Below are positions 1-45,374 of a stretch of DNA of 45,374 nt, piece by piece. This stretch comes from a virus: positions 1 through 45,374 of the IMG/VR virus record IMGVR_UViG_3300025293_000007; one strand, written 5' to 3'. Each line of letters starts with the position of its first letter. The first letter of the stretch is position 1. Both the position numbers and the translations under genes were made by a program. The notes under the pieces were generated by a model. That model saw only the letters and a list, made by a program, of their open reading frames with translations, was not told where the DNA came from and did no database searches.

Positions 1-718
1 CTAGGTTAGCTGTGCCATCTATATCAATGTTTCCCGCAACTGTAAGTCCAGCAGCACCAACTAGCTTTAAATCGTCTGCGGATTCATCCCAGAGCATATA
101 AGCCCCGGAAGTGGCCCCGAAAAATTTTACGTCATATCCGGTATCATTCACTCCAACCGTCAGGGTGCTGTACTGAACCACCCCGTCTGCCGATTCATCC
201 CACAACCAGTATTTACCTGATGTGGCCCCGAAAAATTTTACATCATGACCGGTATCATTTACCCCTACCGTAACTTTGCCGCCGATATTGATATCAGCCA
301 GCGCATCAACTACTGCTGCCCCGGCTCCAGCCCCATCGTAATAAACCATGCGGGATTCGCCGGTAGGGATATTCAGTGTGGCCCCGGTTCCCTGTTTGAT
401 CGTAATGATTTGTGAGCCACTTGTTGCGTTTTCAATAATCTGAATACGGCTCACCGTATTGGGAGCAATCGTTAAAACTCTGGTTGCGGTCAAAGAACCG
501 CTTGATGTGACCTTGAAATAGAAGGCACGGGCAGGATCAGCGGCCCCGTCAGCAACCGTTGTAGTTGCATCTGCATCACTGCCAAAAGATTCCTGTGTGG
601 CGTAGGATACGGCTTCTCCTATCAACTCCAAATTTGTATTTGTGGATGTTCCCCAAGTACCGGACTCATCTCCAGTTGATATTTCCTTGAGCCTTAAATC
701 ATTTACATAAGTCGCCAT
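1..718 (-). CDS. Tail/fibre-type structural protein with WDESAD repeats (3' end off window)
   Basis: The frame starts at ATG 718 (MATYVNDLRLKEI) and stays open to the left edge, so the C-terminus is missing. About 239 residues are visible. The first half has the conserved GESGTWG-type start region seen in many marine phage tail proteins. The second half holds two copies of a roughly 35-residue repeat around GVNDTG-DVKFFGATSG and LWDESAD. Such repeats are typical of tail-fibre or spike proteins of uncultured marine phages, which I infer is its role. It is the last gene of the late operon visible here and follows the small structural gene at 720-1226. Confidence 0.75.
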   Translation of the reverse strand, partial: MATYVNDLRLKEISTGDESGTWGTSTNTNLELIGEAVSYATQESFGSDADATTTVADGAADPARAFYFKVTSSGSLTATRVLTIAPNTVSRIQIIENATSGSQIITIKQGTGATLNIPTGESRMVYYDGAGAGAAVVDALADINIGGKVTVGVNDTGHDVKFFGATSGKYWLWDESADGVVQYSTLTVGVNDTGYDVKFFGATSGAYMLWDESADDLKLVGAAGLTVAGNIDIDGTANL

Positions 719-719
719 A

Positions 720-1226
720 CTATGCTACCTCTTTCCAATCAGGAGTTTGTCCGTCATCCACTGAACTCCAACTTGGTGTTTGTGAATCAGAAATCGTTGA
801 CCAAGAAGGTGTTTGTCCGTCATCCACAATACTCCATACCAAAACACTGGCTGTAGATACTTCAACTTCATTACCTGTAACTTCGACCGCTGCCTTGGCA
901 ACCACTGTGACAGAAGCGGTATATGCAGTAGACGCATCACTGGTAACTTCAATCGTGTTATTCGTGACAAGCGAGACTGAGCCGACCGCAGAAGTTGCCA
1001 CATTCCCGCTTGCAGTGACTGCCGCCTTACCCGTAACAGTAACGCTGGCCGTAGATACGGTTGTCGAGTTTCCTGAAGCAGAGACACCCGCTGCGGCAGT
1101 GACAGTGACGGAATTAACAGACGCTGTTGATCCCGGCAATGCCTCTTCTGCGTTACCCCAAGTGCTCTCACCCCAAGCAATATTGCTAGAGTTCCAGCCT
1201 TGCCATGCAACTTTTGCGTTAGCCAC
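720..1226 (-). CDS. Low-complexity structural protein with DDGQTPxW repeats
   Basis: 168 residues from a GTG start, 12 nt after the stop of the upstream gene. Residues 30-130 are rich in Val, Thr, Ala and Ser in a beta-repeat pattern. The C-terminus carries three copies of a 12-13 residue repeat of the form W-S-x-x-D-D-G-Q-T-P-x-W. Repeats of this kind occur in virion proteins encoded beside tail genes in marine phages. No enzymatic motif is visible. A role as a tail-tip, fibre or decoration protein is inference from position and composition. Confidence 0.7.
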   Translation of the reverse strand: MANAKVAWQGWNSSNIAWGESTWGNAEEALPGSTASVNSVTVTAAAGVSASGNSTTVSTASVTVTGKAAVTASGNVATSAVGSVSLVTNNTIEVTSDASTAYTASVTVVAKAAVEVTGNEVEVSTASVLVWSIVDDGQTPSWSTISDSQTPSWSSVDDGQTPDWKEVA

Positions 1227-1238
1227 ATTATCTACTCA

Positions 1239-1709
1239 CTACGCGATTCTGATGATGGCATTACTCGCATCTGCTGCGGGAAATGTGATCGTGAAATCGC
1301 CTGCCGTTGAAGTCTTGTCGCCACCGAAAGCCAGAACCACCACTGCACGGTTCGCACTACCTGCGGTTGTACTGGAATTATAAATCAATGCCCCGTTAGC
1401 TGTAATCGTAGCTGTTGACCATGTGGAGTCCGCGAAATCGGTCAGGGCTGTAGTCCCTGAAGTGGAGGGATCGACATTCGTGAGAGTGTTACCTCCCGCT
1501 GAATAATTTGTACCCGAAACTTCATTCGTGGTTGTGTATGCAGTCGTACTGGCACTCATGGTCGAACTCGATGTATAGAGCGCGATCTTGAATGTGTTGC
1601 CTGTTCCCGTGGTTGTGGTCGTGCCTCCGCCTGAGCCGTTATGAAAGTTGTGGATGCCCTGCAACAACTCAGACTTAAAACTCGTAGTTACTGCTTGTGT
1701 ATGTGCCAT
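1239..1709 (-). CDS. Ser/Thr-rich virion structural protein
   Basis: 156 residues starting at ATG 1709, behind a GAGGAAA ribosome binding site that lies in the end of the upstream gene (TAATG overlap). The N-terminus (MAHTQAVTTSFKSELLQGIH) leads into a Gly/Thr/Ser-rich region and a hydrophobic C-terminal strand region (ANRAVVVLAFGGDKTS, AIIRIA). The pattern matches a family common in marine phages that sits between adaptor and fibre genes. I do not know its exact place in the particle. It is probably a surface or tail component. Confidence 0.7.
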   Translation of the reverse strand: MAHTQAVTTSFKSELLQGIHNFHNGSGGGTTTTTGTGNTFKIALYTSSSTMSASTTAYTTTNEVSGTNYSAGGNTLTNVDPSTSGTTALTDFADSTWSTATITANGALIYNSSTTAGSANRAVVVLAFGGDKTSTAGDFTITFPAADASNAIIRIA

Positions 1710-1999
1710 TAGATTTTCCTCAAAATATCCGCCATGTCCTCATGGCCCTGTTGCGTTAAAATATTATAAAGACTGGTCCTGTCACTCTGGATTGAATCCT
1801 TACAGGCTTTCAAAATAACATGATATACCCTTCTCTTAAATGCCTCTGCCTGTTCTTTGACAATTGGGTCAGCACAATCTGCCACTGACACTATTTTTTC
1901 TATAGATCGACTTGCTATCTCTTCTGGGGTAAATCCCCTGTACTGAGTTGTTTCTACCTTCACTTCCCCTACTGGAGATTTGATATCAATATCAAGCAT
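1709..1999 (-). CDS. Small conserved phage protein of the head-tail region
   Basis: 96 residues from ATG 1999, chosen over a TTG one codon upstream because ATG overlaps the preceding stop as TGATG. The region GFTPEEIASRSIEKIVSVAD is followed by a helical segment with basic residues (KEQAEAFKRRVYHVILKAC). The mix of helices and absence of signal or membrane segments suggests a soluble virion or assembly factor. Similar small proteins lie between adaptor and fibre genes in marine podophages. Function unknown. Confidence 0.65.
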   Translation of the reverse strand: MLDIDIKSPVGEVKVETTQYRGFTPEEIASRSIEKIVSVADCADPIVKEQAEAFKRRVYHVILKACKDSIQSDRTSLYNILTQQGHEDMADILRKI

Positions 2000-2640
2000 C
2001 AAGTAACTTGCTGTCTGACTGTACCAGTTCTATAAGAATCCTTTGTATCCCGACCTTCTCCAAGAACCTTCAATCTTGACATACCTTCCTTGAACCTGAT
2101 TTCATAATTTTTCATTATATCCGGCTCACCCTTCATAAAAGTATAAGCCTCTACCAATGAACCGTATAAAAGAGTATCCGCTGCATTAGTCCCAATCCAG
2201 CTTGTTCCGTCTCCAGATGCAGTAATTGAAGTTGGCCTGTACTGGTAATGCAATTCGGTTGTCAGATTGGCATTCGGGGTAGGTCCTAATATAAAAGAAT
2301 CATTATCAAATAATGAATAATATTTTGGAATTCCAGTAGTACTGCTTACTGGATAGGCTTCCCTGATGAAATTTACTTCCTTAAATTGAAGATACTCATA
2401 TCCGCTGTTATCAACTGCGAGTGAAAACGGAGCAAGAAAATCAGATGGCGTAGATAAATAAGCATTTCCAGAAGTTGTTGTACCAGTCACATTTTTTCTG
2501 AAAAACGGAAGGTATACATTTTTTAATATGCGCTCTTCTGCCTGAACAATAAATTCATCCAGATAGCTATCAAATGTAGTTTCACTATTCTGGGTATAGT
2601 CCTGTATGGCAGATTTTAATGTTGTAAATGTCCAAGCCAT
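1999..2640 (-). CDS. Head-tail adaptor-like protein
   Basis: 213 residues from ATG 2640 with the strong site AAGGTGGTGA. The N-terminal helix (TFTTLKSAIQDYTQNSE, then FIVQAEERILKNVY) and later motifs (PSDFLAP, YQYRPTSI, TLLYGSLVEAYTFMKGEPD) match the general design of phage adaptor proteins (P22 gp4/SU10 adaptor-type), which join the portal to the tail. The gene at 2979-3674 has a related layout, so the phage may use two such proteins. The assignment to an adaptor is family-level recognition, not a detailed match. Confidence 0.65.
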   Translation of the reverse strand: MAWTFTTLKSAIQDYTQNSETTFDSYLDEFIVQAEERILKNVYLPFFRKNVTGTTTSGNAYLSTPSDFLAPFSLAVDNSGYEYLQFKEVNFIREAYPVSSTTGIPKYYSLFDNDSFILGPTPNANLTTELHYQYRPTSITASGDGTSWIGTNAADTLLYGSLVEAYTFMKGEPDIMKNYEIRFKEGMSRLKVLGEGRDTKDSYRTGTVRQQVT

Positions 2641-2978
2641 TAGGTCACCACCTTAACCTTACCAACCTTTCCTGTCATTTTAAGCCCGACAGTACTGGAA
2701 CCAAATTCTGTTACGCCGCCTCCAACAGGATTAAACGCATAATAACTGGTAGAGGATTTTTCTCCACTATCCGCCCTTGGATTATACAAAGCCTGAGGAT
2801 CGGTAAATTTTACCTTACCAAGCTGTAACTGAGGATGGTCCTGATCAAAACAAGAAGAGCATACCCTCAATCCATTCCTGACCTGATCCTCTATTTCATA
2901 CTTGAGTTCCGAAAGTTTATAGGTAAACCCGCACCTGTCACAGAGGCCAAGCGCCCTTTTCCCAGCAGCATATGCCAT
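2640..2978 (-). CDS. Zinc-ribbon virion-associated protein
   Basis: 112 residues from ATG 2978. A CDRCG...CSSCF pair of CxxC knuckles (about residues 13-43) forms a likely zinc ribbon and is followed by DQDHPQLQLGK, a signature of a small family encoded among the head-tail genes of many marine phages. The second half is Gly/Ser/Thr-rich and looks like a flexible or beta structural segment. It sits between two adaptor-like genes with start and stop overlaps, so it is probably translated coupled with them. The zinc-binding role is inference. Confidence 0.7.
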   Translation of the reverse strand: MAYAAGKRALGLCDRCGFTYKLSELKYEIEDQVRNGLRVCSSCFDQDHPQLQLGKVKFTDPQALYNPRADSGEKSSTSYYAFNPVGGGVTEFGSSTVGLKMTGKVGKVKVVT

Positions 2979-3674
2979 TTACCTGTAACTCGTATTATCT
3001 GGGACAAAACGAACTGTAGACCTGTCCCTGTCTGCATCACTAGCATCACGCCAGAGTTCATTGTATCTCTGCTGTAACATCGGAATCCTGTTCTGCGCCT
3101 GAACTGACTTGCAGGCAAGATTATAGGCCAAGGCATAGGTCAGGCATGGAAGGTATCTGGCAGGAACATCAGCATTATTACTTGCGACAGTTCCAGCGTC
3201 CTCGATCCTCTGGATGTAGTCATAAACCAGAGTATAGGTCTGAGAGCCGTCTGGTGTAGGCCAAAGAACAATACTCATAGAACTTGTCCCTTTATCCACA
3301 TAGTACTGGGTAGGCTTGGACTGGGTCAGTTTATTTGCCAGATGGTCGTAGGCTGTTCTTGATATACGGATAAGTGCTTGATCCTGTTGCTTATTTACAT
3401 CAGCAGCATCTGTCCTTATAAAAGCATCCACCACTTCCATCGCACTACTCTCAAGTGCATACGAACTGGTTCCTTCCACAAGGGTATCTGTGGCCTGTTC
3501 TATTGCCCACAAGTTAAGTCCCTTGTTCTGCCACTCAAGAAATACAAGATTCAAAGCCCTTTTGGCACTTTTGAAATCATACCCTGTACGAAGCTCCATC
3601 CCACACAGGTCAAAAGCTTCTTCCATGATATCAGCCAAATCAAGATTAAATGTATAAGTTCCGCTCGTTGCCAT
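2979..3674 (-). CDS. Adaptor / P22 gp4-like head-tail connector
   Basis: 231 residues from ATG 3674. Helical N-terminus (LADIMEEAFDLCGMELRTGYDFKSA cut by a short turn), then LNLVFLEWQNKGLNLWAIEQ, TLVEGTSSYAL, and a C-terminal helix pair (YLPCLTYALAYNLACKS, RYNELWRDASDADR). This order is seen in phage packaged-DNA stabilisation proteins that cap the portal. Its place next to another adaptor-like gene and the zinc-ribbon gene supports a head-tail joining role. Exact family is uncertain. Confidence 0.7.
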   Translation of the reverse strand: MATSGTYTFNLDLADIMEEAFDLCGMELRTGYDFKSAKRALNLVFLEWQNKGLNLWAIEQATDTLVEGTSSYALESSAMEVVDAFIRTDAADVNKQQDQALIRISRTAYDHLANKLTQSKPTQYYVDKGTSSMSIVLWPTPDGSQTYTLVYDYIQRIEDAGTVASNNADVPARYLPCLTYALAYNLACKSVQAQNRIPMLQQRYNELWRDASDADRDRSTVRFVPDNTSYR

Positions 3675-3702
3675 TTACCGTATATCCCCTAATATTAATA
3701 TT

Positions 3703-3993
3703 TTATATTTCAAAATCAGAAGGTTTAGGCTTCCACTTAGGATTGGGTACAGATTCACCATGAACTGTTCCCCTACCAGAGGGCGCAGGATATAAAACCT
3801 TTGTTGTTGGAGAAGGATTATCCGAAGACTTTTTAAGTTGTTTAGCAGCTGTGGCTCCCATATATCCTACAGCAGTGGCAATAGGATTTATGGCAATTCC
3901 TGCCGCCAATGCTCCTGCTTTACCTGCTGTTTTTGCGTCTTGAGCTAATCTCTGTTTGCCTAATGCTTTTCTGTCTCTATGGGATTTTCTCAT
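3703..3993 (-). CDS. Small basic protein with hydrophobic segment
   Basis: 96 residues. The N-terminus is very basic (MRKSHRDRKALGKQRLAQ). A Gly/Ala-rich stretch follows (AGKAGALAAGIAINPIATAVGYMGATAA, here listed over residues 24-51) that could insert in a membrane or form a helical hairpin. The Pro-rich tail ends in PKWKPKPSDFEI. The start overlaps the stop of the upstream 44-residue gene as ATGA. A Gly/Ala-rich helix is common in phage ejection and holin-like proteins, but there is not enough to choose. Unknown function. Confidence 0.6.
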   Translation of the reverse strand: MRKSHRDRKALGKQRLAQDAKTAGKAGALAAGIAINPIATAVGYMGATAAKQLKKSSDNPSPTTKVLYPAPSGRGTVHGESVPNPKWKPKPSDFEI

Positions 3994-4124
3994 AATATCT
4001 TTCCACGCGATTTCTGGTTTGCCTTTACGGCCCTAAGCCTTCTCTTTGCGGCTTGCTTGGATGAAGATTTACCTTTTACATTCTTGATCTTCCAGCCACC
4101 CTCTACTTTCCTGATAGGGGGCAT
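3990..4124 (-). CDS. Very short basic protein (MPPIRKVEGGWKIKN...)
   Basis: 44 residues, start ATG 4124, stop TGA 3992-3990. It lies exactly between the flanking genes: its stop overlaps the next start (ATGA) and its start lies two bases after the previous stop. The sequence MPPIRKVEGGWKIKNVKGKS followed by SSKQAAKRRLRAVKA belongs to a recognisable family of tiny basic phage proteins. About one residue in three is Lys or Arg, so nucleic-acid or capsid-interior binding is possible. Function unknown. Confidence 0.7.
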   Translation of the reverse strand: MPPIRKVEGGWKIKNVKGKSSSKQAAKRRLRAVKANQKSRGKIL

Positions 4125-4125
4125 C

Positions 4126-4338
4126 TTAATATTTTGGTTTGCGCTTTTTCTCAGCACCTTTAACAACCATCCCTCTGGTGCTGGCTCCTCTACCCCCGCT
4201 TAGATTAGAGGCAGGAAGATCATCCTCTACTCTCCTTAGCTTTCCGGGTCCGCCCTTATTATAAGGTGTTCGGTCCCTGAATTTTCCAACGCCTCCCTTG
4301 CGGTATCCCCTTCTCTTACTTCTTATGGTTCTCGACAT
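4126..4338 (-). CDS. Small Arg/Lys/Gly-rich protein
   Basis: 70 residues from ATG 4338. This start is chosen because AGGGGTG precedes it at the right distance; a TTG nine codons upstream has no such site. The protein is basic throughout (MSRTIRSKRRGYRKGGVGKF, then KGAEKKRKPKY at the end). It sits just downstream of a terminator hairpin at 4366-4405, so it may be expressed by read-through. Likely to bind nucleic acid or other virion proteins by charge. No known function. Confidence 0.6.
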   Translation of the reverse strand: MSRTIRSKRRGYRKGGVGKFRDRTPYNKGGPGKLRRVEDDLPASNLSGGRGASTRGMVVKGAEKKRKPKY

Positions 4339-4365
4339 ATTTGCACCCCTACTTATTACACGCAA

Positions 4366-4405
4366 TAAAAAACCATACCGACCGCTACAACAGACGGTAT
4401 GGTTT
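4366..4405 (-). terminator. Rho-independent terminator (minus strand)
   Basis: Arms AACCATACCG (4371-4380) and CGGTATGGTT (4395-4404) pair perfectly over 10 bp with a 14-nt loop. Read on the minus strand the stem is followed by a short U tract (UUUUAUUG). It lies right after the stop of the Lys-rich gene at 4419-4736. Confidence 0.75.
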
Positions 4406-4418
4406 GATGAACACTTTT

Positions 4419-4736
4419 CTACCTCTTCTTGGAAGTCTTCTTCTTGGAAGTCTTCTTCTTAGAAGTCTTCTTCTTAGAAGATTTTTTCTTAGAAGACTCT
4501 TTCTTCCTTCCACCTACATAGGCTTCATTGACTTCTGGAGTTTCAGGATCATCAGCAATATATTGACCAGAATCATCTCTGGCCCTTTTCGGATCAGACA
4601 GTTCAGATAATTTTCTTTTAGCATCATCTAGGTCATCTGGGCCGAAAATAAGCTTATAAATTCCATCCTCACCCTTTTCCAATACATTGTATTGAGGTGG
4701 AAACTGACCATTTTCAGCAATAACAAAGTCACTCAT
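4419..4736 (-). CDS. Acidic protein with (S/T)KKK tandem-repeat tail
   Basis: 105 residues from ATG 4736, chosen because GAGGAG lies just upstream. The N-terminal 75 residues are acidic and hydrophilic (DFVIAENGQFPPQYNVLEKG). The C-terminus is about 24 residues of SKKKSSKKKTSKKKT-type repeats, encoded by a 15-bp tandem DNA repeat. Histone-tail-like Lys repeats could bind packaged DNA or the cell surface. It lies between structural genes, so a virion role is likely but unproven. Repeat number may vary between relatives. Confidence 0.65.
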   Translation of the reverse strand: MSDFVIAENGQFPPQYNVLEKGEDGIYKLIFGPDDLDDAKRKLSELSDPKRARDDSGQYIADDPETPEVNEAYVGGRKKESSKKKSSKKKTSKKKTSKKKTSKKR

Positions 4737-4747
4737 AGAGTATCTCC

Positions 4748-5155
4748 TCAATCTGAATAAACTTTTATCATCTCTAAAATAATCGAATAAGTATCACCAG
4801 ACGAAGCTCCAGTTGTAGTAAATTGGATATCTCCAGTCTTACCCGATCCTGCATTATTAGGAATACCGCCAAAAGAAGTAAAATCCAAATGTCCGTTACT
4901 ACTCTCTGCAAGATCAAGCAATAAAACGTCAGAAGTTGCATCAAGTAATAATTTTACAGACATACCAACGATTGCGTGACTTACCCGAAGTACCCTAACT
5001 TCTGAGCATGACGTTCCAGAACTGTTCGAAGCAAGTGCGGATACATCTACTTTGGTAACAGCGGATTCGCCACTGCCATCGCTGACATTGGTAAACTTCA
5101 TCACAGCAATCCTCTCTCCATCATCAATGGTTTGAGAAGTAACAGCATCAGCCAT
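4748..5155 (-). CDS. Conserved virion protein (MADAVTSQTIDDGER...)
   Basis: 135 residues from ATG 5155 with GGGAGA upstream. The motif order (TIDDGERIAVMKFTNVSDGSG, VTKVDVSAL, LDFTSFGGIPN, YSIILEMIKVYSD) belongs to a family found near capsid and tail genes in many marine phages. The beta-rich pattern and short C-terminal acidic end fit a small head-fibre or tail component. Role inferred from family and position only. Confidence 0.75.
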   Translation of the reverse strand: MADAVTSQTIDDGERIAVMKFTNVSDGSGESAVTKVDVSALASNSSGTSCSEVRVLRVSHAIVGMSVKLLLDATSDVLLLDLAESSNGHLDFTSFGGIPNNAGSGKTGDIQFTTTGASSGDTYSIILEMIKVYSD

Positions 5156-5179
5156 TTTCTGTCTCCCGTCTTAACACAT

Positions 5180-6085
5180 CTAACCTAAATTCATATTAAT
5201 CAATGAATACTCGGTATCTGCTGATACAGCCATTACATCACCAACTTCTTGTAGTACGTTGTCAGTTGCTGGTGCAACACCGCCTGCTGTACCGCCAGAG
5301 CGAACTGCTGCATTACCTACAACCAAAGTGCCTACTGTGAGAAGTGCTGCTGGTCCTTTTATAACTGCCCAACCATAATAGTCTGCTGTCATATCAACGA
5401 CAGTAGCTCCCATCAACGCACCTGTTTCTGTTGCTGGTGCAACAATTAGGTTGGTATTTGGGTTCTCTATTAGAGATAGTTGTGAGCTAGTTGTTAGTGC
5501 AGTCGCTAAATCATCGTAGCAAGTAATCTCAACAGAAGGGTCCTCTGAATGATCGTGTGCTGGATTGGATTTTACTCTAAGGCATTGTCCTTCACCATTC
5601 ACATCATTTACCCAAAGATAGCCATCTGCATATTGGTTAGCTGTTAAGTCAGTACCCCCAGTTTCAACAGATATTACAGTTTCACCTGCTGCTACTGCTG
5701 CTGTTGCTGTCATATTAGAGTGATGAGCAACTACTGCTGCGTGTTGAAGAAGTTTACCAGCAGTTACTGCTGTTCCGCCTATTTCAACATAACGATAAAC
5801 ATTATTACCGTAAACCAGAGTGCTTCCCAGAGGGAAGAGTTGCGAGGAACTTTCTGTGTAGGGATCAACTGTCCCGTACTGGCTCCCCCCTTTACCGACT
5901 ATAAGGTCAGCAGGCCCATATCCTGTTGCTGCTGCATACTGAATATGTCCACCATCATCAGTATAGACATTACCGTCTTTGTTTATTACAAAACCTTCAG
6001 TAACGGCCCCTGTCGTTGAATTGATATCAATGGTTTTAAAACCATTTTCGGAGCGTACTGCTCCTGTGAAAGTTGTATTAGCCAT
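5180..6085 (-). CDS. Virion structural protein, fibre/decoration type
   Basis: 301 residues from ATG 6085 with CAGGAGAAAG upstream. The N-terminus (MANTTFTGAVRSENGFKTI) and the internal part (LVYGNNVYRYVEIGGTAV, GKLLQHAAVVAHHSNMT, TDLTANQYADGYLWVND) mark a family of beta-rich proteins encoded right after the capsid gene in marine phages. It is probably a head decoration or fibre protein. It lies downstream of the terminator that follows the capsid gene, so its expression would be lower than the capsid unless it has its own promoter. Confidence 0.75.
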   Translation of the reverse strand: MANTTFTGAVRSENGFKTIDINSTTGAVTEGFVINKDGNVYTDDGGHIQYAAATGYGPADLIVGKGGSQYGTVDPYTESSSQLFPLGSTLVYGNNVYRYVEIGGTAVTAGKLLQHAAVVAHHSNMTATAAVAAGETVISVETGGTDLTANQYADGYLWVNDVNGEGQCLRVKSNPAHDHSEDPSVEITCYDDLATALTTSSQLSLIENPNTNLIVAPATETGALMGATVVDMTADYYGWAVIKGPAALLTVGTLVVGNAAVRSGGTAGGVAPATDNVLQEVGDVMAVSADTEYSLINMNLG

Positions 6086-6128
6086 TTCTTTCTCCTGTCT
6101 CGGCTAGTGTCTGCCACACGATGTGACA

Positions 6129-6165
6129 GTCAGGAAAAGGGAAAAGGAACGCCCGAAGGCGTTCC
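6129..6165 (-). terminator. Strong terminator after the major capsid gene
   Basis: GGAACGCC (6146-6153), tetraloop CGAA, GGCGTTCC (6158-6165): a perfect 8-bp stem. On the minus strand the loop reads UUCG and the stem is followed by a pyrimidine/U tract (UUUUCCCUUUUCC). It lies 16 nt after the capsid gene stop. This is the usual place for a partial terminator that sets capsid mRNA abundance. Confidence 0.9.
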
Positions 6166-6181
6166 GATTCCTGCTTTCAGT

Positions 6182-7096
6182 CTACGAAGCTCCCGGCGAT
6201 CCAAAGATACCAAGTGGATCACTTACTCCAAAAGAGTATCTCTCTCTCGCTTTATACCGGACATTACCGGTATCGAAGTCTCCATCCATATTGGTACTTA
6301 GTGCCGACCTCGTGAAATGCTTCATTCCATCAGGAACGTCAGTGATCAGGAAGAAAGCATTTGTATCGGTCAAATAATTATTGACCGCATAGCCCTCTGG
6401 AATCACACCATTCGTCTTGATTGCATTCACATCATTATCAGCAGTAGCTACCCGATAAGTACTTTCTAGTAATCGTGTAGCAGCAAACTGAAGATCAGTC
6501 GGAATAATAAGTTTCTTCGGCTTTGCAGCAATTTTCAAACCCCTTTCGTCAGTCCACTTAGAGATTTGAATTACAGCATTCTCAAGCGAAGTCTCGTTCA
6601 GGTCAGCCGCAGTAGATGGCCTATTGCTATTGGTTCCACCAGTAACAAGCGGATGTGCTGTGCTGAAAAGAGCCACATCATCACCTGACTTGAAAGTAGT
6701 GGAGAAACCATTATTTAGCGGATAAGCCGCCTTTACCTGCTTCGTGTACGCCATCGCCCTTGCCAGCGCCTTGGTATATCTACCAGAAACAGAAACATAG
6801 AGATTATCCTCCATTGCCTCTTCCGTGATAGAAAAACCTAAAGCGATAGTTTCGTGCGTGTAACGTGCAACAAAGGACTCCTGCGCCGTATCGTATTCGA
6901 TAGCGGAGCCTTCATCCTTTACCGGTGCAGCGCCAAAACCTGACAGTTTCAGTTCCTCTTCGAATGAACGCTCGGAATTCTCAGAAGAGTAAATTTCCGT
7001 GTGTTCATTTTCGTATCGAGCATAACTATCTCCAAACAAGGCATTTAAGCCCGGAAGGAGTTGTTTAAGCTCATTAGCTCTTGATATAGCAGCCAT
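6182..7096 (-). CDS. Major capsid protein, Mu gpT-like
   Basis: 304 residues from ATG 7096 with AAGGGG upstream. It reads as a Mu gpT-type HK97-fold capsid protein: N-terminal arm (ANELKQLLPGLNALFGD), E-loop region (YENEHTEIYSSENSERSFEE), FSITEEAMEDN, ARAMAYTKQVKAAYPLNNGF, FSTAHPLVTGGT, PKKLIIPTDL and a C-terminal VRYKARERYSFGVSDP. There is no long acidic N-terminal delta domain; scaffolding is supplied by the separate gene at 8269-9267. It builds the icosahedral head. Confidence 0.9.
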   Translation of the reverse strand: MAAISRANELKQLLPGLNALFGDSYARYENEHTEIYSSENSERSFEEELKLSGFGAAPVKDEGSAIEYDTAQESFVARYTHETIALGFSITEEAMEDNLYVSVSGRYTKALARAMAYTKQVKAAYPLNNGFSTTFKSGDDVALFSTAHPLVTGGTNSNRPSTAADLNETSLENAVIQISKWTDERGLKIAAKPKKLIIPTDLQFAATRLLESTYRVATADNDVNAIKTNGVIPEGYAVNNYLTDTNAFFLITDVPDGMKHFTRSALSTNMDGDFDTGNVRYKARERYSFGVSDPLGIFGSPGAS

Positions 7097-7109
7097 GATT
7101 TACCCCTTA

Positions 7110-7697
7110 CTAGCCTACGCCAGTTGCATTGAGCAATTGATGCCCTACATTAAACATAACCAACACATCCGTGTAAGCATCACCAACCGCGCTGTCAGGA
7201 CCATCGATAAAATCGATAATCTTTACAGGCAATGTATTGGTGGTTGCAACAGTAGATATGTCAACCGAATTTTTACTCGTACCGATAGCCGTAGAGCCAG
7301 CGGTCTGCACAACAGCACAATTCTTGCCAAGGTCATCTTGGTCAGCAGCGCCATCGCATTGCATACGCATGATCAGGTACGGGTCAGAAGCAACATACGC
7401 CACAATATCATCCGCAGCCGTTGAGGCTGGGAAATACTGGTTAGGCGTGAATTGCTTCGTGGTCGGATCGGTATATGCACATCCAACAAAAATCCCAATC
7501 GGAGTCAACGCAGTTGTCCCCGTATCTTTCTGTATGGTCGTATTGGGATTATCATCGCCCCACTTCACAAAATCGCCAAAGAAAATACTTGTCCCGTAGG
7601 CGTTTTTGATTTTGTAGTGCGTGATCTTGTTATTAAATGCACAAGATACCAGCGATCCAGTAGGTCTCGCTCCGTGTGGAGCAGCTGAAGCAGCCAT
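7110..7697 (-). CDS. Probable head decoration protein
   Basis: 195 residues from ATG 7697 with GGAGAGATACT before it. The N-terminus is MAASAAPHGARPTGSLV, and the protein is beta-rich with Asp/Gly turns (DFVKWGDDNP, IGIFVGCAYTDP, VAYVASDPYLIMRM, FIDGPDSAVGDAYTDVLVMF). It lies 13 nt upstream of the capsid gene, between scaffold and capsid. This is the usual position of decoration or capsid-stabilising proteins. No sequence motif fixes the role, so this is inference from order and fold pattern. Confidence 0.7.
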   Translation of the reverse strand: MAASAAPHGARPTGSLVSCAFNNKITHYKIKNAYGTSIFFGDFVKWGDDNPNTTIQKDTGTTALTPIGIFVGCAYTDPTTKQFTPNQYFPASTAADDIVAYVASDPYLIMRMQCDGAADQDDLGKNCAVVQTAGSTAIGTSKNSVDISTVATTNTLPVKIIDFIDGPDSAVGDAYTDVLVMFNVGHQLLNATGVG

Positions 7698-7732
7698 AGT
7701 ATCTCTCCAAAAAAATTAAACAGAATGCGACT

Positions 7733-8263
7733 TCACGAGTCGCGCCCGAAAGAGGTTCTCGATTTGCGCTCAAAGACTTGCTTTGTCGCCATACGGGAAT
7801 CCTGATTCTTAAAGTAAACATTGTCCACAGAGTCCATCTGTTGTTGAGCCATTTTGCTAAAATACTCATCACGGGCTTTCGCCCTTTCTTCAGGCATCTT
7901 GCACAATAATAACCCACCTATTTCCACATGGCCCTTCATCGCCCAGTCAGATTTATGGTCCATCATATGCATCTGGAGTTCAGGATGATCCTCAAGCTTA
8001 CAAGGCTTCCATCCCTCCCGAAATCTTTTGGACACATTCGTAACATCAGTTTCTCCAGTAACACTGGTTCTGATATAACGAAAAACCCATCCCGGTTGTG
8101 GTGTAGGGTCAGGCAAATTAGATGGATTTTCCCAACTTTCATATCGCTGGGTAGCCTCCCGGCTTTCTGAACCCCTCGGGGTGCGCTCTTCCTGCTCTTC
8201 AGGCAAACTTTCAGTCAAAAGCTCTTTCTCGATATTATCTACCGTTTGATCCTGCTCAGACAT
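7733..8263 (-). CDS. Conserved protein upstream of capsid genes
   Basis: 176 residues from ATG 8263. The N-terminal 45 residues are acidic and disordered. A conserved core follows (NLPDPTPQPGWVFRYIRTS, NVSKRFREGWKPCKLEDHPE, GHVEIGGLLLCKMPEERAKA), ending in a helical part (YFSKMAQQQMDSVDN). This core is common in marine phages just after the scaffold gene. It may assist head assembly. Function is not established. Confidence 0.7.
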   Translation of the reverse strand: MSEQDQTVDNIEKELLTESLPEEQEERTPRGSESREATQRYESWENPSNLPDPTPQPGWVFRYIRTSVTGETDVTNVSKRFREGWKPCKLEDHPELQMHMMDHKSDWAMKGHVEIGGLLLCKMPEERAKARDEYFSKMAQQQMDSVDNVYFKNQDSRMATKQVFERKSRTSFGRDS

Positions 8264-8268
8264 ACAAG

Positions 8269-9267
8269 TTATCTCCTCAAAAGCTCCTTCGCATACTGTT
8301 CAGGCGTTATCCCAAGTTGGCGAGCTAGTCTAACTTGGCTACCTTCCAGTTTTATTTCACGAGTAGCTTTCCCGCTATTCCTCGTGGCTGGTGCAACAAC
8401 ACTCGATGGTTGCCGCCTCTCAGGCTGCGCTTCCACGACAGCCTCAGATGTTGATTGTATACCATAAAATGATGGAAATTGCGCTTTCATCATAGTATCG
8501 ACTTCTTTGTAGTAACGATCTGGCTCCTTGGCAGGATCAACTCCAGACCCCTGAAGGTGCTGGTCAACCCACATTGAATAGGCAGTCATCTCCCTCTGGA
8601 AGGGTTCTGATCCCATAAACCAAGGGTTCCTGTTCGCCCATTGCTGCATATCAGGATCAGGCTGCGCCTGCTCTTCTGGCTGAGGCTGGGGCTGATTCGA
8701 AAACTGCTGTGCTACGTTATGTTGTAATTGCTGCGCATAATTAGGAGACTGCTGCTCTGCCAGAGTAGCCTTTGACAGCTGCTCCTGAGCCTTACTCATG
8801 GCATCCGCGTCCCCGTCATCATAAGCTTTCTTGAACTGGGCCTGCGCACTATGCTTGGCCCATTGCGCATTATTCAGTGCCTGTTTATTCAAGGCTTCGG
8901 AACCCGAAGTCAGCATTGCCTGAAGGCGCTGGTTATCAGACATGAGAGCCTTCATCTGTCTGGCAGCTTCGTTACGTTCCTGCTTTATAGATTCTTTTTC
9001 CCTCTGCTCCTGACTGTACTGGTATTTAAGGTGGGAAATACGATCCCCTGCACGTTGGCTGAGTTCAGATATTTCGTTATCCACCTCAGAAGGATCATGT
9101 TCACTGGAAGAAGATTTTTTTTCTGGAATCTCTGGAGAATCCTCCACAACCTCTATGCTCAGGTTGTCACCAGAGACGGTATCCGTAATTTCCGTTTTTA
9201 CCCCAAAAAACTTTTCTTCTTCGGATTGTCTTGGAATCTCTGCCTCAACTTTATTTTCTTCACTCAT
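8269..9267 (-). CDS. Scaffolding protein
   Basis: 332 residues. Its start overlaps the stop of the GroES-like gene (ATGA). It is acidic and largely helical: coiled-coil region about residues 65-170 (ISHLKYQYSQEQREKESIKQ, then AARQMKALMSDNQRLQAML), then a Gln-rich linker, a NPWFMGSEPFQREMTAYSMW segment, and a basic C-terminal end (LARQLGITPEQYAKELLRR). A long coiled coil with a basic C-terminal helix before the capsid gene is the normal design of internal scaffolds, which bind the capsid protein through that helix. Confidence 0.8.
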   Translation of the reverse strand: MSEENKVEAEIPRQSEEEKFFGVKTEITDTVSGDNLSIEVVEDSPEIPEKKSSSSEHDPSEVDNEISELSQRAGDRISHLKYQYSQEQREKESIKQERNEAARQMKALMSDNQRLQAMLTSGSEALNKQALNNAQWAKHSAQAQFKKAYDDGDADAMSKAQEQLSKATLAEQQSPNYAQQLQHNVAQQFSNQPQPQPEEQAQPDPDMQQWANRNPWFMGSEPFQREMTAYSMWVDQHLQGSGVDPAKEPDRYYKEVDTMMKAQFPSFYGIQSTSEAVVEAQPERRQPSSVVAPATRNSGKATREIKLEGSQVRLARQLGITPEQYAKELLRR

Positions 9268-9638
9268 GTCCTGACCACTCCTGTCGGGTCTTCAACCACC
9301 GCTTCCACGGTATCATCGTTGATAAGCCTGAACTCTTTCCCGTACATTTTGATTCTGGTTCCAGAATATGACCTGAAAACCACCCAATCCCCTTTCTTGC
9401 ACCAAGGCCCAGAAGGAAACCTCGCGGAATCATTGTAGCAATCTGGCCCAAGATCAAGCACATAAGCGCAGATATTGCTGACTTCCTCGTCCCTGATCGT
9501 TTGTTTCGCCTTAACAATGCCACCTTCGGTCTTCTCTTCCGCATCTGGCATAACAACCAGTATCCTCCATCCCTTAGGGTTTGGAAGCTGGCTTTTTGTA
9601 TCCAGTTCCCGAACTGGACTCTTAACCGTCTGATTCAA
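9264..9638 (-). CDS. GroES-like co-chaperonin
   Basis: 124 residues. The Cpn10 fold order is visible: GWRILVVMPDAEEKTEGGIV (residues about 23-42, first strand and mobile-loop region), AYVLDLGPDC, CKKGDWVVFRSYSGTRIKM (equivalent to GDKVLFGKYSGTEVKI of GroES) and LINDDTVEAVVEDP. The family caps host GroEL; T4 gp31 is the classic phage example needed for capsid folding. Its place between portal and scaffold fits a head-assembly role. The only plausible start is a TTG at 9638, overlapping the preceding gene by 17 nt, so translation is probably coupled and modest. Confidence 0.8.
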   Translation of the reverse strand: MNQTVKSPVRELDTKSQLPNPKGWRILVVMPDAEEKTEGGIVKAKQTIRDEEVSNICAYVLDLGPDCYNDSARFPSGPWCKKGDWVVFRSYSGTRIKMYGKEFRLINDDTVEAVVEDPTGVVRT

Positions 9639-9831
9639 TGAATTTACCTACCCATTCAAACATCTCTCTTTCGGCAAGAGAAAGACCTTCCACAATTCCT
9701 ACCATTTTCTGGTATTCACCAAAATCCTTGCAGCTGCCCCCAGAAAGATGATCGGTATGCTCACTCTTCATCTCTGAGAACCGTCTTTTCAAAAAGTCAG
9801 AAAGTGATTGCTCTTTGAAATCATTCCTCAT
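9622..9831 (-). CDS. Small hypothetical protein after the portal gene
   Basis: 69 residues from ATG 9831, overlapping the end of the portal gene by 11 nt. Helical and charged: SLSDFLKRRFSEMKSEHTDH, then GGSCKDFGEYQKMVGIVEGL and a final helix EREMFEWVGKFIESDG. The pattern (short helices around a Gly-Gly turn) recurs in small proteins beside phage portal and head genes. No catalytic motif. Function unknown. Confidence 0.6.
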   Translation of the reverse strand: MRNDFKEQSLSDFLKRRFSEMKSEHTDHLSGGSCKDFGEYQKMVGIVEGLSLAEREMFEWVGKFIESDG

Positions 9832-12304
9832 TAGTTTTGTTATCTTTAGCTACCTGTATCCCAATGTCAACACCTTTTCTGTAATCCTCTCTGGCCTCTT
9901 TATCCTTTTGTTTTTTCTCTTCTAGCAAATCGCTAGCAATTTTCTGCCCTATACTGGCCCCAGCAATCCTCTCCTGAGAATCAATCCTCTTGTTTTCCAC
10001 TGCATCCTTGGCCGCAGCCTTTTGTGCTTCAAGCTGAATTTTTGCCTGATCACTCTGCGCCTTACGCTGCACTTCGGATTCCTTGATCTGAAGTTCCTTC
10101 TGCTTGGCCTGTATCAACGGGTCTTCCTGCTGTTCCTGAATTCTCTGCTGTTCCGCCTTCGCTGCATTCGTTGCAGCTACCCGGGTCGCTGCCTGCGCAA
10201 CCAGAGCAGAAATACGCTTCTCCACATCGGGCGGCAGAGGCTCCCCTACAGGCGGAAGCTGGGTCCCCATTTCCTGCTCGACCTGCTCCCTGAACTGCAG
10301 GGCAAGATGTTCCGTAATATAGGCAGAAGCCGTCATCATTATCATCTGTGCATTCGGGGCCTGTTCCAGTTTCTGTGTAATATTCGGGTCCTGTTGCGCA
10401 GATGTAACGGTCTGTATGTGTGCTTCATGGTCTTGGAATTCAAAAGCTTTTACTGGAACTCCATTCAGGAGGTTCTGAACAGCCGTCACTGGATCAACAG
10501 GAGGGACATCATTCTTATCTGGAATAATATCTTCTGCATCCCTGATACCGAGTACATCGAGCATCTGCCTGTGCAGTTTGGGAAGGTCATACATCTGTGG
10601 TGACTGGGAGGCCAGTTGCAGAGCCGCCTGATACTGCATGATCCTCTGCGCCATCGTGGCGGCATTCGGGTCAGAAACAGGAAGAACATCGATCCTTTCA
10701 TCGAAATCTTCCATCTTGACCGCTTCTTCCTCTTCAACTTCGTAGGGATAGCTTGCATCCGTGAAATCCTTGACGATAGTGACCAGAATCCCAAATTCCT
10801 TGCGCATGGATGCGTGTAACCTAGCCTGTACCGCACTCATTACCTTCATGTTCCTCTCAAGAAGGGCCAGAGTCGTACCCACTGGGGCCTGATTATTCAT
10901 ATCTGAAACCTTCAGGTCAGTAATGCTTGCAAAACGCCTCCCCTCTTCTACGATATTTCCCAGTAACTGGTACAGGGTTGCGCTCGGCTCCTTGTAGGGA
11001 AGGAAGGTGATATTGTCCCGAATAACCCCGCCCGGCACATCCACATCACGGAACTCGCCCGGCATGATTGGCGTGTCATCGCCCTTGATACGCAATCCAC
11101 GCGCCTTGAGGCCACCCGGTAAATTGGAAAGAGTCCCCGCATCCACGAGTTGCCTGAGAAGACTGGTTGCAGACTTTGACAGGCCGCCAACAAGATGGAC
11201 CAGACCTAGCCCGTAGAATCCCAGACCGGGCAGGTACTGGTAATGGACAAAGTGCATCCTGCGTAATTTTTTAGGGTCATCCTCATAATAATTCCTTCGG
11301 ATGCTGAGTATGACTCCAGACGGATAGTCCAGAGTAACTGCATAGGGCAACGCAATCCCAGTAGGCTCACCGTTTTCGGAGGTATCTTCAAACCCGACCA
11401 GATCAAGGTCTACCTGCATTTCAAGTAATTCATGGCGGTTGTCGTAATTAAATACATCCATTTCGCCAGTCATCTGGTCATATTTCTCCGTGATATCGCT
11501 TGAACTGGGTGTTGCGTCTGGAAGTTCCACATCCCTGTAAAAGCCGCTAACCTGCATCTTCCTGATGTCATTGGTCGATTTTTTCATTACATGGGAGGCT
11601 CTCTCACAGGTCTCAAGGTCACTGGCCCCGTAATTCACCACCACATCCTCAGCAGGTACAAAAATACCGCACGGCCTTCCAAGGTTATGATCGTAGTATA
11701 TTTTCCTGAAAGCAGACCCTGCCAGAGGAAGTGAGAAAAGCATCTTCTCGGTCTCTGACCGATATTCAACCATCTCATGGGTGAGAAGGTAGTTCAGGTA
11801 ATTCTTGACTCTTTCACCCTGAGATTCTTTCTCGTCTGTTATTTTTCCTACAATCTTGATCCTGACTGGTCCCTGAGCGGGAAAGATTTCAGAAATCGCC
11901 TGTGACTGGAACCGAACCACTGCCTCACTCAGCATGGGATGGAAGACCCCGCAAGCGCCAGCCCAAGGTGCTGTCCTTTCCTCGATCTTCAGCCCAAGCT
12001 GGTCAAGTCCCTTGATATAGGCTTCTTCCCATTCAGCGCGTGATTCCTTATCCGATTTAAATGACTGGACAAGTTCAGAGCCTATTCTCTGAAGTTCATC
12101 ATCTTCAATAAAATCAACAAGATTGGAATTAAAATCCTGATCCGTTGTCTCTTTTCGGTTAGGATCAAAATCAATAATCATCCCCCCGTCTTCCGTATCA
12201 ATGGATACGGACTCTGGGTTCTCTATCGCGATAGAGAGTGCCTCTTCTGGTTCCTGCTCCACAAGACCCTCAATAGGTGTTGCTGGGTTTCGTTCTATAG
12301 CCAT
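9821..12304 (-). CDS. Portal protein
   Basis: 827 residues from ATG 12304, preferred over ATG 12316 because GGAG lies 6 nt before it. The protein has an acidic N-terminus, a core with QFLP-type portal features (HYQYLPGLGFYGLGLVHLVG, SATSLLRQLVDAGTLSNLPG, GGVIRDNITFLPYKEPSA, LGNIVEEGRRFASITDLKVS, APVGTTLALLERNMKVMSA) and a Gln/Ala/Lys-rich coiled coil over the last 200 residues. It forms the dodecameric ring through which DNA enters and leaves the head. The long C-terminal coil may form a P22-like barrel. Confidence 0.85.
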   Translation of the reverse strand: MAIERNPATPIEGLVEQEPEEALSIAIENPESVSIDTEDGGMIIDFDPNRKETTDQDFNSNLVDFIEDDELQRIGSELVQSFKSDKESRAEWEEAYIKGLDQLGLKIEERTAPWAGACGVFHPMLSEAVVRFQSQAISEIFPAQGPVRIKIVGKITDEKESQGERVKNYLNYLLTHEMVEYRSETEKMLFSLPLAGSAFRKIYYDHNLGRPCGIFVPAEDVVVNYGASDLETCERASHVMKKSTNDIRKMQVSGFYRDVELPDATPSSSDITEKYDQMTGEMDVFNYDNRHELLEMQVDLDLVGFEDTSENGEPTGIALPYAVTLDYPSGVILSIRRNYYEDDPKKLRRMHFVHYQYLPGLGFYGLGLVHLVGGLSKSATSLLRQLVDAGTLSNLPGGLKARGLRIKGDDTPIMPGEFRDVDVPGGVIRDNITFLPYKEPSATLYQLLGNIVEEGRRFASITDLKVSDMNNQAPVGTTLALLERNMKVMSAVQARLHASMRKEFGILVTIVKDFTDASYPYEVEEEEAVKMEDFDERIDVLPVSDPNAATMAQRIMQYQAALQLASQSPQMYDLPKLHRQMLDVLGIRDAEDIIPDKNDVPPVDPVTAVQNLLNGVPVKAFEFQDHEAHIQTVTSAQQDPNITQKLEQAPNAQMIMMTASAYITEHLALQFREQVEQEMGTQLPPVGEPLPPDVEKRISALVAQAATRVAATNAAKAEQQRIQEQQEDPLIQAKQKELQIKESEVQRKAQSDQAKIQLEAQKAAAKDAVENKRIDSQERIAGASIGQKIASDLLEEKKQKDKEAREDYRKGVDIGIQVAKDNKTNEE

Positions 12305-12321
12305 AGATAACTCCATTTCTC

Positions 12322-13821
12322 CTAATAATAATCCGCTATCCTGTTCGGCTCCATCGGCTCATCTTCCTCGTCAGATGACAGGGAAACAAAACCTCCCTGC
12401 CTGAACCTGAGCAACGCCTGAGTACTGCTGTCCACCAGATCATCATGCTGCATATTCGGAAATCCAGCAAATTCCTCCACCACTTCTTCGGCCCATCTAG
12501 TCTTTGGACACCAGACCACCCCAGAAAAGAACAGGTCAGCAACCGCATTAACCCTCGCAATCTTGTCATTTCCACGGCTAGGCGTGTATTCAGATACGGG
12601 AATACCGATCTGCCTCAACTCGAAAATGAGCGGAGTACCTGCAGCTTTCGCTTCCACAATGAAAGCATCTGGCTTGTAGGCCCTGTACTTTTCCATTGCA
12701 GTCTTCTTCAGGTCTGGAAATTCAAGCCTTTCCTTGTAGGCATCAAGCAGGATCAGGTTTGGGGCCATTGTCCCCTCATCCTTGTTTTCTAGGTAGAAAA
12801 CCCCCCATGTAGTACAGGCAGAATAATCAGCCCTCTCTGTTTTCAGGAAGGCAGTATCCCATGACTGGATAACAAACTCGCATTTCGGGGGATCGATCCC
12901 GCTCCATTCCTTCCACCACTCCCGTTTTACGAGAGCGCCTTCTTCAGATGTCGGGTTCTGCTGATACTGGGCAGACCATTTTGAGGTAGGCAGTTCAGAG
13001 CGTAACGCCTCAAGCTCCTCCAGTTTCCAGAATTCTTCCCAAAGGGGCCTGCCTGATGGTAAAATAGCTGGTAATTCAACCACTTCCCACTGATCGGAGC
13101 CTCCTCTTTTGACGCTAGCATCGACCACTTCACCTGTAAGGTCTTTCTCGTGCCACCGCGTCATCACGACTACTATGGCCCCGCCGGGCTGGAGCCTCTG
13201 CCTCGGCCCAGAGGTATACCACTCATAAGTACGCTGGAAAACATTGAAGTCTGCGCTAGCGCCTTCCTGCTCCGAATGCGGGTCATCGATAATCAGCAGG
13301 TCTGCGCCCTTACCCGTTACCGCACCGCCCACACCGATGGCGAAATACTCCCCTCCACGGTTCGTATTCCACCTGCCTGCAGCCTTGGAGTCGGCCTGAA
13401 GGCTGGTTTTGGGGAAAATCTTTTTAAAATCAGCACTATTGACCAGATTCCTGACCTTTCTGCCGAACCCCACAGCAAGTTCAGCAGTATGGGCAGTCTG
13501 AATAATCTTCTTTTCGGGGAATCTTCCGAGAAACCAAGCAGGAAGAAGGTAGGAAGCAAACTCAGACTTGGTATGCCTAGGCGGCATATTGATAATAAGC
13601 CTCTTCAAGTCCCCTTTTGCAACCCTTTCAAAGGCTTCGGCCATGATCGAGTGATGAGCACCTTCGATAAAGGCAGACCACATCTCTTTCACAAAGGGCA
13701 TGAAGTTCTGTCCGCAGGCTTGTCTCGCCCTAGCGTCCTGTAATTCATCCAGCAGGACCAGAATTTCCTGCTTTTGCTCGATGGAAGCGTTTTGTAACTG
13801 GGTTAGTGCAACATTATTCAT
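12322..13821 (-). CDS. terL: Terminase large subunit
   Basis: 499 residues from ATG 13821. A 22-residue extension from a TTG is possible; neither start has a clear ribosome site. ATPase: P-loop-like MPPRHTKSE (about 79-87), Walker B LLIIDDPHSEQ (175-185), coupling motif VVVMTRWHEKDL (about 218-229). RNase H-like nuclease: IQSWDTAF, PDAFIVEAKAAG, and QHDDLVDSSTQAL near the C-terminus with the expected acidic residues. It cuts and pumps phage DNA into the prohead with the small subunit at 14577-15062 and the portal next door. Confidence 0.92.
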   Translation of the reverse strand: MNNVALTQLQNASIEQKQEILVLLDELQDARARQACGQNFMPFVKEMWSAFIEGAHHSIMAEAFERVAKGDLKRLIINMPPRHTKSEFASYLLPAWFLGRFPEKKIIQTAHTAELAVGFGRKVRNLVNSADFKKIFPKTSLQADSKAAGRWNTNRGGEYFAIGVGGAVTGKGADLLIIDDPHSEQEGASADFNVFQRTYEWYTSGPRQRLQPGGAIVVVMTRWHEKDLTGEVVDASVKRGGSDQWEVVELPAILPSGRPLWEEFWKLEELEALRSELPTSKWSAQYQQNPTSEEGALVKREWWKEWSGIDPPKCEFVIQSWDTAFLKTERADYSACTTWGVFYLENKDEGTMAPNLILLDAYKERLEFPDLKKTAMEKYRAYKPDAFIVEAKAAGTPLIFELRQIGIPVSEYTPSRGNDKIARVNAVADLFFSGVVWCPKTRWAEEVVEEFAGFPNMQHDDLVDSSTQALLRFRQGGFVSLSSDEEDEPMEPNRIADYY

Positions 13822-14086
13822 AGGACGAAAACATATGAGTTGCACGTTGCGTCTACTAGGGGAATGCAACCTGCAACTCGTCTGCAAGAAGAAGAGGAAA
13901 CAGGCTTTCCTTTAAGGTGAACTATTACTGTGATCCAAAACATCCGGCCTGCTCCTCCCCATAATAAGATATAACTTAGTAAGAACTTCTTTCTGTATAG
14001 AATCTCTTCCTAGATAGTTGCCTTACTAAATACCATTGTATTAATCATTCATAGCTAATACCTCTTACTAAGTACTATTTAGTAGA

Positions 14087-14111
14087 AGCTACTTACGGGG
14101 CGTAAGTAGCT
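14087..14111. repeat. Perfect stem-loop between terminase genes
   Basis: AGCTACTTAC (14087-14096) and GTAAGTAGCT (14102-14111) form a 10-bp perfect inverted repeat with loop GGGGC. No U tract follows on either strand, so it is not a standard terminator. It may be a protein site or mRNA-end structure. Confidence 0.7.
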
Positions 14112-14187
14112 CAAGATTTTAGCATCTGACCACATCTTCACACGAAACTCAAATAACTGGGCCATTGTCTGCGCAAATACCAAAAAA

Positions 14188-14289
14188 TACCGGCCGGGTA
14201 TGGCGTAATTCGGGTAAAAATAGTGAAAACAAGGGGTGGTATGGGCAAAAAAGGCTGTGATTTCAGTAATATAGTACCGGTGGGGTATG
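14188..14289. repeat. Two copies of TACCGGNNGGGTATG
   Basis: TACCGGCCGGGTATG at 14188-14202 and TACCGGTGGGGTATG at 14275-14289, 87 bp apart, in the gene-free interval. Thirteen of 15 bases match. The unit is itself partly palindromic (ATACCGG/CCGGGTAT). Two nearly identical copies suggest a binding site or phage promoter element. Confidence 0.55.
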
Positions 14290-14576
14290 AAAAGTGGGCT
14301 ATGGATGAGCAGATCACTATGTAAATACAGTCGGTCGCTACACCTTTTTTCTTCCGTGGGGGGTGGGTGTCTGTCGGGCGCGGGAACTACGGGATGGAAT
14401 CTGTAAGTTATTGATTGTCAAGGGTTTTTTCCTTTCTCAGTCGGGTTCTAAGTTACTGATTTATAAGGATTTTCTCAACTCATTATTCTGCCTTGGATCG
14501 GCCACTCACCCGCTCAGGCGCACTCAGGGCGCGCACAGGCGTGGCGCGTCTGTGTGTGAGTCCAGTGAAGGTCATG

Positions 14577-15062
14577 TCAGGCCAGTAGCTCAGACAGCCG
14601 CTGGTGTAGCTCAGACTCGATTTCCTCAGGTGACCTCGACTCTTCGCGCACCTCCACCTTGTCGCTGAACAGTGACACATGATCAAGCTTGCCGAGAAGT
14701 TCGAGTGCCCGTACCCGCGATGCGTCAGACTCTGCTTCGGTGCTCTCTGTGTAGAGCCGTGAGATAACGTGATTCCTGATCCTAAGCGCGGATGCTACCG
14801 ACTCGTGCTCTTTCCTCTGCAATGCACGTTGCAAGCTTAGTGCAATCTTAGGAGTCGCTAGCAGCTTGCTGGCTTCGACTTCTACCCACTTTGGTATCGA
14901 ACCATTCTTGTTCAGCCTAACGCTGTACGCCTCTGCGTACGCCGCCTTGTGACTACCCAACTTGCCGCGCGAAACTGCGTCAACAAATGCACGTTGCTTT
15001 TGCGTTAACGTGAGATCAATCTGCGGGACAACTTCCAATTTTGCTTTCGGTTTTTTGACCAT
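14577..15062 (-). CDS. terS: Terminase small subunit
   Basis: 161 residues from ATG 15062 with AGGAAT before it. The N-terminal helix-turn-helix region reads LTLTQKQRAFVDAVSRGKLG then SHKAAYAEAY, as in Terminase_2-type small subunits. A central helical oligomerisation part follows (EASKLLATPKIALSLQRALQ), and the end RALELLGKLDHVSLF...EEIESELHQRLSELL is typical of marine phage TerS. It recognises phage DNA and hands it to TerL. The gene is more GC-rich than its surroundings. Confidence 0.85.
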   Translation of the reverse strand: MVKKPKAKLEVVPQIDLTLTQKQRAFVDAVSRGKLGSHKAAYAEAYSVRLNKNGSIPKWVEVEASKLLATPKIALSLQRALQRKEHESVASALRIRNHVISRLYTESTEAESDASRVRALELLGKLDHVSLFSDKVEVREESRSPEEIESELHQRLSELLA

Positions 15063-15162
15063 AATTCCTGCGCAACCTGAGATTGTTTTTGGCTCAGTAA
15101 AATATTATCTCGTGCCACTAACCAAAGCTACGCTTGCACTTAGCTATCGTGTGCAGTTGATG

Positions 15163-15191
15163 TTGCGAATGATGTTTGACTGATCTAAAAT
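15163..15191 (+). promoter_or_regulatory. Candidate promoter of the early plus-strand module
   Basis: TTGCGA (15163-15168), 17-nt spacer, TAAAAT (15186-15191). This matches the sigma70 consensus at 4 and 5 of 6 positions with ideal spacing. It is divergent from TerS and just upstream of the structured leader RNA. Prediction from consensus only. Confidence 0.45.
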
Positions 15192-15197
15192 TCTTAG

Positions 15198-15604
15198 TAG
15201 AAGTGATATGCAGCAAGTTTGATTGGATCAACCCTCATATCATGAAACCAGTCCCCGAGGGCCTGCGGTTGTTTCAACACTGTCGCGATGACACGGTTCG
15301 AAATGTCCGCAAGTCAAATCGCTGGAACTCCATCAGGAGTTAAGAGGTAGCGGGTAGAGCGGAGAGGTTCACCAAGTGAACCAAGACCGCCAGAAAATCC
15401 AACAAGGAAGCCTTGTCTTTTGGTTGGGTTCAGTGCAGGCGGTTAGTCTTGCTAGGAGTACCCTCGGGGAAAGCAGGACGGGATAAGTTTTTTGATGCAA
15501 CGTCAACAAGAAATTCCCAACGCTGTCGAATCTGAATTCATCAGGCCAGAATAAAAATAGCGGCGAAGACAATCGGACTACGTTGGGACCTTCCTCCAAG
15601 GGTC
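15198..15604 (+). ncRNA. Large structured leader RNA, about 400 nt
   Basis: No supported reading frame crosses this stretch, but many helices do. Examples are AACTCC/GGAGTT near 15326-15341, GGTTCAC/GTGAACC at 15365-15381, ACAAGG/CCTTGT at 15401-15415, TGCGG/CCGCA (near 15264 and 15306), and a long-range CCCAACG/CGTTGGG pair (15516 and 15581). It ends at the predicted cleavage site of the ribozyme at 15593-15700. Large ornate RNAs such as GOLLD and ROOL are known from phages, and this could be such an RNA. I cannot assign it to a class by eye. Confidence 0.55.
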
Positions 15605-15700
15605 GAGCTAGTGTGGCGACTAGCTCCTGAAGATGATAGCCAGAACAAAATATTGACTAGTAAATATTTTGTTTTAAATCGAAACCAATTCACTTGGAGG
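15593..15700 (+). ncRNA. Hammerhead ribozyme 1 (type III), sequestering a ribosome binding site
   Basis: Order: GGU-C (cleavage after 15604), helix I GAGCTAGT/ACTAGCTC (15605-15612 with 15619-15626), core CUGAAGA (15627-15633), a long helix II, core GAAA (15681-15684), then ACC pairing back to GGU. Helix II begins with a bulged U, then GAU/AUC, an internal loop, and the 30-bp palindrome at 15644-15673. Helix III is extended by CCTCCAAG (15593-15600) pairing with CTTGGAGG (15693-15700), which is the ribosome binding site of the next gene. Helix I and the two core strings fit the consensus; the helix II base is imperfect. Confidence 0.6.
15644..15673. repeat. 30-bp palindrome with TTGACTAGTAAA centre
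   Basis: AACAAAATATTGACT and AGTAAATATTTTGTT are reverse complements except at one position. It is a member of a family of AT-rich dyads with core TTKACYRGTAAA found in intergenic regions here. As RNA it forms the end of helix II of ribozyme 1; as DNA it looks like an operator. Confidence 0.75.
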
Positions 15701-15708
15701 TGAATAAA

Positions 15709-15942
15709 ATGACTGCTAAAGCATTGAAAGAAAAGTACCGACAAACCAACTACCGAAAGACGATTCGCGCACACAAGAAACAGTGTCGCATTCGCGCTGA
15801 GCGGCAGGCTAAAAATAAAGGTAAGTGGATGTCGTTGGTGGAGTCTGTAAGTGCAATTTCGATTCACGATGAAATTGATTCACTCGCGGAACCCAGACAT
15901 TGGGTAGCGGTGGCAAAACTTCTCAAAAATCGTTTTGCATAA
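15709..15942 (+). CDS. Small basic protein, first gene of early module
   Basis: 77 residues from ATG 15709 behind the strong site CACTTGGAGGTGAA. Highly basic first half (KALKEKYRQTNYRKTIRAHK, then KKQCRIRAERQAKNKGKW), then a more neutral helical C-terminus (HDEIDSLAEPRHWVAVAKLL). A nucleic-acid-binding or host-takeover role is plausible; no family recognised. The end of the gene is part of ribozyme 2: the predicted cut lies inside the Phe codon two codons before the stop, so cleavage would leave a non-stop message. Confidence 0.65.
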   Translation: MTAKALKEKYRQTNYRKTIRAHKKQCRIRAERQAKNKGKWMSLVESVSAISIHDEIDSLAEPRHWVAVAKLLKNRFA

Positions 15943-15987
15943 TTTGTAAACCAACTGAAGAGCTAGCGAAAATCTAGCGAAACGATT
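15928..15987 (+). ncRNA. Hammerhead ribozyme 2 (type III), overlapping a stop codon
   Basis: Helix III AATCGT (15928-15933) with ACGATT (15982-15987), 6 bp. Cleavage site GUU, after 15934. Core CUGAAGA (15955-15961), helix II GCTAG/CTAGC (15962-15966, 15974-15978) with loop CGAAAAT, core GAAA (15979-15982). Helix I is short: UUG/CAA (15935-15937 with 15952-15954) closing a 14-nt AU-rich loop. Core and helices II and III fit the consensus; the weak helix I is the main doubt. The 5' strand lies within the coding end of the preceding gene. Confidence 0.6.
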
Positions 15988-15994
15988 CGTAATT

Positions 15995-16020
15995 AAACTT
16001 GTTGCGTATAACAAGTTTTT
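15995..16020 (+). terminator. Terminator hairpin after ribozyme 2
   Basis: AAACTTGTT (15995-16003), loop GCGTAT, AACAAGTTT (16010-16018), followed by more U residues and CC. Nine perfect pairs. It starts 8 nt after ribozyme 2. Confidence 0.65.
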
Positions 16021-16046
16021 CCTGTTCAAGGTTGAATCGTCTTGGT

Positions 16047-16073
16047 GTAACCCATTTTGGGTTACGTTTTTTT
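16047..16073 (+). terminator. Second terminator before the MoxR gene
   Basis: GTAACCCA (16047-16054) and TGGGTTAC (16058-16065) with a very short loop, then GTTTTTTT. A standard rho-independent form. With the hairpin at 15995 it makes a tandem pair, so transcripts reaching the MoxR gene would have to pass both or start nearby; no obvious promoter lies between. Confidence 0.75.
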
Positions 16074-16104
16074 AGCTTTTGATTTCATTTACTTGGAGGT
16101 AATC

Positions 16105-17211
16105 GTGAAAACAAATCCAACAAAAGCAGTGCAAGATATTCTCAATTGTTTGAAGGCCAACCATGTGCCGTATCTGGAGGGACAAGTTGGTATCGGGAAG
16201 TCGGCCATCGTAGATGTGTGTGTGAACATACTTCGCGGTGATCGGAAGCTCGTTACTGACAAGGAATCCCTCCCGCTAGCTGTTGCACCCCCAAAGGGTT
16301 CATTCGGCTATGTGTCGGTGCGACTGGGCTTGTATGAAGCGGTAGATTTTGGCGGCTTGCCGCACATCATGTTCCGCAAGGACAACCCAGATATTGGAAT
16401 TCAGCAACGAGCATTTCTTGAGAATCTTCCACAGTCTGGTGAAGGCGTTTTGTTCTTGGATGAATTTGCACAAGCTCATGCTTCGTTGCAAAGCATCATT
16501 GGACAATTGCTCCATGAGCGTAGGCTTGGGTCCTATATTTTCCCGTCAGGTTGGCGAATAGTGTGTGCTGGAAATCGGAGTACAGACCGTGCTGGTAGCA
16601 ACAAGGTTCCAACCCATGTGGTCAGTAGGGTTCAGCTTATTGAGTTCGAAGCCAGCACAAAGGAATGGTTGATCTGGGCAGCGAAGAATTATGTTTCCCC
16701 GTTAATTACGGGTTACATATCTTACCAACCCGAAAACTTGAACGTCTTCGATCCGAAGATTGCGGGACAGCAACCGAGTTCAAGAAGTTGGGTGCGCCTT
16801 AGCGACATATTAATTGTCGCACCAGAAGTTGTTAAGAACGAGGACGACTTGCAGCGCACTACGTCACAATCTATTGGTGATGCAGCGGCGATTGATTTTG
16901 CAACATTCGTTAAGCTTCAAAACGACATTCCCAATCTGTCGGAGATTATGAAGGACGGCGGGAACGTCCAAATTCCTGACGACAACAAAATGCACTACGC
17001 CACTTGCATAGCGTTGGTCCACACAATGAAAGAAGCCGAAGCAGGCGAAGTGACTGGCTACTTTGAAAACGCACTCGCGTACATTCAAAGGATGCCAAGT
17101 GATGAGTTTGCGTTCTTCTTCATGCGTCAGGTAATTGGTCAGCGTCCTGACCTTGCTGAGACTTCTATTTATTCCGATTTCAAAATCGCCAATCAGGCTT
17201 TTGAAATTTAA
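16105..17211 (+). CDS. MoxR-type AAA+ ATPase
   Basis: 368 residues from GTG 16105, chosen because ACTTGGAGGT lies 4 nt upstream; an earlier in-frame start would lie inside the terminator. Walker A GQVGIGKS (26-33), Walker B VLFLDE (115-120), sensor 1 region WRIVCAGNRS (150-159), then a helical lid. MoxR ATPases act as chaperones with VWA-domain partners; a VWA protein lies two genes downstream. They commonly remodel or activate metalloenzymes and other complexes. In a phage the target is unknown. CobS-like ATPases of T4-type phages are distant alternatives. Confidence 0.85.
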   Translation: MKTNPTKAVQDILNCLKANHVPYLEGQVGIGKSAIVDVCVNILRGDRKLVTDKESLPLAVAPPKGSFGYVSVRLGLYEAVDFGGLPHIMFRKDNPDIGIQQRAFLENLPQSGEGVLFLDEFAQAHASLQSIIGQLLHERRLGSYIFPSGWRIVCAGNRSTDRAGSNKVPTHVVSRVQLIEFEASTKEWLIWAAKNYVSPLITGYISYQPENLNVFDPKIAGQQPSSRSWVRLSDILIVAPEVVKNEDDLQRTTSQSIGDAAAIDFATFVKLQNDIPNLSEIMKDGGNVQIPDDNKMHYATCIALVHTMKEAEAGEVTGYFENALAYIQRMPSDEFAFFFMRQVIGQRPDLAETSIYSDFKIANQAFEI

Positions 17212-17213
17212 AA

Positions 17214-17317
17214 CCACTGATGAGACCTGCAGGAATTCCAATTCCAAATAATTATTTACCAGTAAATATTTATTCGGTGAGGGCAGGCGAAACGCGCACG
17301 GGAGGTTGCGCGTTTGG
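17214..17317 (+). ncRNA. Hammerhead ribozyme 3 (type I candidate)
   Basis: Core CUGAUGA (17217-17223), helix II G(A)CCTGC with GCAGGC (17224-17230, 17283-17288; one bulged A), core GAAA (17289-17292), helix III ACGCGC/GCGCGT (17292-17297, 17308-17313) around a 10-nt loop, cleavage GUU after 17314, and helix I ACC-A side ACCA/TGG (17214-17216 with 17315-17317). All conserved strings occur in the right order. Helix I is only 3 bp before purine mismatches, which lowers confidence. Helix II carries the palindrome at 17247-17274. Confidence 0.5.
17247..17274. repeat. AT-rich palindrome with TTTACCAGTAAA centre
   Basis: AATAATTATTTACC and AGTAAATATTTATT pair with one internal mismatch besides the centre. 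It is the second member of the TTKACYRGTAAA family and lies within helix II of ribozyme 3. Confidence 0.7.
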
Positions 17318-17375
17318 GGATGCACTTTGTGCATCAATTTATAATTGGTTAAACATGATCACTTGGAGGTGAAAC

Positions 17376-18362
17376 ATGGTTAAGAAAACCAAAAGTACCT
17401 TAGCTGAAAACGCTACTCTTGTTAGGCTTACCGCGAAGAATTTTTCGGGCGTTAAGGTTGACAGGGAAGCGCGGAAAGCACTCGCGAAAGAGTTCAATGC
17501 AAATGAAAAGTCTCTGCAAAGCAACAAACATCTGCTAGGAACTCCATGCTCTGCGCCCTTTCGGTCCATCGTGAATCGTTTTCGGAACGATAACGGGGGA
17601 TACCTTGAGGTCACCTTACCTTGGCATGACAATACGCCAGCCGAAAACACTTCGAATAAAACTCAGGTTGTCGGATGGCGCATTTGTCCCAACAAGGAAT
17701 TGCAGGGCTTGCTTGATAAATTCCAAGAATCCAAACGCGAGTTTGATTCGCTAAAAGAGGAATTCATTAAGGATTACCCGAAGAGGGTTGAAGCTTCGAA
17801 GAAAGCTTTGGGAGGTCTCTGGAAACGGCAAGACTACCCATCGCAGTCTGAGGTTGAGGATAAGTTCTACTACCACCTTGAAGTTGGAGGAGTTCCAACA
17901 GGTAAGAAAGAAGGTGAGGTGGACATTCGACTCAATCTCAGCAAAGAGCTTCGCGAGCGAATCGAAGCGGACGCTGAAAGACGTATTCGACAAAGCGTGG
18001 AAAATGCTGCGAAGGATACTGTCGAGAGCTTACTGTCCGAGGTTAGCCATCTCGCTACCAAGTTGGTTGAGTATGATCCGAAGAATAAACAGAAGTCGTT
18101 CTTCAAGGATGCAAGCTTTGACAATTTGCGAGATACGCTGTCCAAATTGCCGACAATTAACGAGGACATTCTTGGTGGAAATTCAGACATCAAGAAAGCT
18201 CACCAGAAATTGGTGAAAACTTTCTCAACAATTGGAAGCGATTTGGAGTCATACAGGGAAGACACTGCAGAGTCGAAGGCGAAAAGGGACACTCTCTCCG
18301 AGAGTCTCGACAAGTCAGTGGACAATCTGAAAGACAGCTTCTTGGGCAAGGCGTTTAAGTAA
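17376..18362 (+). CDS. DUF3150-like protein between MoxR and VWA genes
   Basis: 328 residues from ATG 17376 behind CACTTGGAGGTGAAAC. N-terminal NATLVRLTAKNFSGVKVDRE, then KEFNANEKSLQSNKHLLG, a helical middle (LLDKFQESKREFDSLKEEF), FYYHLEVGGVPTG and RLNLSKELRERIEADAERRI, and a Lys/Asp-rich coiled-coil C-terminus. The length, the sequence style and the position between a MoxR ATPase and a VWA protein suggest the DUF3150 group, which I name tentatively. It is likely the third partner or substrate adaptor of the complex. No catalytic motif seen. Confidence 0.7.
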   Translation: MVKKTKSTLAENATLVRLTAKNFSGVKVDREARKALAKEFNANEKSLQSNKHLLGTPCSAPFRSIVNRFRNDNGGYLEVTLPWHDNTPAENTSNKTQVVGWRICPNKELQGLLDKFQESKREFDSLKEEFIKDYPKRVEASKKALGGLWKRQDYPSQSEVEDKFYYHLEVGGVPTGKKEGEVDIRLNLSKELRERIEADAERRIRQSVENAAKDTVESLLSEVSHLATKLVEYDPKNKQKSFFKDASFDNLRDTLSKLPTINEDILGGNSDIKKAHQKLVKTFSTIGSDLESYREDTAESKAKRDTLSESLDKSVDNLKDSFLGKAFK

Positions 18363-18368
18363 GGTGAA

Positions 18369-18392
18369 GGGGGGAACGATTTTGTTCCCCCC
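18369..18392 (+). other. Stable hairpin abutting ribozyme 4
   Basis: GGGGGGAAC (18369-18377), loop GATTTT, GTTCCCCCC (18384-18392): nine perfect pairs, ending one base before helix III of the ribozyme. There is no U tract. After ribozyme cleavage it would sit 6 nt from the new 3' end of the upstream mRNA and could protect it. Confidence 0.8.
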
Positions 18393-18443
18393 GCTGTATT
18401 GGAATGTGTATTCCAACTGATGAGATCGAAAGATCGAAACAGC
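18393..18443 (+). ncRNA. Hammerhead ribozyme 4 (type III, full consensus)
   Basis: Helix III GCTGT (18393-18397) with ACAGC (18439-18443). Cleavage site GUA, between 18398 and 18399. Helix I TTGGAAT/ATTCCAA (18399-18405, 18410-18416) with loop GTGT. Core CUGAUGA (18417-18423). Helix II GATC/GATC (18424-18427, 18432-18435) with GAAA loop. Core GAAA (18436-18439). Every conserved position matches. Its twin at 20040-20090 has compensatory changes in helices I and III. It lies 31 nt 5' of the VWA gene, before its ribosome binding site. Confidence 0.92.
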
Positions 18444-18474
18444 AAATATATTCATATCACTTGGAGGTGAAACA

Positions 18475-19986
18475 ATGAATATTGAAACGATGAATGAGCA
18501 AGCAATGATAGCTTTGAAACGCTCTAACCTTCGCGTCATGCGCGATCACATGAGCTTGTCGAAGATATTATTGAACCTCAAACCTGTGATGTTAGAGAGT
18601 GGCACTTGTGCAACCGACATGATTCACTTTTTCTATAATCCAGAATACGTTCTCAGTCGGACTGAGGATGAATTGGATTTTGTTGTGACGCATGAAGTTG
18701 GACATGATTACTTTGAACATCCGCTCCGAATTGGATCGTGGAATCTGAAGCTCTTTAATATAGCTGCAGACCTTTCGATCAATTCTTTTCTCGTTTATGA
18801 ATGCGGCTTGACAATGCCTAAGGGCGGTCTGTTGCTGCCTGAGTATCGGGGATGGGCGGTCGAAGCTATATGCCGCGATCTGGACAACAACCCTGAGAAG
18901 CTTAAGGAAATTGTCGAGGAATTAACTAAGGACGATGACGGCGAAGAAGAGACCATGTGGACCCGTTCAGAAGACGGCGAAGACGGCTCCGAAGGCGAAG
19001 AGTCCGAAGGCGAATCCGAAGGCGAATCCGAAGGCGAAGGCGAAGGCGAAGAGTCCGAAGAAACTTGCAATAACTGCGGGACTGAAATCGACAACGGTGG
19101 AAACTGGGGTCGCTGTGATCCATGCGCAGATGAAGAAGATTCAGACTCCGACTCAGGTTCCGAAGGCGAAGGCGATGGCAAAGAAAATCAGACTGATAAA
19201 TATTCTGATTTGCCCGAGCTGGCTGGAGGTGTTGTTGCGCCAAGGCATGATGATGGGACCAAGCTTGATAGCAACGAGATGGAAGAGCTTCGAGGTGAAT
19301 TCCAACGGGCTAAAACCCTTGCGGAAAAACTCGAAGCAACCTTGCCAGCTGGAAGTGACACTGGCAATTGGACCACAGCGGCAGCGGATAACCCGAAGCA
19401 CCAAGGCGAAATCAACTGGAAGGAATTGATGAAGGATAAACTCATGGATTCACTTTCGGACGATACGACTTGGTCGCGGCCAAACCGCCGATTTGCATGG
19501 TCTGGGACTTATCTTCCATCGCGGCTTAAATCGCCTAATGGCGGCGAAGTTGCGGTGATGGTTGATACGTCAGGTTCTGTTTCACAGCGTGAGCTAGATG
19601 TCTTTTCTGCAGAGCTTCAGATTCTTCTGGAGGAATGCGGGATTGAGCGGGTCAGAATCTGCTACTGCGATACCAGCGTTAAGAAAAACAGTGACGGCGA
19701 GTGGTGGGACGTTTTTGACCTCGATCAAGAGGACTTGAAAATGGTTAGGCGAGGTGGTGGTGGTACATCCTTCACCCCCCCGTTCAACCTGTTCAACGAT
19801 TGGTCCGAAGGCGAAGTGGATGACGTAGTTGCGATCATCTACTTCACTGACGGCGAGGGAGAAGTTGATGAGGATGTGGAGCCAGACGTACCCGTAATCT
19901 GGGCAGTGACTTCTGAGAGTTGCTGGTCTGAGGAGCTTCCCTTCGGAGAGATCGTCTACATTGATCCGATAGACTTGCGTTGGTAG
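18475..19986 (+). CDS. Metallopeptidase-like / VWA-domain protein (DUF2201 type)
   Basis: 503 residues from ATG 18475 with CACTTGGAGGTGAAACA. N-terminal metallopeptidase-like domain with HEVGH at 73-77 in the context VVTHEVGHDYFEHPL. An acidic, repetitive linker (about 145-190, EGESEGESEGE) is followed by a zinc ribbon CNNC...CDPC (about 195-215). The C-terminal VWA domain has the MIDAS motif VDTSGSVS (about 363-370), TSFTPPF and YFTDGEGE. This is the COG3864/DUF2201 design, which normally pairs with MoxR ATPases, as here. Whether HExxH is catalytic or structural is not known. Confidence 0.85.
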   Translation: MNIETMNEQAMIALKRSNLRVMRDHMSLSKILLNLKPVMLESGTCATDMIHFFYNPEYVLSRTEDELDFVVTHEVGHDYFEHPLRIGSWNLKLFNIAADLSINSFLVYECGLTMPKGGLLLPEYRGWAVEAICRDLDNNPEKLKEIVEELTKDDDGEEETMWTRSEDGEDGSEGEESEGESEGESEGEGEGEESEETCNNCGTEIDNGGNWGRCDPCADEEDSDSDSGSEGEGDGKENQTDKYSDLPELAGGVVAPRHDDGTKLDSNEMEELRGEFQRAKTLAEKLEATLPAGSDTGNWTTAAADNPKHQGEINWKELMKDKLMDSLSDDTTWSRPNRRFAWSGTYLPSRLKSPNGGEVAVMVDTSGSVSQRELDVFSAELQILLEECGIERVRICYCDTSVKKNSDGEWWDVFDLDQEDLKMVRRGGGGTSFTPPFNLFNDWSEGEVDDVVAIIYFTDGEGEVDEDVEPDVPVIWAVTSESCWSEELPFGEIVYIDPIDLRW

Positions 19987-19999
19987 GTGAGAGAGAGAA

Positions 20000-20027
20000 A
20001 GAGGGCGCGACAAAAGTCGCGCCCTCT
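20000..20027 (+). other. Stable hairpin upstream of ribozyme 5
   Basis: AGAGGGCGCGAC (20000-20011), loop AAAA, GTCGCGCCCTCT (20016-20027): 12 perfect pairs right after the VWA gene and 13 nt before helix III of ribozyme 5. There is no U tract, so it looks like an mRNA 3'-end protector made by ribozyme cleavage rather than a terminator. Confidence 0.8.
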
Positions 20028-20039
20028 GGGCGGGGATAA

Positions 20040-20090
20040 TCTGTCGTGGAATGTGTGTTCCACCTGATGAGATCGAAAGATCGAAACAGA
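20040..20090 (+). ncRNA. Hammerhead ribozyme 5 (type III, full consensus)
   Basis: Helix III TCTGT (20040-20044) with ACAGA (20086-20090). Cleavage site GUC, between 20045 and 20046. Helix I GTGGAAT/GTTCCAC (20046-20052, 20057-20063) with loop GTGT and one G-U pair. Core CUGAUGA (20064-20070), helix II GATC/GATC with GAAA loop, core GAAA (20083-20086). Compared with ribozyme 4, the outer helix III pair changes G-C to U-A and the first helix I pair changes U-A to G-C. Structure is therefore kept while sequence changed. Confidence 0.92.
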
Positions 20091-20121
20091 CAAAAGTTTT
20101 GACTGGTAAAATATTATTTTG
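20091..20121. repeat. AT-rich dyad with TTGACTGGTAAA centre
   Basis: Starts right after ribozyme 5. CAAAA and TTTTG close an imperfect dyad centred on GACTGGTAAAATATT. Third member of the TTKACYRGTAAA family. Confidence 0.6.
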
Positions 20122-20400
20122 GACCGAGATGAAATAACAATTCGTTTTGTGAAATAACAATTCATCTTGTTTTTTTTATTTCGTTTTTTTTTGATCCTAG
20201 AATCTCACGGAAAGAAAGCCATCGAGTGTCTTTCATCGAGTGTCATTCATCGGGTGTCTTTCATCCCTTTTATAGCGCGGCCTGCAGAGGGCGGCAAAAT
20301 TAGAGGCGATCTGAGAGGGGCTGTTTTCGGTGATATCACGACAAGGGTCACTCCCTTTTATCGCGTCTAAGCGCAAATGTGGGCTTCCGAATTTCCAAAA
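20122..20400. other. Gene-free interval between ribozymes 5 and 6
   Basis: About 280 nt with no supported gene. It includes T-rich runs (20168-20194), the triple 14-bp repeat at 20221-20262, and sequence with local pairing potential (GGGTCACTCCC region near 20345-20355). It may be part of a structured untranslated RNA. Confidence 0.5.
20221..20262. repeat. Three tandem 14-bp repeats ATCGAGTGTCTTTC
   Basis: Units at 20221-20234, 20235-20248 and 20249-20262 differ by single bases. A similar 19-bp repeat (ATCGTGTGCCTTTCCTCGG) occurs three times at 22156-22212, so the two arrays look related. Confidence 0.8.
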
Positions 20401-20457
20401 ACCACTGTCTCAGACTGAAAGTCTGGCTGAATGAGTCCAAAAGGACGAAACAGGGGT
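20401..20457 (+). ncRNA. Hammerhead-like ribozyme 6 with a variant core
   Basis: Helix III CTGT (20405-20408) with ACAG (20450-20453), then an A-G mismatch and ACC/GGT (20401-20403, 20455-20457). Cleavage site GUC after 20409. Helix I TCAGAC/GTCTGG (20410-20415, 20421-20426). Helix II GTCC/GGAC (20435-20438, 20443-20446) with AAAA loop, core GAAA (20447-20450). The other core strand reads CUGAAUGA, one A more than CUGAUGA. The architecture is complete, so this is either a natural core variant or a decayed copy. Confidence 0.6.
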
Positions 20458-20509
20458 GGATTGGCTTTATCGCCAATCTTGATTGAAATGAAATAGTCGG
20501 AGGTGAAAT

Positions 20510-20659
20510 ATGAGTAGTGAAAAAAAGTTAGGCCGGCGTATTTCTGGTACTTACGGACGATTAGGCACGAGGAAATTAAAACGTGCAGCGTCCAAGGGTA
20601 CTCGAAAGAAAATGAAAGATGATCTTTCGTTAAAGGAAAGGGAGGTGAAAAATGGATGA
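20510..20659 (+). CDS. Short basic protein
   Basis: 49 residues from ATG 20510 with GGAGGTGAAAT upstream. Basic throughout (KKLGRRISGTYGRLGTRKLK, then RAASKGTRKKMKDD). Its last codons (GGAGGTGAAAAATGG) carry the ribosome binding site of the next gene, which starts 8 nt before this one stops. The strong site and tight coupling support a real gene. Possibly RNA- or DNA-binding; unknown. Confidence 0.65.
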   Translation: MSSEKKLGRRISGTYGRLGTRKLKRAASKGTRKKMKDDLSLKEREVKNG

Positions 20660-20924
20660 ATTGTTAAAAATAGATGCGCTAGTAGATGAGACTTTCTTAA
20701 AAATGGCGAACCATAACCTACTCTATGATTTTGATGATGTAGGCGCAGTTGAGGAAATAATAGGCCATCTTTTGGAACTCGGCACTGCTAGTGCTGATAA
20801 TGTTATTGAAAAACTGAACGCTATCGAAGAAAAGAAGAAAGCCTATCAACGTGAGATTAAATTACTAAGAGATAGAATTGAACTATTAAAATCTAAGGAA
20901 AGGGAGGTGAAAAATGTCAGTTGA
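20652..20924 (+). CDS. Small acidic coiled-coil protein
   Basis: 90 residues from ATG 20652. Acidic N-terminal half (DELLKIDALVDETFLKMANH, DFDDVGAVEEIIGHLLELG), then a Lys/Glu coiled coil from about residue 50 (VIEKLNAIEEKKKAYQREIK). Its end encodes AAGGGAGGTGAAAAATG, the site for the next gene, identical in style to its own. No family recognised. It could be an adaptor or inhibitor. Confidence 0.65.
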   Translation: MDELLKIDALVDETFLKMANHNLLYDFDDVGAVEEIIGHLLELGTASADNVIEKLNAIEEKKKAYQREIKLLRDRIELLKSKEREVKNVS

Positions 20925-21480
20925 AAAATCTCAAAGCTGCCCATTCAATGCAGTCGTATCTACTGACCGAATCAAATCCAAAATTGAGAAGGGCAAAGAA
21001 GTTGAAGTGCGCTCGATCAAGGATGGGAAGTTCGGATTCTTTGCGGTTGCTTTTGCTGAGGGCGAAACGAGTCCTGTTTTCATAGGTCTTAAAAATCTTG
21101 ACTTTGCCAGTGATTGCACTGACGAAAGAAAGAATGAGCTTGAGGCAGAAAAGAAAGCTTGGAAGGCGAAACAGGATATGCGCATCTTTGTCGGAACCGA
21201 TCCAGACTGGATAGGTGAAAGATCAGTTGCATTCGATTGGACTCTGTCCGACAGTGTTCCGCTGCAGAACGGACGATCAGGGTCGCTCAAGAAAAAGGTT
21301 CGTCTCTTCTTTCCTCTCGTGACTCGTGCTGGAAAGAAAATCTATGATGAGAAGGACGGAACCATCCCTCAGTGGATTTGGGACGCTAAGTGCAAAGAGC
21401 ATAGCGGTAAAGTTCTCAGCAGCAGATGGGGATACGCGGTTACTGATTTTCGTATCTTGAAACCGAGCGTTGGCGGTTAG
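20914..21480 (+). CDS. Hypothetical protein closing the early module
   Basis: 188 residues from ATG 20914, overlapping the previous gene by 11 nt. Mixed alpha/beta: VRSIKDGKFGFFAVAFAEGE, FIGLKNLDFASDC, a charged helix (DERKNELEAEKKAWKAKQD), RIFVGTDPDWIGERSVAFDW, then a Trp-containing C-terminus (IPQWIWDAKCKEHSG, RWGYAVTDFRIL). No known motif. Last coding gene before a structured stretch and a strong terminator. Confidence 0.65.
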   Translation: MSVEKSQSCPFNAVVSTDRIKSKIEKGKEVEVRSIKDGKFGFFAVAFAEGETSPVFIGLKNLDFASDCTDERKNELEAEKKAWKAKQDMRIFVGTDPDWIGERSVAFDWTLSDSVPLQNGRSGSLKKKVRLFFPLVTRAGKKIYDEKDGTIPQWIWDAKCKEHSGKVLSSRWGYAVTDFRILKPSVGG

Positions 21481-21642
21481 CCCAACGCGGCCAGTCGATG
21501 GCTAAAATGCGATGAGAGTAGGTCATACCAAGATTCCCCTACTGACAAATTCGACAGGGAAGGCTGGAAGACGGTTAGTCACAGTCTAGTTGCGATGGGA
21601 ACAACACTGGTAACAGGTTCCATAAACAAGCAGTGCAAAATT
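21481..21642 (+). ncRNA. Structured RNA between last early gene and terminator
   Basis: No reading frame is supported. Pairings include AGTAGG/CCTACT (near 21516 and 21538) and an ATGG-GAAC/GTTC-CAT helix around 21594-21624. It leads straight into the terminator at 21643-21678. It could be a small RNA or a structured 3' UTR. No hammerhead core is present. Confidence 0.4.
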
Positions 21643-21678
21643 AGGGCAGTAGCAGAAATGCTACTGCCCTTTTTTTTT
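21643..21678 (+). terminator. Strong terminator of the early module
   Basis: AGGGCAGTAGCA (21643-21654), loop GAAA, TGCTACTGCCCT (21659-21670), then eight T. Twelve perfect pairs. Confidence 0.95.
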
Positions 21679-21855
21679 GCCTGAAAAAACGTACCTGCTT
21701 ACTTCAGGTAAATAAATATTTACCAGTCCATAAACCTTTCAAAAGATAACTTTCTTGGGGAGACTTTTAAAAAGGTGGGCGGTTAGGGAGAAATGTCTCC
21801 CCCCCCTGTTAAGTTTTGAATAGTTAGGTGAAAAAAATATTTTTGAAAAAGTTCT

Positions 21856-21895
21856 CCGGCATAAACTTTTTTATGCCGGCATAAACTTTTTTATC
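21856..21895. repeat. 20-bp tandem duplication with inverted repeat
   Basis: CCGGCATAAACTTTTTTATG at 21856-21875 is repeated at 21876-21895 with one change at the last base. CCGGCATAAA and TTTATGCCGG across the first junction form a perfect 10-bp inverted repeat. Runs of T follow each stem. Confidence 0.85.
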
Positions 21896-22037
21896 TTTTC
21901 CTTGTCGCTTATTTTTTTATGTTCTGGTGATCCCGACTGTGGAAGCTCAGGCGTTTATTTTTGAACTGCATAAACTTCTTAATATTCAAAAGCTTATACG
22001 GAAGAGCCGAGAGAAGCTGGCAACCGCGAGCGTAGTT

Positions 22038-22068
22038 AACAAAATATTTACTGGTAAAATTTCGTTTT
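22038..22068. repeat. AT-rich dyad with TTTACTGGTAAA centre
   Basis: AACAAAATATTTACT on the left is the same arm as at 15644 but for one base. The right side is GGTAAAATTTCGTTTT. Fourth member of the family. Confidence 0.65.
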
Positions 22069-22102
22069 GACCAGAAACTTCTTGAATTTCAAAGACTTAG
22101 GG

Positions 22103-22142
22103 CAGACCACCCCCCGTTATTCCAGTAACGGGGGGTGGTCTG
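22103..22142. repeat. 17-bp perfect inverted repeat
   Basis: CAGACCACCCCCCGTTA (22103-22119), loop TTCCAG, TAACGGGGGGTGGTCTG (22126-22142). A very stable hairpin with a G/C-run stem and no U tract on either side. Candidate roles are an RNA end structure, a replication-origin cruciform, or a packaging signal. Confidence 0.9.
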
Positions 22143-22155
22143 AGCCGCGCCTCCA

Positions 22156-22212
22156 ATCGTGTGCCTTTCCTCGGATCGTGTGCCTTTCCTCGGATCGTGT
22201 GTCTTTCCTCTT
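22156..22212. repeat. Three tandem 19-bp repeats ATCGTGTGCCTTTCCTCGG
   Basis: Units start at 22156, 22175 and 22194; the first two are identical and the third differs at three positions. They resemble the 14-bp units at 20221-20262 (ATCGNGTGTCTTTC). Confidence 0.85.
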
Positions 22213-22286
22213 GATCCAAGTCGGCCAGATGGTTTACTATGAGCACATCGAGACGTTTTGGGTTTACGTTTTCGGTTCACCTCCTG

Positions 22287-22314
22287 AGGGGTCAAGCAAT
22301 TGGCCCCTTTTTTT
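22287..22314 (+). terminator. Terminator with GNRA loop
   Basis: AGGGGTCAA, loop GCAA, TTGGCCCC then seven T (22308-22314). One G-U pair. It ends the repeat-rich interval on the plus strand, which implies a transcript without a large gene crosses that interval. Confidence 0.85.
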
Positions 22315-22380
22315 ATGTGCATACGCTTTCATAGAGCAAGCAATATGCTATTATGATGAAGATAAAGGGAGGCAATGATT

Positions 22381-22533
22381 ATGGAAGTTTCAGTACCAGT
22401 TTTTTCTTGGCAGCGTTGGTGGGAAGTACCCTTCTTTATATTCATCGGTCTTATGATGATCCTTTTCCTTCCCTGTTATTTCGGAATCCATTTGATGCGT
22501 AAACACTTTAAAAAAGAAAAGGTTTCTCAATAA
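22381..22533 (+). CDS. Small single-span membrane protein
   Basis: 50 residues from ATG 22381, which has GGAGG 8 nt upstream; an in-frame ATG at 22375 is too close to that site. A hydrophobic segment (VPFFIFIGLMMILFLPCYFG, about residues 15-34) is followed by a basic tail (MRKHFKKEKVSQ). Topology fits a small inner-membrane protein with the tail in the cytoplasm. Phage holins and superinfection-exclusion proteins look like this, but nothing else supports either. The stop overlaps the next start (TAATG). Confidence 0.65.
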   Translation: MEVSVPVFSWQRWWEVPFFIFIGLMMILFLPCYFGIHLMRKHFKKEKVSQ

Positions 22534-22892
22534 TGAAGTTTGCTGTCATTCGGCACACCTTCGTCCTCACCCAAATACAAGAAGACCCGCCAGAAAGCGA
22601 AGGCAGTTGGGAACATTTTGTCTGGCTTTTCGATGATGAAAGAGACTCCATCGCATTCGCCATCACCCTGCTCGACAGTCCGCTTCTGAAGAATGAATTT
22701 GCTCTGGCTGATGCTGTTGAGCAACTTGAAAAACGTGGCTACTACCAGATCGGTGGCGAGAGCGTAGCTGTAGGGGTCGTGATGAACACGGTTGAGGGAT
22801 TCGGATTAACGCAGGAAGAAGGCTCTCCAGACTGGGAAGAATCAGCAAAGGAATTTGTATCCAATGAAAAACGAAAAAACAATCTTCATTAG
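22533..22892 (+). CDS. Hypothetical acidic protein
   Basis: 119 residues from ATG 22533, translationally coupled to the membrane protein. N-terminal strand MKFAVIRHTFVLTQIQEDPP, then EHFVWLFDDERDSIAFAITL, a helical stretch, and a C-terminal acidic part (EEGSPDWEESAKEFVSNEKR). Not recognised. It overlaps the next gene by 29 nt. Confidence 0.6.
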   Translation: MKFAVIRHTFVLTQIQEDPPESEGSWEHFVWLFDDERDSIAFAITLLDSPLLKNEFALADAVEQLEKRGYYQIGGESVAVGVVMNTVEGFGLTQEEGSPDWEESAKEFVSNEKRKNNLH

Positions 22893-23124
22893 ATGTAGCG
22901 AGGAAACGCTGCTGTTGGCAAAGGCACTCGCTGAACATGAAGATCGATCAGTGAATAAACAAATCATCCACCTGATTCATTCTGCCGCGAAGAAGAATCC
23001 AATACTGGCTGGAGAATTAAGCAGGAGGAAAACCGTTTACCCCAACAAGAAAGAGACTAAGTATGGTCTGGTAGAGCTTGCAAAAAGCCTTCAGAAGGTG
23101 ATTCCCCAAGACCCCAAAAATTAA
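22864..23124 (+). CDS. Ribbon-helix-helix (Arc-like) DNA-binding protein
   Basis: 86 residues from ATG 22864. The N-terminal strand KTIFIRCSEE followed by helices TLLLAKALAEHEDRSVNKQI and HLIHSAAKKN fits an Arc/CopG-type dimeric repressor fold. The Lys-rich C-terminal half (RRKTVYPNKKETKYGL) may add DNA contacts. A candidate regulator that could bind the palindromic elements in this genome. The target is inference. Confidence 0.65.
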   Translation: MKNEKTIFIRCSEETLLLAKALAEHEDRSVNKQIIHLIHSAAKKNPILAGELSRRKTVYPNKKETKYGLVELAKSLQKVIPQDPKN

Positions 23125-23542
23125 TCAAGGTGTCGCAGCATCTTTGGGCGACATTTACGACTCCATCCCTGATCTCTATGGGATTCCCCACCATCAATGC
23201 CCAGAAAATCTTCTCATCCTCATTCCCGCATTCTTGGGAAATTAATCTTTGAACCTTTAGTAATACAACGGACCTGTGGAACGGTTTCGGAGAAGAATTA
23301 TGATCAGTAAATATTCTTTCCCAAGAAACACTTCCGCCAAAAGCACCCGATTTCGAAATCAATCCCAAATACTGGTTTGCTACGTTGTGCTGCTGTGCCG
23401 ACAGTTGTTTCAAAAGATACAGCCTGTCAATCGCGTGTTGATCGAGGACAACAGCCTGCCCAAGTCGGTCAACACCTACTCGATGCCTCTTATGTAGGCA
23501 TCGAGTGCCAGTCTCCCTACAGGGACCAGTCGAAGTCTTCAT
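23057..23542 (-). CDS. Hypothetical protein downstream of primase-helicase
   Basis: 161 residues from ATG 23542. GGAGA lies upstream and the start overlaps the primase-helicase end by 26 nt. The middle and end look like a real soluble protein (LYLLKQLSAQQHNVANQYLG, EDEKIFWALMVGNPIEIRDG, VNVAQRCCDTLINFWGL), while the first 25 residues cross the hairpin at 23478-23506 and look less natural. The true start may be later. It overlaps the 3' end of the ribbon-helix-helix gene on the other strand. No family recognised. Confidence 0.45.
   Translation of the reverse strand: MKTSTGPCRETGTRCLHKRHRVGVDRLGQAVVLDQHAIDRLYLLKQLSAQQHNVANQYLGLISKSGAFGGSVSWERIFTDHNSSPKPFHRSVVLLKVQRLISQECGNEDEKIFWALMVGNPIEIRDGVVNVAQRCCDTLINFWGLGESPSEGFLQALPDHT
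23478..23506 (-). other. 11-bp hairpin after primase-helicase gene
   Basis: ACTCGATGCCT (23478-23488), loop CTTATGT, AGGCATCGAGT (23496-23506). Perfect pairing, starting 11 nt after the primase-helicase stop. No U tract; probably a 3'-end or processing structure. Confidence 0.7.
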
Positions 23543-25307
23543 CCTCGATATCTCCCTGCACTTCTGAATAACGCCCAGTCCTTGGGTCAAAGATAAGAGA
23601 AACCTTTCCAGTCTTTCCGCACCAACCCCACCTGACTTTCCAAGCGATCAACTCACAGTTTCCATCTTCTGGTCTTTCATCATCAATTTTCCTGATCGTC
23701 AATCCAACGTCACACTTCGAAAACCAGTGCATCGATCCAGCCACATCGAGTCCTCCCACCAATGGACGCTTGCCGTCACGATAACTTGGCTTTGCGGGAT
23801 GGCTCACAAAAAGGCAAAGAACGTCATAATGCCTGCAGAAAAGTTGAATTTTGGTAAGTACACTGGAGATAAAATCAGTATCAATCGACTTAGCGTGGAT
23901 GAAATTGAACGGATCGATTACGAGAATTCTGCAGCCACGCATGACGGCTCCCTCGGCTTTCTCTAGAATTTTCTCAATGGTCGGAAGCTCATCGGACCTG
24001 TAATCTTGGAACAGGATGTGATCCTTGATCCAGCTTGCCGCCCAGTCTTTTTCGGACTGTGTCATGCGGGGTCCAGAGCCATCGGAAAAGAAACTTTTAC
24101 CAATCAGAACTTGAGACAACAGCGCGGAGTGCATGGCTGGAGGTTTTTCGAAAGAGCAGAAACAGGTCTTGAGTCCAGTCGAGCGTCCTACGTTTACGAT
24201 CAATGAATCGAGCCAAGCTGACTTGCCTTCTGACGGCCAACCGCTGATCACAACTAGACTGCTGGTAGTAAGCTTGAATAACTTATCGACAGAGGTGTAG
24301 CCAGTTGAAATTCCCCTAGGCACTCCCTGATCATAGAGCCTCTGGAATTCTTCGTGGTAACTGGAAATGTCGTTCAGCCCGTGCAACGGCATCGGAGTTG
24401 CATTGATGATGGATTCCCTCACGGCTTCCGAGCCATCTGCCATCAGTAATTCATTGGCATCCTTGTGTGTCCCGTAGCTCACTCTCGTACATCGTCCTGC
24501 ATTTAATCTTCTGCTTAATTCTGCAGCGAGTAGGTCCCCGCATTTGTCAGCATCGGTAGCTAGGATAATTTTTGTCTGGCTTTTGAACTTGTCCCTTTCT
24601 TCCCATATGAATTTGAATCTACCTTCCTCTTCTGGAGCAACGCGGTTCTCTGAGATTTTTGACGGTGCGCCATTCGGAACTGAATAACACTGGATATTCA
24701 TGTGCCCAGCGAATGCGTTTTGCACGGCAAGGCAATCGAGTTCTCCTTCGGTAATAATAATGCCATCCAGAATAGGAAGATCAGGATCGAAAATTTGCTG
24801 ACCCCACAGGCGGGATGCTTTTCCCTCCCACCAGAAAGTTTTCGCTCCATTGGCAGACCTCCACTTTACTGCGTCCACGTTACCGTCTGTCAGATAGGGA
24901 AAACCTATTACTGGTTTATTATTCTTTTGGTTGAGGATTGCGCCAGCCTTATCAGCAATGACTGGGTCGATCCCGCGTTGCTTCAACCAATCAGCTGCCT
25001 GTCCAGACAGGTGGTTGGGAGGAATATTTTTTATATTTGGGGCAGCCTTAACAGGACGCTCCAAGTTGTTGAAATTTATGGTCTTATTGGTAAATACAGA
25101 CCCGCGCTCACCGCAGTGGTGGCAGTGGAAAACCAATCTGTCGCTTTCGATCTTCACCGACAAGGGCCTGTCGGCTTTGTTTTTTCTCTGGGACTGGCAA
25201 TCTGGACAGCTGATTTTGAATTGCCCGATTGGAAGTCCTTGGGTAGGTGGCTGTTTTTCGATATGTGCTAAAAAAAATTCTCTCTTCTCTCGTTCTTGGA
25301 TTTGCAT
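23517..25307 (-). CDS. Bifunctional DNA primase-helicase (T7 gp4-like)
   Basis: 596 residues from ATG 25307 with GAGGAGGACCA upstream. Zinc-binding primase domain: CPDC (34-37) and CHHC (62-65). Toprim: IIITEGELDC (183-192) and ILATDADKCGD. RecA-type hexameric helicase: Walker A GWPSEGKS (356-363), Walker B RILVIDPFNF (460-469), then CLFVSHPAKP and a GG-LDVAGS motif. It makes primers and unwinds DNA at the phage fork. It is the only core replication enzyme seen here; the polymerase is not in the window. Confidence 0.92.
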   Translation of the reverse strand: MQIQEREKREFFLAHIEKQPPTQGLPIGQFKISCPDCQSQRKNKADRPLSVKIESDRLVFHCHHCGERGSVFTNKTINFNNLERPVKAAPNIKNIPPNHLSGQAADWLKQRGIDPVIADKAGAILNQKNNKPVIGFPYLTDGNVDAVKWRSANGAKTFWWEGKASRLWGQQIFDPDLPILDGIIITEGELDCLAVQNAFAGHMNIQCYSVPNGAPSKISENRVAPEEEGRFKFIWEERDKFKSQTKIILATDADKCGDLLAAELSRRLNAGRCTRVSYGTHKDANELLMADGSEAVRESIINATPMPLHGLNDISSYHEEFQRLYDQGVPRGISTGYTSVDKLFKLTTSSLVVISGWPSEGKSAWLDSLIVNVGRSTGLKTCFCSFEKPPAMHSALLSQVLIGKSFFSDGSGPRMTQSEKDWAASWIKDHILFQDYRSDELPTIEKILEKAEGAVMRGCRILVIDPFNFIHAKSIDTDFISSVLTKIQLFCRHYDVLCLFVSHPAKPSYRDGKRPLVGGLDVAGSMHWFSKCDVGLTIRKIDDERPEDGNCELIAWKVRWGWCGKTGKVSLIFDPRTGRYSEVQGDIEDEDFDWSL

Positions 25308-25320
25308 TGGTCCTCCTCAT

Positions 25321-25366
25321 AGTTCTTACTAAGTAGTTCTAACTAAGACTTAGTATAAGATTATTA
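25321..25366. promoter_or_regulatory. Clustered TTACTAAG-type repeats upstream of primase-helicase
   Basis: CTTACTAAGTAG, CTAACTAAG and ACTTAGTATAAG occur within 46 bp as direct and inverted copies. The same word is found in the terminase interval (13973-14085). Position just upstream of a minus-strand gene suggests an operator or promoter. Confidence 0.5.
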
Positions 25367-25377
25367 TTATATAATTC

Positions 25378-25818
25378 TTATACCTCTTCTAAAGATGAAA
25401 TAAATTTCGAAATTTTCCTGATCATGCGCCTCTCGCGGAAGCTGTCATTCACAAAATCGTGATACTCAGCAAGCTGTGGGTCGTGGCAGAAAGATTCCTC
25501 GTTGATATCATTCTGATAAATTGCCCACTCAAGTGCTTGTTTCAGATCGTGCGGAAACGATCCAAGATGTGTGGGTGGCGTGTAAATGTCCTCATCTAAC
25601 CCTACGTTGATCTTGCCAACAGACAGGGGCTTCTTGCGTTTGAGTGTTCGGTATTTTTTGAGGCACAGGGCATTGCAAAATTTATTTTTCCCCAGACTGG
25701 GACTCTCGATTCCGCACCCCAAACAAACCTTGACGCTCAATATCCTTCTGATCGGTTTGATAATTTCCCCGTGCTTGGGGGGAGTGTGCAAGAAAATCAA
25801 ACCACCTATGCTAGCCAT
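25378..25818 (-). CDS. Zinc-finger hypothetical protein
   Basis: 146 residues from ATG 25818. CLGCG (about 32-36) and FCNALCLKKY (about 47-56) form a likely zinc knuckle of the type seen in phage HNH and recombination accessory proteins, but no HNH residues follow. The rest is charged (YTPPTHLGSFPHDLKQALEW, a helical region, and RRMIRKISKFISSLEEV at the end). It overlaps the end of the next upstream gene by 8 nt. Function unknown. Confidence 0.6.
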   Translation of the reverse strand: MASIGGLIFLHTPPKHGEIIKPIRRILSVKVCLGCGIESPSLGKNKFCNALCLKKYRTLKRKKPLSVGKINVGLDEDIYTPPTHLGSFPHDLKQALEWAIYQNDINEESFCHDPQLAEYHDFVNDSFRERRMIRKISKFISSLEEV

Positions 25819-26083
25819 TTGCTTTCCTTGTGATTCTCTTGTCCACCATACGCGCCATCCAGTCTGAAATTCTTTTCCTTGAGACCTGAGGATATTCTAA
25901 AATTCTCAGAACATTTTTTCTTGCACCACCTGAATCGATGCCAAGCTCCTGTGAAATTTTCAGGAAGTCATCAGAAAGAAAATATTCTAGTCCATTTTTC
26001 TTTAGCTCAGAATCACTACTTCCAACATCTCTGATTGCCTGCTTGAGAATAGCCGAATTAATTTTGAGTGCCGTGAAATTCAT
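25811..26083 (-). CDS. Hypothetical helical protein
   Basis: 90 residues from ATG 26083. Helical: LKINSAILKQAIRDVGSSDS, EYFLSDDFLKISQELGID, then NVLRILEYPQVSRKRISDWM. The C-terminal part could be a small helix-turn-helix. It is the first gene of the minus-strand primase-helicase group and divergent from the plus-strand operon promoter. Not recognised. Confidence 0.55.
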   Translation of the reverse strand: MNFTALKINSAILKQAIRDVGSSDSELKKNGLEYFLSDDFLKISQELGIDSGGARKNVLRILEYPQVSRKRISDWMARMVDKRITRKANG

Positions 26084-26135
26084 TGCCCAAGTCTAGCACC
26101 AGAAAAAAGCTCCATCAACCATCTGTGTCTCATGC

Positions 26136-26164
26136 TTGTCACCACCAACCAACTCTTTTATAAT
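26136..26164 (+). promoter_or_regulatory. Near-consensus sigma70 promoter
   Basis: TTGTCA (26136-26141), 17-nt spacer, TATAAT (26159-26164): 5 of 6 and 6 of 6 matches. It should start transcription near 26171, 30 nt before the first gene of the replication operon. It suggests that host RNA polymerase reads this operon. Confidence 0.8.
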
Positions 26165-26202
26165 CAGCACCACCCCATCGAAATCATCAAGGAGGCATCT
26201 AT

Positions 26203-26388
26203 ATGAAAGCCAAGATTTTATTGGCTCAAAAACCCATGCTAGGCAACGAACACCAAGGATACTTGGTAATCGGCCTAGTCAATCTCACAACCCACGACAT
26301 CGGTTCTGAACTCAGCAAAAGCGAAGTAACTGTTCTATGTAAAGACAGAAGGCTCACCGTTGAAATCTGCGAATGGTCAAAAACTTAG
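26203..26388 (+). CDS. Small hypothetical protein, first in operon
   Basis: 61 residues from ATG 26203 with AAGGAGGCATCT upstream. Beta-rich: MKAKILLAQKPMLGNEHQGY, LVIGLVNLTTHDIG, then EVTVLCKDRRLTVEICEW. No motif recognised. Position right after a strong promoter suggests high early expression. Confidence 0.65.
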   Translation: MKAKILLAQKPMLGNEHQGYLVIGLVNLTTHDIGSELSKSEVTVLCKDRRLTVEICEWSKT

Positions 26389-26397
26389 GGGGATAAT

Positions 26398-26625
26398 ATG
26401 AATTGTGTAATATGTAAAAAACCAATCCTCCCAGACCGTGACGATAAGGGAAAAATCTACTGGACCCAAGGAAACAATTCCCTGCCCGTTCAAGAGGGAA
26501 GGTGCTGCAATGCCTGCAATTTTACAAAGGTTATTCCAGCTAGGATAAACAGAATCGGGAAATTGAAAAAGGAACTGGATTCAAGAAAAATTGAGAATCA
26601 TAAGGAGGCACAAAATGAAGCTTGA
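26398..26625 (+). CDS. Small zinc-finger protein with a grafted C-terminus
   Basis: 75 residues from ATG 26398. MNCVICKKPILPDRD and GRCCNACNFTKVIPARI give a four-Cys zinc finger known as a small marine phage family. The tail, INRIGKLKKELDSRK, is nearly identical to the start of the protein at 32772-33140 (DRIGKLKKELDSRK). At DNA level 26550-26590 and 32777-32817 match at 39 of 41 bases. The last residues are therefore probably a graft from a duplication. Confidence 0.7.
   Translation: MNCVICKKPILPDRDDKGKIYWTQGNNSLPVQEGRCCNACNFTKVIPARINRIGKLKKELDSRKIENHKEAQNEA
26550..26590 (+). repeat. 41-bp segment repeated at 32777-32817
   Basis: Both copies start with CAGAATCGGGAAATT and differ at two positions (39 of 41 identical). 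They are read in the same phase, at the end of one gene here and the start of another at 32772. A likely recent duplication or recombination joint. Confidence 0.85.
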
Positions 26626-26860
26626 AGTAGTGAGCGGTGTTCCTATTCCAGAAACGAAAGGAAAGCCTAGAAAATATCCGCTCGATCTGGATGAGCTTGG
26701 ATCAGGTGACCATGTACTGGTTCCTATTCCGAAGAATCAGATCGGACAGGAAGTGAAAATTATAAGAAATTTTGTACTGAGATACACGCACAAAAATCCT
26801 TCTAAAAAATTCACCATCAGGCAGCTTCCAGAAGGTGTGGGGATTTGGAGAATAAAATAA
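26615..26860 (+). CDS. Small conserved phage protein (DUF7303-like)
   Basis: 81 residues from ATG 26615, chosen for AAGGAGGCACAAA. The order KYPLDLDELGSGDHVLVPIP, then a helix, KKFTIRQLPEGVGIWRIK, is a short alpha/beta family common in marine phages (similar to DUF7303, tentative). It overlaps the previous gene by 11 nt. Function unknown. Confidence 0.7.
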   Translation: MKLEVVSGVPIPETKGKPRKYPLDLDELGSGDHVLVPIPKNQIGQEVKIIRNFVLRYTHKNPSKKFTIRQLPEGVGIWRIK

Positions 26861-26861
26861 A

Positions 26862-28400
26862 GTGAAAAATTACCGCCCTTGGAGGTGGGTCAAACCCAAT
26901 TCACACCGCAGTTCTCTGGCTAAGACAGTAAAAAAATCAGCTAAACACGAACCAGAATTGTGGCATCCAGTTTCGCGCAGTCATGCAAACCTAGACCCGT
27001 GGAACTTGATGTGCTTTCTGGTTGAGCAAATTTCGTGCGCCCATCAGACTGGAGCAAACAAGTGGAACACGGGCGAGGTAGTGCAGGGACTGTCAGATGC
27101 TGACACCACATCCTCAAGCAGAATTGCTTTGCTTGGAAGTGGGGACAATCGGTCTAAGGTGGCAAAACTGGACGACACCAATAATATACCCATCAGTCTG
27201 GAGGATATTAATAAAACAAGTTCTGGTTATAGTGATTTTTTCTCTGATACTGAAATTGACAATCAAAAAATAAAACTGCAAATCGAAAACCATTACTTGA
27301 ACTCAACCCCCAAAAATATAATATTTCCTGAGTCCGCAGAACTGCTCCACAGCATCATGGATGCCGACTACCAAACTGACGGATTCAAGCTTTTGAATGA
27401 CACTCCAAGCTTTCTTCTGATGATACCCAATGATTTTATGCGTGACGGCAAACCCATGAACAGTTTACTTTTTTCTTATTCCTCAAGATCGGAAACGGTT
27501 TTTCGATGGTATTGCCATTTGATAAACCTCCTAGGTTGCGTGAGAGGAGACAACGAACTAATTCCTTGGAATTCTGGAAGGATGGGAGTCCAGTATCAGG
27601 TGGAAGGAGGGGCAATTACGATAACCGACAAAGAACTTCATTCACTGGGGTTATCTGGAGAAGAAGAAGAAAAAGTAGAATGGATTACTCAGAAAGAGGC
27701 ACTTGGAAGATATTATCAACTGCATCTTAATTTGCAGGAAAAAATTATGAGAGGACATCCTGACCTTAAATTATCGCCAAAGGACGACATCAAAAACAAC
27801 GACAAAAGAGTGTCAATTGTTTTTGATGGCAACGAATCTACTGGTGCAATTTCCGTGTCTCCTGACCAGTTACAAAAAACTGCTAATTACGGGCGCGGAG
27901 ACAAGGAAATCGATGATGAAGTTATGAATTTAATTCTGGAAGGTCAGGGCAACGCGAGCAAAGAGATGTTCCTAGGTGACAAAAGCCCAGTAGAAGAACT
28001 CTGTGAAATAACCAGACTGGTTACATCCGTTTTAGTGTACATCCAAGCCTTGGGAGACGAAGTTCTGATCGAGGGAGTGCCTCTCAAAAAGAGGAACGGG
28101 CATGGCGGAATACCGATGTCACTTCGGGAAATGCCGAGCAAAAAGAAAAGTAGACCAGTAATATTTAATTTGAAAGGACCCAAGCGGTCGTTCACATCCA
28201 GAGCAGGCGGATACAGGCGTTTTCATTTCAGAACACTTACCCACGAAAAATACTATCAGGGAGAACACGCACGAAAACCAAGGGGCAGTCGGGTTGTATT
28301 TGTTCGGGATGCTTGGATAAAGGGAATGAAGCCCCATGTACTGACAGATGGAAAAGACATCGATAACAAAGTGATCAGGAGAGAAAACTATGACCATTGA
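26862..28400 (+). CDS. Large hypothetical protein
   Basis: 512 residues from GTG 26862. N-terminus basic and Trp-rich (NYRPWRWVKPNSHRSSLAK). Middle: LLHSIMDADYQTDGFKLLND, FLLMIPNDFMRDGKP, YSSRSETVFRWYCHLINLLG. C-terminus: PVIFNLKGPKRSF, then RFHFRTLTHEKYYQGEHARK and VVFVRDAWIKG. The C-terminal HxxRxHxRT-like stretch with a GSRVVFV strand recurs in phage early proteins of unknown role. No catalytic motif. It is the biggest unknown of the operon. Confidence 0.7.
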   Translation: MKNYRPWRWVKPNSHRSSLAKTVKKSAKHEPELWHPVSRSHANLDPWNLMCFLVEQISCAHQTGANKWNTGEVVQGLSDADTTSSSRIALLGSGDNRSKVAKLDDTNNIPISLEDINKTSSGYSDFFSDTEIDNQKIKLQIENHYLNSTPKNIIFPESAELLHSIMDADYQTDGFKLLNDTPSFLLMIPNDFMRDGKPMNSLLFSYSSRSETVFRWYCHLINLLGCVRGDNELIPWNSGRMGVQYQVEGGAITITDKELHSLGLSGEEEEKVEWITQKEALGRYYQLHLNLQEKIMRGHPDLKLSPKDDIKNNDKRVSIVFDGNESTGAISVSPDQLQKTANYGRGDKEIDDEVMNLILEGQGNASKEMFLGDKSPVEELCEITRLVTSVLVYIQALGDEVLIEGVPLKKRNGHGGIPMSLREMPSKKKSRPVIFNLKGPKRSFTSRAGGYRRFHFRTLTHEKYYQGEHARKPRGSRVVFVRDAWIKGMKPHVLTDGKDIDNKVIRRENYDH

Positions 28401-28623
28401 AGACAACTCTGATGCTTGGCATCAGGTCAACAACGAAGAGAGGCAACAAGCTGATCTTGATAAGCAAGTGGAAGCACTTAAAAAAAAGTATGCAGCAGAA
28501 AGAAAAAAACGGATTGAGGAAGAGAGAAAGATGGAATCATTGAAATCAGAAAATAAAAAGTTAAAAAAAGACCTTGAAGAGTGGGATCAGGGTAAGTCAA
28601 TTAAAAGGTTTTTACCCGAATGA
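28390..28623 (+). CDS. Small coiled-coil protein
   Basis: 77 residues from ATG 28390, overlapping the previous gene by 11 nt and the next by 4 nt. Residues 22-66 are a continuous charged coiled coil (DKQVEALKKKYAAERKKRIE). Such proteins often tether partners; the next gene is the nuclease. Function unknown. Confidence 0.65.
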   Translation: MTIEDNSDAWHQVNNEERQQADLDKQVEALKKKYAAERKKRIEEERKMESLKSENKKLKKDLEEWDQGKSIKRFLPE

Positions 28624-29570
28624 AGTTTACGAATAAATTTAACGTGCCTAGCGAGATTATCCGCGCTTATCACAATGACAAGTACAGCAAGGGGGATAGT
28701 GATTTTTCCATCACTGGGCTTATCACCCCACCACAGCAGCGAGTCCTCAAGGAAATGTACAGGCCAGAGATTACAATTGATTATTCAGACGAAATCTGGA
28801 AACTACTCGGCAGTGGCATTCATGCTGTAATAGAAAGAGCCAACGAAAACTACACGGACAACCTCACTGAGCAGAGGTTCACTGTGGATATTCTTGGAAA
28901 GAAGGTAAGTGGACAGATTGACAATCTCAACGTACCCGAAAAGAAACTTGAAGACTGGAAGGTAACCAGTTCCTATACCGTCAAGAACGCAATCAAGAAC
29001 GGTATTAAAAGTGAATGGGTCTCCCAACTCAATTGCTATAAGTATCTCTACGAGAAATCCACAGGAAAGAAAATAGACCAGTTAAATATTATTTGTTTGT
29101 GCAGGGACTGGAATCGTTGGGAATTTGAACGAAGCGGATCGCCCTATCCTGAGTGTCCCATTGCAACCTTGCCAGTTGAAATTTGGGAAACAGAGAAAAC
29201 TGAGAAGTTCCTTACTGACAGGGTTGCACTTCACAAAGAAACCGACATCGCAGTGGAAATGGGAATAAGGGTAATGCCAGTCTGTACTGACGAAGAACGC
29301 TGGATGAAGCCAGACGAGTTCCGCGTCACAAAGAAAGGACGGAAGAGCGCAATGCGAAGATTGCCGTCCGAAGAAGAAGCGAATGAATGGATAAAGAAAA
29401 ACGTACCAGAAAAAATTCATAAAGATATCAGCATAGTTTTTATCAAGGGAGAAGCCACACGCTGCAAGGCTTACTGCCCTGTTTCTAATTTTTGCAGCCA
29501 GTATCAGGAGGAAGTTAAAAACTCCGAAGGAGGGGAACAATGGACGAAGAATTCGAAGGATGCTACATAG
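28620..29570 (+). CDS. Cas4/RecB-like PD-(D/E)XK nuclease
   Basis: 316 residues from ATG 28620. Motifs in order: GSGIHAVIE (64-72, His68), GQID (98-101, Asp101), EDWKV (111-115, Asp112-x-Lys114), QLNCYKY (136-142, Gln136/Tyr140). The C-terminal Cys group CKAYCPVSNFC (about 285-295) suggests an iron-sulfur or zinc site as in Cas4. It is expected to process DNA ends for recombination with the annealing protein two genes on. No CRISPR array is present, so this is a phage recombination nuclease. Confidence 0.82.
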   Translation: MKFTNKFNVPSEIIRAYHNDKYSKGDSDFSITGLITPPQQRVLKEMYRPEITIDYSDEIWKLLGSGIHAVIERANENYTDNLTEQRFTVDILGKKVSGQIDNLNVPEKKLEDWKVTSSYTVKNAIKNGIKSEWVSQLNCYKYLYEKSTGKKIDQLNIICLCRDWNRWEFERSGSPYPECPIATLPVEIWETEKTEKFLTDRVALHKETDIAVEMGIRVMPVCTDEERWMKPDEFRVTKKGRKSAMRRLPSEEEANEWIKKNVPEKIHKDISIVFIKGEATRCKAYCPVSNFCSQYQEEVKNSEGGEQWTKNSKDAT

Positions 29571-29761
29571 CCGTCATAAAATACGGAGACCCTAATTCAC
29601 ACCTTGCTTTAACGTGTGGATTCGGGCCTTTCAAAGACGATGAAGATGCGAAGGGTTGGGTCTCGCGAGCCTATCGTGGAGCCAACGTGATCTCGGAAAT
29701 AGTAATTATTAATGAGCCATTTGAAATGAAACCAGTTCTGGTTGAGGAGGAAGATTCGTGA
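29540..29761 (+). CDS. Small hypothetical protein
   Basis: 73 residues from ATG 29540 with AAGGAGGGGAAC. Overlaps the nuclease by 31 nt. Acidic: DEEFEGCYIAVIKYGDPNSH, FGPFKDDEDAKGWVSRAYRG, then a strand NVISEIVIINEPFEM. A small alpha/beta fold. Coupled to the next gene (stop and GTG overlap). Unknown role, perhaps in recombination. Confidence 0.65.
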   Translation: MDEEFEGCYIAVIKYGDPNSHLALTCGFGPFKDDEDAKGWVSRAYRGANVISEIVIINEPFEMKPVLVEEEDS

Positions 29762-30615
29762 GCAAAGAAACAAAACCGACAACTTTGGTTGAAACCCTAC
29801 TGAAGAAGATAGACGACCCGCTGAAAGACGCAGTGAAGAATATGTCCACCCTGAGCGATGATGACAAAGTTAACATCAGAGGAAAATATTACGCTGAGGT
29901 CCATGTTCGTGTGCAGGCTTTTCGTGAAGCTTATGGAGAAAGAGGAAAAATAATTTCAACCATCCATCAAGCGGACGAAACAAAAGTTATGACGGAAACG
30001 GTAATCAGCGTCTTTGTGGATGGCTCGTGGCGACAACTTGCTAACGATTTTGCTGAAGAGTTCCGTGGCGCTGGCATGGTTAATAAGACCAGTGCGGTTG
30101 AAAACTGCTTGACAAGTTCGATTGGCCGGTCACTCGCAGCTTGCGGCCTAAGCGGTGGAAGTTATGCAAGCTTTGAGGAAGTGGACCACGCTATCAACGA
30201 GAAAGCAGAAGCACCAAATCCAGAACCATCGAAAAAGAAGAAACCGAAGAAGGCTGAAAAGAAAACTGACCAGTCAGATTTCAAAAAAGAAATTCTGGTC
30301 ACAGAGGTTTCCGACAGCCACATCGTGGCTGGAGACGGGCAAGAACTGACCCAAGTCCTGACTAAAAACGGGAAGGTTTTTGATGAGGCTTGGGCTTCCA
30401 AATTTCTTGAGGACTACAATGAAATTTCAGATGCAATTCTTAGCGATGGCACTGATGATGAAGCTATGAAGAAATTTCGATCCCTGTACCGTGCAGAAAA
30501 GGACAACATAGATATCATGGGCAAGCAGTTTCCAGAACTCAAGATTGAATTCGACAAGGCCCTAGAGAAAAATCTGAACAGATTTCCAGATGAAGTGAGG
30601 GGTACTTCCAAATGA
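29758..30615 (+). CDS. ERF/Sak-type single-strand annealing protein
   Basis: 285 residues from GTG 29758. N-terminal beta/alpha core: KYYAEVHVRVQAFREAYG, IISTIH, VISVFVDGSW, and the signature AVENCLTSSIGRSLAACG (113-130), which matches the AVEN-TS-GRALA motif of ERF/Rad52-superfamily phage annealing proteins. After residue 145 comes a Lys/Pro/Glu-rich linker and an acidic helical tail. It should anneal resected phage DNA with the Cas4-like nuclease and the SSB-like protein nearby. Confidence 0.75.
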   Translation: MSKETKPTTLVETLLKKIDDPLKDAVKNMSTLSDDDKVNIRGKYYAEVHVRVQAFREAYGERGKIISTIHQADETKVMTETVISVFVDGSWRQLANDFAEEFRGAGMVNKTSAVENCLTSSIGRSLAACGLSGGSYASFEEVDHAINEKAEAPNPEPSKKKKPKKAEKKTDQSDFKKEILVTEVSDSHIVAGDGQELTQVLTKNGKVFDEAWASKFLEDYNEISDAILSDGTDDEAMKKFRSLYRAEKDNIDIMGKQFPELKIEFDKALEKNLNRFPDEVRGTSK

Positions 30616-30743
30616 GTGCAAGAAAAAAGCATCTGCACGATATCAGCAAATTTTTCTATTCTTGTGAATTGGAGTATAGGGGATTTGGCTTTGATGTGTT
30701 AGAAGGAAGAAGTAGATACCGTGACGAATATGATAATGACTAA
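30612..30743 (+). CDS. Tiny protein in recombination operon
   Basis: 43 residues from ATG 30612, overlapping the stop of the annealing protein (ATGA). MSARKKHLHDISKFFYSCEL, then EYRGFGFDVLEGRSRYRDEY. Fills the gap to the next gene exactly. Unknown function; short length makes the call moderate. Confidence 0.55.
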   Translation: MSARKKHLHDISKFFYSCELEYRGFGFDVLEGRSRYRDEYDND

Positions 30744-30754
30744 GGAGGAAAAAC

Positions 30755-31069
30755 ATGACGACAAATAGTAGACCACAGGCAGACGGGGCAGCATGGAAAA
30801 ACAGTTTCAAAAAAGGTGCAAACCACCCTGATTGGACTGGAAAGATTGACCTTACTAGGGAGCTTCTCAAGGAGATTGTGACCGAAATCAATAGTGGGGA
30901 TAAATCTCCAACAATTGAAATAAAAGTTGCAATGTGGGACAGGGTCTCTAACGAAAAGGGAACTGAGTTTAAATTTATAAGGGTTGATCTTCCGATGAAA
31001 AAACAAGAGAAGGCAGCTGAGGAACCCGTAGATATTTCTATGGAGGAAGGTGACGATGTCCCATTCTAA
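30755..31069 (+). CDS. SSB-like protein with acidic DDVPF tail
   Basis: 104 residues from ATG 30755 with AAGGAGGAAAAAC. N-terminal WKNSFKKGANHPDWTGKI, then a strand (TIEIKVAMWDRVS, FKFIRVDLPMKK), and an acidic C-terminus ending GDDVPF. The final acidic-Pro-Phe tip is the hallmark of bacterial SSB proteins, which use it to recruit partners. The body is shorter than an SSB OB fold, so it may be a minimal ssDNA-binding protein or a mimic of the SSB tail. It follows the annealing protein. Confidence 0.6.
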   Translation: MTTNSRPQADGAAWKNSFKKGANHPDWTGKIDLTRELLKEIVTEINSGDKSPTIEIKVAMWDRVSNEKGTEFKFIRVDLPMKKQEKAAEEPVDISMEEGDDVPF

Positions 31070-31271
31070 AGTTTCTAACATTCAAATTATCAAAGGCACA
31101 AATGCTTCGGACGAAACAGTCTCAAAAGCAATGACGATGCTTGGAAAAACAAATCCAGAAGATAAAGTGGAAGTCTCGGACTCAATAACTTGCGTTGGCA
31201 TTCCAGAAGATGGCCTTCTGGTTGTGTGGCCTGATCGCGATGCTATTCTGGTTCCGCAGAAAGAGGGATAA
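31056..31271 (+). CDS. Small hypothetical protein
   Basis: 71 residues. ATG 31056 is preferred to the GTG two codons upstream because GGAGGAAGG is better placed for it. Overlaps the previous gene by 14 nt. NIQIIKGTNASDETVSKAMT, then KVEVSDSITCVGIPEDGLLV and VWPDRDAILVP. Small alpha/beta protein, no family recognised. Confidence 0.6.
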   Translation: MSHSKVSNIQIIKGTNASDETVSKAMTMLGKTNPEDKVEVSDSITCVGIPEDGLLVVWPDRDAILVPQKEG

Positions 31272-31274
31272 TAA

Positions 31275-31610
31275 ATGGAAATCGAAGAAAGCTGGATGGA
31301 TAAAATAAGAAACTTTTCTGCAGGCTTGCGTGAAGCAGAAGAGAGCGTCCACAGGTGGGATGCTGAGATAAAAAAAATCCTAGCCTTGAAAAAGACTGAG
31401 GCACTAGGTGATGGGTGCAAGACGAGTGCTTCCCAAGAACGGTATGCAGAGGTGCAACCTGAGGTCTATCAGGCAAGGATTAACTTTGCCAAAGCCAAAG
31501 GCCACCTCGCTGCTGTACGCTGTCAGTTAAAGGCTATCGAGATAGGGTTCGAAGAGTGGCGCACTAGGGTCGTCACCGCGAGAGAGGAACGCAAACGATA
31601 TGGAGCTTAG
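31275..31610 (+). CDS. Coiled-coil protein ending the operon
   Basis: 111 residues from ATG 31275. Helical throughout: LREAEESVHRWDAEIKKILA, ERYAEVQPEVYQARINFAKA, VRCQLKAIEIGFEEWRTRVV. The pattern, a segment of linked residues ending in a long helix that carries W/R positions, matches a small helical phage protein family found next to recombination genes. Precise role unknown. It lies just before two terminator-linked structured RNAs. Confidence 0.65.
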   Translation: MEIEESWMDKIRNFSAGLREAEESVHRWDAEIKKILALKKTEALGDGCKTSASQERYAEVQPEVYQARINFAKAKGHLAAVRCQLKAIEIGFEEWRTRVVTAREERKRYGA

Positions 31611-31625
31611 TAATTATTTCCACAA

Positions 31626-31724
31626 TCAAAGCAGCTTGGCGTAACTCCAACAAGTTCCTTGGCTGCTTTACCCCTCTACCAAACTTACAAGTAGGTGCAC
31701 CGAGATTGGTAGGGGGGGTTTTTT
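31626..31724 (+). ncRNA. Structured small RNA 1 ending in a terminator
   Basis: First helix AAAGCAGC/GCTGCTTT (31628-31635, 31662-31669) contains an inner TTGG/CCAA hairpin. Second helix CCCCTCTACCAA (31671-31682) with TTGGTAGGGGGG (31706-31717), 12 bp with one G-U, and a loop that holds GGTGCACC; six T follow (31719-31724). The terminator ends the recombination operon. The 5' half may make it a stable small RNA. A related copy follows. Confidence 0.65.
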
Positions 31725-31763
31725 GTTTGGGTTAAGGATCAAAACCATCGTGTTAAAATTATT

Positions 31764-31873
31764 AATAGTTGGTTGTACCTTTTTTAGCACTTCTTTGGGT
31801 GCATATCAACGCCCCTCTATCAATCATCTATTGAAATCACCAATAGGTATACAAGGTTGGTAGGGGGGTTTTT
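31764..31873 (+). ncRNA. Structured small RNA 2, related to RNA 1, ending in a terminator
   Basis: A first part with GTTG/CAAC around a GCAC/GTGC hairpin (31770-31809), then CCCCTCTATCAA (31812-31823) with TTGGTAGGGGGG (31857-31868), 12 pairs with G-U pairs, and five T (31869-31873). The large loop carries CTATTG/CAATAG. The same plan as RNA 1 with different loops, so the two look like a diverged duplication. Confidence 0.55.
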
Positions 31874-32065
31874 AACCGAACTACAGGAAAGCCCATCAAA
31901 GCCCATCAAAGAAAAATACGCGAGGAAAAGGCACTCAAACCTTCTGAAGATTTATTTGGAAGATGGTGGGAAAAGATTGATACAGACATCAGAAAGGCTG
32001 AGGTCAGAGAGATTAGCTACGGGCAGGCAAATGAAATTATAGAAAAATACGAATGGCTCGGATGT

Positions 32066-32620
32066 ATGCCAGCAATGGTAAAAGTTTGTTACGGAATTTT
32101 CTTTGAAAATGTATGCGGTGGGGCGGTAGTTTTCAGCGATGAATATGCAGAAAATCTCGGAGTCTGGGATAAATACGATTTCACTGGAAAAATTATTTTG
32201 CTGTCCAGAGGAGCTTGCGTACATTGGGCGCACAAACATTCGGCAAGCAGATTGATTTCAAGGGCAATTAAATTATTACCAGTAAAATATAAAATCATCA
32301 CGGCGACCACCGATGAACTTGCTGGAGAAATTGGAACAATTTACCAAGCCTGTAATTTTAATTATGTCGGCGTGATGCGAAAGACTGACACCAGATTGGG
32401 CGTGTCGGTAAATGGAAAACTGTACGGTTCAAGATCAATCCGGCAAAAGATCGGCACTACAAAGAAAGAAGAGATTCTCGATATGTTTCCCAACGCAGAA
32501 TTCATTGAGCAGAAATCCAAGTCCAGATACTTTTTTTTCAGAGGTACGAAGCAAGAGAAAAAATATCACAGGGCGCAGATAGAGAAACTCATTAAACCCT
32601 ATCCGAAGAGGACGGCATGA
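32066..32620 (+). CDS. Mom-like DNA modification protein (N-terminus may start upstream)
   Basis: 184 residues from ATG 32066, the first standard start. GNAT-like Mom family pattern: VKVCYGIFFENVCGGAVVFS, a strand, then LLSRGACVHWAHKHSASRLI with SRAIKLLP, and IGTIYQACNFNYVGVM. Mu Mom modifies adenine in DNA so that host restriction fails. The frame is open upstream to 31847. Residues encoded there (KIREEKALKPSEDLFGRWWE, then EVREISYGQANEIIEKYEWL) look like the normal N-terminus of the family, so the listed start is probably internal. See the finding. Confidence 0.75.
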   Translation: MPAMVKVCYGIFFENVCGGAVVFSDEYAENLGVWDKYDFTGKIILLSRGACVHWAHKHSASRLISRAIKLLPVKYKIITATTDELAGEIGTIYQACNFNYVGVMRKTDTRLGVSVNGKLYGSRSIRQKIGTTKKEEILDMFPNAEFIEQKSKSRYFFFRGTKQEKKYHRAQIEKLIKPYPKRTA

Positions 32621-32733
32621 AATTGAAAGAATTTCATAAAGCAAGCCTTTCAAAAATTCTTTCACTCTACAAAATATATTTTTTGAGCTTTTTTGATGGC
32701 TGGCCGAAAGCCAAGAAAGCCTCGAAAAAATAA
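32617..32733 (+). CDS. Tiny Lys-rich protein
   Basis: 38 residues from ATG 32617, overlapping the stop of the Mom-like gene (ATGA). MKLKEFHKASLSKILSLYKI then FFDGWPKAKKASKK. Hydrophobic/basic, could lie on a membrane. The coupling supports it, the length does not. Unknown. Confidence 0.45.
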   Translation: MKLKEFHKASLSKILSLYKIYFLSFFDGWPKAKKASKK

Positions 32734-32759
32734 ATATTTTACTGGTATTATTTTATTTC
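32729..32759. repeat. AT-rich dyad with TTTACTGGTA centre
   Basis: AAATAAATATTTTACT on the left and GGTATTATTTTATTT on the right form an imperfect dyad. Fifth member of the TTKACYRGTAAA family and again between plus-strand genes. Confidence 0.5.
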
Positions 32760-32771
32760 GGGGGCAATCAC

Positions 32772-33140
32772 ATGGACAGAATCGGGAAATTAAAAAAGGA
32801 ACTGGATTCCAGAAAAAAGGAATGGTGGGCTTGGCACAGGATGAACCCAGAGGTGTGGGAAAAATTTGAGGAATACACTCTGGAAGCTATCCATTCTGGC
32901 AACAGGAGACACTACTCCCATTGGGCCATAGTAAACAGGATCAGGTGGAATCGGGAGATTGAGACGCAGGGAGGAGAGTTCAAGATATCCAATGACCATA
33001 TAGCCTTCTATGCAAGGCTATTCCATGCCAGACATCCAGATTATGATGGTTTCTTCAAGCTGAAACCGCTCAAGGAAGAGCGGGAAATGCTGCTTTTAAA
33101 GGCCCAAGGTTACAACGGGAATATCAGCCTTTTCGCGTAG
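32772..33140 (+). CDS. Conserved small phage protein (WWAWHRMNPEV...)
   Basis: 122 residues from ATG 32772. KKEWWAWHRMNPEVWEKFEE, then EAIHSGNRRHYSHWAIVNRI, FKISNDHIAFYARLFHARHP and DYDGFFKLKPLK. This is a family found widely in marine phages, often alone near late or early genes, with no assigned function. The Trp/His-rich helical core suggests nucleic-acid contact. Its end overlaps the 3' end of the giant virion gene on the other strand by 45 nt. Confidence 0.75.
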   Translation: MDRIGKLKKELDSRKKEWWAWHRMNPEVWEKFEEYTLEAIHSGNRRHYSHWAIVNRIRWNREIETQGGEFKISNDHIAFYARLFHARHPDYDGFFKLKPLKEEREMLLLKAQGYNGNISLFA

Positions 33141-36100
33141 TTCTGGGACATTCGCCAGCCGTACATCCCTGTCCGATTCCATCTGGTTGATCAAGGTCCT
33201 CTTCTCAGAAGGGGAGGCATCTGAGTGCAGCACCCTGTCCCTCCTGTTCCTCCAATTCCTCAGGTAACGGTCTATGGCAAGGACTTGGCCTCTGGTGCGT
33301 ACAAGACCCCCGTGATTCTGCCTGTAAGCCTCTAACTCATCCAGCCTGCCCTCATCCCTCAAAGAGTTCATAGTCTGCACAAATCGATTGCTAATCGTTC
33401 TGAGTTCATAATACTGCTGCTGGAGTCCACCCCCGTATGGAGTCTGGAAGAACCTCCTCAGGATGGGGGCTTGGTCTAATCTCGGCCTGATGTAATCCCT
33501 TCCAGTGGCCTGCCTGAGAGCGACATCAATCAGGGTGAGGAGATAGGTCCCTAGAGTTCCCCCGTAACCACGCAGGGCGTATTCAATTTTCATCGGAGAA
33601 AGATTCATCCCTTCCCCGATAAGCCTAGCGAGTTCATTCGTCTGGTATCTGGACTGGTATCCCTTCTCCAATCCTTCCTCCATATAACTCGGAACAATTT
33701 CCGTGCCTGTGAAGCTGCTCTTGTTTCGGAGTGCCTCCAAGAATGGCTTGAGTACCTGAAAGCCTAATGGGTCTATTTTGAGCGTTGAAACTCCCTGTCT
33801 ACTGTAGCTCTCGATGAGTTCATTCATTCCACCCTCACCAAACATCAGGTCTGCCATTCTTTCTGGAATAACCTTGAACAGGACTCCTACTTCAAATGGG
33901 ATAGGAATCTTCCCAGAAACCCCCCAAGGGGTGGGAACAACCCAGTAATTATCCCTGACCTCGCGCCTGAGGTTCCTGTACTGCTCATCATCTGAAACCC
34001 AAGCATAATAAAGAAGGGTCATAAGCATCAGGAACCCACCCCGCGTTAGGGCATTAAATATAATATCCCTCTCCATGTCCCCCTGCTTTTCGCCATGCTG
34101 GAGTTTTCTCACAGCAGAATATTTACCAGCAAGTAATCCTCTGTAGAGAACATCCAGTCCCTGAATTCTTGCATTCATAAACGGGATCGATGCCGTAATA
34201 ATTCTGAAGAGAGGGTTCGCTCCCCTTCTGGAAAAATTGATGATCTCCATCGCCTGATAAGCGGCCTCTGCCTCGTTCCCAGTTAGCTCCTTAACCTTCT
34301 TATAAACTGCCAGTCGAGTAGACGCATCTGAATATAATGTCTGTTCTCCCATGAAATCCCATAACTTCATAAAAGCGTCTTTAGCAGACAGGGAGCCATT
34401 CGTTCCAACGCCCTGTTTACGCATTTCTTTCTTGATAAACTTGACAATATCCATCTCATCCGTGGAGTAGTCATAACCACCGACTACCCCGAACCGTTCC
34501 AATTCAGTAATATCCGCACCATAATTCCTAAAGGTATCTATCACTGGTGTAAAATCAGCACCACTTGTGACATAGGCACTGACCGTATCACGCATCATAT
34601 TGACAAGGATAAAGGCTGGGTCTCTCGTAACCATCTCCCTGAGGAAACTTGCTGGAACTGCCAAAATTTTCATTACACCCTGTAAATCCTGCATTCCTAC
34701 TGACTGCATCGCGTCAATCATAAGAGGGTCTGCAACCTTGTAAAAAACCCTAACCCCGTTCTCAAAGACTGGAAGGATGTCTATACCTTGAGCGTTCTTG
34801 GCATCAACCTTTACGGCCATATTAGCCAACTCAAAAGTCTTGGAAAGTTTTCGCAAGGCATCATTCTTCATACCTGCAGTCAATATGGAAAGTGAATTTC
34901 TGGCAATAACCTCCATAGGTGCAGGTTCTATCGCTTCTTCGCTTCCTTTCAATGCAATATTCAATGGATTCCCGACAAGAAGACCTGACCCGACATTGGG
35001 ACCCTTGATCGTTTCATCGGTCATTTTCCTGTAGAAGGGATAATAATCAGAATTATCTTTCCAGATTTGTGCAGTTCCACGGGTCTCCAGCCCAAGCTCT
35101 CCAGCAATCTGAAGTAACTGTGCATTCTCCATATCCTTCAGTTCTGCTTCTGGATATATGGATTTTCTGCTTTCAACTATATCTGCTATTAATTCTCCAT
35201 TAGTTCTTACGTTGCTTAATATTCCTGTTTCCACTGCATAATCGATCAGCTTGTTATTCCATATCTGGTAATTTTTCCAGACCTCAACCACTTCTGGATA
35301 ATCGATTTCAATTTCTTTCGCAAGGTCAATCGTCTTCTGATCTAGTGGAACCAGAATACCATCCGAGTTCAACCTTTCTCCCCTTATGCCTATACTATAA
35401 ATTTTGAAAAGTTCTTCCTTGTTGATGTTCGGGTCTGCAAATAACGGGACCAGAATTTCCAGAAGCCCAGTATTAAATTCCACCCCCGTTACTCCACTTT
35501 TTAGGGTGGGAGTGCCGTACTTGATCATTCCAGCAAATATTCCTCTGGCCCTTTCAACCCACCTGATGGCCTGTATAGCCCCAGAGTCCGCCATTAAATT
35601 CATGGCTGCGGCTTCTGGGCTAACTTCAATTGCCTTTCCAACAAATTTTTCAGTAAAGGTATATTTGTCAATAATCCCTCTTCTGATTCTATTGAAAATT
35701 GTATCTACGTCTTCTTTCGTATCCGCAACATCAAGCAACCTGTACCCGAATGGCATCTCTGCCTGACGAGCGCCACCGATTGCTTCAGAAGCCTCAAGGT
35801 ATTTGGCTGGTGTTGCAGCTTGGCCCTTGGAAAATCTTGGAATATCTTCAGGGCTTTCGTATCCGTATGATTCATCCAGAGGCTTCCCGTCCTGAATGTC
35901 GTACAGAATCTGGATTGCAAGCTTGCTTGCATTAGGATTAACGTGAGGAATCCATCCCCTAGGAGCATCACGAGTAGCTTGTGCTGCTCTGGACATTCCA
36001 TCATATTCCTTGAGTGTAAGAGGAAACTGTCCAGCCATAGCAGAACCTTCCTCAAGTGCAGGTATATTATTATTAACTGCTATTCCGATTTCTTCTGCGA

Positions 36101-39100
36101 ATTTTTTGTAGGTGTTAAAGGCGGGGATGTAAAGATAGTTAAGGAGGGTTCTTTGTAAATCGAATCTGTCTCCTTCGATTTGACGATCCCCAAGGATTTC
36201 TGTATCTCCTCTAATCGGGTAGTCGATATGTTCCCCATTTTCGTCCGTTTGTTCATATTCGATGAGTTCTGTGTCTTCTCCATAAGTTTTCAGTGTGTAA
36301 CCACTTTCTCCTGCAATTGATTGTAACTGGCTATAAAAATCCCTTAAATCCTGTTCAGAATAATTATCCTCCCAAGCTCTGGGGTCCGATAAAATAATTC
36401 CAGACCTTTCGGTAGAAGAAATTGTAAAATCAACAGGCACTTCCCGACCCGCAACCAATCTGGTCATTCCCTTCAAAGATGCCGCAAGGTTTTCGATCTC
36501 TTCTAATGTAAAGTCTTTATTTAAAGGCTTCACAAGCTGAAGGCCAGTATGCCTCTTTCCTTTTGGTTGGGGCATACTTGTAGTTGCCGAATCCAGCATC
36601 AGCGCATCCACCATAAGCGCAGTCACACCATGAACCAATTTTGGTGGAGCGCCCGGTAACCTCAGGATAATTTCAGGGGCCAAGTCCCCCAATCTAGTTC
36701 CATTAGAAATACTAATCTGATGGGGAATAAGCATTTCCCTCAACGCCACAATCTGATTCCCAACAGCAATGGATTTTAAAAGGTTGGTCTGGTAGTTGTG
36801 CAAAGTTTCACGGGATACAGGTGTATCCAATGTTTCTGGGAAATACCCTCTTTTGACTCCCATCTTTGTTTGAAAGATAACTGCTGGCGAATGAGCCAAA
36901 ATAGCACGGGCCATTGAGTCCTGTTGATCAGTACTGAAAGTATCCTTTGCCAATGAAGAGGTAAAGAGAGGAGATGAAATAAAGTTACTACCAGTCAAAG
37001 GTTTATCTTTAGTGAATAATCCTTCTTTTATAAGTTCATTTAATTCTGTGATTTCTTCTTTAGCGTGTTGAACAGAACTATCCCAAGTTCCTTCATTTGG
37101 AGAACCTTTTTTGTATTTCTGAAATCCCCATAATGAAGCCTGAACCTGCCTAGGAAAAGAAAAATTAAAAGGTTCACCATTAATCGTGTAATTTTCGGTA
37201 GCCAAAAGCGACATCATGGCCTGCATGATTCTATATTCTTTTTCTGTGAAACTAGGCTGCTCCTTTTTCAGCCCAGTCCTTTCTGTAAATTCCTCAATGG
37301 TTTCCCCTTTTTGCATCTTTCCACCATCGAACCCAAGAATTGCCAACATATGTCTGTCGATTACGCTCCAAGGGCTAAAACTATTGTTCGCTGCTTCAAG
37401 AATTTCCAAAGCATAGGTAGCTGTTTTTTGCCCATACTCAGGATGGAATACCCCTGTTTCATAAACTTTCTGAATTGATTTTATTCTGGCTGGATCAGAT
37501 TTCCCTACCCCGAAGTTATGTAATTCCCTTATAAACTTGGATGATTCTTTTACGGGATCGATTTTCCTAGCGATAATCATCGTCCTTAGTGTGTCTTTAA
37601 AGTTGACCTCTGGACTTGTTTGTGCGGAAGTAATTCCAAAGACCTTACTGAACTCGTTCATATTTGCACTTCCAACAAGAAGAGGAACTTCCCTGCCGAA
37701 TCTTTCATACCAGAACCTGTCAATTCCCATCTTTACGGAAGAAACAAGGTCTTTTCTTATATCAGCTAAATTCCTGAAAGAATGTTTTCTTTTGCCTAAT
37801 GGGGAAACTTCCTTGTAAAGTTTTTTCATTTCACTAGCTGGAATATTTCCACGAAACCTTTTGTAAAGAGACCAGACCGCGTCTTCAACTGTTCCTGAAA
37901 AAAGGACATCCTGAGGTACTAAACCATGACGACCATATCTCGCAATATCCACAGGTATCCCTGTTGTTGCCTCTAGGTTTCTTAATTCTCTAAGACTTCT
38001 TACTTCATCGCGTGACCGTCGTCCAATCTCTCCGCTTGCTATACTTTCCATAATACTTGTCGGGCTTCTGAAGCCAGCGCCAAAAATGGACTCAATAATA
38101 TTTGAAAAGAATGAGATAATTTTTTCTATTATAGTGCGTGGATTTTTAGCAATTTTATCTGGAGAACTGCGATAGAGTCTGAACAATTCCGCAACTTTTT
38201 CTTCCCTTCTTACCTCGGCATTAAATCCATCTCGATCAGCATAATTCTCAGTAATACTATCTGTAACTTCTTTCGGCAATACCCTGTTTGCCTCGCTAAC
38301 AAGATTCTGGTATTCGCGCTCGGTTAACAAATCAAGCCTAATCAGAGCGTGTATTACCTCATGGTCTATGACTTGCGCTATCGAATCCCTCATCTCCTCT
38401 TCAGTCTTCTTTCCTTCTGGATTAATATTGTCAAGAGAAATAAGTATACGGCGCATAGGCGCATCAAATTCTCCTGTAGTAATAGCATCGCGAGGCTCGA
38501 AAAACATATCATTTCTTGAATCGAACTTAGCTGCATTTTTAATAATCTCCCCATTGGGACCTACCTGATAAAGACCCATAGAGGATGCAAGAGCATTATT
38601 GAATTTCAATCCAATATCTTTAAGTCCCATATCAGAAAGCCTTTTACGCGCCTCATCAAAAAACTGTTTATAGGTAGCCATATTTGAATAGCCTTCTGGG
38701 GGAGGTAACCGCTTCAGGCTTTCTGGCGTAATCCTTTCACCTAAATCAATATTCTCTCTGGAAAGATTAGATATTTCTTCCTGAGTAAGGTTTGTAGAAG
38801 AACCCAACCTTTCCACAAACTCTTCTGTAGTTTCATTTAAAGGTGCTGCGTTTCTGGCCTGCCTCATATCAAAATCTTCAGCCATACGGATTCTATTATT
38901 CTTAGCCCTGTCAGCACGGCCACTGTTGATCAGGTCCTGCCTGAGCAATGCAATTTGTTTCTTTGTTAAATTCTGCCCTGTTTCATTATTCTTAACGAAA
39001 TTCTTGATTTGAGGGGTAGTAATATACTCTCCCTTACTTGCTTCATAAAATTCATTCAGTTGCTTGGCAGTATAAGGTCTTGGCCTGAAGTCAGGTAACT

Positions 39101-41297
39101 TCCTCTTACTACTAAACCTGTTCAGTTGAATGACACGGGCCATTAGCATTTCTTTTTGCCCACGGCTCATGGTTCCCAATGATTTTGAACCAGCAACGGA
39201 TTCTGCAAAATACTGGAACTCTGGACTTCTATAATCTACTTCTATATTTTTTTCATTAAAGACTTTGTCAAAAGCTTTCTTGCTTACATCAATTCTACCG
39301 TCTTTCCTAGCAAGTGGAACTTTGCGAGCTTCCCTGATTTCTTCTATCTTATCTTTAATCCTTACCTGATAAGTCTCAGGTTGTGTCTCGGTTCTATAGC
39401 CTGCTTCAACATCAACTCTTTGCCCTTGTAATACGATAGCCGCCTTCTCAGACATCAGGCTATTGAAATCAGGGGCAGATAATATTTTTCTAGCTTCCTG
39501 AATCGTATAAAAACTCTTTACAGGAACTCCCAACTTTTTTGCCTTGGCCCAAAGCTGACCAAGAACACTTGAATTATCTACTCCCTTGATATCATATATA
39601 GATTGAGTCTGTCCGAGACGATATTTTCTCGCCTGAACTTTTGCGTCATAGACTCTCTTGGCTACATTGTCTGCTACCTTTTTTGAAACCCTGCTTTGCT
39701 GCAATATATCGGAAATTTCTTTTTCACTTTGAATCCTGAATAAGTCACTTTCTGCAGCAGCATCACCAAGAGGCAAAACTGCTTGTCCGAATTGCCCCCA
39801 AAATTGCTCATCACGGGCAAGTTTTTCTACTGACTGATCTTCTTTTTGTTTTTGCCTGCGTACACTGTAATCAGAATCATAATTCGCTACCGCTTTGGCA
39901 TCGATTAAGTTCCCAGTAGGATCATAAACAATTTCACCTATCCTGAATGCATTGCCATTTCCATACAATCCATTTATGGAGAGTGACTGTTTAACAGAAG
40001 AATCAATAAAATCTTCCCGTAACTGTTTTGTTGCATCTAATGCAGCATTAGCCGTCTCTTCAATATCAGGAAAAGTACCGATATTCTTTCCAGTAACAGA
40101 ACCTATTACTGAAAATGTACCGTCTGGATTCTGTATGGGTTCAAATTCTTCAAGCACAGGAACAGGCTCTATACCCACAGTAGTTTCTTGGGCAGTCGTC
40201 AGCGGAAGCTCAAGTTGAGGGTCCCTTTCTGGCTGAAGTTCTGGACTTATAGAGGGCGCACCAGCAGCCTCTGCTTCCCTAGTCCTCGCTGCTCTGGTCT
40301 TGAATCTTGCCTCTGTTTTCTTTCTTAGTTCCGCTTCCCTTTCTCTTTCATATGCATTACCCAAAGATTTCCTTCCAGCAACACCCCTGAATATCAGGTC
40401 AGCTATCGCACCAGTTGCACCACCAACAGTAAAGTCATCCAGAAAACTTTCACCAATCGGTATCTTGTCGCTATAAATTCCAGTTGCTACTACATCCTGT
40501 GCTATCCCTGCCAATGATTCCTGTAGAGCTTCTGCCGTACCTGTTGTTGCTGCCTGCCTTAACCTTTGCGGAATCTTTAATAAAGGACCAGCCGCTTTGG
40601 GCATACGCTTGAACATACTGAATAGAGGGAAAACCTCCGTTGCACCTATTCCACCGCCCAAAACTTCAGACACGATTTCCTTGAATGGCGAAACCTCTTC
40701 ATCCATCTCCCTAGCCAAGGCTATATTTCTACCCTGTTCCGAGATACCGACAGGAACCGCCAGACTCATCGCGGCAAGAGAAGGCTTCATGTAAAGAGAC
40801 CTTCTCATTTTCTCATATTGTGGAAGGGTTATTTTATTTGCCCTGAGAGCCTGCTGCGCCCTTGATAGCTTACCAGCAACACCCAAAGCCTTTGCCGTAG
40901 CTGTGGCGGGTATCGCGAAAGCAGCAAAAGAACCAAGACCCGCTCCAAGCTTGGCAGAGAAAGCATCTTCGTATCCTTGGTCTACCCCAACAGCACTCTC
41001 ATTTAATTTCTTTTGCAAATCACGAAAGTATCTGGAAGCACCACTCTCATTGCCGACAGAAAGAAGATTTGATACTCCTTCCCCAGCAGAAATAAATGCA
41101 CCAGCCAGACCCCTAGGTACACCCTTGACCAATTCTTCCAGATGCCCACCGAAAGTAGTCTGGACTTCCTCCCTGTGCTGCTGGTAATAATCAGGGTAAA
41201 GGTCGCTTAACCTGTTTTGAATACCAATTAACTCTTCCCGACTTGCGTTGTCGGGAACGGTTAAAATTCTTCCGTCAGGTAATCTGTACTGTGCCAT
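33096..41297 (-). CDS. Giant internal virion protein, multidomain (polyvalent type)
   Basis: 2733 residues from ATG 41297 (no clear ribosome site). N-terminus LPDGRILTVPDNASREE, with hydrophobic Ala/Gly-rich segments near 110-260. Metallopeptidase-like HEVIHALI at about 979. A region near 1270-1370 (FGITSAQTSPEVNF...SPWSVIDRHMLAILG) resembles a DUF7178/HhH glycosylase-like domain. Late region from about 2215 (REMVTRDPAFILVNMMRDTV, NYGADITELERFGVVGG) resembles large polyvalent protein domain 38, followed by hydrophobic helices (GGFLMLMTLLYYAWV, about 2400). Such proteins are packaged and injected with DNA. Domain names are by eye. Confidence 0.8.
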   Translation of the reverse strand: MAQYRLPDGRILTVPDNASREELIGIQNRLSDLYPDYYQQHREEVQTTFGGHLEELVKGVPRGLAGAFISAGEGVSNLLSVGNESGASRYFRDLQKKLNESAVGVDQGYEDAFSAKLGAGLGSFAAFAIPATATAKALGVAGKLSRAQQALRANKITLPQYEKMRRSLYMKPSLAAMSLAVPVGISEQGRNIALAREMDEEVSPFKEIVSEVLGGGIGATEVFPLFSMFKRMPKAAGPLLKIPQRLRQAATTGTAEALQESLAGIAQDVVATGIYSDKIPIGESFLDDFTVGGATGAIADLIFRGVAGRKSLGNAYEREREAELRKKTEARFKTRAARTREAEAAGAPSISPELQPERDPQLELPLTTAQETTVGIEPVPVLEEFEPIQNPDGTFSVIGSVTGKNIGTFPDIEETANAALDATKQLREDFIDSSVKQSLSINGLYGNGNAFRIGEIVYDPTGNLIDAKAVANYDSDYSVRRQKQKEDQSVEKLARDEQFWGQFGQAVLPLGDAAAESDLFRIQSEKEISDILQQSRVSKKVADNVAKRVYDAKVQARKYRLGQTQSIYDIKGVDNSSVLGQLWAKAKKLGVPVKSFYTIQEARKILSAPDFNSLMSEKAAIVLQGQRVDVEAGYRTETQPETYQVRIKDKIEEIREARKVPLARKDGRIDVSKKAFDKVFNEKNIEVDYRSPEFQYFAESVAGSKSLGTMSRGQKEMLMARVIQLNRFSSKRKLPDFRPRPYTAKQLNEFYEASKGEYITTPQIKNFVKNNETGQNLTKKQIALLRQDLINSGRADRAKNNRIRMAEDFDMRQARNAAPLNETTEEFVERLGSSTNLTQEEISNLSRENIDLGERITPESLKRLPPPEGYSNMATYKQFFDEARKRLSDMGLKDIGLKFNNALASSMGLYQVGPNGEIIKNAAKFDSRNDMFFEPRDAITTGEFDAPMRRILISLDNINPEGKKTEEEMRDSIAQVIDHEVIHALIRLDLLTEREYQNLVSEANRVLPKEVTDSITENYADRDGFNAEVRREEKVAELFRLYRSSPDKIAKNPRTIIEKIISFFSNIIESIFGAGFRSPTSIMESIASGEIGRRSRDEVRSLRELRNLEATTGIPVDIARYGRHGLVPQDVLFSGTVEDAVWSLYKRFRGNIPASEMKKLYKEVSPLGKRKHSFRNLADIRKDLVSSVKMGIDRFWYERFGREVPLLVGSANMNEFSKVFGITSAQTSPEVNFKDTLRTMIIARKIDPVKESSKFIRELHNFGVGKSDPARIKSIQKVYETGVFHPEYGQKTATYALEILEAANNSFSPWSVIDRHMLAILGFDGGKMQKGETIEEFTERTGLKKEQPSFTEKEYRIMQAMMSLLATENYTINGEPFNFSFPRQVQASLWGFQKYKKGSPNEGTWDSSVQHAKEEITELNELIKEGLFTKDKPLTGSNFISSPLFTSSLAKDTFSTDQQDSMARAILAHSPAVIFQTKMGVKRGYFPETLDTPVSRETLHNYQTNLLKSIAVGNQIVALREMLIPHQISISNGTRLGDLAPEIILRLPGAPPKLVHGVTALMVDALMLDSATTSMPQPKGKRHTGLQLVKPLNKDFTLEEIENLAASLKGMTRLVAGREVPVDFTISSTERSGIILSDPRAWEDNYSEQDLRDFYSQLQSIAGESGYTLKTYGEDTELIEYEQTDENGEHIDYPIRGDTEILGDRQIEGDRFDLQRTLLNYLYIPAFNTYKKFAEEIGIAVNNNIPALEEGSAMAGQFPLTLKEYDGMSRAAQATRDAPRGWIPHVNPNASKLAIQILYDIQDGKPLDESYGYESPEDIPRFSKGQAATPAKYLEASEAIGGARQAEMPFGYRLLDVADTKEDVDTIFNRIRRGIIDKYTFTEKFVGKAIEVSPEAAAMNLMADSGAIQAIRWVERARGIFAGMIKYGTPTLKSGVTGVEFNTGLLEILVPLFADPNINKEELFKIYSIGIRGERLNSDGILVPLDQKTIDLAKEIEIDYPEVVEVWKNYQIWNNKLIDYAVETGILSNVRTNGELIADIVESRKSIYPEAELKDMENAQLLQIAGELGLETRGTAQIWKDNSDYYPFYRKMTDETIKGPNVGSGLLVGNPLNIALKGSEEAIEPAPMEVIARNSLSILTAGMKNDALRKLSKTFELANMAVKVDAKNAQGIDILPVFENGVRVFYKVADPLMIDAMQSVGMQDLQGVMKILAVPASFLREMVTRDPAFILVNMMRDTVSAYVTSGADFTPVIDTFRNYGADITELERFGVVGGYDYSTDEMDIVKFIKKEMRKQGVGTNGSLSAKDAFMKLWDFMGEQTLYSDASTRLAVYKKVKELTGNEAEAAYQAMEIINFSRRGANPLFRIITASIPFMNARIQGLDVLYRGLLAGKYSAVRKLQHGEKQGDMERDIIFNALTRGGFLMLMTLLYYAWVSDDEQYRNLRREVRDNYWVVPTPWGVSGKIPIPFEVGVLFKVIPERMADLMFGEGGMNELIESYSRQGVSTLKIDPLGFQVLKPFLEALRNKSSFTGTEIVPSYMEEGLEKGYQSRYQTNELARLIGEGMNLSPMKIEYALRGYGGTLGTYLLTLIDVALRQATGRDYIRPRLDQAPILRRFFQTPYGGGLQQQYYELRTISNRFVQTMNSLRDEGRLDELEAYRQNHGGLVRTRGQVLAIDRYLRNWRNRRDRVLHSDASPSEKRTLINQMESDRDVRLANVPELREKADIPVVTLGL

Positions 41298-41300
41298 TTT

Positions 41301-43019
41301 TTACTGGTTAACGAGGTCTATAGGAAGAGGTTGCATTCCTGTTTGTATTCCTTCTGGCATGGTAATTCCGCCCCTACGAGTTATATATAGAACAATATTC
41401 GTCAGCATTCCATTCTGATCATTAAGTTGTCTTAGTAAATAATCAGAATCACCAATACCGCTTTCAATTTGATCCATCGTGTTTCTTATATTATTTTCCA
41501 GAGTATTCGCTATGGTGGTAATGGTTGCATCCTGTTGTGCATCGACCTGCTGTCTAAGAATTTTTAGTCTTGCTGTTGTTTCTGCTATCCTAGCAGCATC
41601 TCCCTCCATCCCTCTTGAGGCTTCTGATATCTTGTATTGACTCTCAAATGCAGCCTGCATACTCGCAAATTCATTTGCATAATCCTGCTGCATCACAGTA
41701 ACCCAATTTACAATACCTTGCTGAGTTCTGTCGAGGTTTGCCATCTCTGACTCGTACTCTTCTTTTGACCGCGTTCTTTTTAAAGTTTCCTGCTGAAGTC
41801 TCAAATTAAAATCTTCAGAAGCCATCTGCCTAGCCAGAGACTGTCCAGCAAGTGCTTCCTGCCTTTGTTCGCGTTTAATCGATGGAATTGCAAGTGCAGC
41901 CTCTCCCATCATTGCGCCAGCTTCACCCATATGTTTGGCAGTCCCAAAAGCTTTAGCCAAAGATGCAAGACCATACGCATTCAATTCGTCCTGTCTCTGC
42001 TGTTCGGTGGGGGCTTCATATACCACAGGTGGTAATGTAGCAGTGTAAAGAGACGGATCAATCTCTGGTGGCTGCCATTTTTCAGGAGAAGTAGTATCAA
42101 GAAATCGCTGCTGCATTTCTGGTGTAAATATAGATTGATATTCAGGGATATTACCTGCAGCCTCTTTTAGGGGCGCTAAGGTAGTGCCAATATTTTCTTG
42201 GGCTGCATCTATAGCAGCCTGTATATCAAACTCAGCAGGGTCTATGGTTTGGTCATCAATCTCAGGGCCTATGGTTTGGTCATCCCTTATGTCGAGATTC
42301 CTAAGCTCTTCCTCGGTTGGAACCGTAAAAACTTCTCCACCCACACCACCTTCAATAGTTCTATACCTTTCTTCCCCGAAAGGCTCCACCTCTTCAATTC
42401 CAAGTTCTCGTGCGACCCTTAGCAGTTCAGCATTCCGAGCTTCTATCTGCGCTTGTTCTGCAGCCTTAATTTGTCCTTTCCTCTTCTGAATGAAAGCATG
42501 GGGAGCAAGATCGTATGGCTCAGACAGTTCAGTCCAAATATCTGGAATAGTAAGAACACCTTCGCCACTAACAGGTTGACGCTCAATAGTCTCAAGTTCA
42601 TTTACTAAAGCCTGATATTTTCCTTCTTCAGTAAGCCTCCTTTGCAGGGTTCCCCAGTCTGGATAACCCAATTCCCCAGAAAGGTAACTTCTATCTGCTT
42701 CAGTAAGCCCTCCAGTCTGGAAACCAGTTCTCTGGGGCATCGGTTGCTGCATCCCGTTAGCCGCTGCCCTCATATCAGCAACCTGCTCAAGACCTTGTCT
42801 GGGCTGGGAAAACTCTGAAAGAAGTTCATCGGTTACAGTAGTATCGGGCTGCTGCCTCTGCTTCTGTGCGGCATACATCTTTTCCATCTGTGTACGCCTC
42901 TGTATTTCACTCACAACCATATATTGCGGAAACCTTGAATTAGGGTCTTGCGCAAGAGCAACTAATTGTTCCTTTGGAACAAACTCTAATTCTTCAGCTA
43001 TTTGTACTAGATTTGCCAT
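41301..43019 (-). CDS. Helical virion-associated protein
   Basis: 572 residues from ATG 43019. N-terminal QIAEELEFVPKEQLVALAQD then QYMVVSEIQRRTQMEK, Gln-rich linkers, an acidic middle with a repeated DDQTI motif, and a long coiled coil in the C-terminal third (NLRLQQETLKRTRSKEEYES, RIAETTARLKILRQQVDAQQ). It lies 3 nt from the giant protein gene and is probably a partner in the internal core or the ejection channel. Role inferred from neighbours. Confidence 0.7.
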   Translation of the reverse strand: MANLVQIAEELEFVPKEQLVALAQDPNSRFPQYMVVSEIQRRTQMEKMYAAQKQRQQPDTTVTDELLSEFSQPRQGLEQVADMRAAANGMQQPMPQRTGFQTGGLTEADRSYLSGELGYPDWGTLQRRLTEEGKYQALVNELETIERQPVSGEGVLTIPDIWTELSEPYDLAPHAFIQKRKGQIKAAEQAQIEARNAELLRVARELGIEEVEPFGEERYRTIEGGVGGEVFTVPTEEELRNLDIRDDQTIGPEIDDQTIDPAEFDIQAAIDAAQENIGTTLAPLKEAAGNIPEYQSIFTPEMQQRFLDTTSPEKWQPPEIDPSLYTATLPPVVYEAPTEQQRQDELNAYGLASLAKAFGTAKHMGEAGAMMGEAALAIPSIKREQRQEALAGQSLARQMASEDFNLRLQQETLKRTRSKEEYESEMANLDRTQQGIVNWVTVMQQDYANEFASMQAAFESQYKISEASRGMEGDAARIAETTARLKILRQQVDAQQDATITTIANTLENNIRNTMDQIESGIGDSDYLLRQLNDQNGMLTNIVLYITRRGGITMPEGIQTGMQPLPIDLVNQ

Positions 43020-43025
43020 GATTGA

Positions 43026-44402
43026 TTACCTTAATCCCCTGTACAAACCCAACCCACCAAGACCCATACTGAGTGATGACTGGAAAAGTCCCGGTTGTTG
43101 CTCGTAAGTACTAATTTGTTCGTCACGCCCAGCTGGAACTCCTCTCAGCAAGGCACTTAATCCAGCAATTCTTTCAGACGGGTATCTCTGTTGCCGCATG
43201 AAGTCCTGATAACCGATATCCATTCCTGCCTGCCTCATCGCTCTGGCCCTTTCACCCTGAGCCTGCATGGCAGCTATTCTGGACTGTACATCCTGCTGCC
43301 TTGCTCCACCAATACCACGGAGAGCATCAGCCGATGCTATACCGTACCGTCCAGAAACGTCATAAGCACGTTGTTTTAATTCTTCTTGGGCCTGTCTTGC
43401 TCCCTCACCCATTCCCCATCCACTCTGTCTTAATTTCTCCTGAGCCTGTCTGGCTTCCTGAGTCATTCCGTATCTACTTTGCCTGAACTTTTCTTGGGCC
43501 TGTCTTGCAGCATTTTCTTGTTCTGCAGCACTCATCCCCATTTTTGCGGCTTCCAAGCGAGCCTGTTCTCCAGTTGTATAAGCCTGCTGCTGGAACTCTT
43601 CCTGTCTTTGTCTGGTTCCTTCGCCAACACCATATCTCTGCAATCCAAATTCAGCACCAGCTAGCTGGGCAGCCCTTTCCCGCTCAAGTTGCTGTTGTGC
43701 CTGAGTAAAAGCGGCCTGACTACCTCTGGTTTGTATTGATCCAAGTTGATTAGCTAGATTCTTCTCTCTCTCTGCCTGAAGGATAGCCTCACGATAACCG
43801 CCCAATCCTCCTGCCTGAATAGCCCTTTCTTCAGCACCAGTTCGTATTTTTTCAGATTCCTTAATAGCTTTCTGTTTTTCTAGGTCAATAACACCTTGCT
43901 GGTACGGATTAACATAGGGAGCAAGATCGTATGGCAAAGGACTGTATCCAGCCCCCATTTCCTGAGGACGATATCCAGACGCTCTCGGATCAGGCTCATA
44001 CCCACCACCAAAAAATTCCTTTCCGGGTGCGCGATAGCCTCCTCTTCCTCGCCTGCCGCCACCACCTCCCATTCTTCCAGCCGTATACTGGGAAGCATAA
44101 TCTGTTGGGGCAGTATATCCAGAAGTCATGGGCGCTCCGACTTGCGAGGCCCTCTGTGCTGCCTGACCATATTCGGCTGGCGTACCCGCCCCAGCATATC
44201 CTCTTGTCATTGCCTGAGCATTCAGTTCATCTGGAGACCAGTATGCAAGACGCTGGCCCTGATAGGGACTGTATGGCTGCAAAGACTCAGCCTCCCCCCT
44301 CTGCATAATCCGATGAAAATACGGCTCTGCATATTCAGGAAGAGTTACCTGAGATATAGTAGATTGAGTAGGTGATGCGCCTGATCCTGAACTACCGCCC
44401 AT
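43026..44402 (-). CDS. Virion protein with Gln/Arg-rich tandem repeats
   Basis: 458 residues from ATG 44402. N-terminal QVTLPEYAEPYFHRIMQRGE and LQPYSPYQGQRLAYWSPDEL, a Gly/Arg-rich stretch (GRMGGGGGRRGRGGYRAPG), then YVNPYQQGVIDLEKQKAIKE. In the last third there are three copies of an about 20-residue helical repeat, ARQAQEKLRQS--GM-EG. This family is common in marine phages near internal virion genes. The repeats could form an extended helical or channel structure. Confidence 0.7.
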   Translation of the reverse strand: MGGSSGSGASPTQSTISQVTLPEYAEPYFHRIMQRGEAESLQPYSPYQGQRLAYWSPDELNAQAMTRGYAGAGTPAEYGQAAQRASQVGAPMTSGYTAPTDYASQYTAGRMGGGGGRRGRGGYRAPGKEFFGGGYEPDPRASGYRPQEMGAGYSPLPYDLAPYVNPYQQGVIDLEKQKAIKESEKIRTGAEERAIQAGGLGGYREAILQAEREKNLANQLGSIQTRGSQAAFTQAQQQLERERAAQLAGAEFGLQRYGVGEGTRQRQEEFQQQAYTTGEQARLEAAKMGMSAAEQENAARQAQEKFRQSRYGMTQEARQAQEKLRQSGWGMGEGARQAQEELKQRAYDVSGRYGIASADALRGIGGARQQDVQSRIAAMQAQGERARAMRQAGMDIGYQDFMRQQRYPSERIAGLSALLRGVPAGRDEQISTYEQQPGLFQSSLSMGLGGLGLYRGLR

Positions 44403-44404
44403 GA

Positions 44405-44884
44405 TTATTCCTCATTAAATTTAATTTCGTAAAACGAAGAAGTTTGTTTCCATCCTTCCTTGTTTTTAATCCAATTCCAAAAACCTTTCCTTCCCACGCC
44501 CTCTATTCCAACACACTGGTTATCTTTAGACCATGAAGTTAATACTTCTAAGCCACGATCAATCCACCTTTCCATATATTTCCCAGCTATGTGATCGATA
44601 TTCAACATCTTTATACCTGACGGGTAATTCATTATTTCCGTAACAAGACACCCAATAATTTTTAAATCAGATTTATTGAAAACAATCCAGATACTATTAT
44701 TATTTTTAAGAAAATTATAATAAATGTCTTTGGTATTTACCCTGCCATTAGAACGCTTGCATGACCTGATTAATATTTTTTCACATTCATCCCAGACCAA
44801 TCCAAGATTTTCTATCAATACCAAAGAGATATCATATTCTTCTTCTTTTGTAGCCCCATTACTGGATAATGCTTGTTCGTTCAT
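44405..44884 (-). CDS. GNAT-like protein of the virion gene cluster
   Basis: 159 residues from ATG 44884. The core NSIWIVFNKSDLKIIGCLVT, IKMLNIDHIAGKYMERWIDR, QCVGIEGVGRKGFWNWIKNK fits the acetyltransferase-like fold found in T7 gp13-type internal virion proteins. The usual acetyl-CoA loop (R/Q-x-x-G-x-G/A) is not clear, so it may be structural rather than catalytic. Neighbours are virion proteins. Confidence 0.65.
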   Translation of the reverse strand: MNEQALSSNGATKEEEYDISLVLIENLGLVWDECEKILIRSCKRSNGRVNTKDIYYNFLKNNNSIWIVFNKSDLKIIGCLVTEIMNYPSGIKMLNIDHIAGKYMERWIDRGLEVLTSWSKDNQCVGIEGVGRKGFWNWIKNKEGWKQTSSFYEIKFNEE

Positions 44885-44887
44885 TTG

Positions 44888-45373
44888 TTACGCCCTGCCC
44901 AACCCCGGTATAATTTTTTGAGCATCTATTTCTGGGGGCTGCACAGCATTACCTGTCCTCTGCTGCCTGACATTATCCATCATGGAATATAAGAGTTTTG
45001 ATCCAGCATCTGAGCTTCCATTTCCTAATCCAGAAACTACATCGGCAGGAACTATGAATTCATCCTGAGATACAGCTATCTTTTCCTTGTTATCACCAAT
45101 GACACCATTGATATCATCTGCCATACCACCCGCTCCAGTTCCAACTATTTGTCCTTGTGTCTGCGATCCGGGTACAACTTCCTGAAGAATCATATCCCGC
45201 AACATGACGAAAGCCTCAGTTCCATACTTACTAATAAATGCACTTAATGCTTCTTCATTATCAGATTCGCCCAATATAAAAAGTCTTACTTCCTGTGTGA
45301 GCGGGTCTTGTAAAATAGTTTCCAGCATTGCCTCTGGAGAAGCTGAAGGCATAGGCATCGGAGGACCCTGCAT
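44888..45373 (-). CDS. Virion protein with VPADVVSGLGNGS motif (5' end probably off window)
   Basis: 161 residues are visible from ATG 45373, but that codon is one base from the window edge, so the gene may begin further right. Motifs GTGAGGMADDINGVIGD, SQDEFIVPADVVSGLGNGSS and DAGSKLLYSMMDNVR mark a well-spread family of marine phage structural proteins encoded at the start of internal virion gene sets. Pro/Met-rich start. Role in the particle not known. Confidence 0.75.
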   Translation of the reverse strand: MQGPPMPMPSASPEAMLETILQDPLTQEVRLFILGESDNEEALSAFISKYGTEAFVMLRDMILQEVVPGSQTQGQIVGTGAGGMADDINGVIGDNKEKIAVSQDEFIVPADVVSGLGNGSSDAGSKLLYSMMDNVRQQRTGNAVQPPEIDAQKIIPGLGRA

Positions 45374-45374
45374 C

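Follow-up and report, generated by a model that had tools for sequence, protein, structure and literature searches.

What do two nearly identical ribozymes do on either side of a single phage gene? The question arises from a viral DNA of 45,374 bases, one IMG/VR virus record in its whole length, which is called the window here. On its + strand, two type III hammerheads, HHR-A and HHR-B, flank a DUF2201 VWA/metallopeptidase-like gene, which follows an AAA and a DUF3150-like gene in the same operon. The answer that we favour, with a probability of about 0.68, is that these and further hammerheads of the operon serve in intercistronic mRNA processing and end protection.

Hammerheads and hairpins of the operon

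The features of the operon are given below in their order along the window. R2 denotes a type III covariance model built from nine relatives with the window sequence left out, and R3 a type I model built from relatives only, also without window sequence.

15950..16046, + strand: type I hammerhead 5' of the AAA gene; predicted cleavage C16041/U16042; found by descriptor and by R3 (48.6 bits, E 8.9e-11)
16047..16065, + strand: hairpin GUAACCC...GGGUUAC followed by U7; fold z -4.2; hairpins of relatives at the same position
16105..17211, + strand: AAA ATPase gene (PHROG 1297); GTG start; PHROGs E 2.6e-66
17214..17317, + strand: probable type I hammerhead adjoining the AAA stop codon; found by descriptor; same place and type in L074, L075 and L080
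17319..17335, + strand: hairpin shortly 3' of the preceding ribozyme; fold z -2.9
17376..18362, + strand: DUF3150-like gene; Pfam PF11348, E 8e-5, slightly under its cut-off; homologues of relatives in the same order
18369..18392, + strand: hairpin GGGGGGAACGAUUUUGUUCCCCCC between the DUF3150 stop and HHR-A; 10-bp stem, 0 nt before HHR-A, without U tract; spacer z -3.7
18393..18443, + strand: HHR-A, type III hammerhead; predicted cleavage A18398/U18399; R2 45.5 bits, E 1.1e-10
18475..19986, + strand: DUF2201 VWA/metallopeptidase-like gene (PHROG 1314); Pfam PF13203 E 1e-30, PF09967 E 5e-16; PHROGs E 2.7e-67
20000..20027, + strand: hairpin AGAGGGCGCGACAAAAGUCGCGCCCUCU 3' of the DUF2201 stop; 12-bp stem, without U tract; spacer z -6.4, in a second run -5.9
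20040..20090, + strand: HHR-B, type III hammerhead; predicted cleavage C20045/G20046; R2 47.8 bits, E 2.5e-11
20402..20456, + strand: type III hammerhead with an additional A in the core (CUGA-A-UGAG); predicted cleavage after C20409; R2 E 3.8e-4

HHR-A reads GCUGU A / UUGGAAU GUGU AUUCCAA CUGAUGA GAUC GAAA GAUC GAA ACAGC and HHR-B reads UCUGU C / GUGGAAU GUGU GUUCCAC CUGAUGA GAUC GAAA GAUC GAA ACAGA. Both consist of a helix III of 5 bp, a helix I of 7 bp and a helix II of 4 bp around a complete consensus core. The sequence-only reading had placed type III hammerheads at 18393-18443 and 20040-20090, and they were confirmed at exactly these coordinates on the + strand, with a full core and three perfect helices. 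The two copies differ by six substitutions. Positions 1 and 51 of the motif form G-C in HHR-A and U-A in HHR-B, positions 7 and 24 form U-A and G-C, respectively, and the cleavage base at position 6 is A in HHR-A and C in HHR-B. These two compensated pairs and the cleavage base had been listed before; an A (HHR-A) to G (HHR-B) exchange at position 18 had been missed, which converts the last helix I pair from U-A to U-G and thereby keeps the pairing. The two covarying pairs had been regarded as direct support for the structure. The changes are real but make a thin argument when taken alone, given that the copies are nearly identical.

A strict compact descriptor matched the window twice, as opposed to one match in total over 200 dinucleotide shuffles, and produced no match when 977 kb of related loci were shuffled once. 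Furthermore, the invariant hammerhead core (C3 U4 G5 A6 N7 G8 A9...G12 A13 A14, A15.1-U16.1, H17) is exact in HHR-A, HHR-B and the type I copies at 15950 and 17214. A type I reading of HHR-A via the Shine-Dalgarno sequence (18412-18465) was ruled out, as position 16.1 is not U. Searches with Rfam at the gathering threshold reported no hammerhead in the window, and the Rfam type III model reported neither HHR-A nor HHR-B even at E<=10. The missing annotation is explained by the limited sensitivity of the Rfam model; the gathering threshold of RF00008, 48.5 bits, is a detection threshold and not a biological feature. For HHR-B alone, a non-ribozyme fold is predicted to be slightly better than the ribozyme fold (-15.2 vs -14.0 kcal/mol), which counts against our reading.

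The description of HHR-A and HHR-B as a twin pair holds insofar as both copies are real, and it is incomplete, because the set comprises at least four, probably five, operon hammerheads. The type I hammerhead 5' of the AAA gene carries an insert of ~40 nt in helix III. The hairpin directly 3' of its helix I may stabilise the 5' end of the AAA message and is also terminator-like. Two copies, at 17214 and 20402, are weaker than the other operon hammerheads. The former is ranked as a weaker candidate because R3 does not find it; its helix I comprises just 3 bp, a point against mRNA processing, and its long helix II insert contains a TTTACCAGTAAA palindrome. The latter reached 33.7 bits with Rfam RF00008, below gathering, and was reported solely at relaxed settings. 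The absence of an upstream hairpin at this copy (z 0.5) likewise counts against our reading. In Perreault 2011 (PMC3088659), an A6a core insertion resembling this copy displayed low activity when tested. The CUGA-A-UGAG insertion is also present in L042 (3445-3502 and 3989-4051) and L043. Since it occurs in separate lineages, in L042 beside copies with a normal core, a ribozyme with slow cleavage may have been retained for a purpose.

A further candidate at ~15594-15690, with an 8-bp helix I, a CUGAAGAU core and a 3-bp helix III, was set aside as unproven. Within window 15592-15700, an upstream CCUCCAAG is complementary to the Shine-Dalgarno sequence CUUGGAGG of a small ORF at 15709, and this complementarity surrounds the degenerate hammerhead-like element. 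A near-palindrome resembling TTTAC[CT][AG]GTAAA, flanked by A+T-rich DNA, is found repeatedly between genes close to hammerheads of the window (15654, 17255, 20100, 22047 and 32276) and of relatives (D-V gap of L073; leaders of L074, L075 and L080). It resembles an operator or a phage promoter. Helix III inserts of ~30 to ~150 nt were observed in the type I hammerheads L080:3060-3238, L019:1513-1644, L045:1984-2063, L074:3422-3510 and window 15950-16046. A recurring insert is composed of UUAAA, a hairpin and CCUGU..AAGG and resembles a three-way junction. Such inserts could act as scaffolds or, as in a natural aptazyme, sense a ligand; in comparison with Rfam, no non-hammerhead family matched there.

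Elsewhere in the window, the large terminase (12322-13887, - strand) shares 52-56% identity with Pelagibacter phages HTVC027P/HTVC023P and phage 023Pt_psg01, which suggests a marine phage. An Rfam Mu-gpT-DE RNA (62.7 bits; 6083-6135, - strand) is located directly 5' of ORF 5180-6085, beside capsid genes. A Mom family protein (32066-32620, + strand; PF25680, E 6.6e-18) represents a DNA-modification gene, compare phage Mu. The DUF2201 gene harbors an internal repeat of TCCGAAGGCGAA units (18970-19061) coding for an acidic Glu/Gly/Ser linker.

Conservation in related phages

Viral contigs of uncultivated phages, partly fragments, supplied relatives of the AAA and DUF2201 proteins. Near-copies aside, their AAA proteins are mostly 40-50% identical to that of the window. 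Over 48 loci, 90 type III and 57 type I matches were obtained, and all but one reside on the coding strand (89 of the 90 type III and all type I matches on the operon strand). Among the type III matches (65 distinct), 95.9% of the cells were paired, compared with 37-43% when partners were slid; double changes occurred in 17 of 18 pairs, with a covariation score of 0.731 vs <=0.09 for slid partners. The 44 distinct type I rows gave a similar picture, with 96.5% of the cells paired, double changes in 15 of 17 pairs and a score of 0.615 vs <=0.11. Both alignments were fitted to the models, a bias towards the structure, but the gap between paired and slid partners was judged too big for model fitting by itself. 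The two loops that would make the tertiary contact expected of a hammerhead are conserved over the type III rows including HHR-A and HHR-B: loop I reads UGUGU, and loop II is A-rich. A covariance model with helices out of register (R1, from alignment A3) was discarded.

The sequence-only reading had proposed covariation in related phages as its check, and the pair counts, used in place of R-scape, bear it out for type III. Relatives with intact genes and broken helices, which would have spoken against the structure, were not seen; nearly every relative that covers the region 3' of DUF2201 has an intact hammerhead there. As a negative control, the type III model was applied to chromosomal AAA homologues, mostly from Campylobacterota, and no match reached significance. 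Both models were also applied to the whole records of phage isolates with a related AAA/DUF2201 or TerL (Pelagibacter phages HTVC027P and HTVC023P, 023Pt_psg01, DSL-LC04, a Schitoviridae phage and others), and neither matched any of them. The hammerhead system is thus not essential to such operons.

Grouping of the contigs at 95% AAA nucleotide identity resulted in 23 clusters, in which nearly every real gap around AAA, DUF3150 and DUF2201 holds a coding-strand hammerhead. In most clusters one is situated within 200 nt 5' of AAA, usually of type I and of type III in L074, L075 and L081. The AAA-DUF3150 gap contains a hammerhead in every cluster with a gap >=110 nt, counting that of the L051 cluster, which the model missed and inspection found, and in none with a gap <60 nt. 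In most clusters, DUF2201 directly adjoins DUF3150 or overlaps with it, and no hammerhead lies between the two. A wide gap at this position exists only in the window lineage (116 nt) and in L073 (201 nt), each with a hammerhead; a few other rows seem to have a wide gap as well, apparently an artefact of alignment, because the two genes overlap in contigs of the same cluster. 3' of DUF2201, a type III hammerhead is present in nearly all contigs reaching that far. No hammerhead was found just 5' of AAA in L013, 5' of AAA or 3' of DUF2201 in L073, or around any of the three genes in L076. The absences in L013 (5' of AAA) and in L073 (after DUF2201) count against our reading.

Since the wide DUF3150-DUF2201 gap is confined to two lineages and holds a hammerhead in both, HHR-A is best read as a later copy of HHR-B in a newly opened gap. 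HHR-B has a syntenic counterpart in most relatives, whereas a copy at the place of HHR-A is confined to lineages with the wide gap. HHR-A and HHR-B are thus not conserved together, and the earlier view of them as a pair is incomplete. This bears on a very improbable explanation, namely that both ribozymes excise and circularise the DUF2201 message in the manner of viroid-like RNAs or retrozymes. Two near-identical ribozymes of the same type do flank one gene on one strand, and type III hammerheads elsewhere process circular RNAs. However, most relatives contain just the downstream copy and L073 just the upstream copy. Moreover, in the ligation hybrid helix III is mismatched by the covarying outer pair (UCUGU with ACAGC, 4 bp), and the best fold of the hybrid is not a hammerhead. 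Circles were also not detected by Perreault 2011 (PMC3088659). Circularisation was rejected on the grounds that only the HHR-B position is widely conserved and the hybrid is mismatched.

The ribozyme type also differs between relatives at the same gap. For the type I hammerheads in the AAA-DUF3150 gap, parsimony on the AAA tree requires two changes; well-supported branches alone force only one, and the window itself sits on a long, poorly placed branch. After DUF2201, L068 carries an intrinsic terminator (hairpin and U9) where L051, a member of the same 95% AAA cluster, has a hairpin and a hammerhead. This exchange and the changes of ribozyme type per gap were counted in favour of mRNA processing and end protection.

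Arrangement of stop codons and hairpins by ribozyme type

The stretches between the DUF2201 stop codon and the hammerhead fold with a mean z of -5.25, compared with -1.03 for same-length stretches in the gene (17 loci; p 4e-10, an overstatement because relatives are not independent). When all gaps were considered, 40 of 43 type III spacers displayed z<-3. The stems upstream of type III hammerheads have a median length of 19 bp and reach up to 29 bp, and they end a median of 5 nt before the ribozyme. As only 5 of 39 of these hairpins possess a U-rich tail, most do not look like intrinsic terminators. Hairpins 3' of stop codons have other common causes, which counts against our reading, as do the U-rich tails of these five.

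Type I hammerheads are placed differently. They lie within 22 nt of a stop codon in 21 of 27 cases, whereas none of 40 type III hammerheads does so (Fisher p 2e-12, likewise overstated by the non-independence of relatives). The ORF stops come from a simple script that left short upstream ORFs uncalled, which probably makes a few type I distances wrong. Where type I starts at the stop codon, the sequence often reads UAA, then ACC. The region 3' of type I helix I has a mean z of -3.2 (26 sites with enough leader), with L074 as an exception, and most of these sites exhibit a hairpin of 6-8 bp from, or next to, the first base past helix I. Type III hammerheads are mostly found 10-25 nt 5' of the Shine-Dalgarno sequence. 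Pattern scans beyond the gene family agreed with this arrangement in other gene contexts too, and no hammerhead lay within a long ORF; the out-of-family type I sample is partly biased, as the search pattern contained TAA, and the claim rests on the unbiased in-family set. It is hardly credible that the ribozymes are selfish or neutral elements spreading among gaps without a role. The near-identity of HHR-A and HHR-B and the variable type at the same gap would be expected of such elements, but strong covariation, gap-specific retention and type-specific placement across proteins ~50% identical speak against them.

From this arrangement we infer how the operon might be processed. It would be transcribed into one long RNA, which the intergenic hammerheads would cut, during or after transcription, into gene-length messages. 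At a type III site, the upstream message would retain the separate hairpin 3' of its stop codon, and the downstream message would begin with a 5'-OH on the helix I hairpin of the ribozyme itself. At a type I site, the upstream message would end on ribozyme helix III directly 3' of the stop codon, and the downstream message would start with a short strand followed by a hairpin. Because the predicted cut lies on the 5' side of a type III and on the 3' side of a type I ribozyme, a stable stem would be positioned at or near both new ends either way. As is generally known, stems stall exonucleases, and an RNA with a paired 5' end decays more slowly. Through altered stability, each cistron would decay and be translated independently, without terminators or host endonucleases, to the presumed benefit of the phage. 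In a more general and tentative form, to which we give slightly less than even odds, hammerhead and hairpin units of this phage lineage would constitute a grammar for making mRNA ends that replaces terminators and host endonucleases, with type I or type III per gap and hairpins capping the bare side.

The stems could also be the active elements, as RNase III sites or weak terminators, with hammerheads that are secondary or act as regulated switches. Their length and their position adjoining the ribozyme would fit such a role, and some helix III inserts are big enough for sensors. This explanation is improbable, however, given the rarity of U-rich tails and the type I gaps, which lack a separate upstream hairpin while the ribozyme structure still covaries. 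Alternatively, cleavage might strip upstream RNA and provide a fixed local context for each ribosome-binding site, comparable to the synthetic RiboJ insulator. The order of ribozyme, immediate hairpin and Shine-Dalgarno sequence at type I sites is that of RiboJ (PMC8794103), and the short distance of type III hammerheads to the Shine-Dalgarno sequence points in the same direction. However, neither the strong hairpins 5' of type III nor the terminator in L068 is explained by a role in translation, which we consider unlikely as the principal function. Such insulation is compatible with mRNA processing and end protection and may be a second benefit.

The role of prokaryotic hammerheads becomes testable in one short operon with several ribozymes at fixed places. 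Clear predictions follow for every RNA end, one ribozyme type stands in for the other and a terminator for a ribozyme among natural relatives, and the logic of the hairpins would indicate the purpose of the cut. It would also be a natural counterpart to the synthetic ribozyme insulators of gene circuits.

Comparison with known ribozyme systems

The window hammerheads share the core and three-helix fold of Rfam Hammerhead_3 (RF00008) and the type I fold. Unlike the copy at 20402, which is a sub-threshold RF00008 hit, HHR-A and HHR-B were not recovered by the Rfam models and have loop I UGUGU and the A-rich loop II in common with their phage relatives. A 2017 review (PMC6155905) noted a link of hammerheads to phages and called their role in bacteria and phages an open question. 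In the open-licence literature, covered mainly by titles and abstracts, no report was found in which a single set of genes is punctuated gap by gap in a conserved manner, or in which the hairpin rule is described.

The closest precedent is Perreault 2011 (PMC3088659). Fig. 3 of that study presents clustered hammerheads of mixed type around single prophage genes or short gene blocks, some of which cleaved in vitro and in E. coli and which were proposed to cut long phage transcripts into gene-length mRNAs. The window resembles these clusters in having several co-oriented hammerheads around single genes of one phage genome. In contrast to the flanked genes described there, which are not constant, AAA, DUF3150 and DUF2201 retain hammerheads in corresponding gaps throughout a lineage of phages. 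Moreover, the layout depends on the ribozyme type, and the sections consulted describe no such hairpins. Gene-flanking phage hammerheads are therefore already known from this work, and the regular layout appears to be new. The same source covers HHphage of haloviruses HF1/HF2, where a transcript 5' end maps <=3 nt from the cut site. As in the window, a hammerhead lies directly 5' of a phage gene; unlike the window, it is a single variant-core ribozyme before the first gene of the transcript and does not punctuate an operon.

Retrozymes and viroid-like RNAs are bounded by pairs of type III hammerheads, as HHR-A and HHR-B bound the DUF2201 gene, but in these phages the two copies are not conserved together and would form a weakened ligation hybrid. 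RiboJ, a synthetic insulator, combines the sTRSV ribozyme with a 23-nt hairpin (PMC8794103). Most of the 26 type I sites with room for it have a similar hairpin between ribozyme and ribosome-binding site. RiboJ is engineered and placed after promoters, whereas the phage arrangement is natural and intercistronic.
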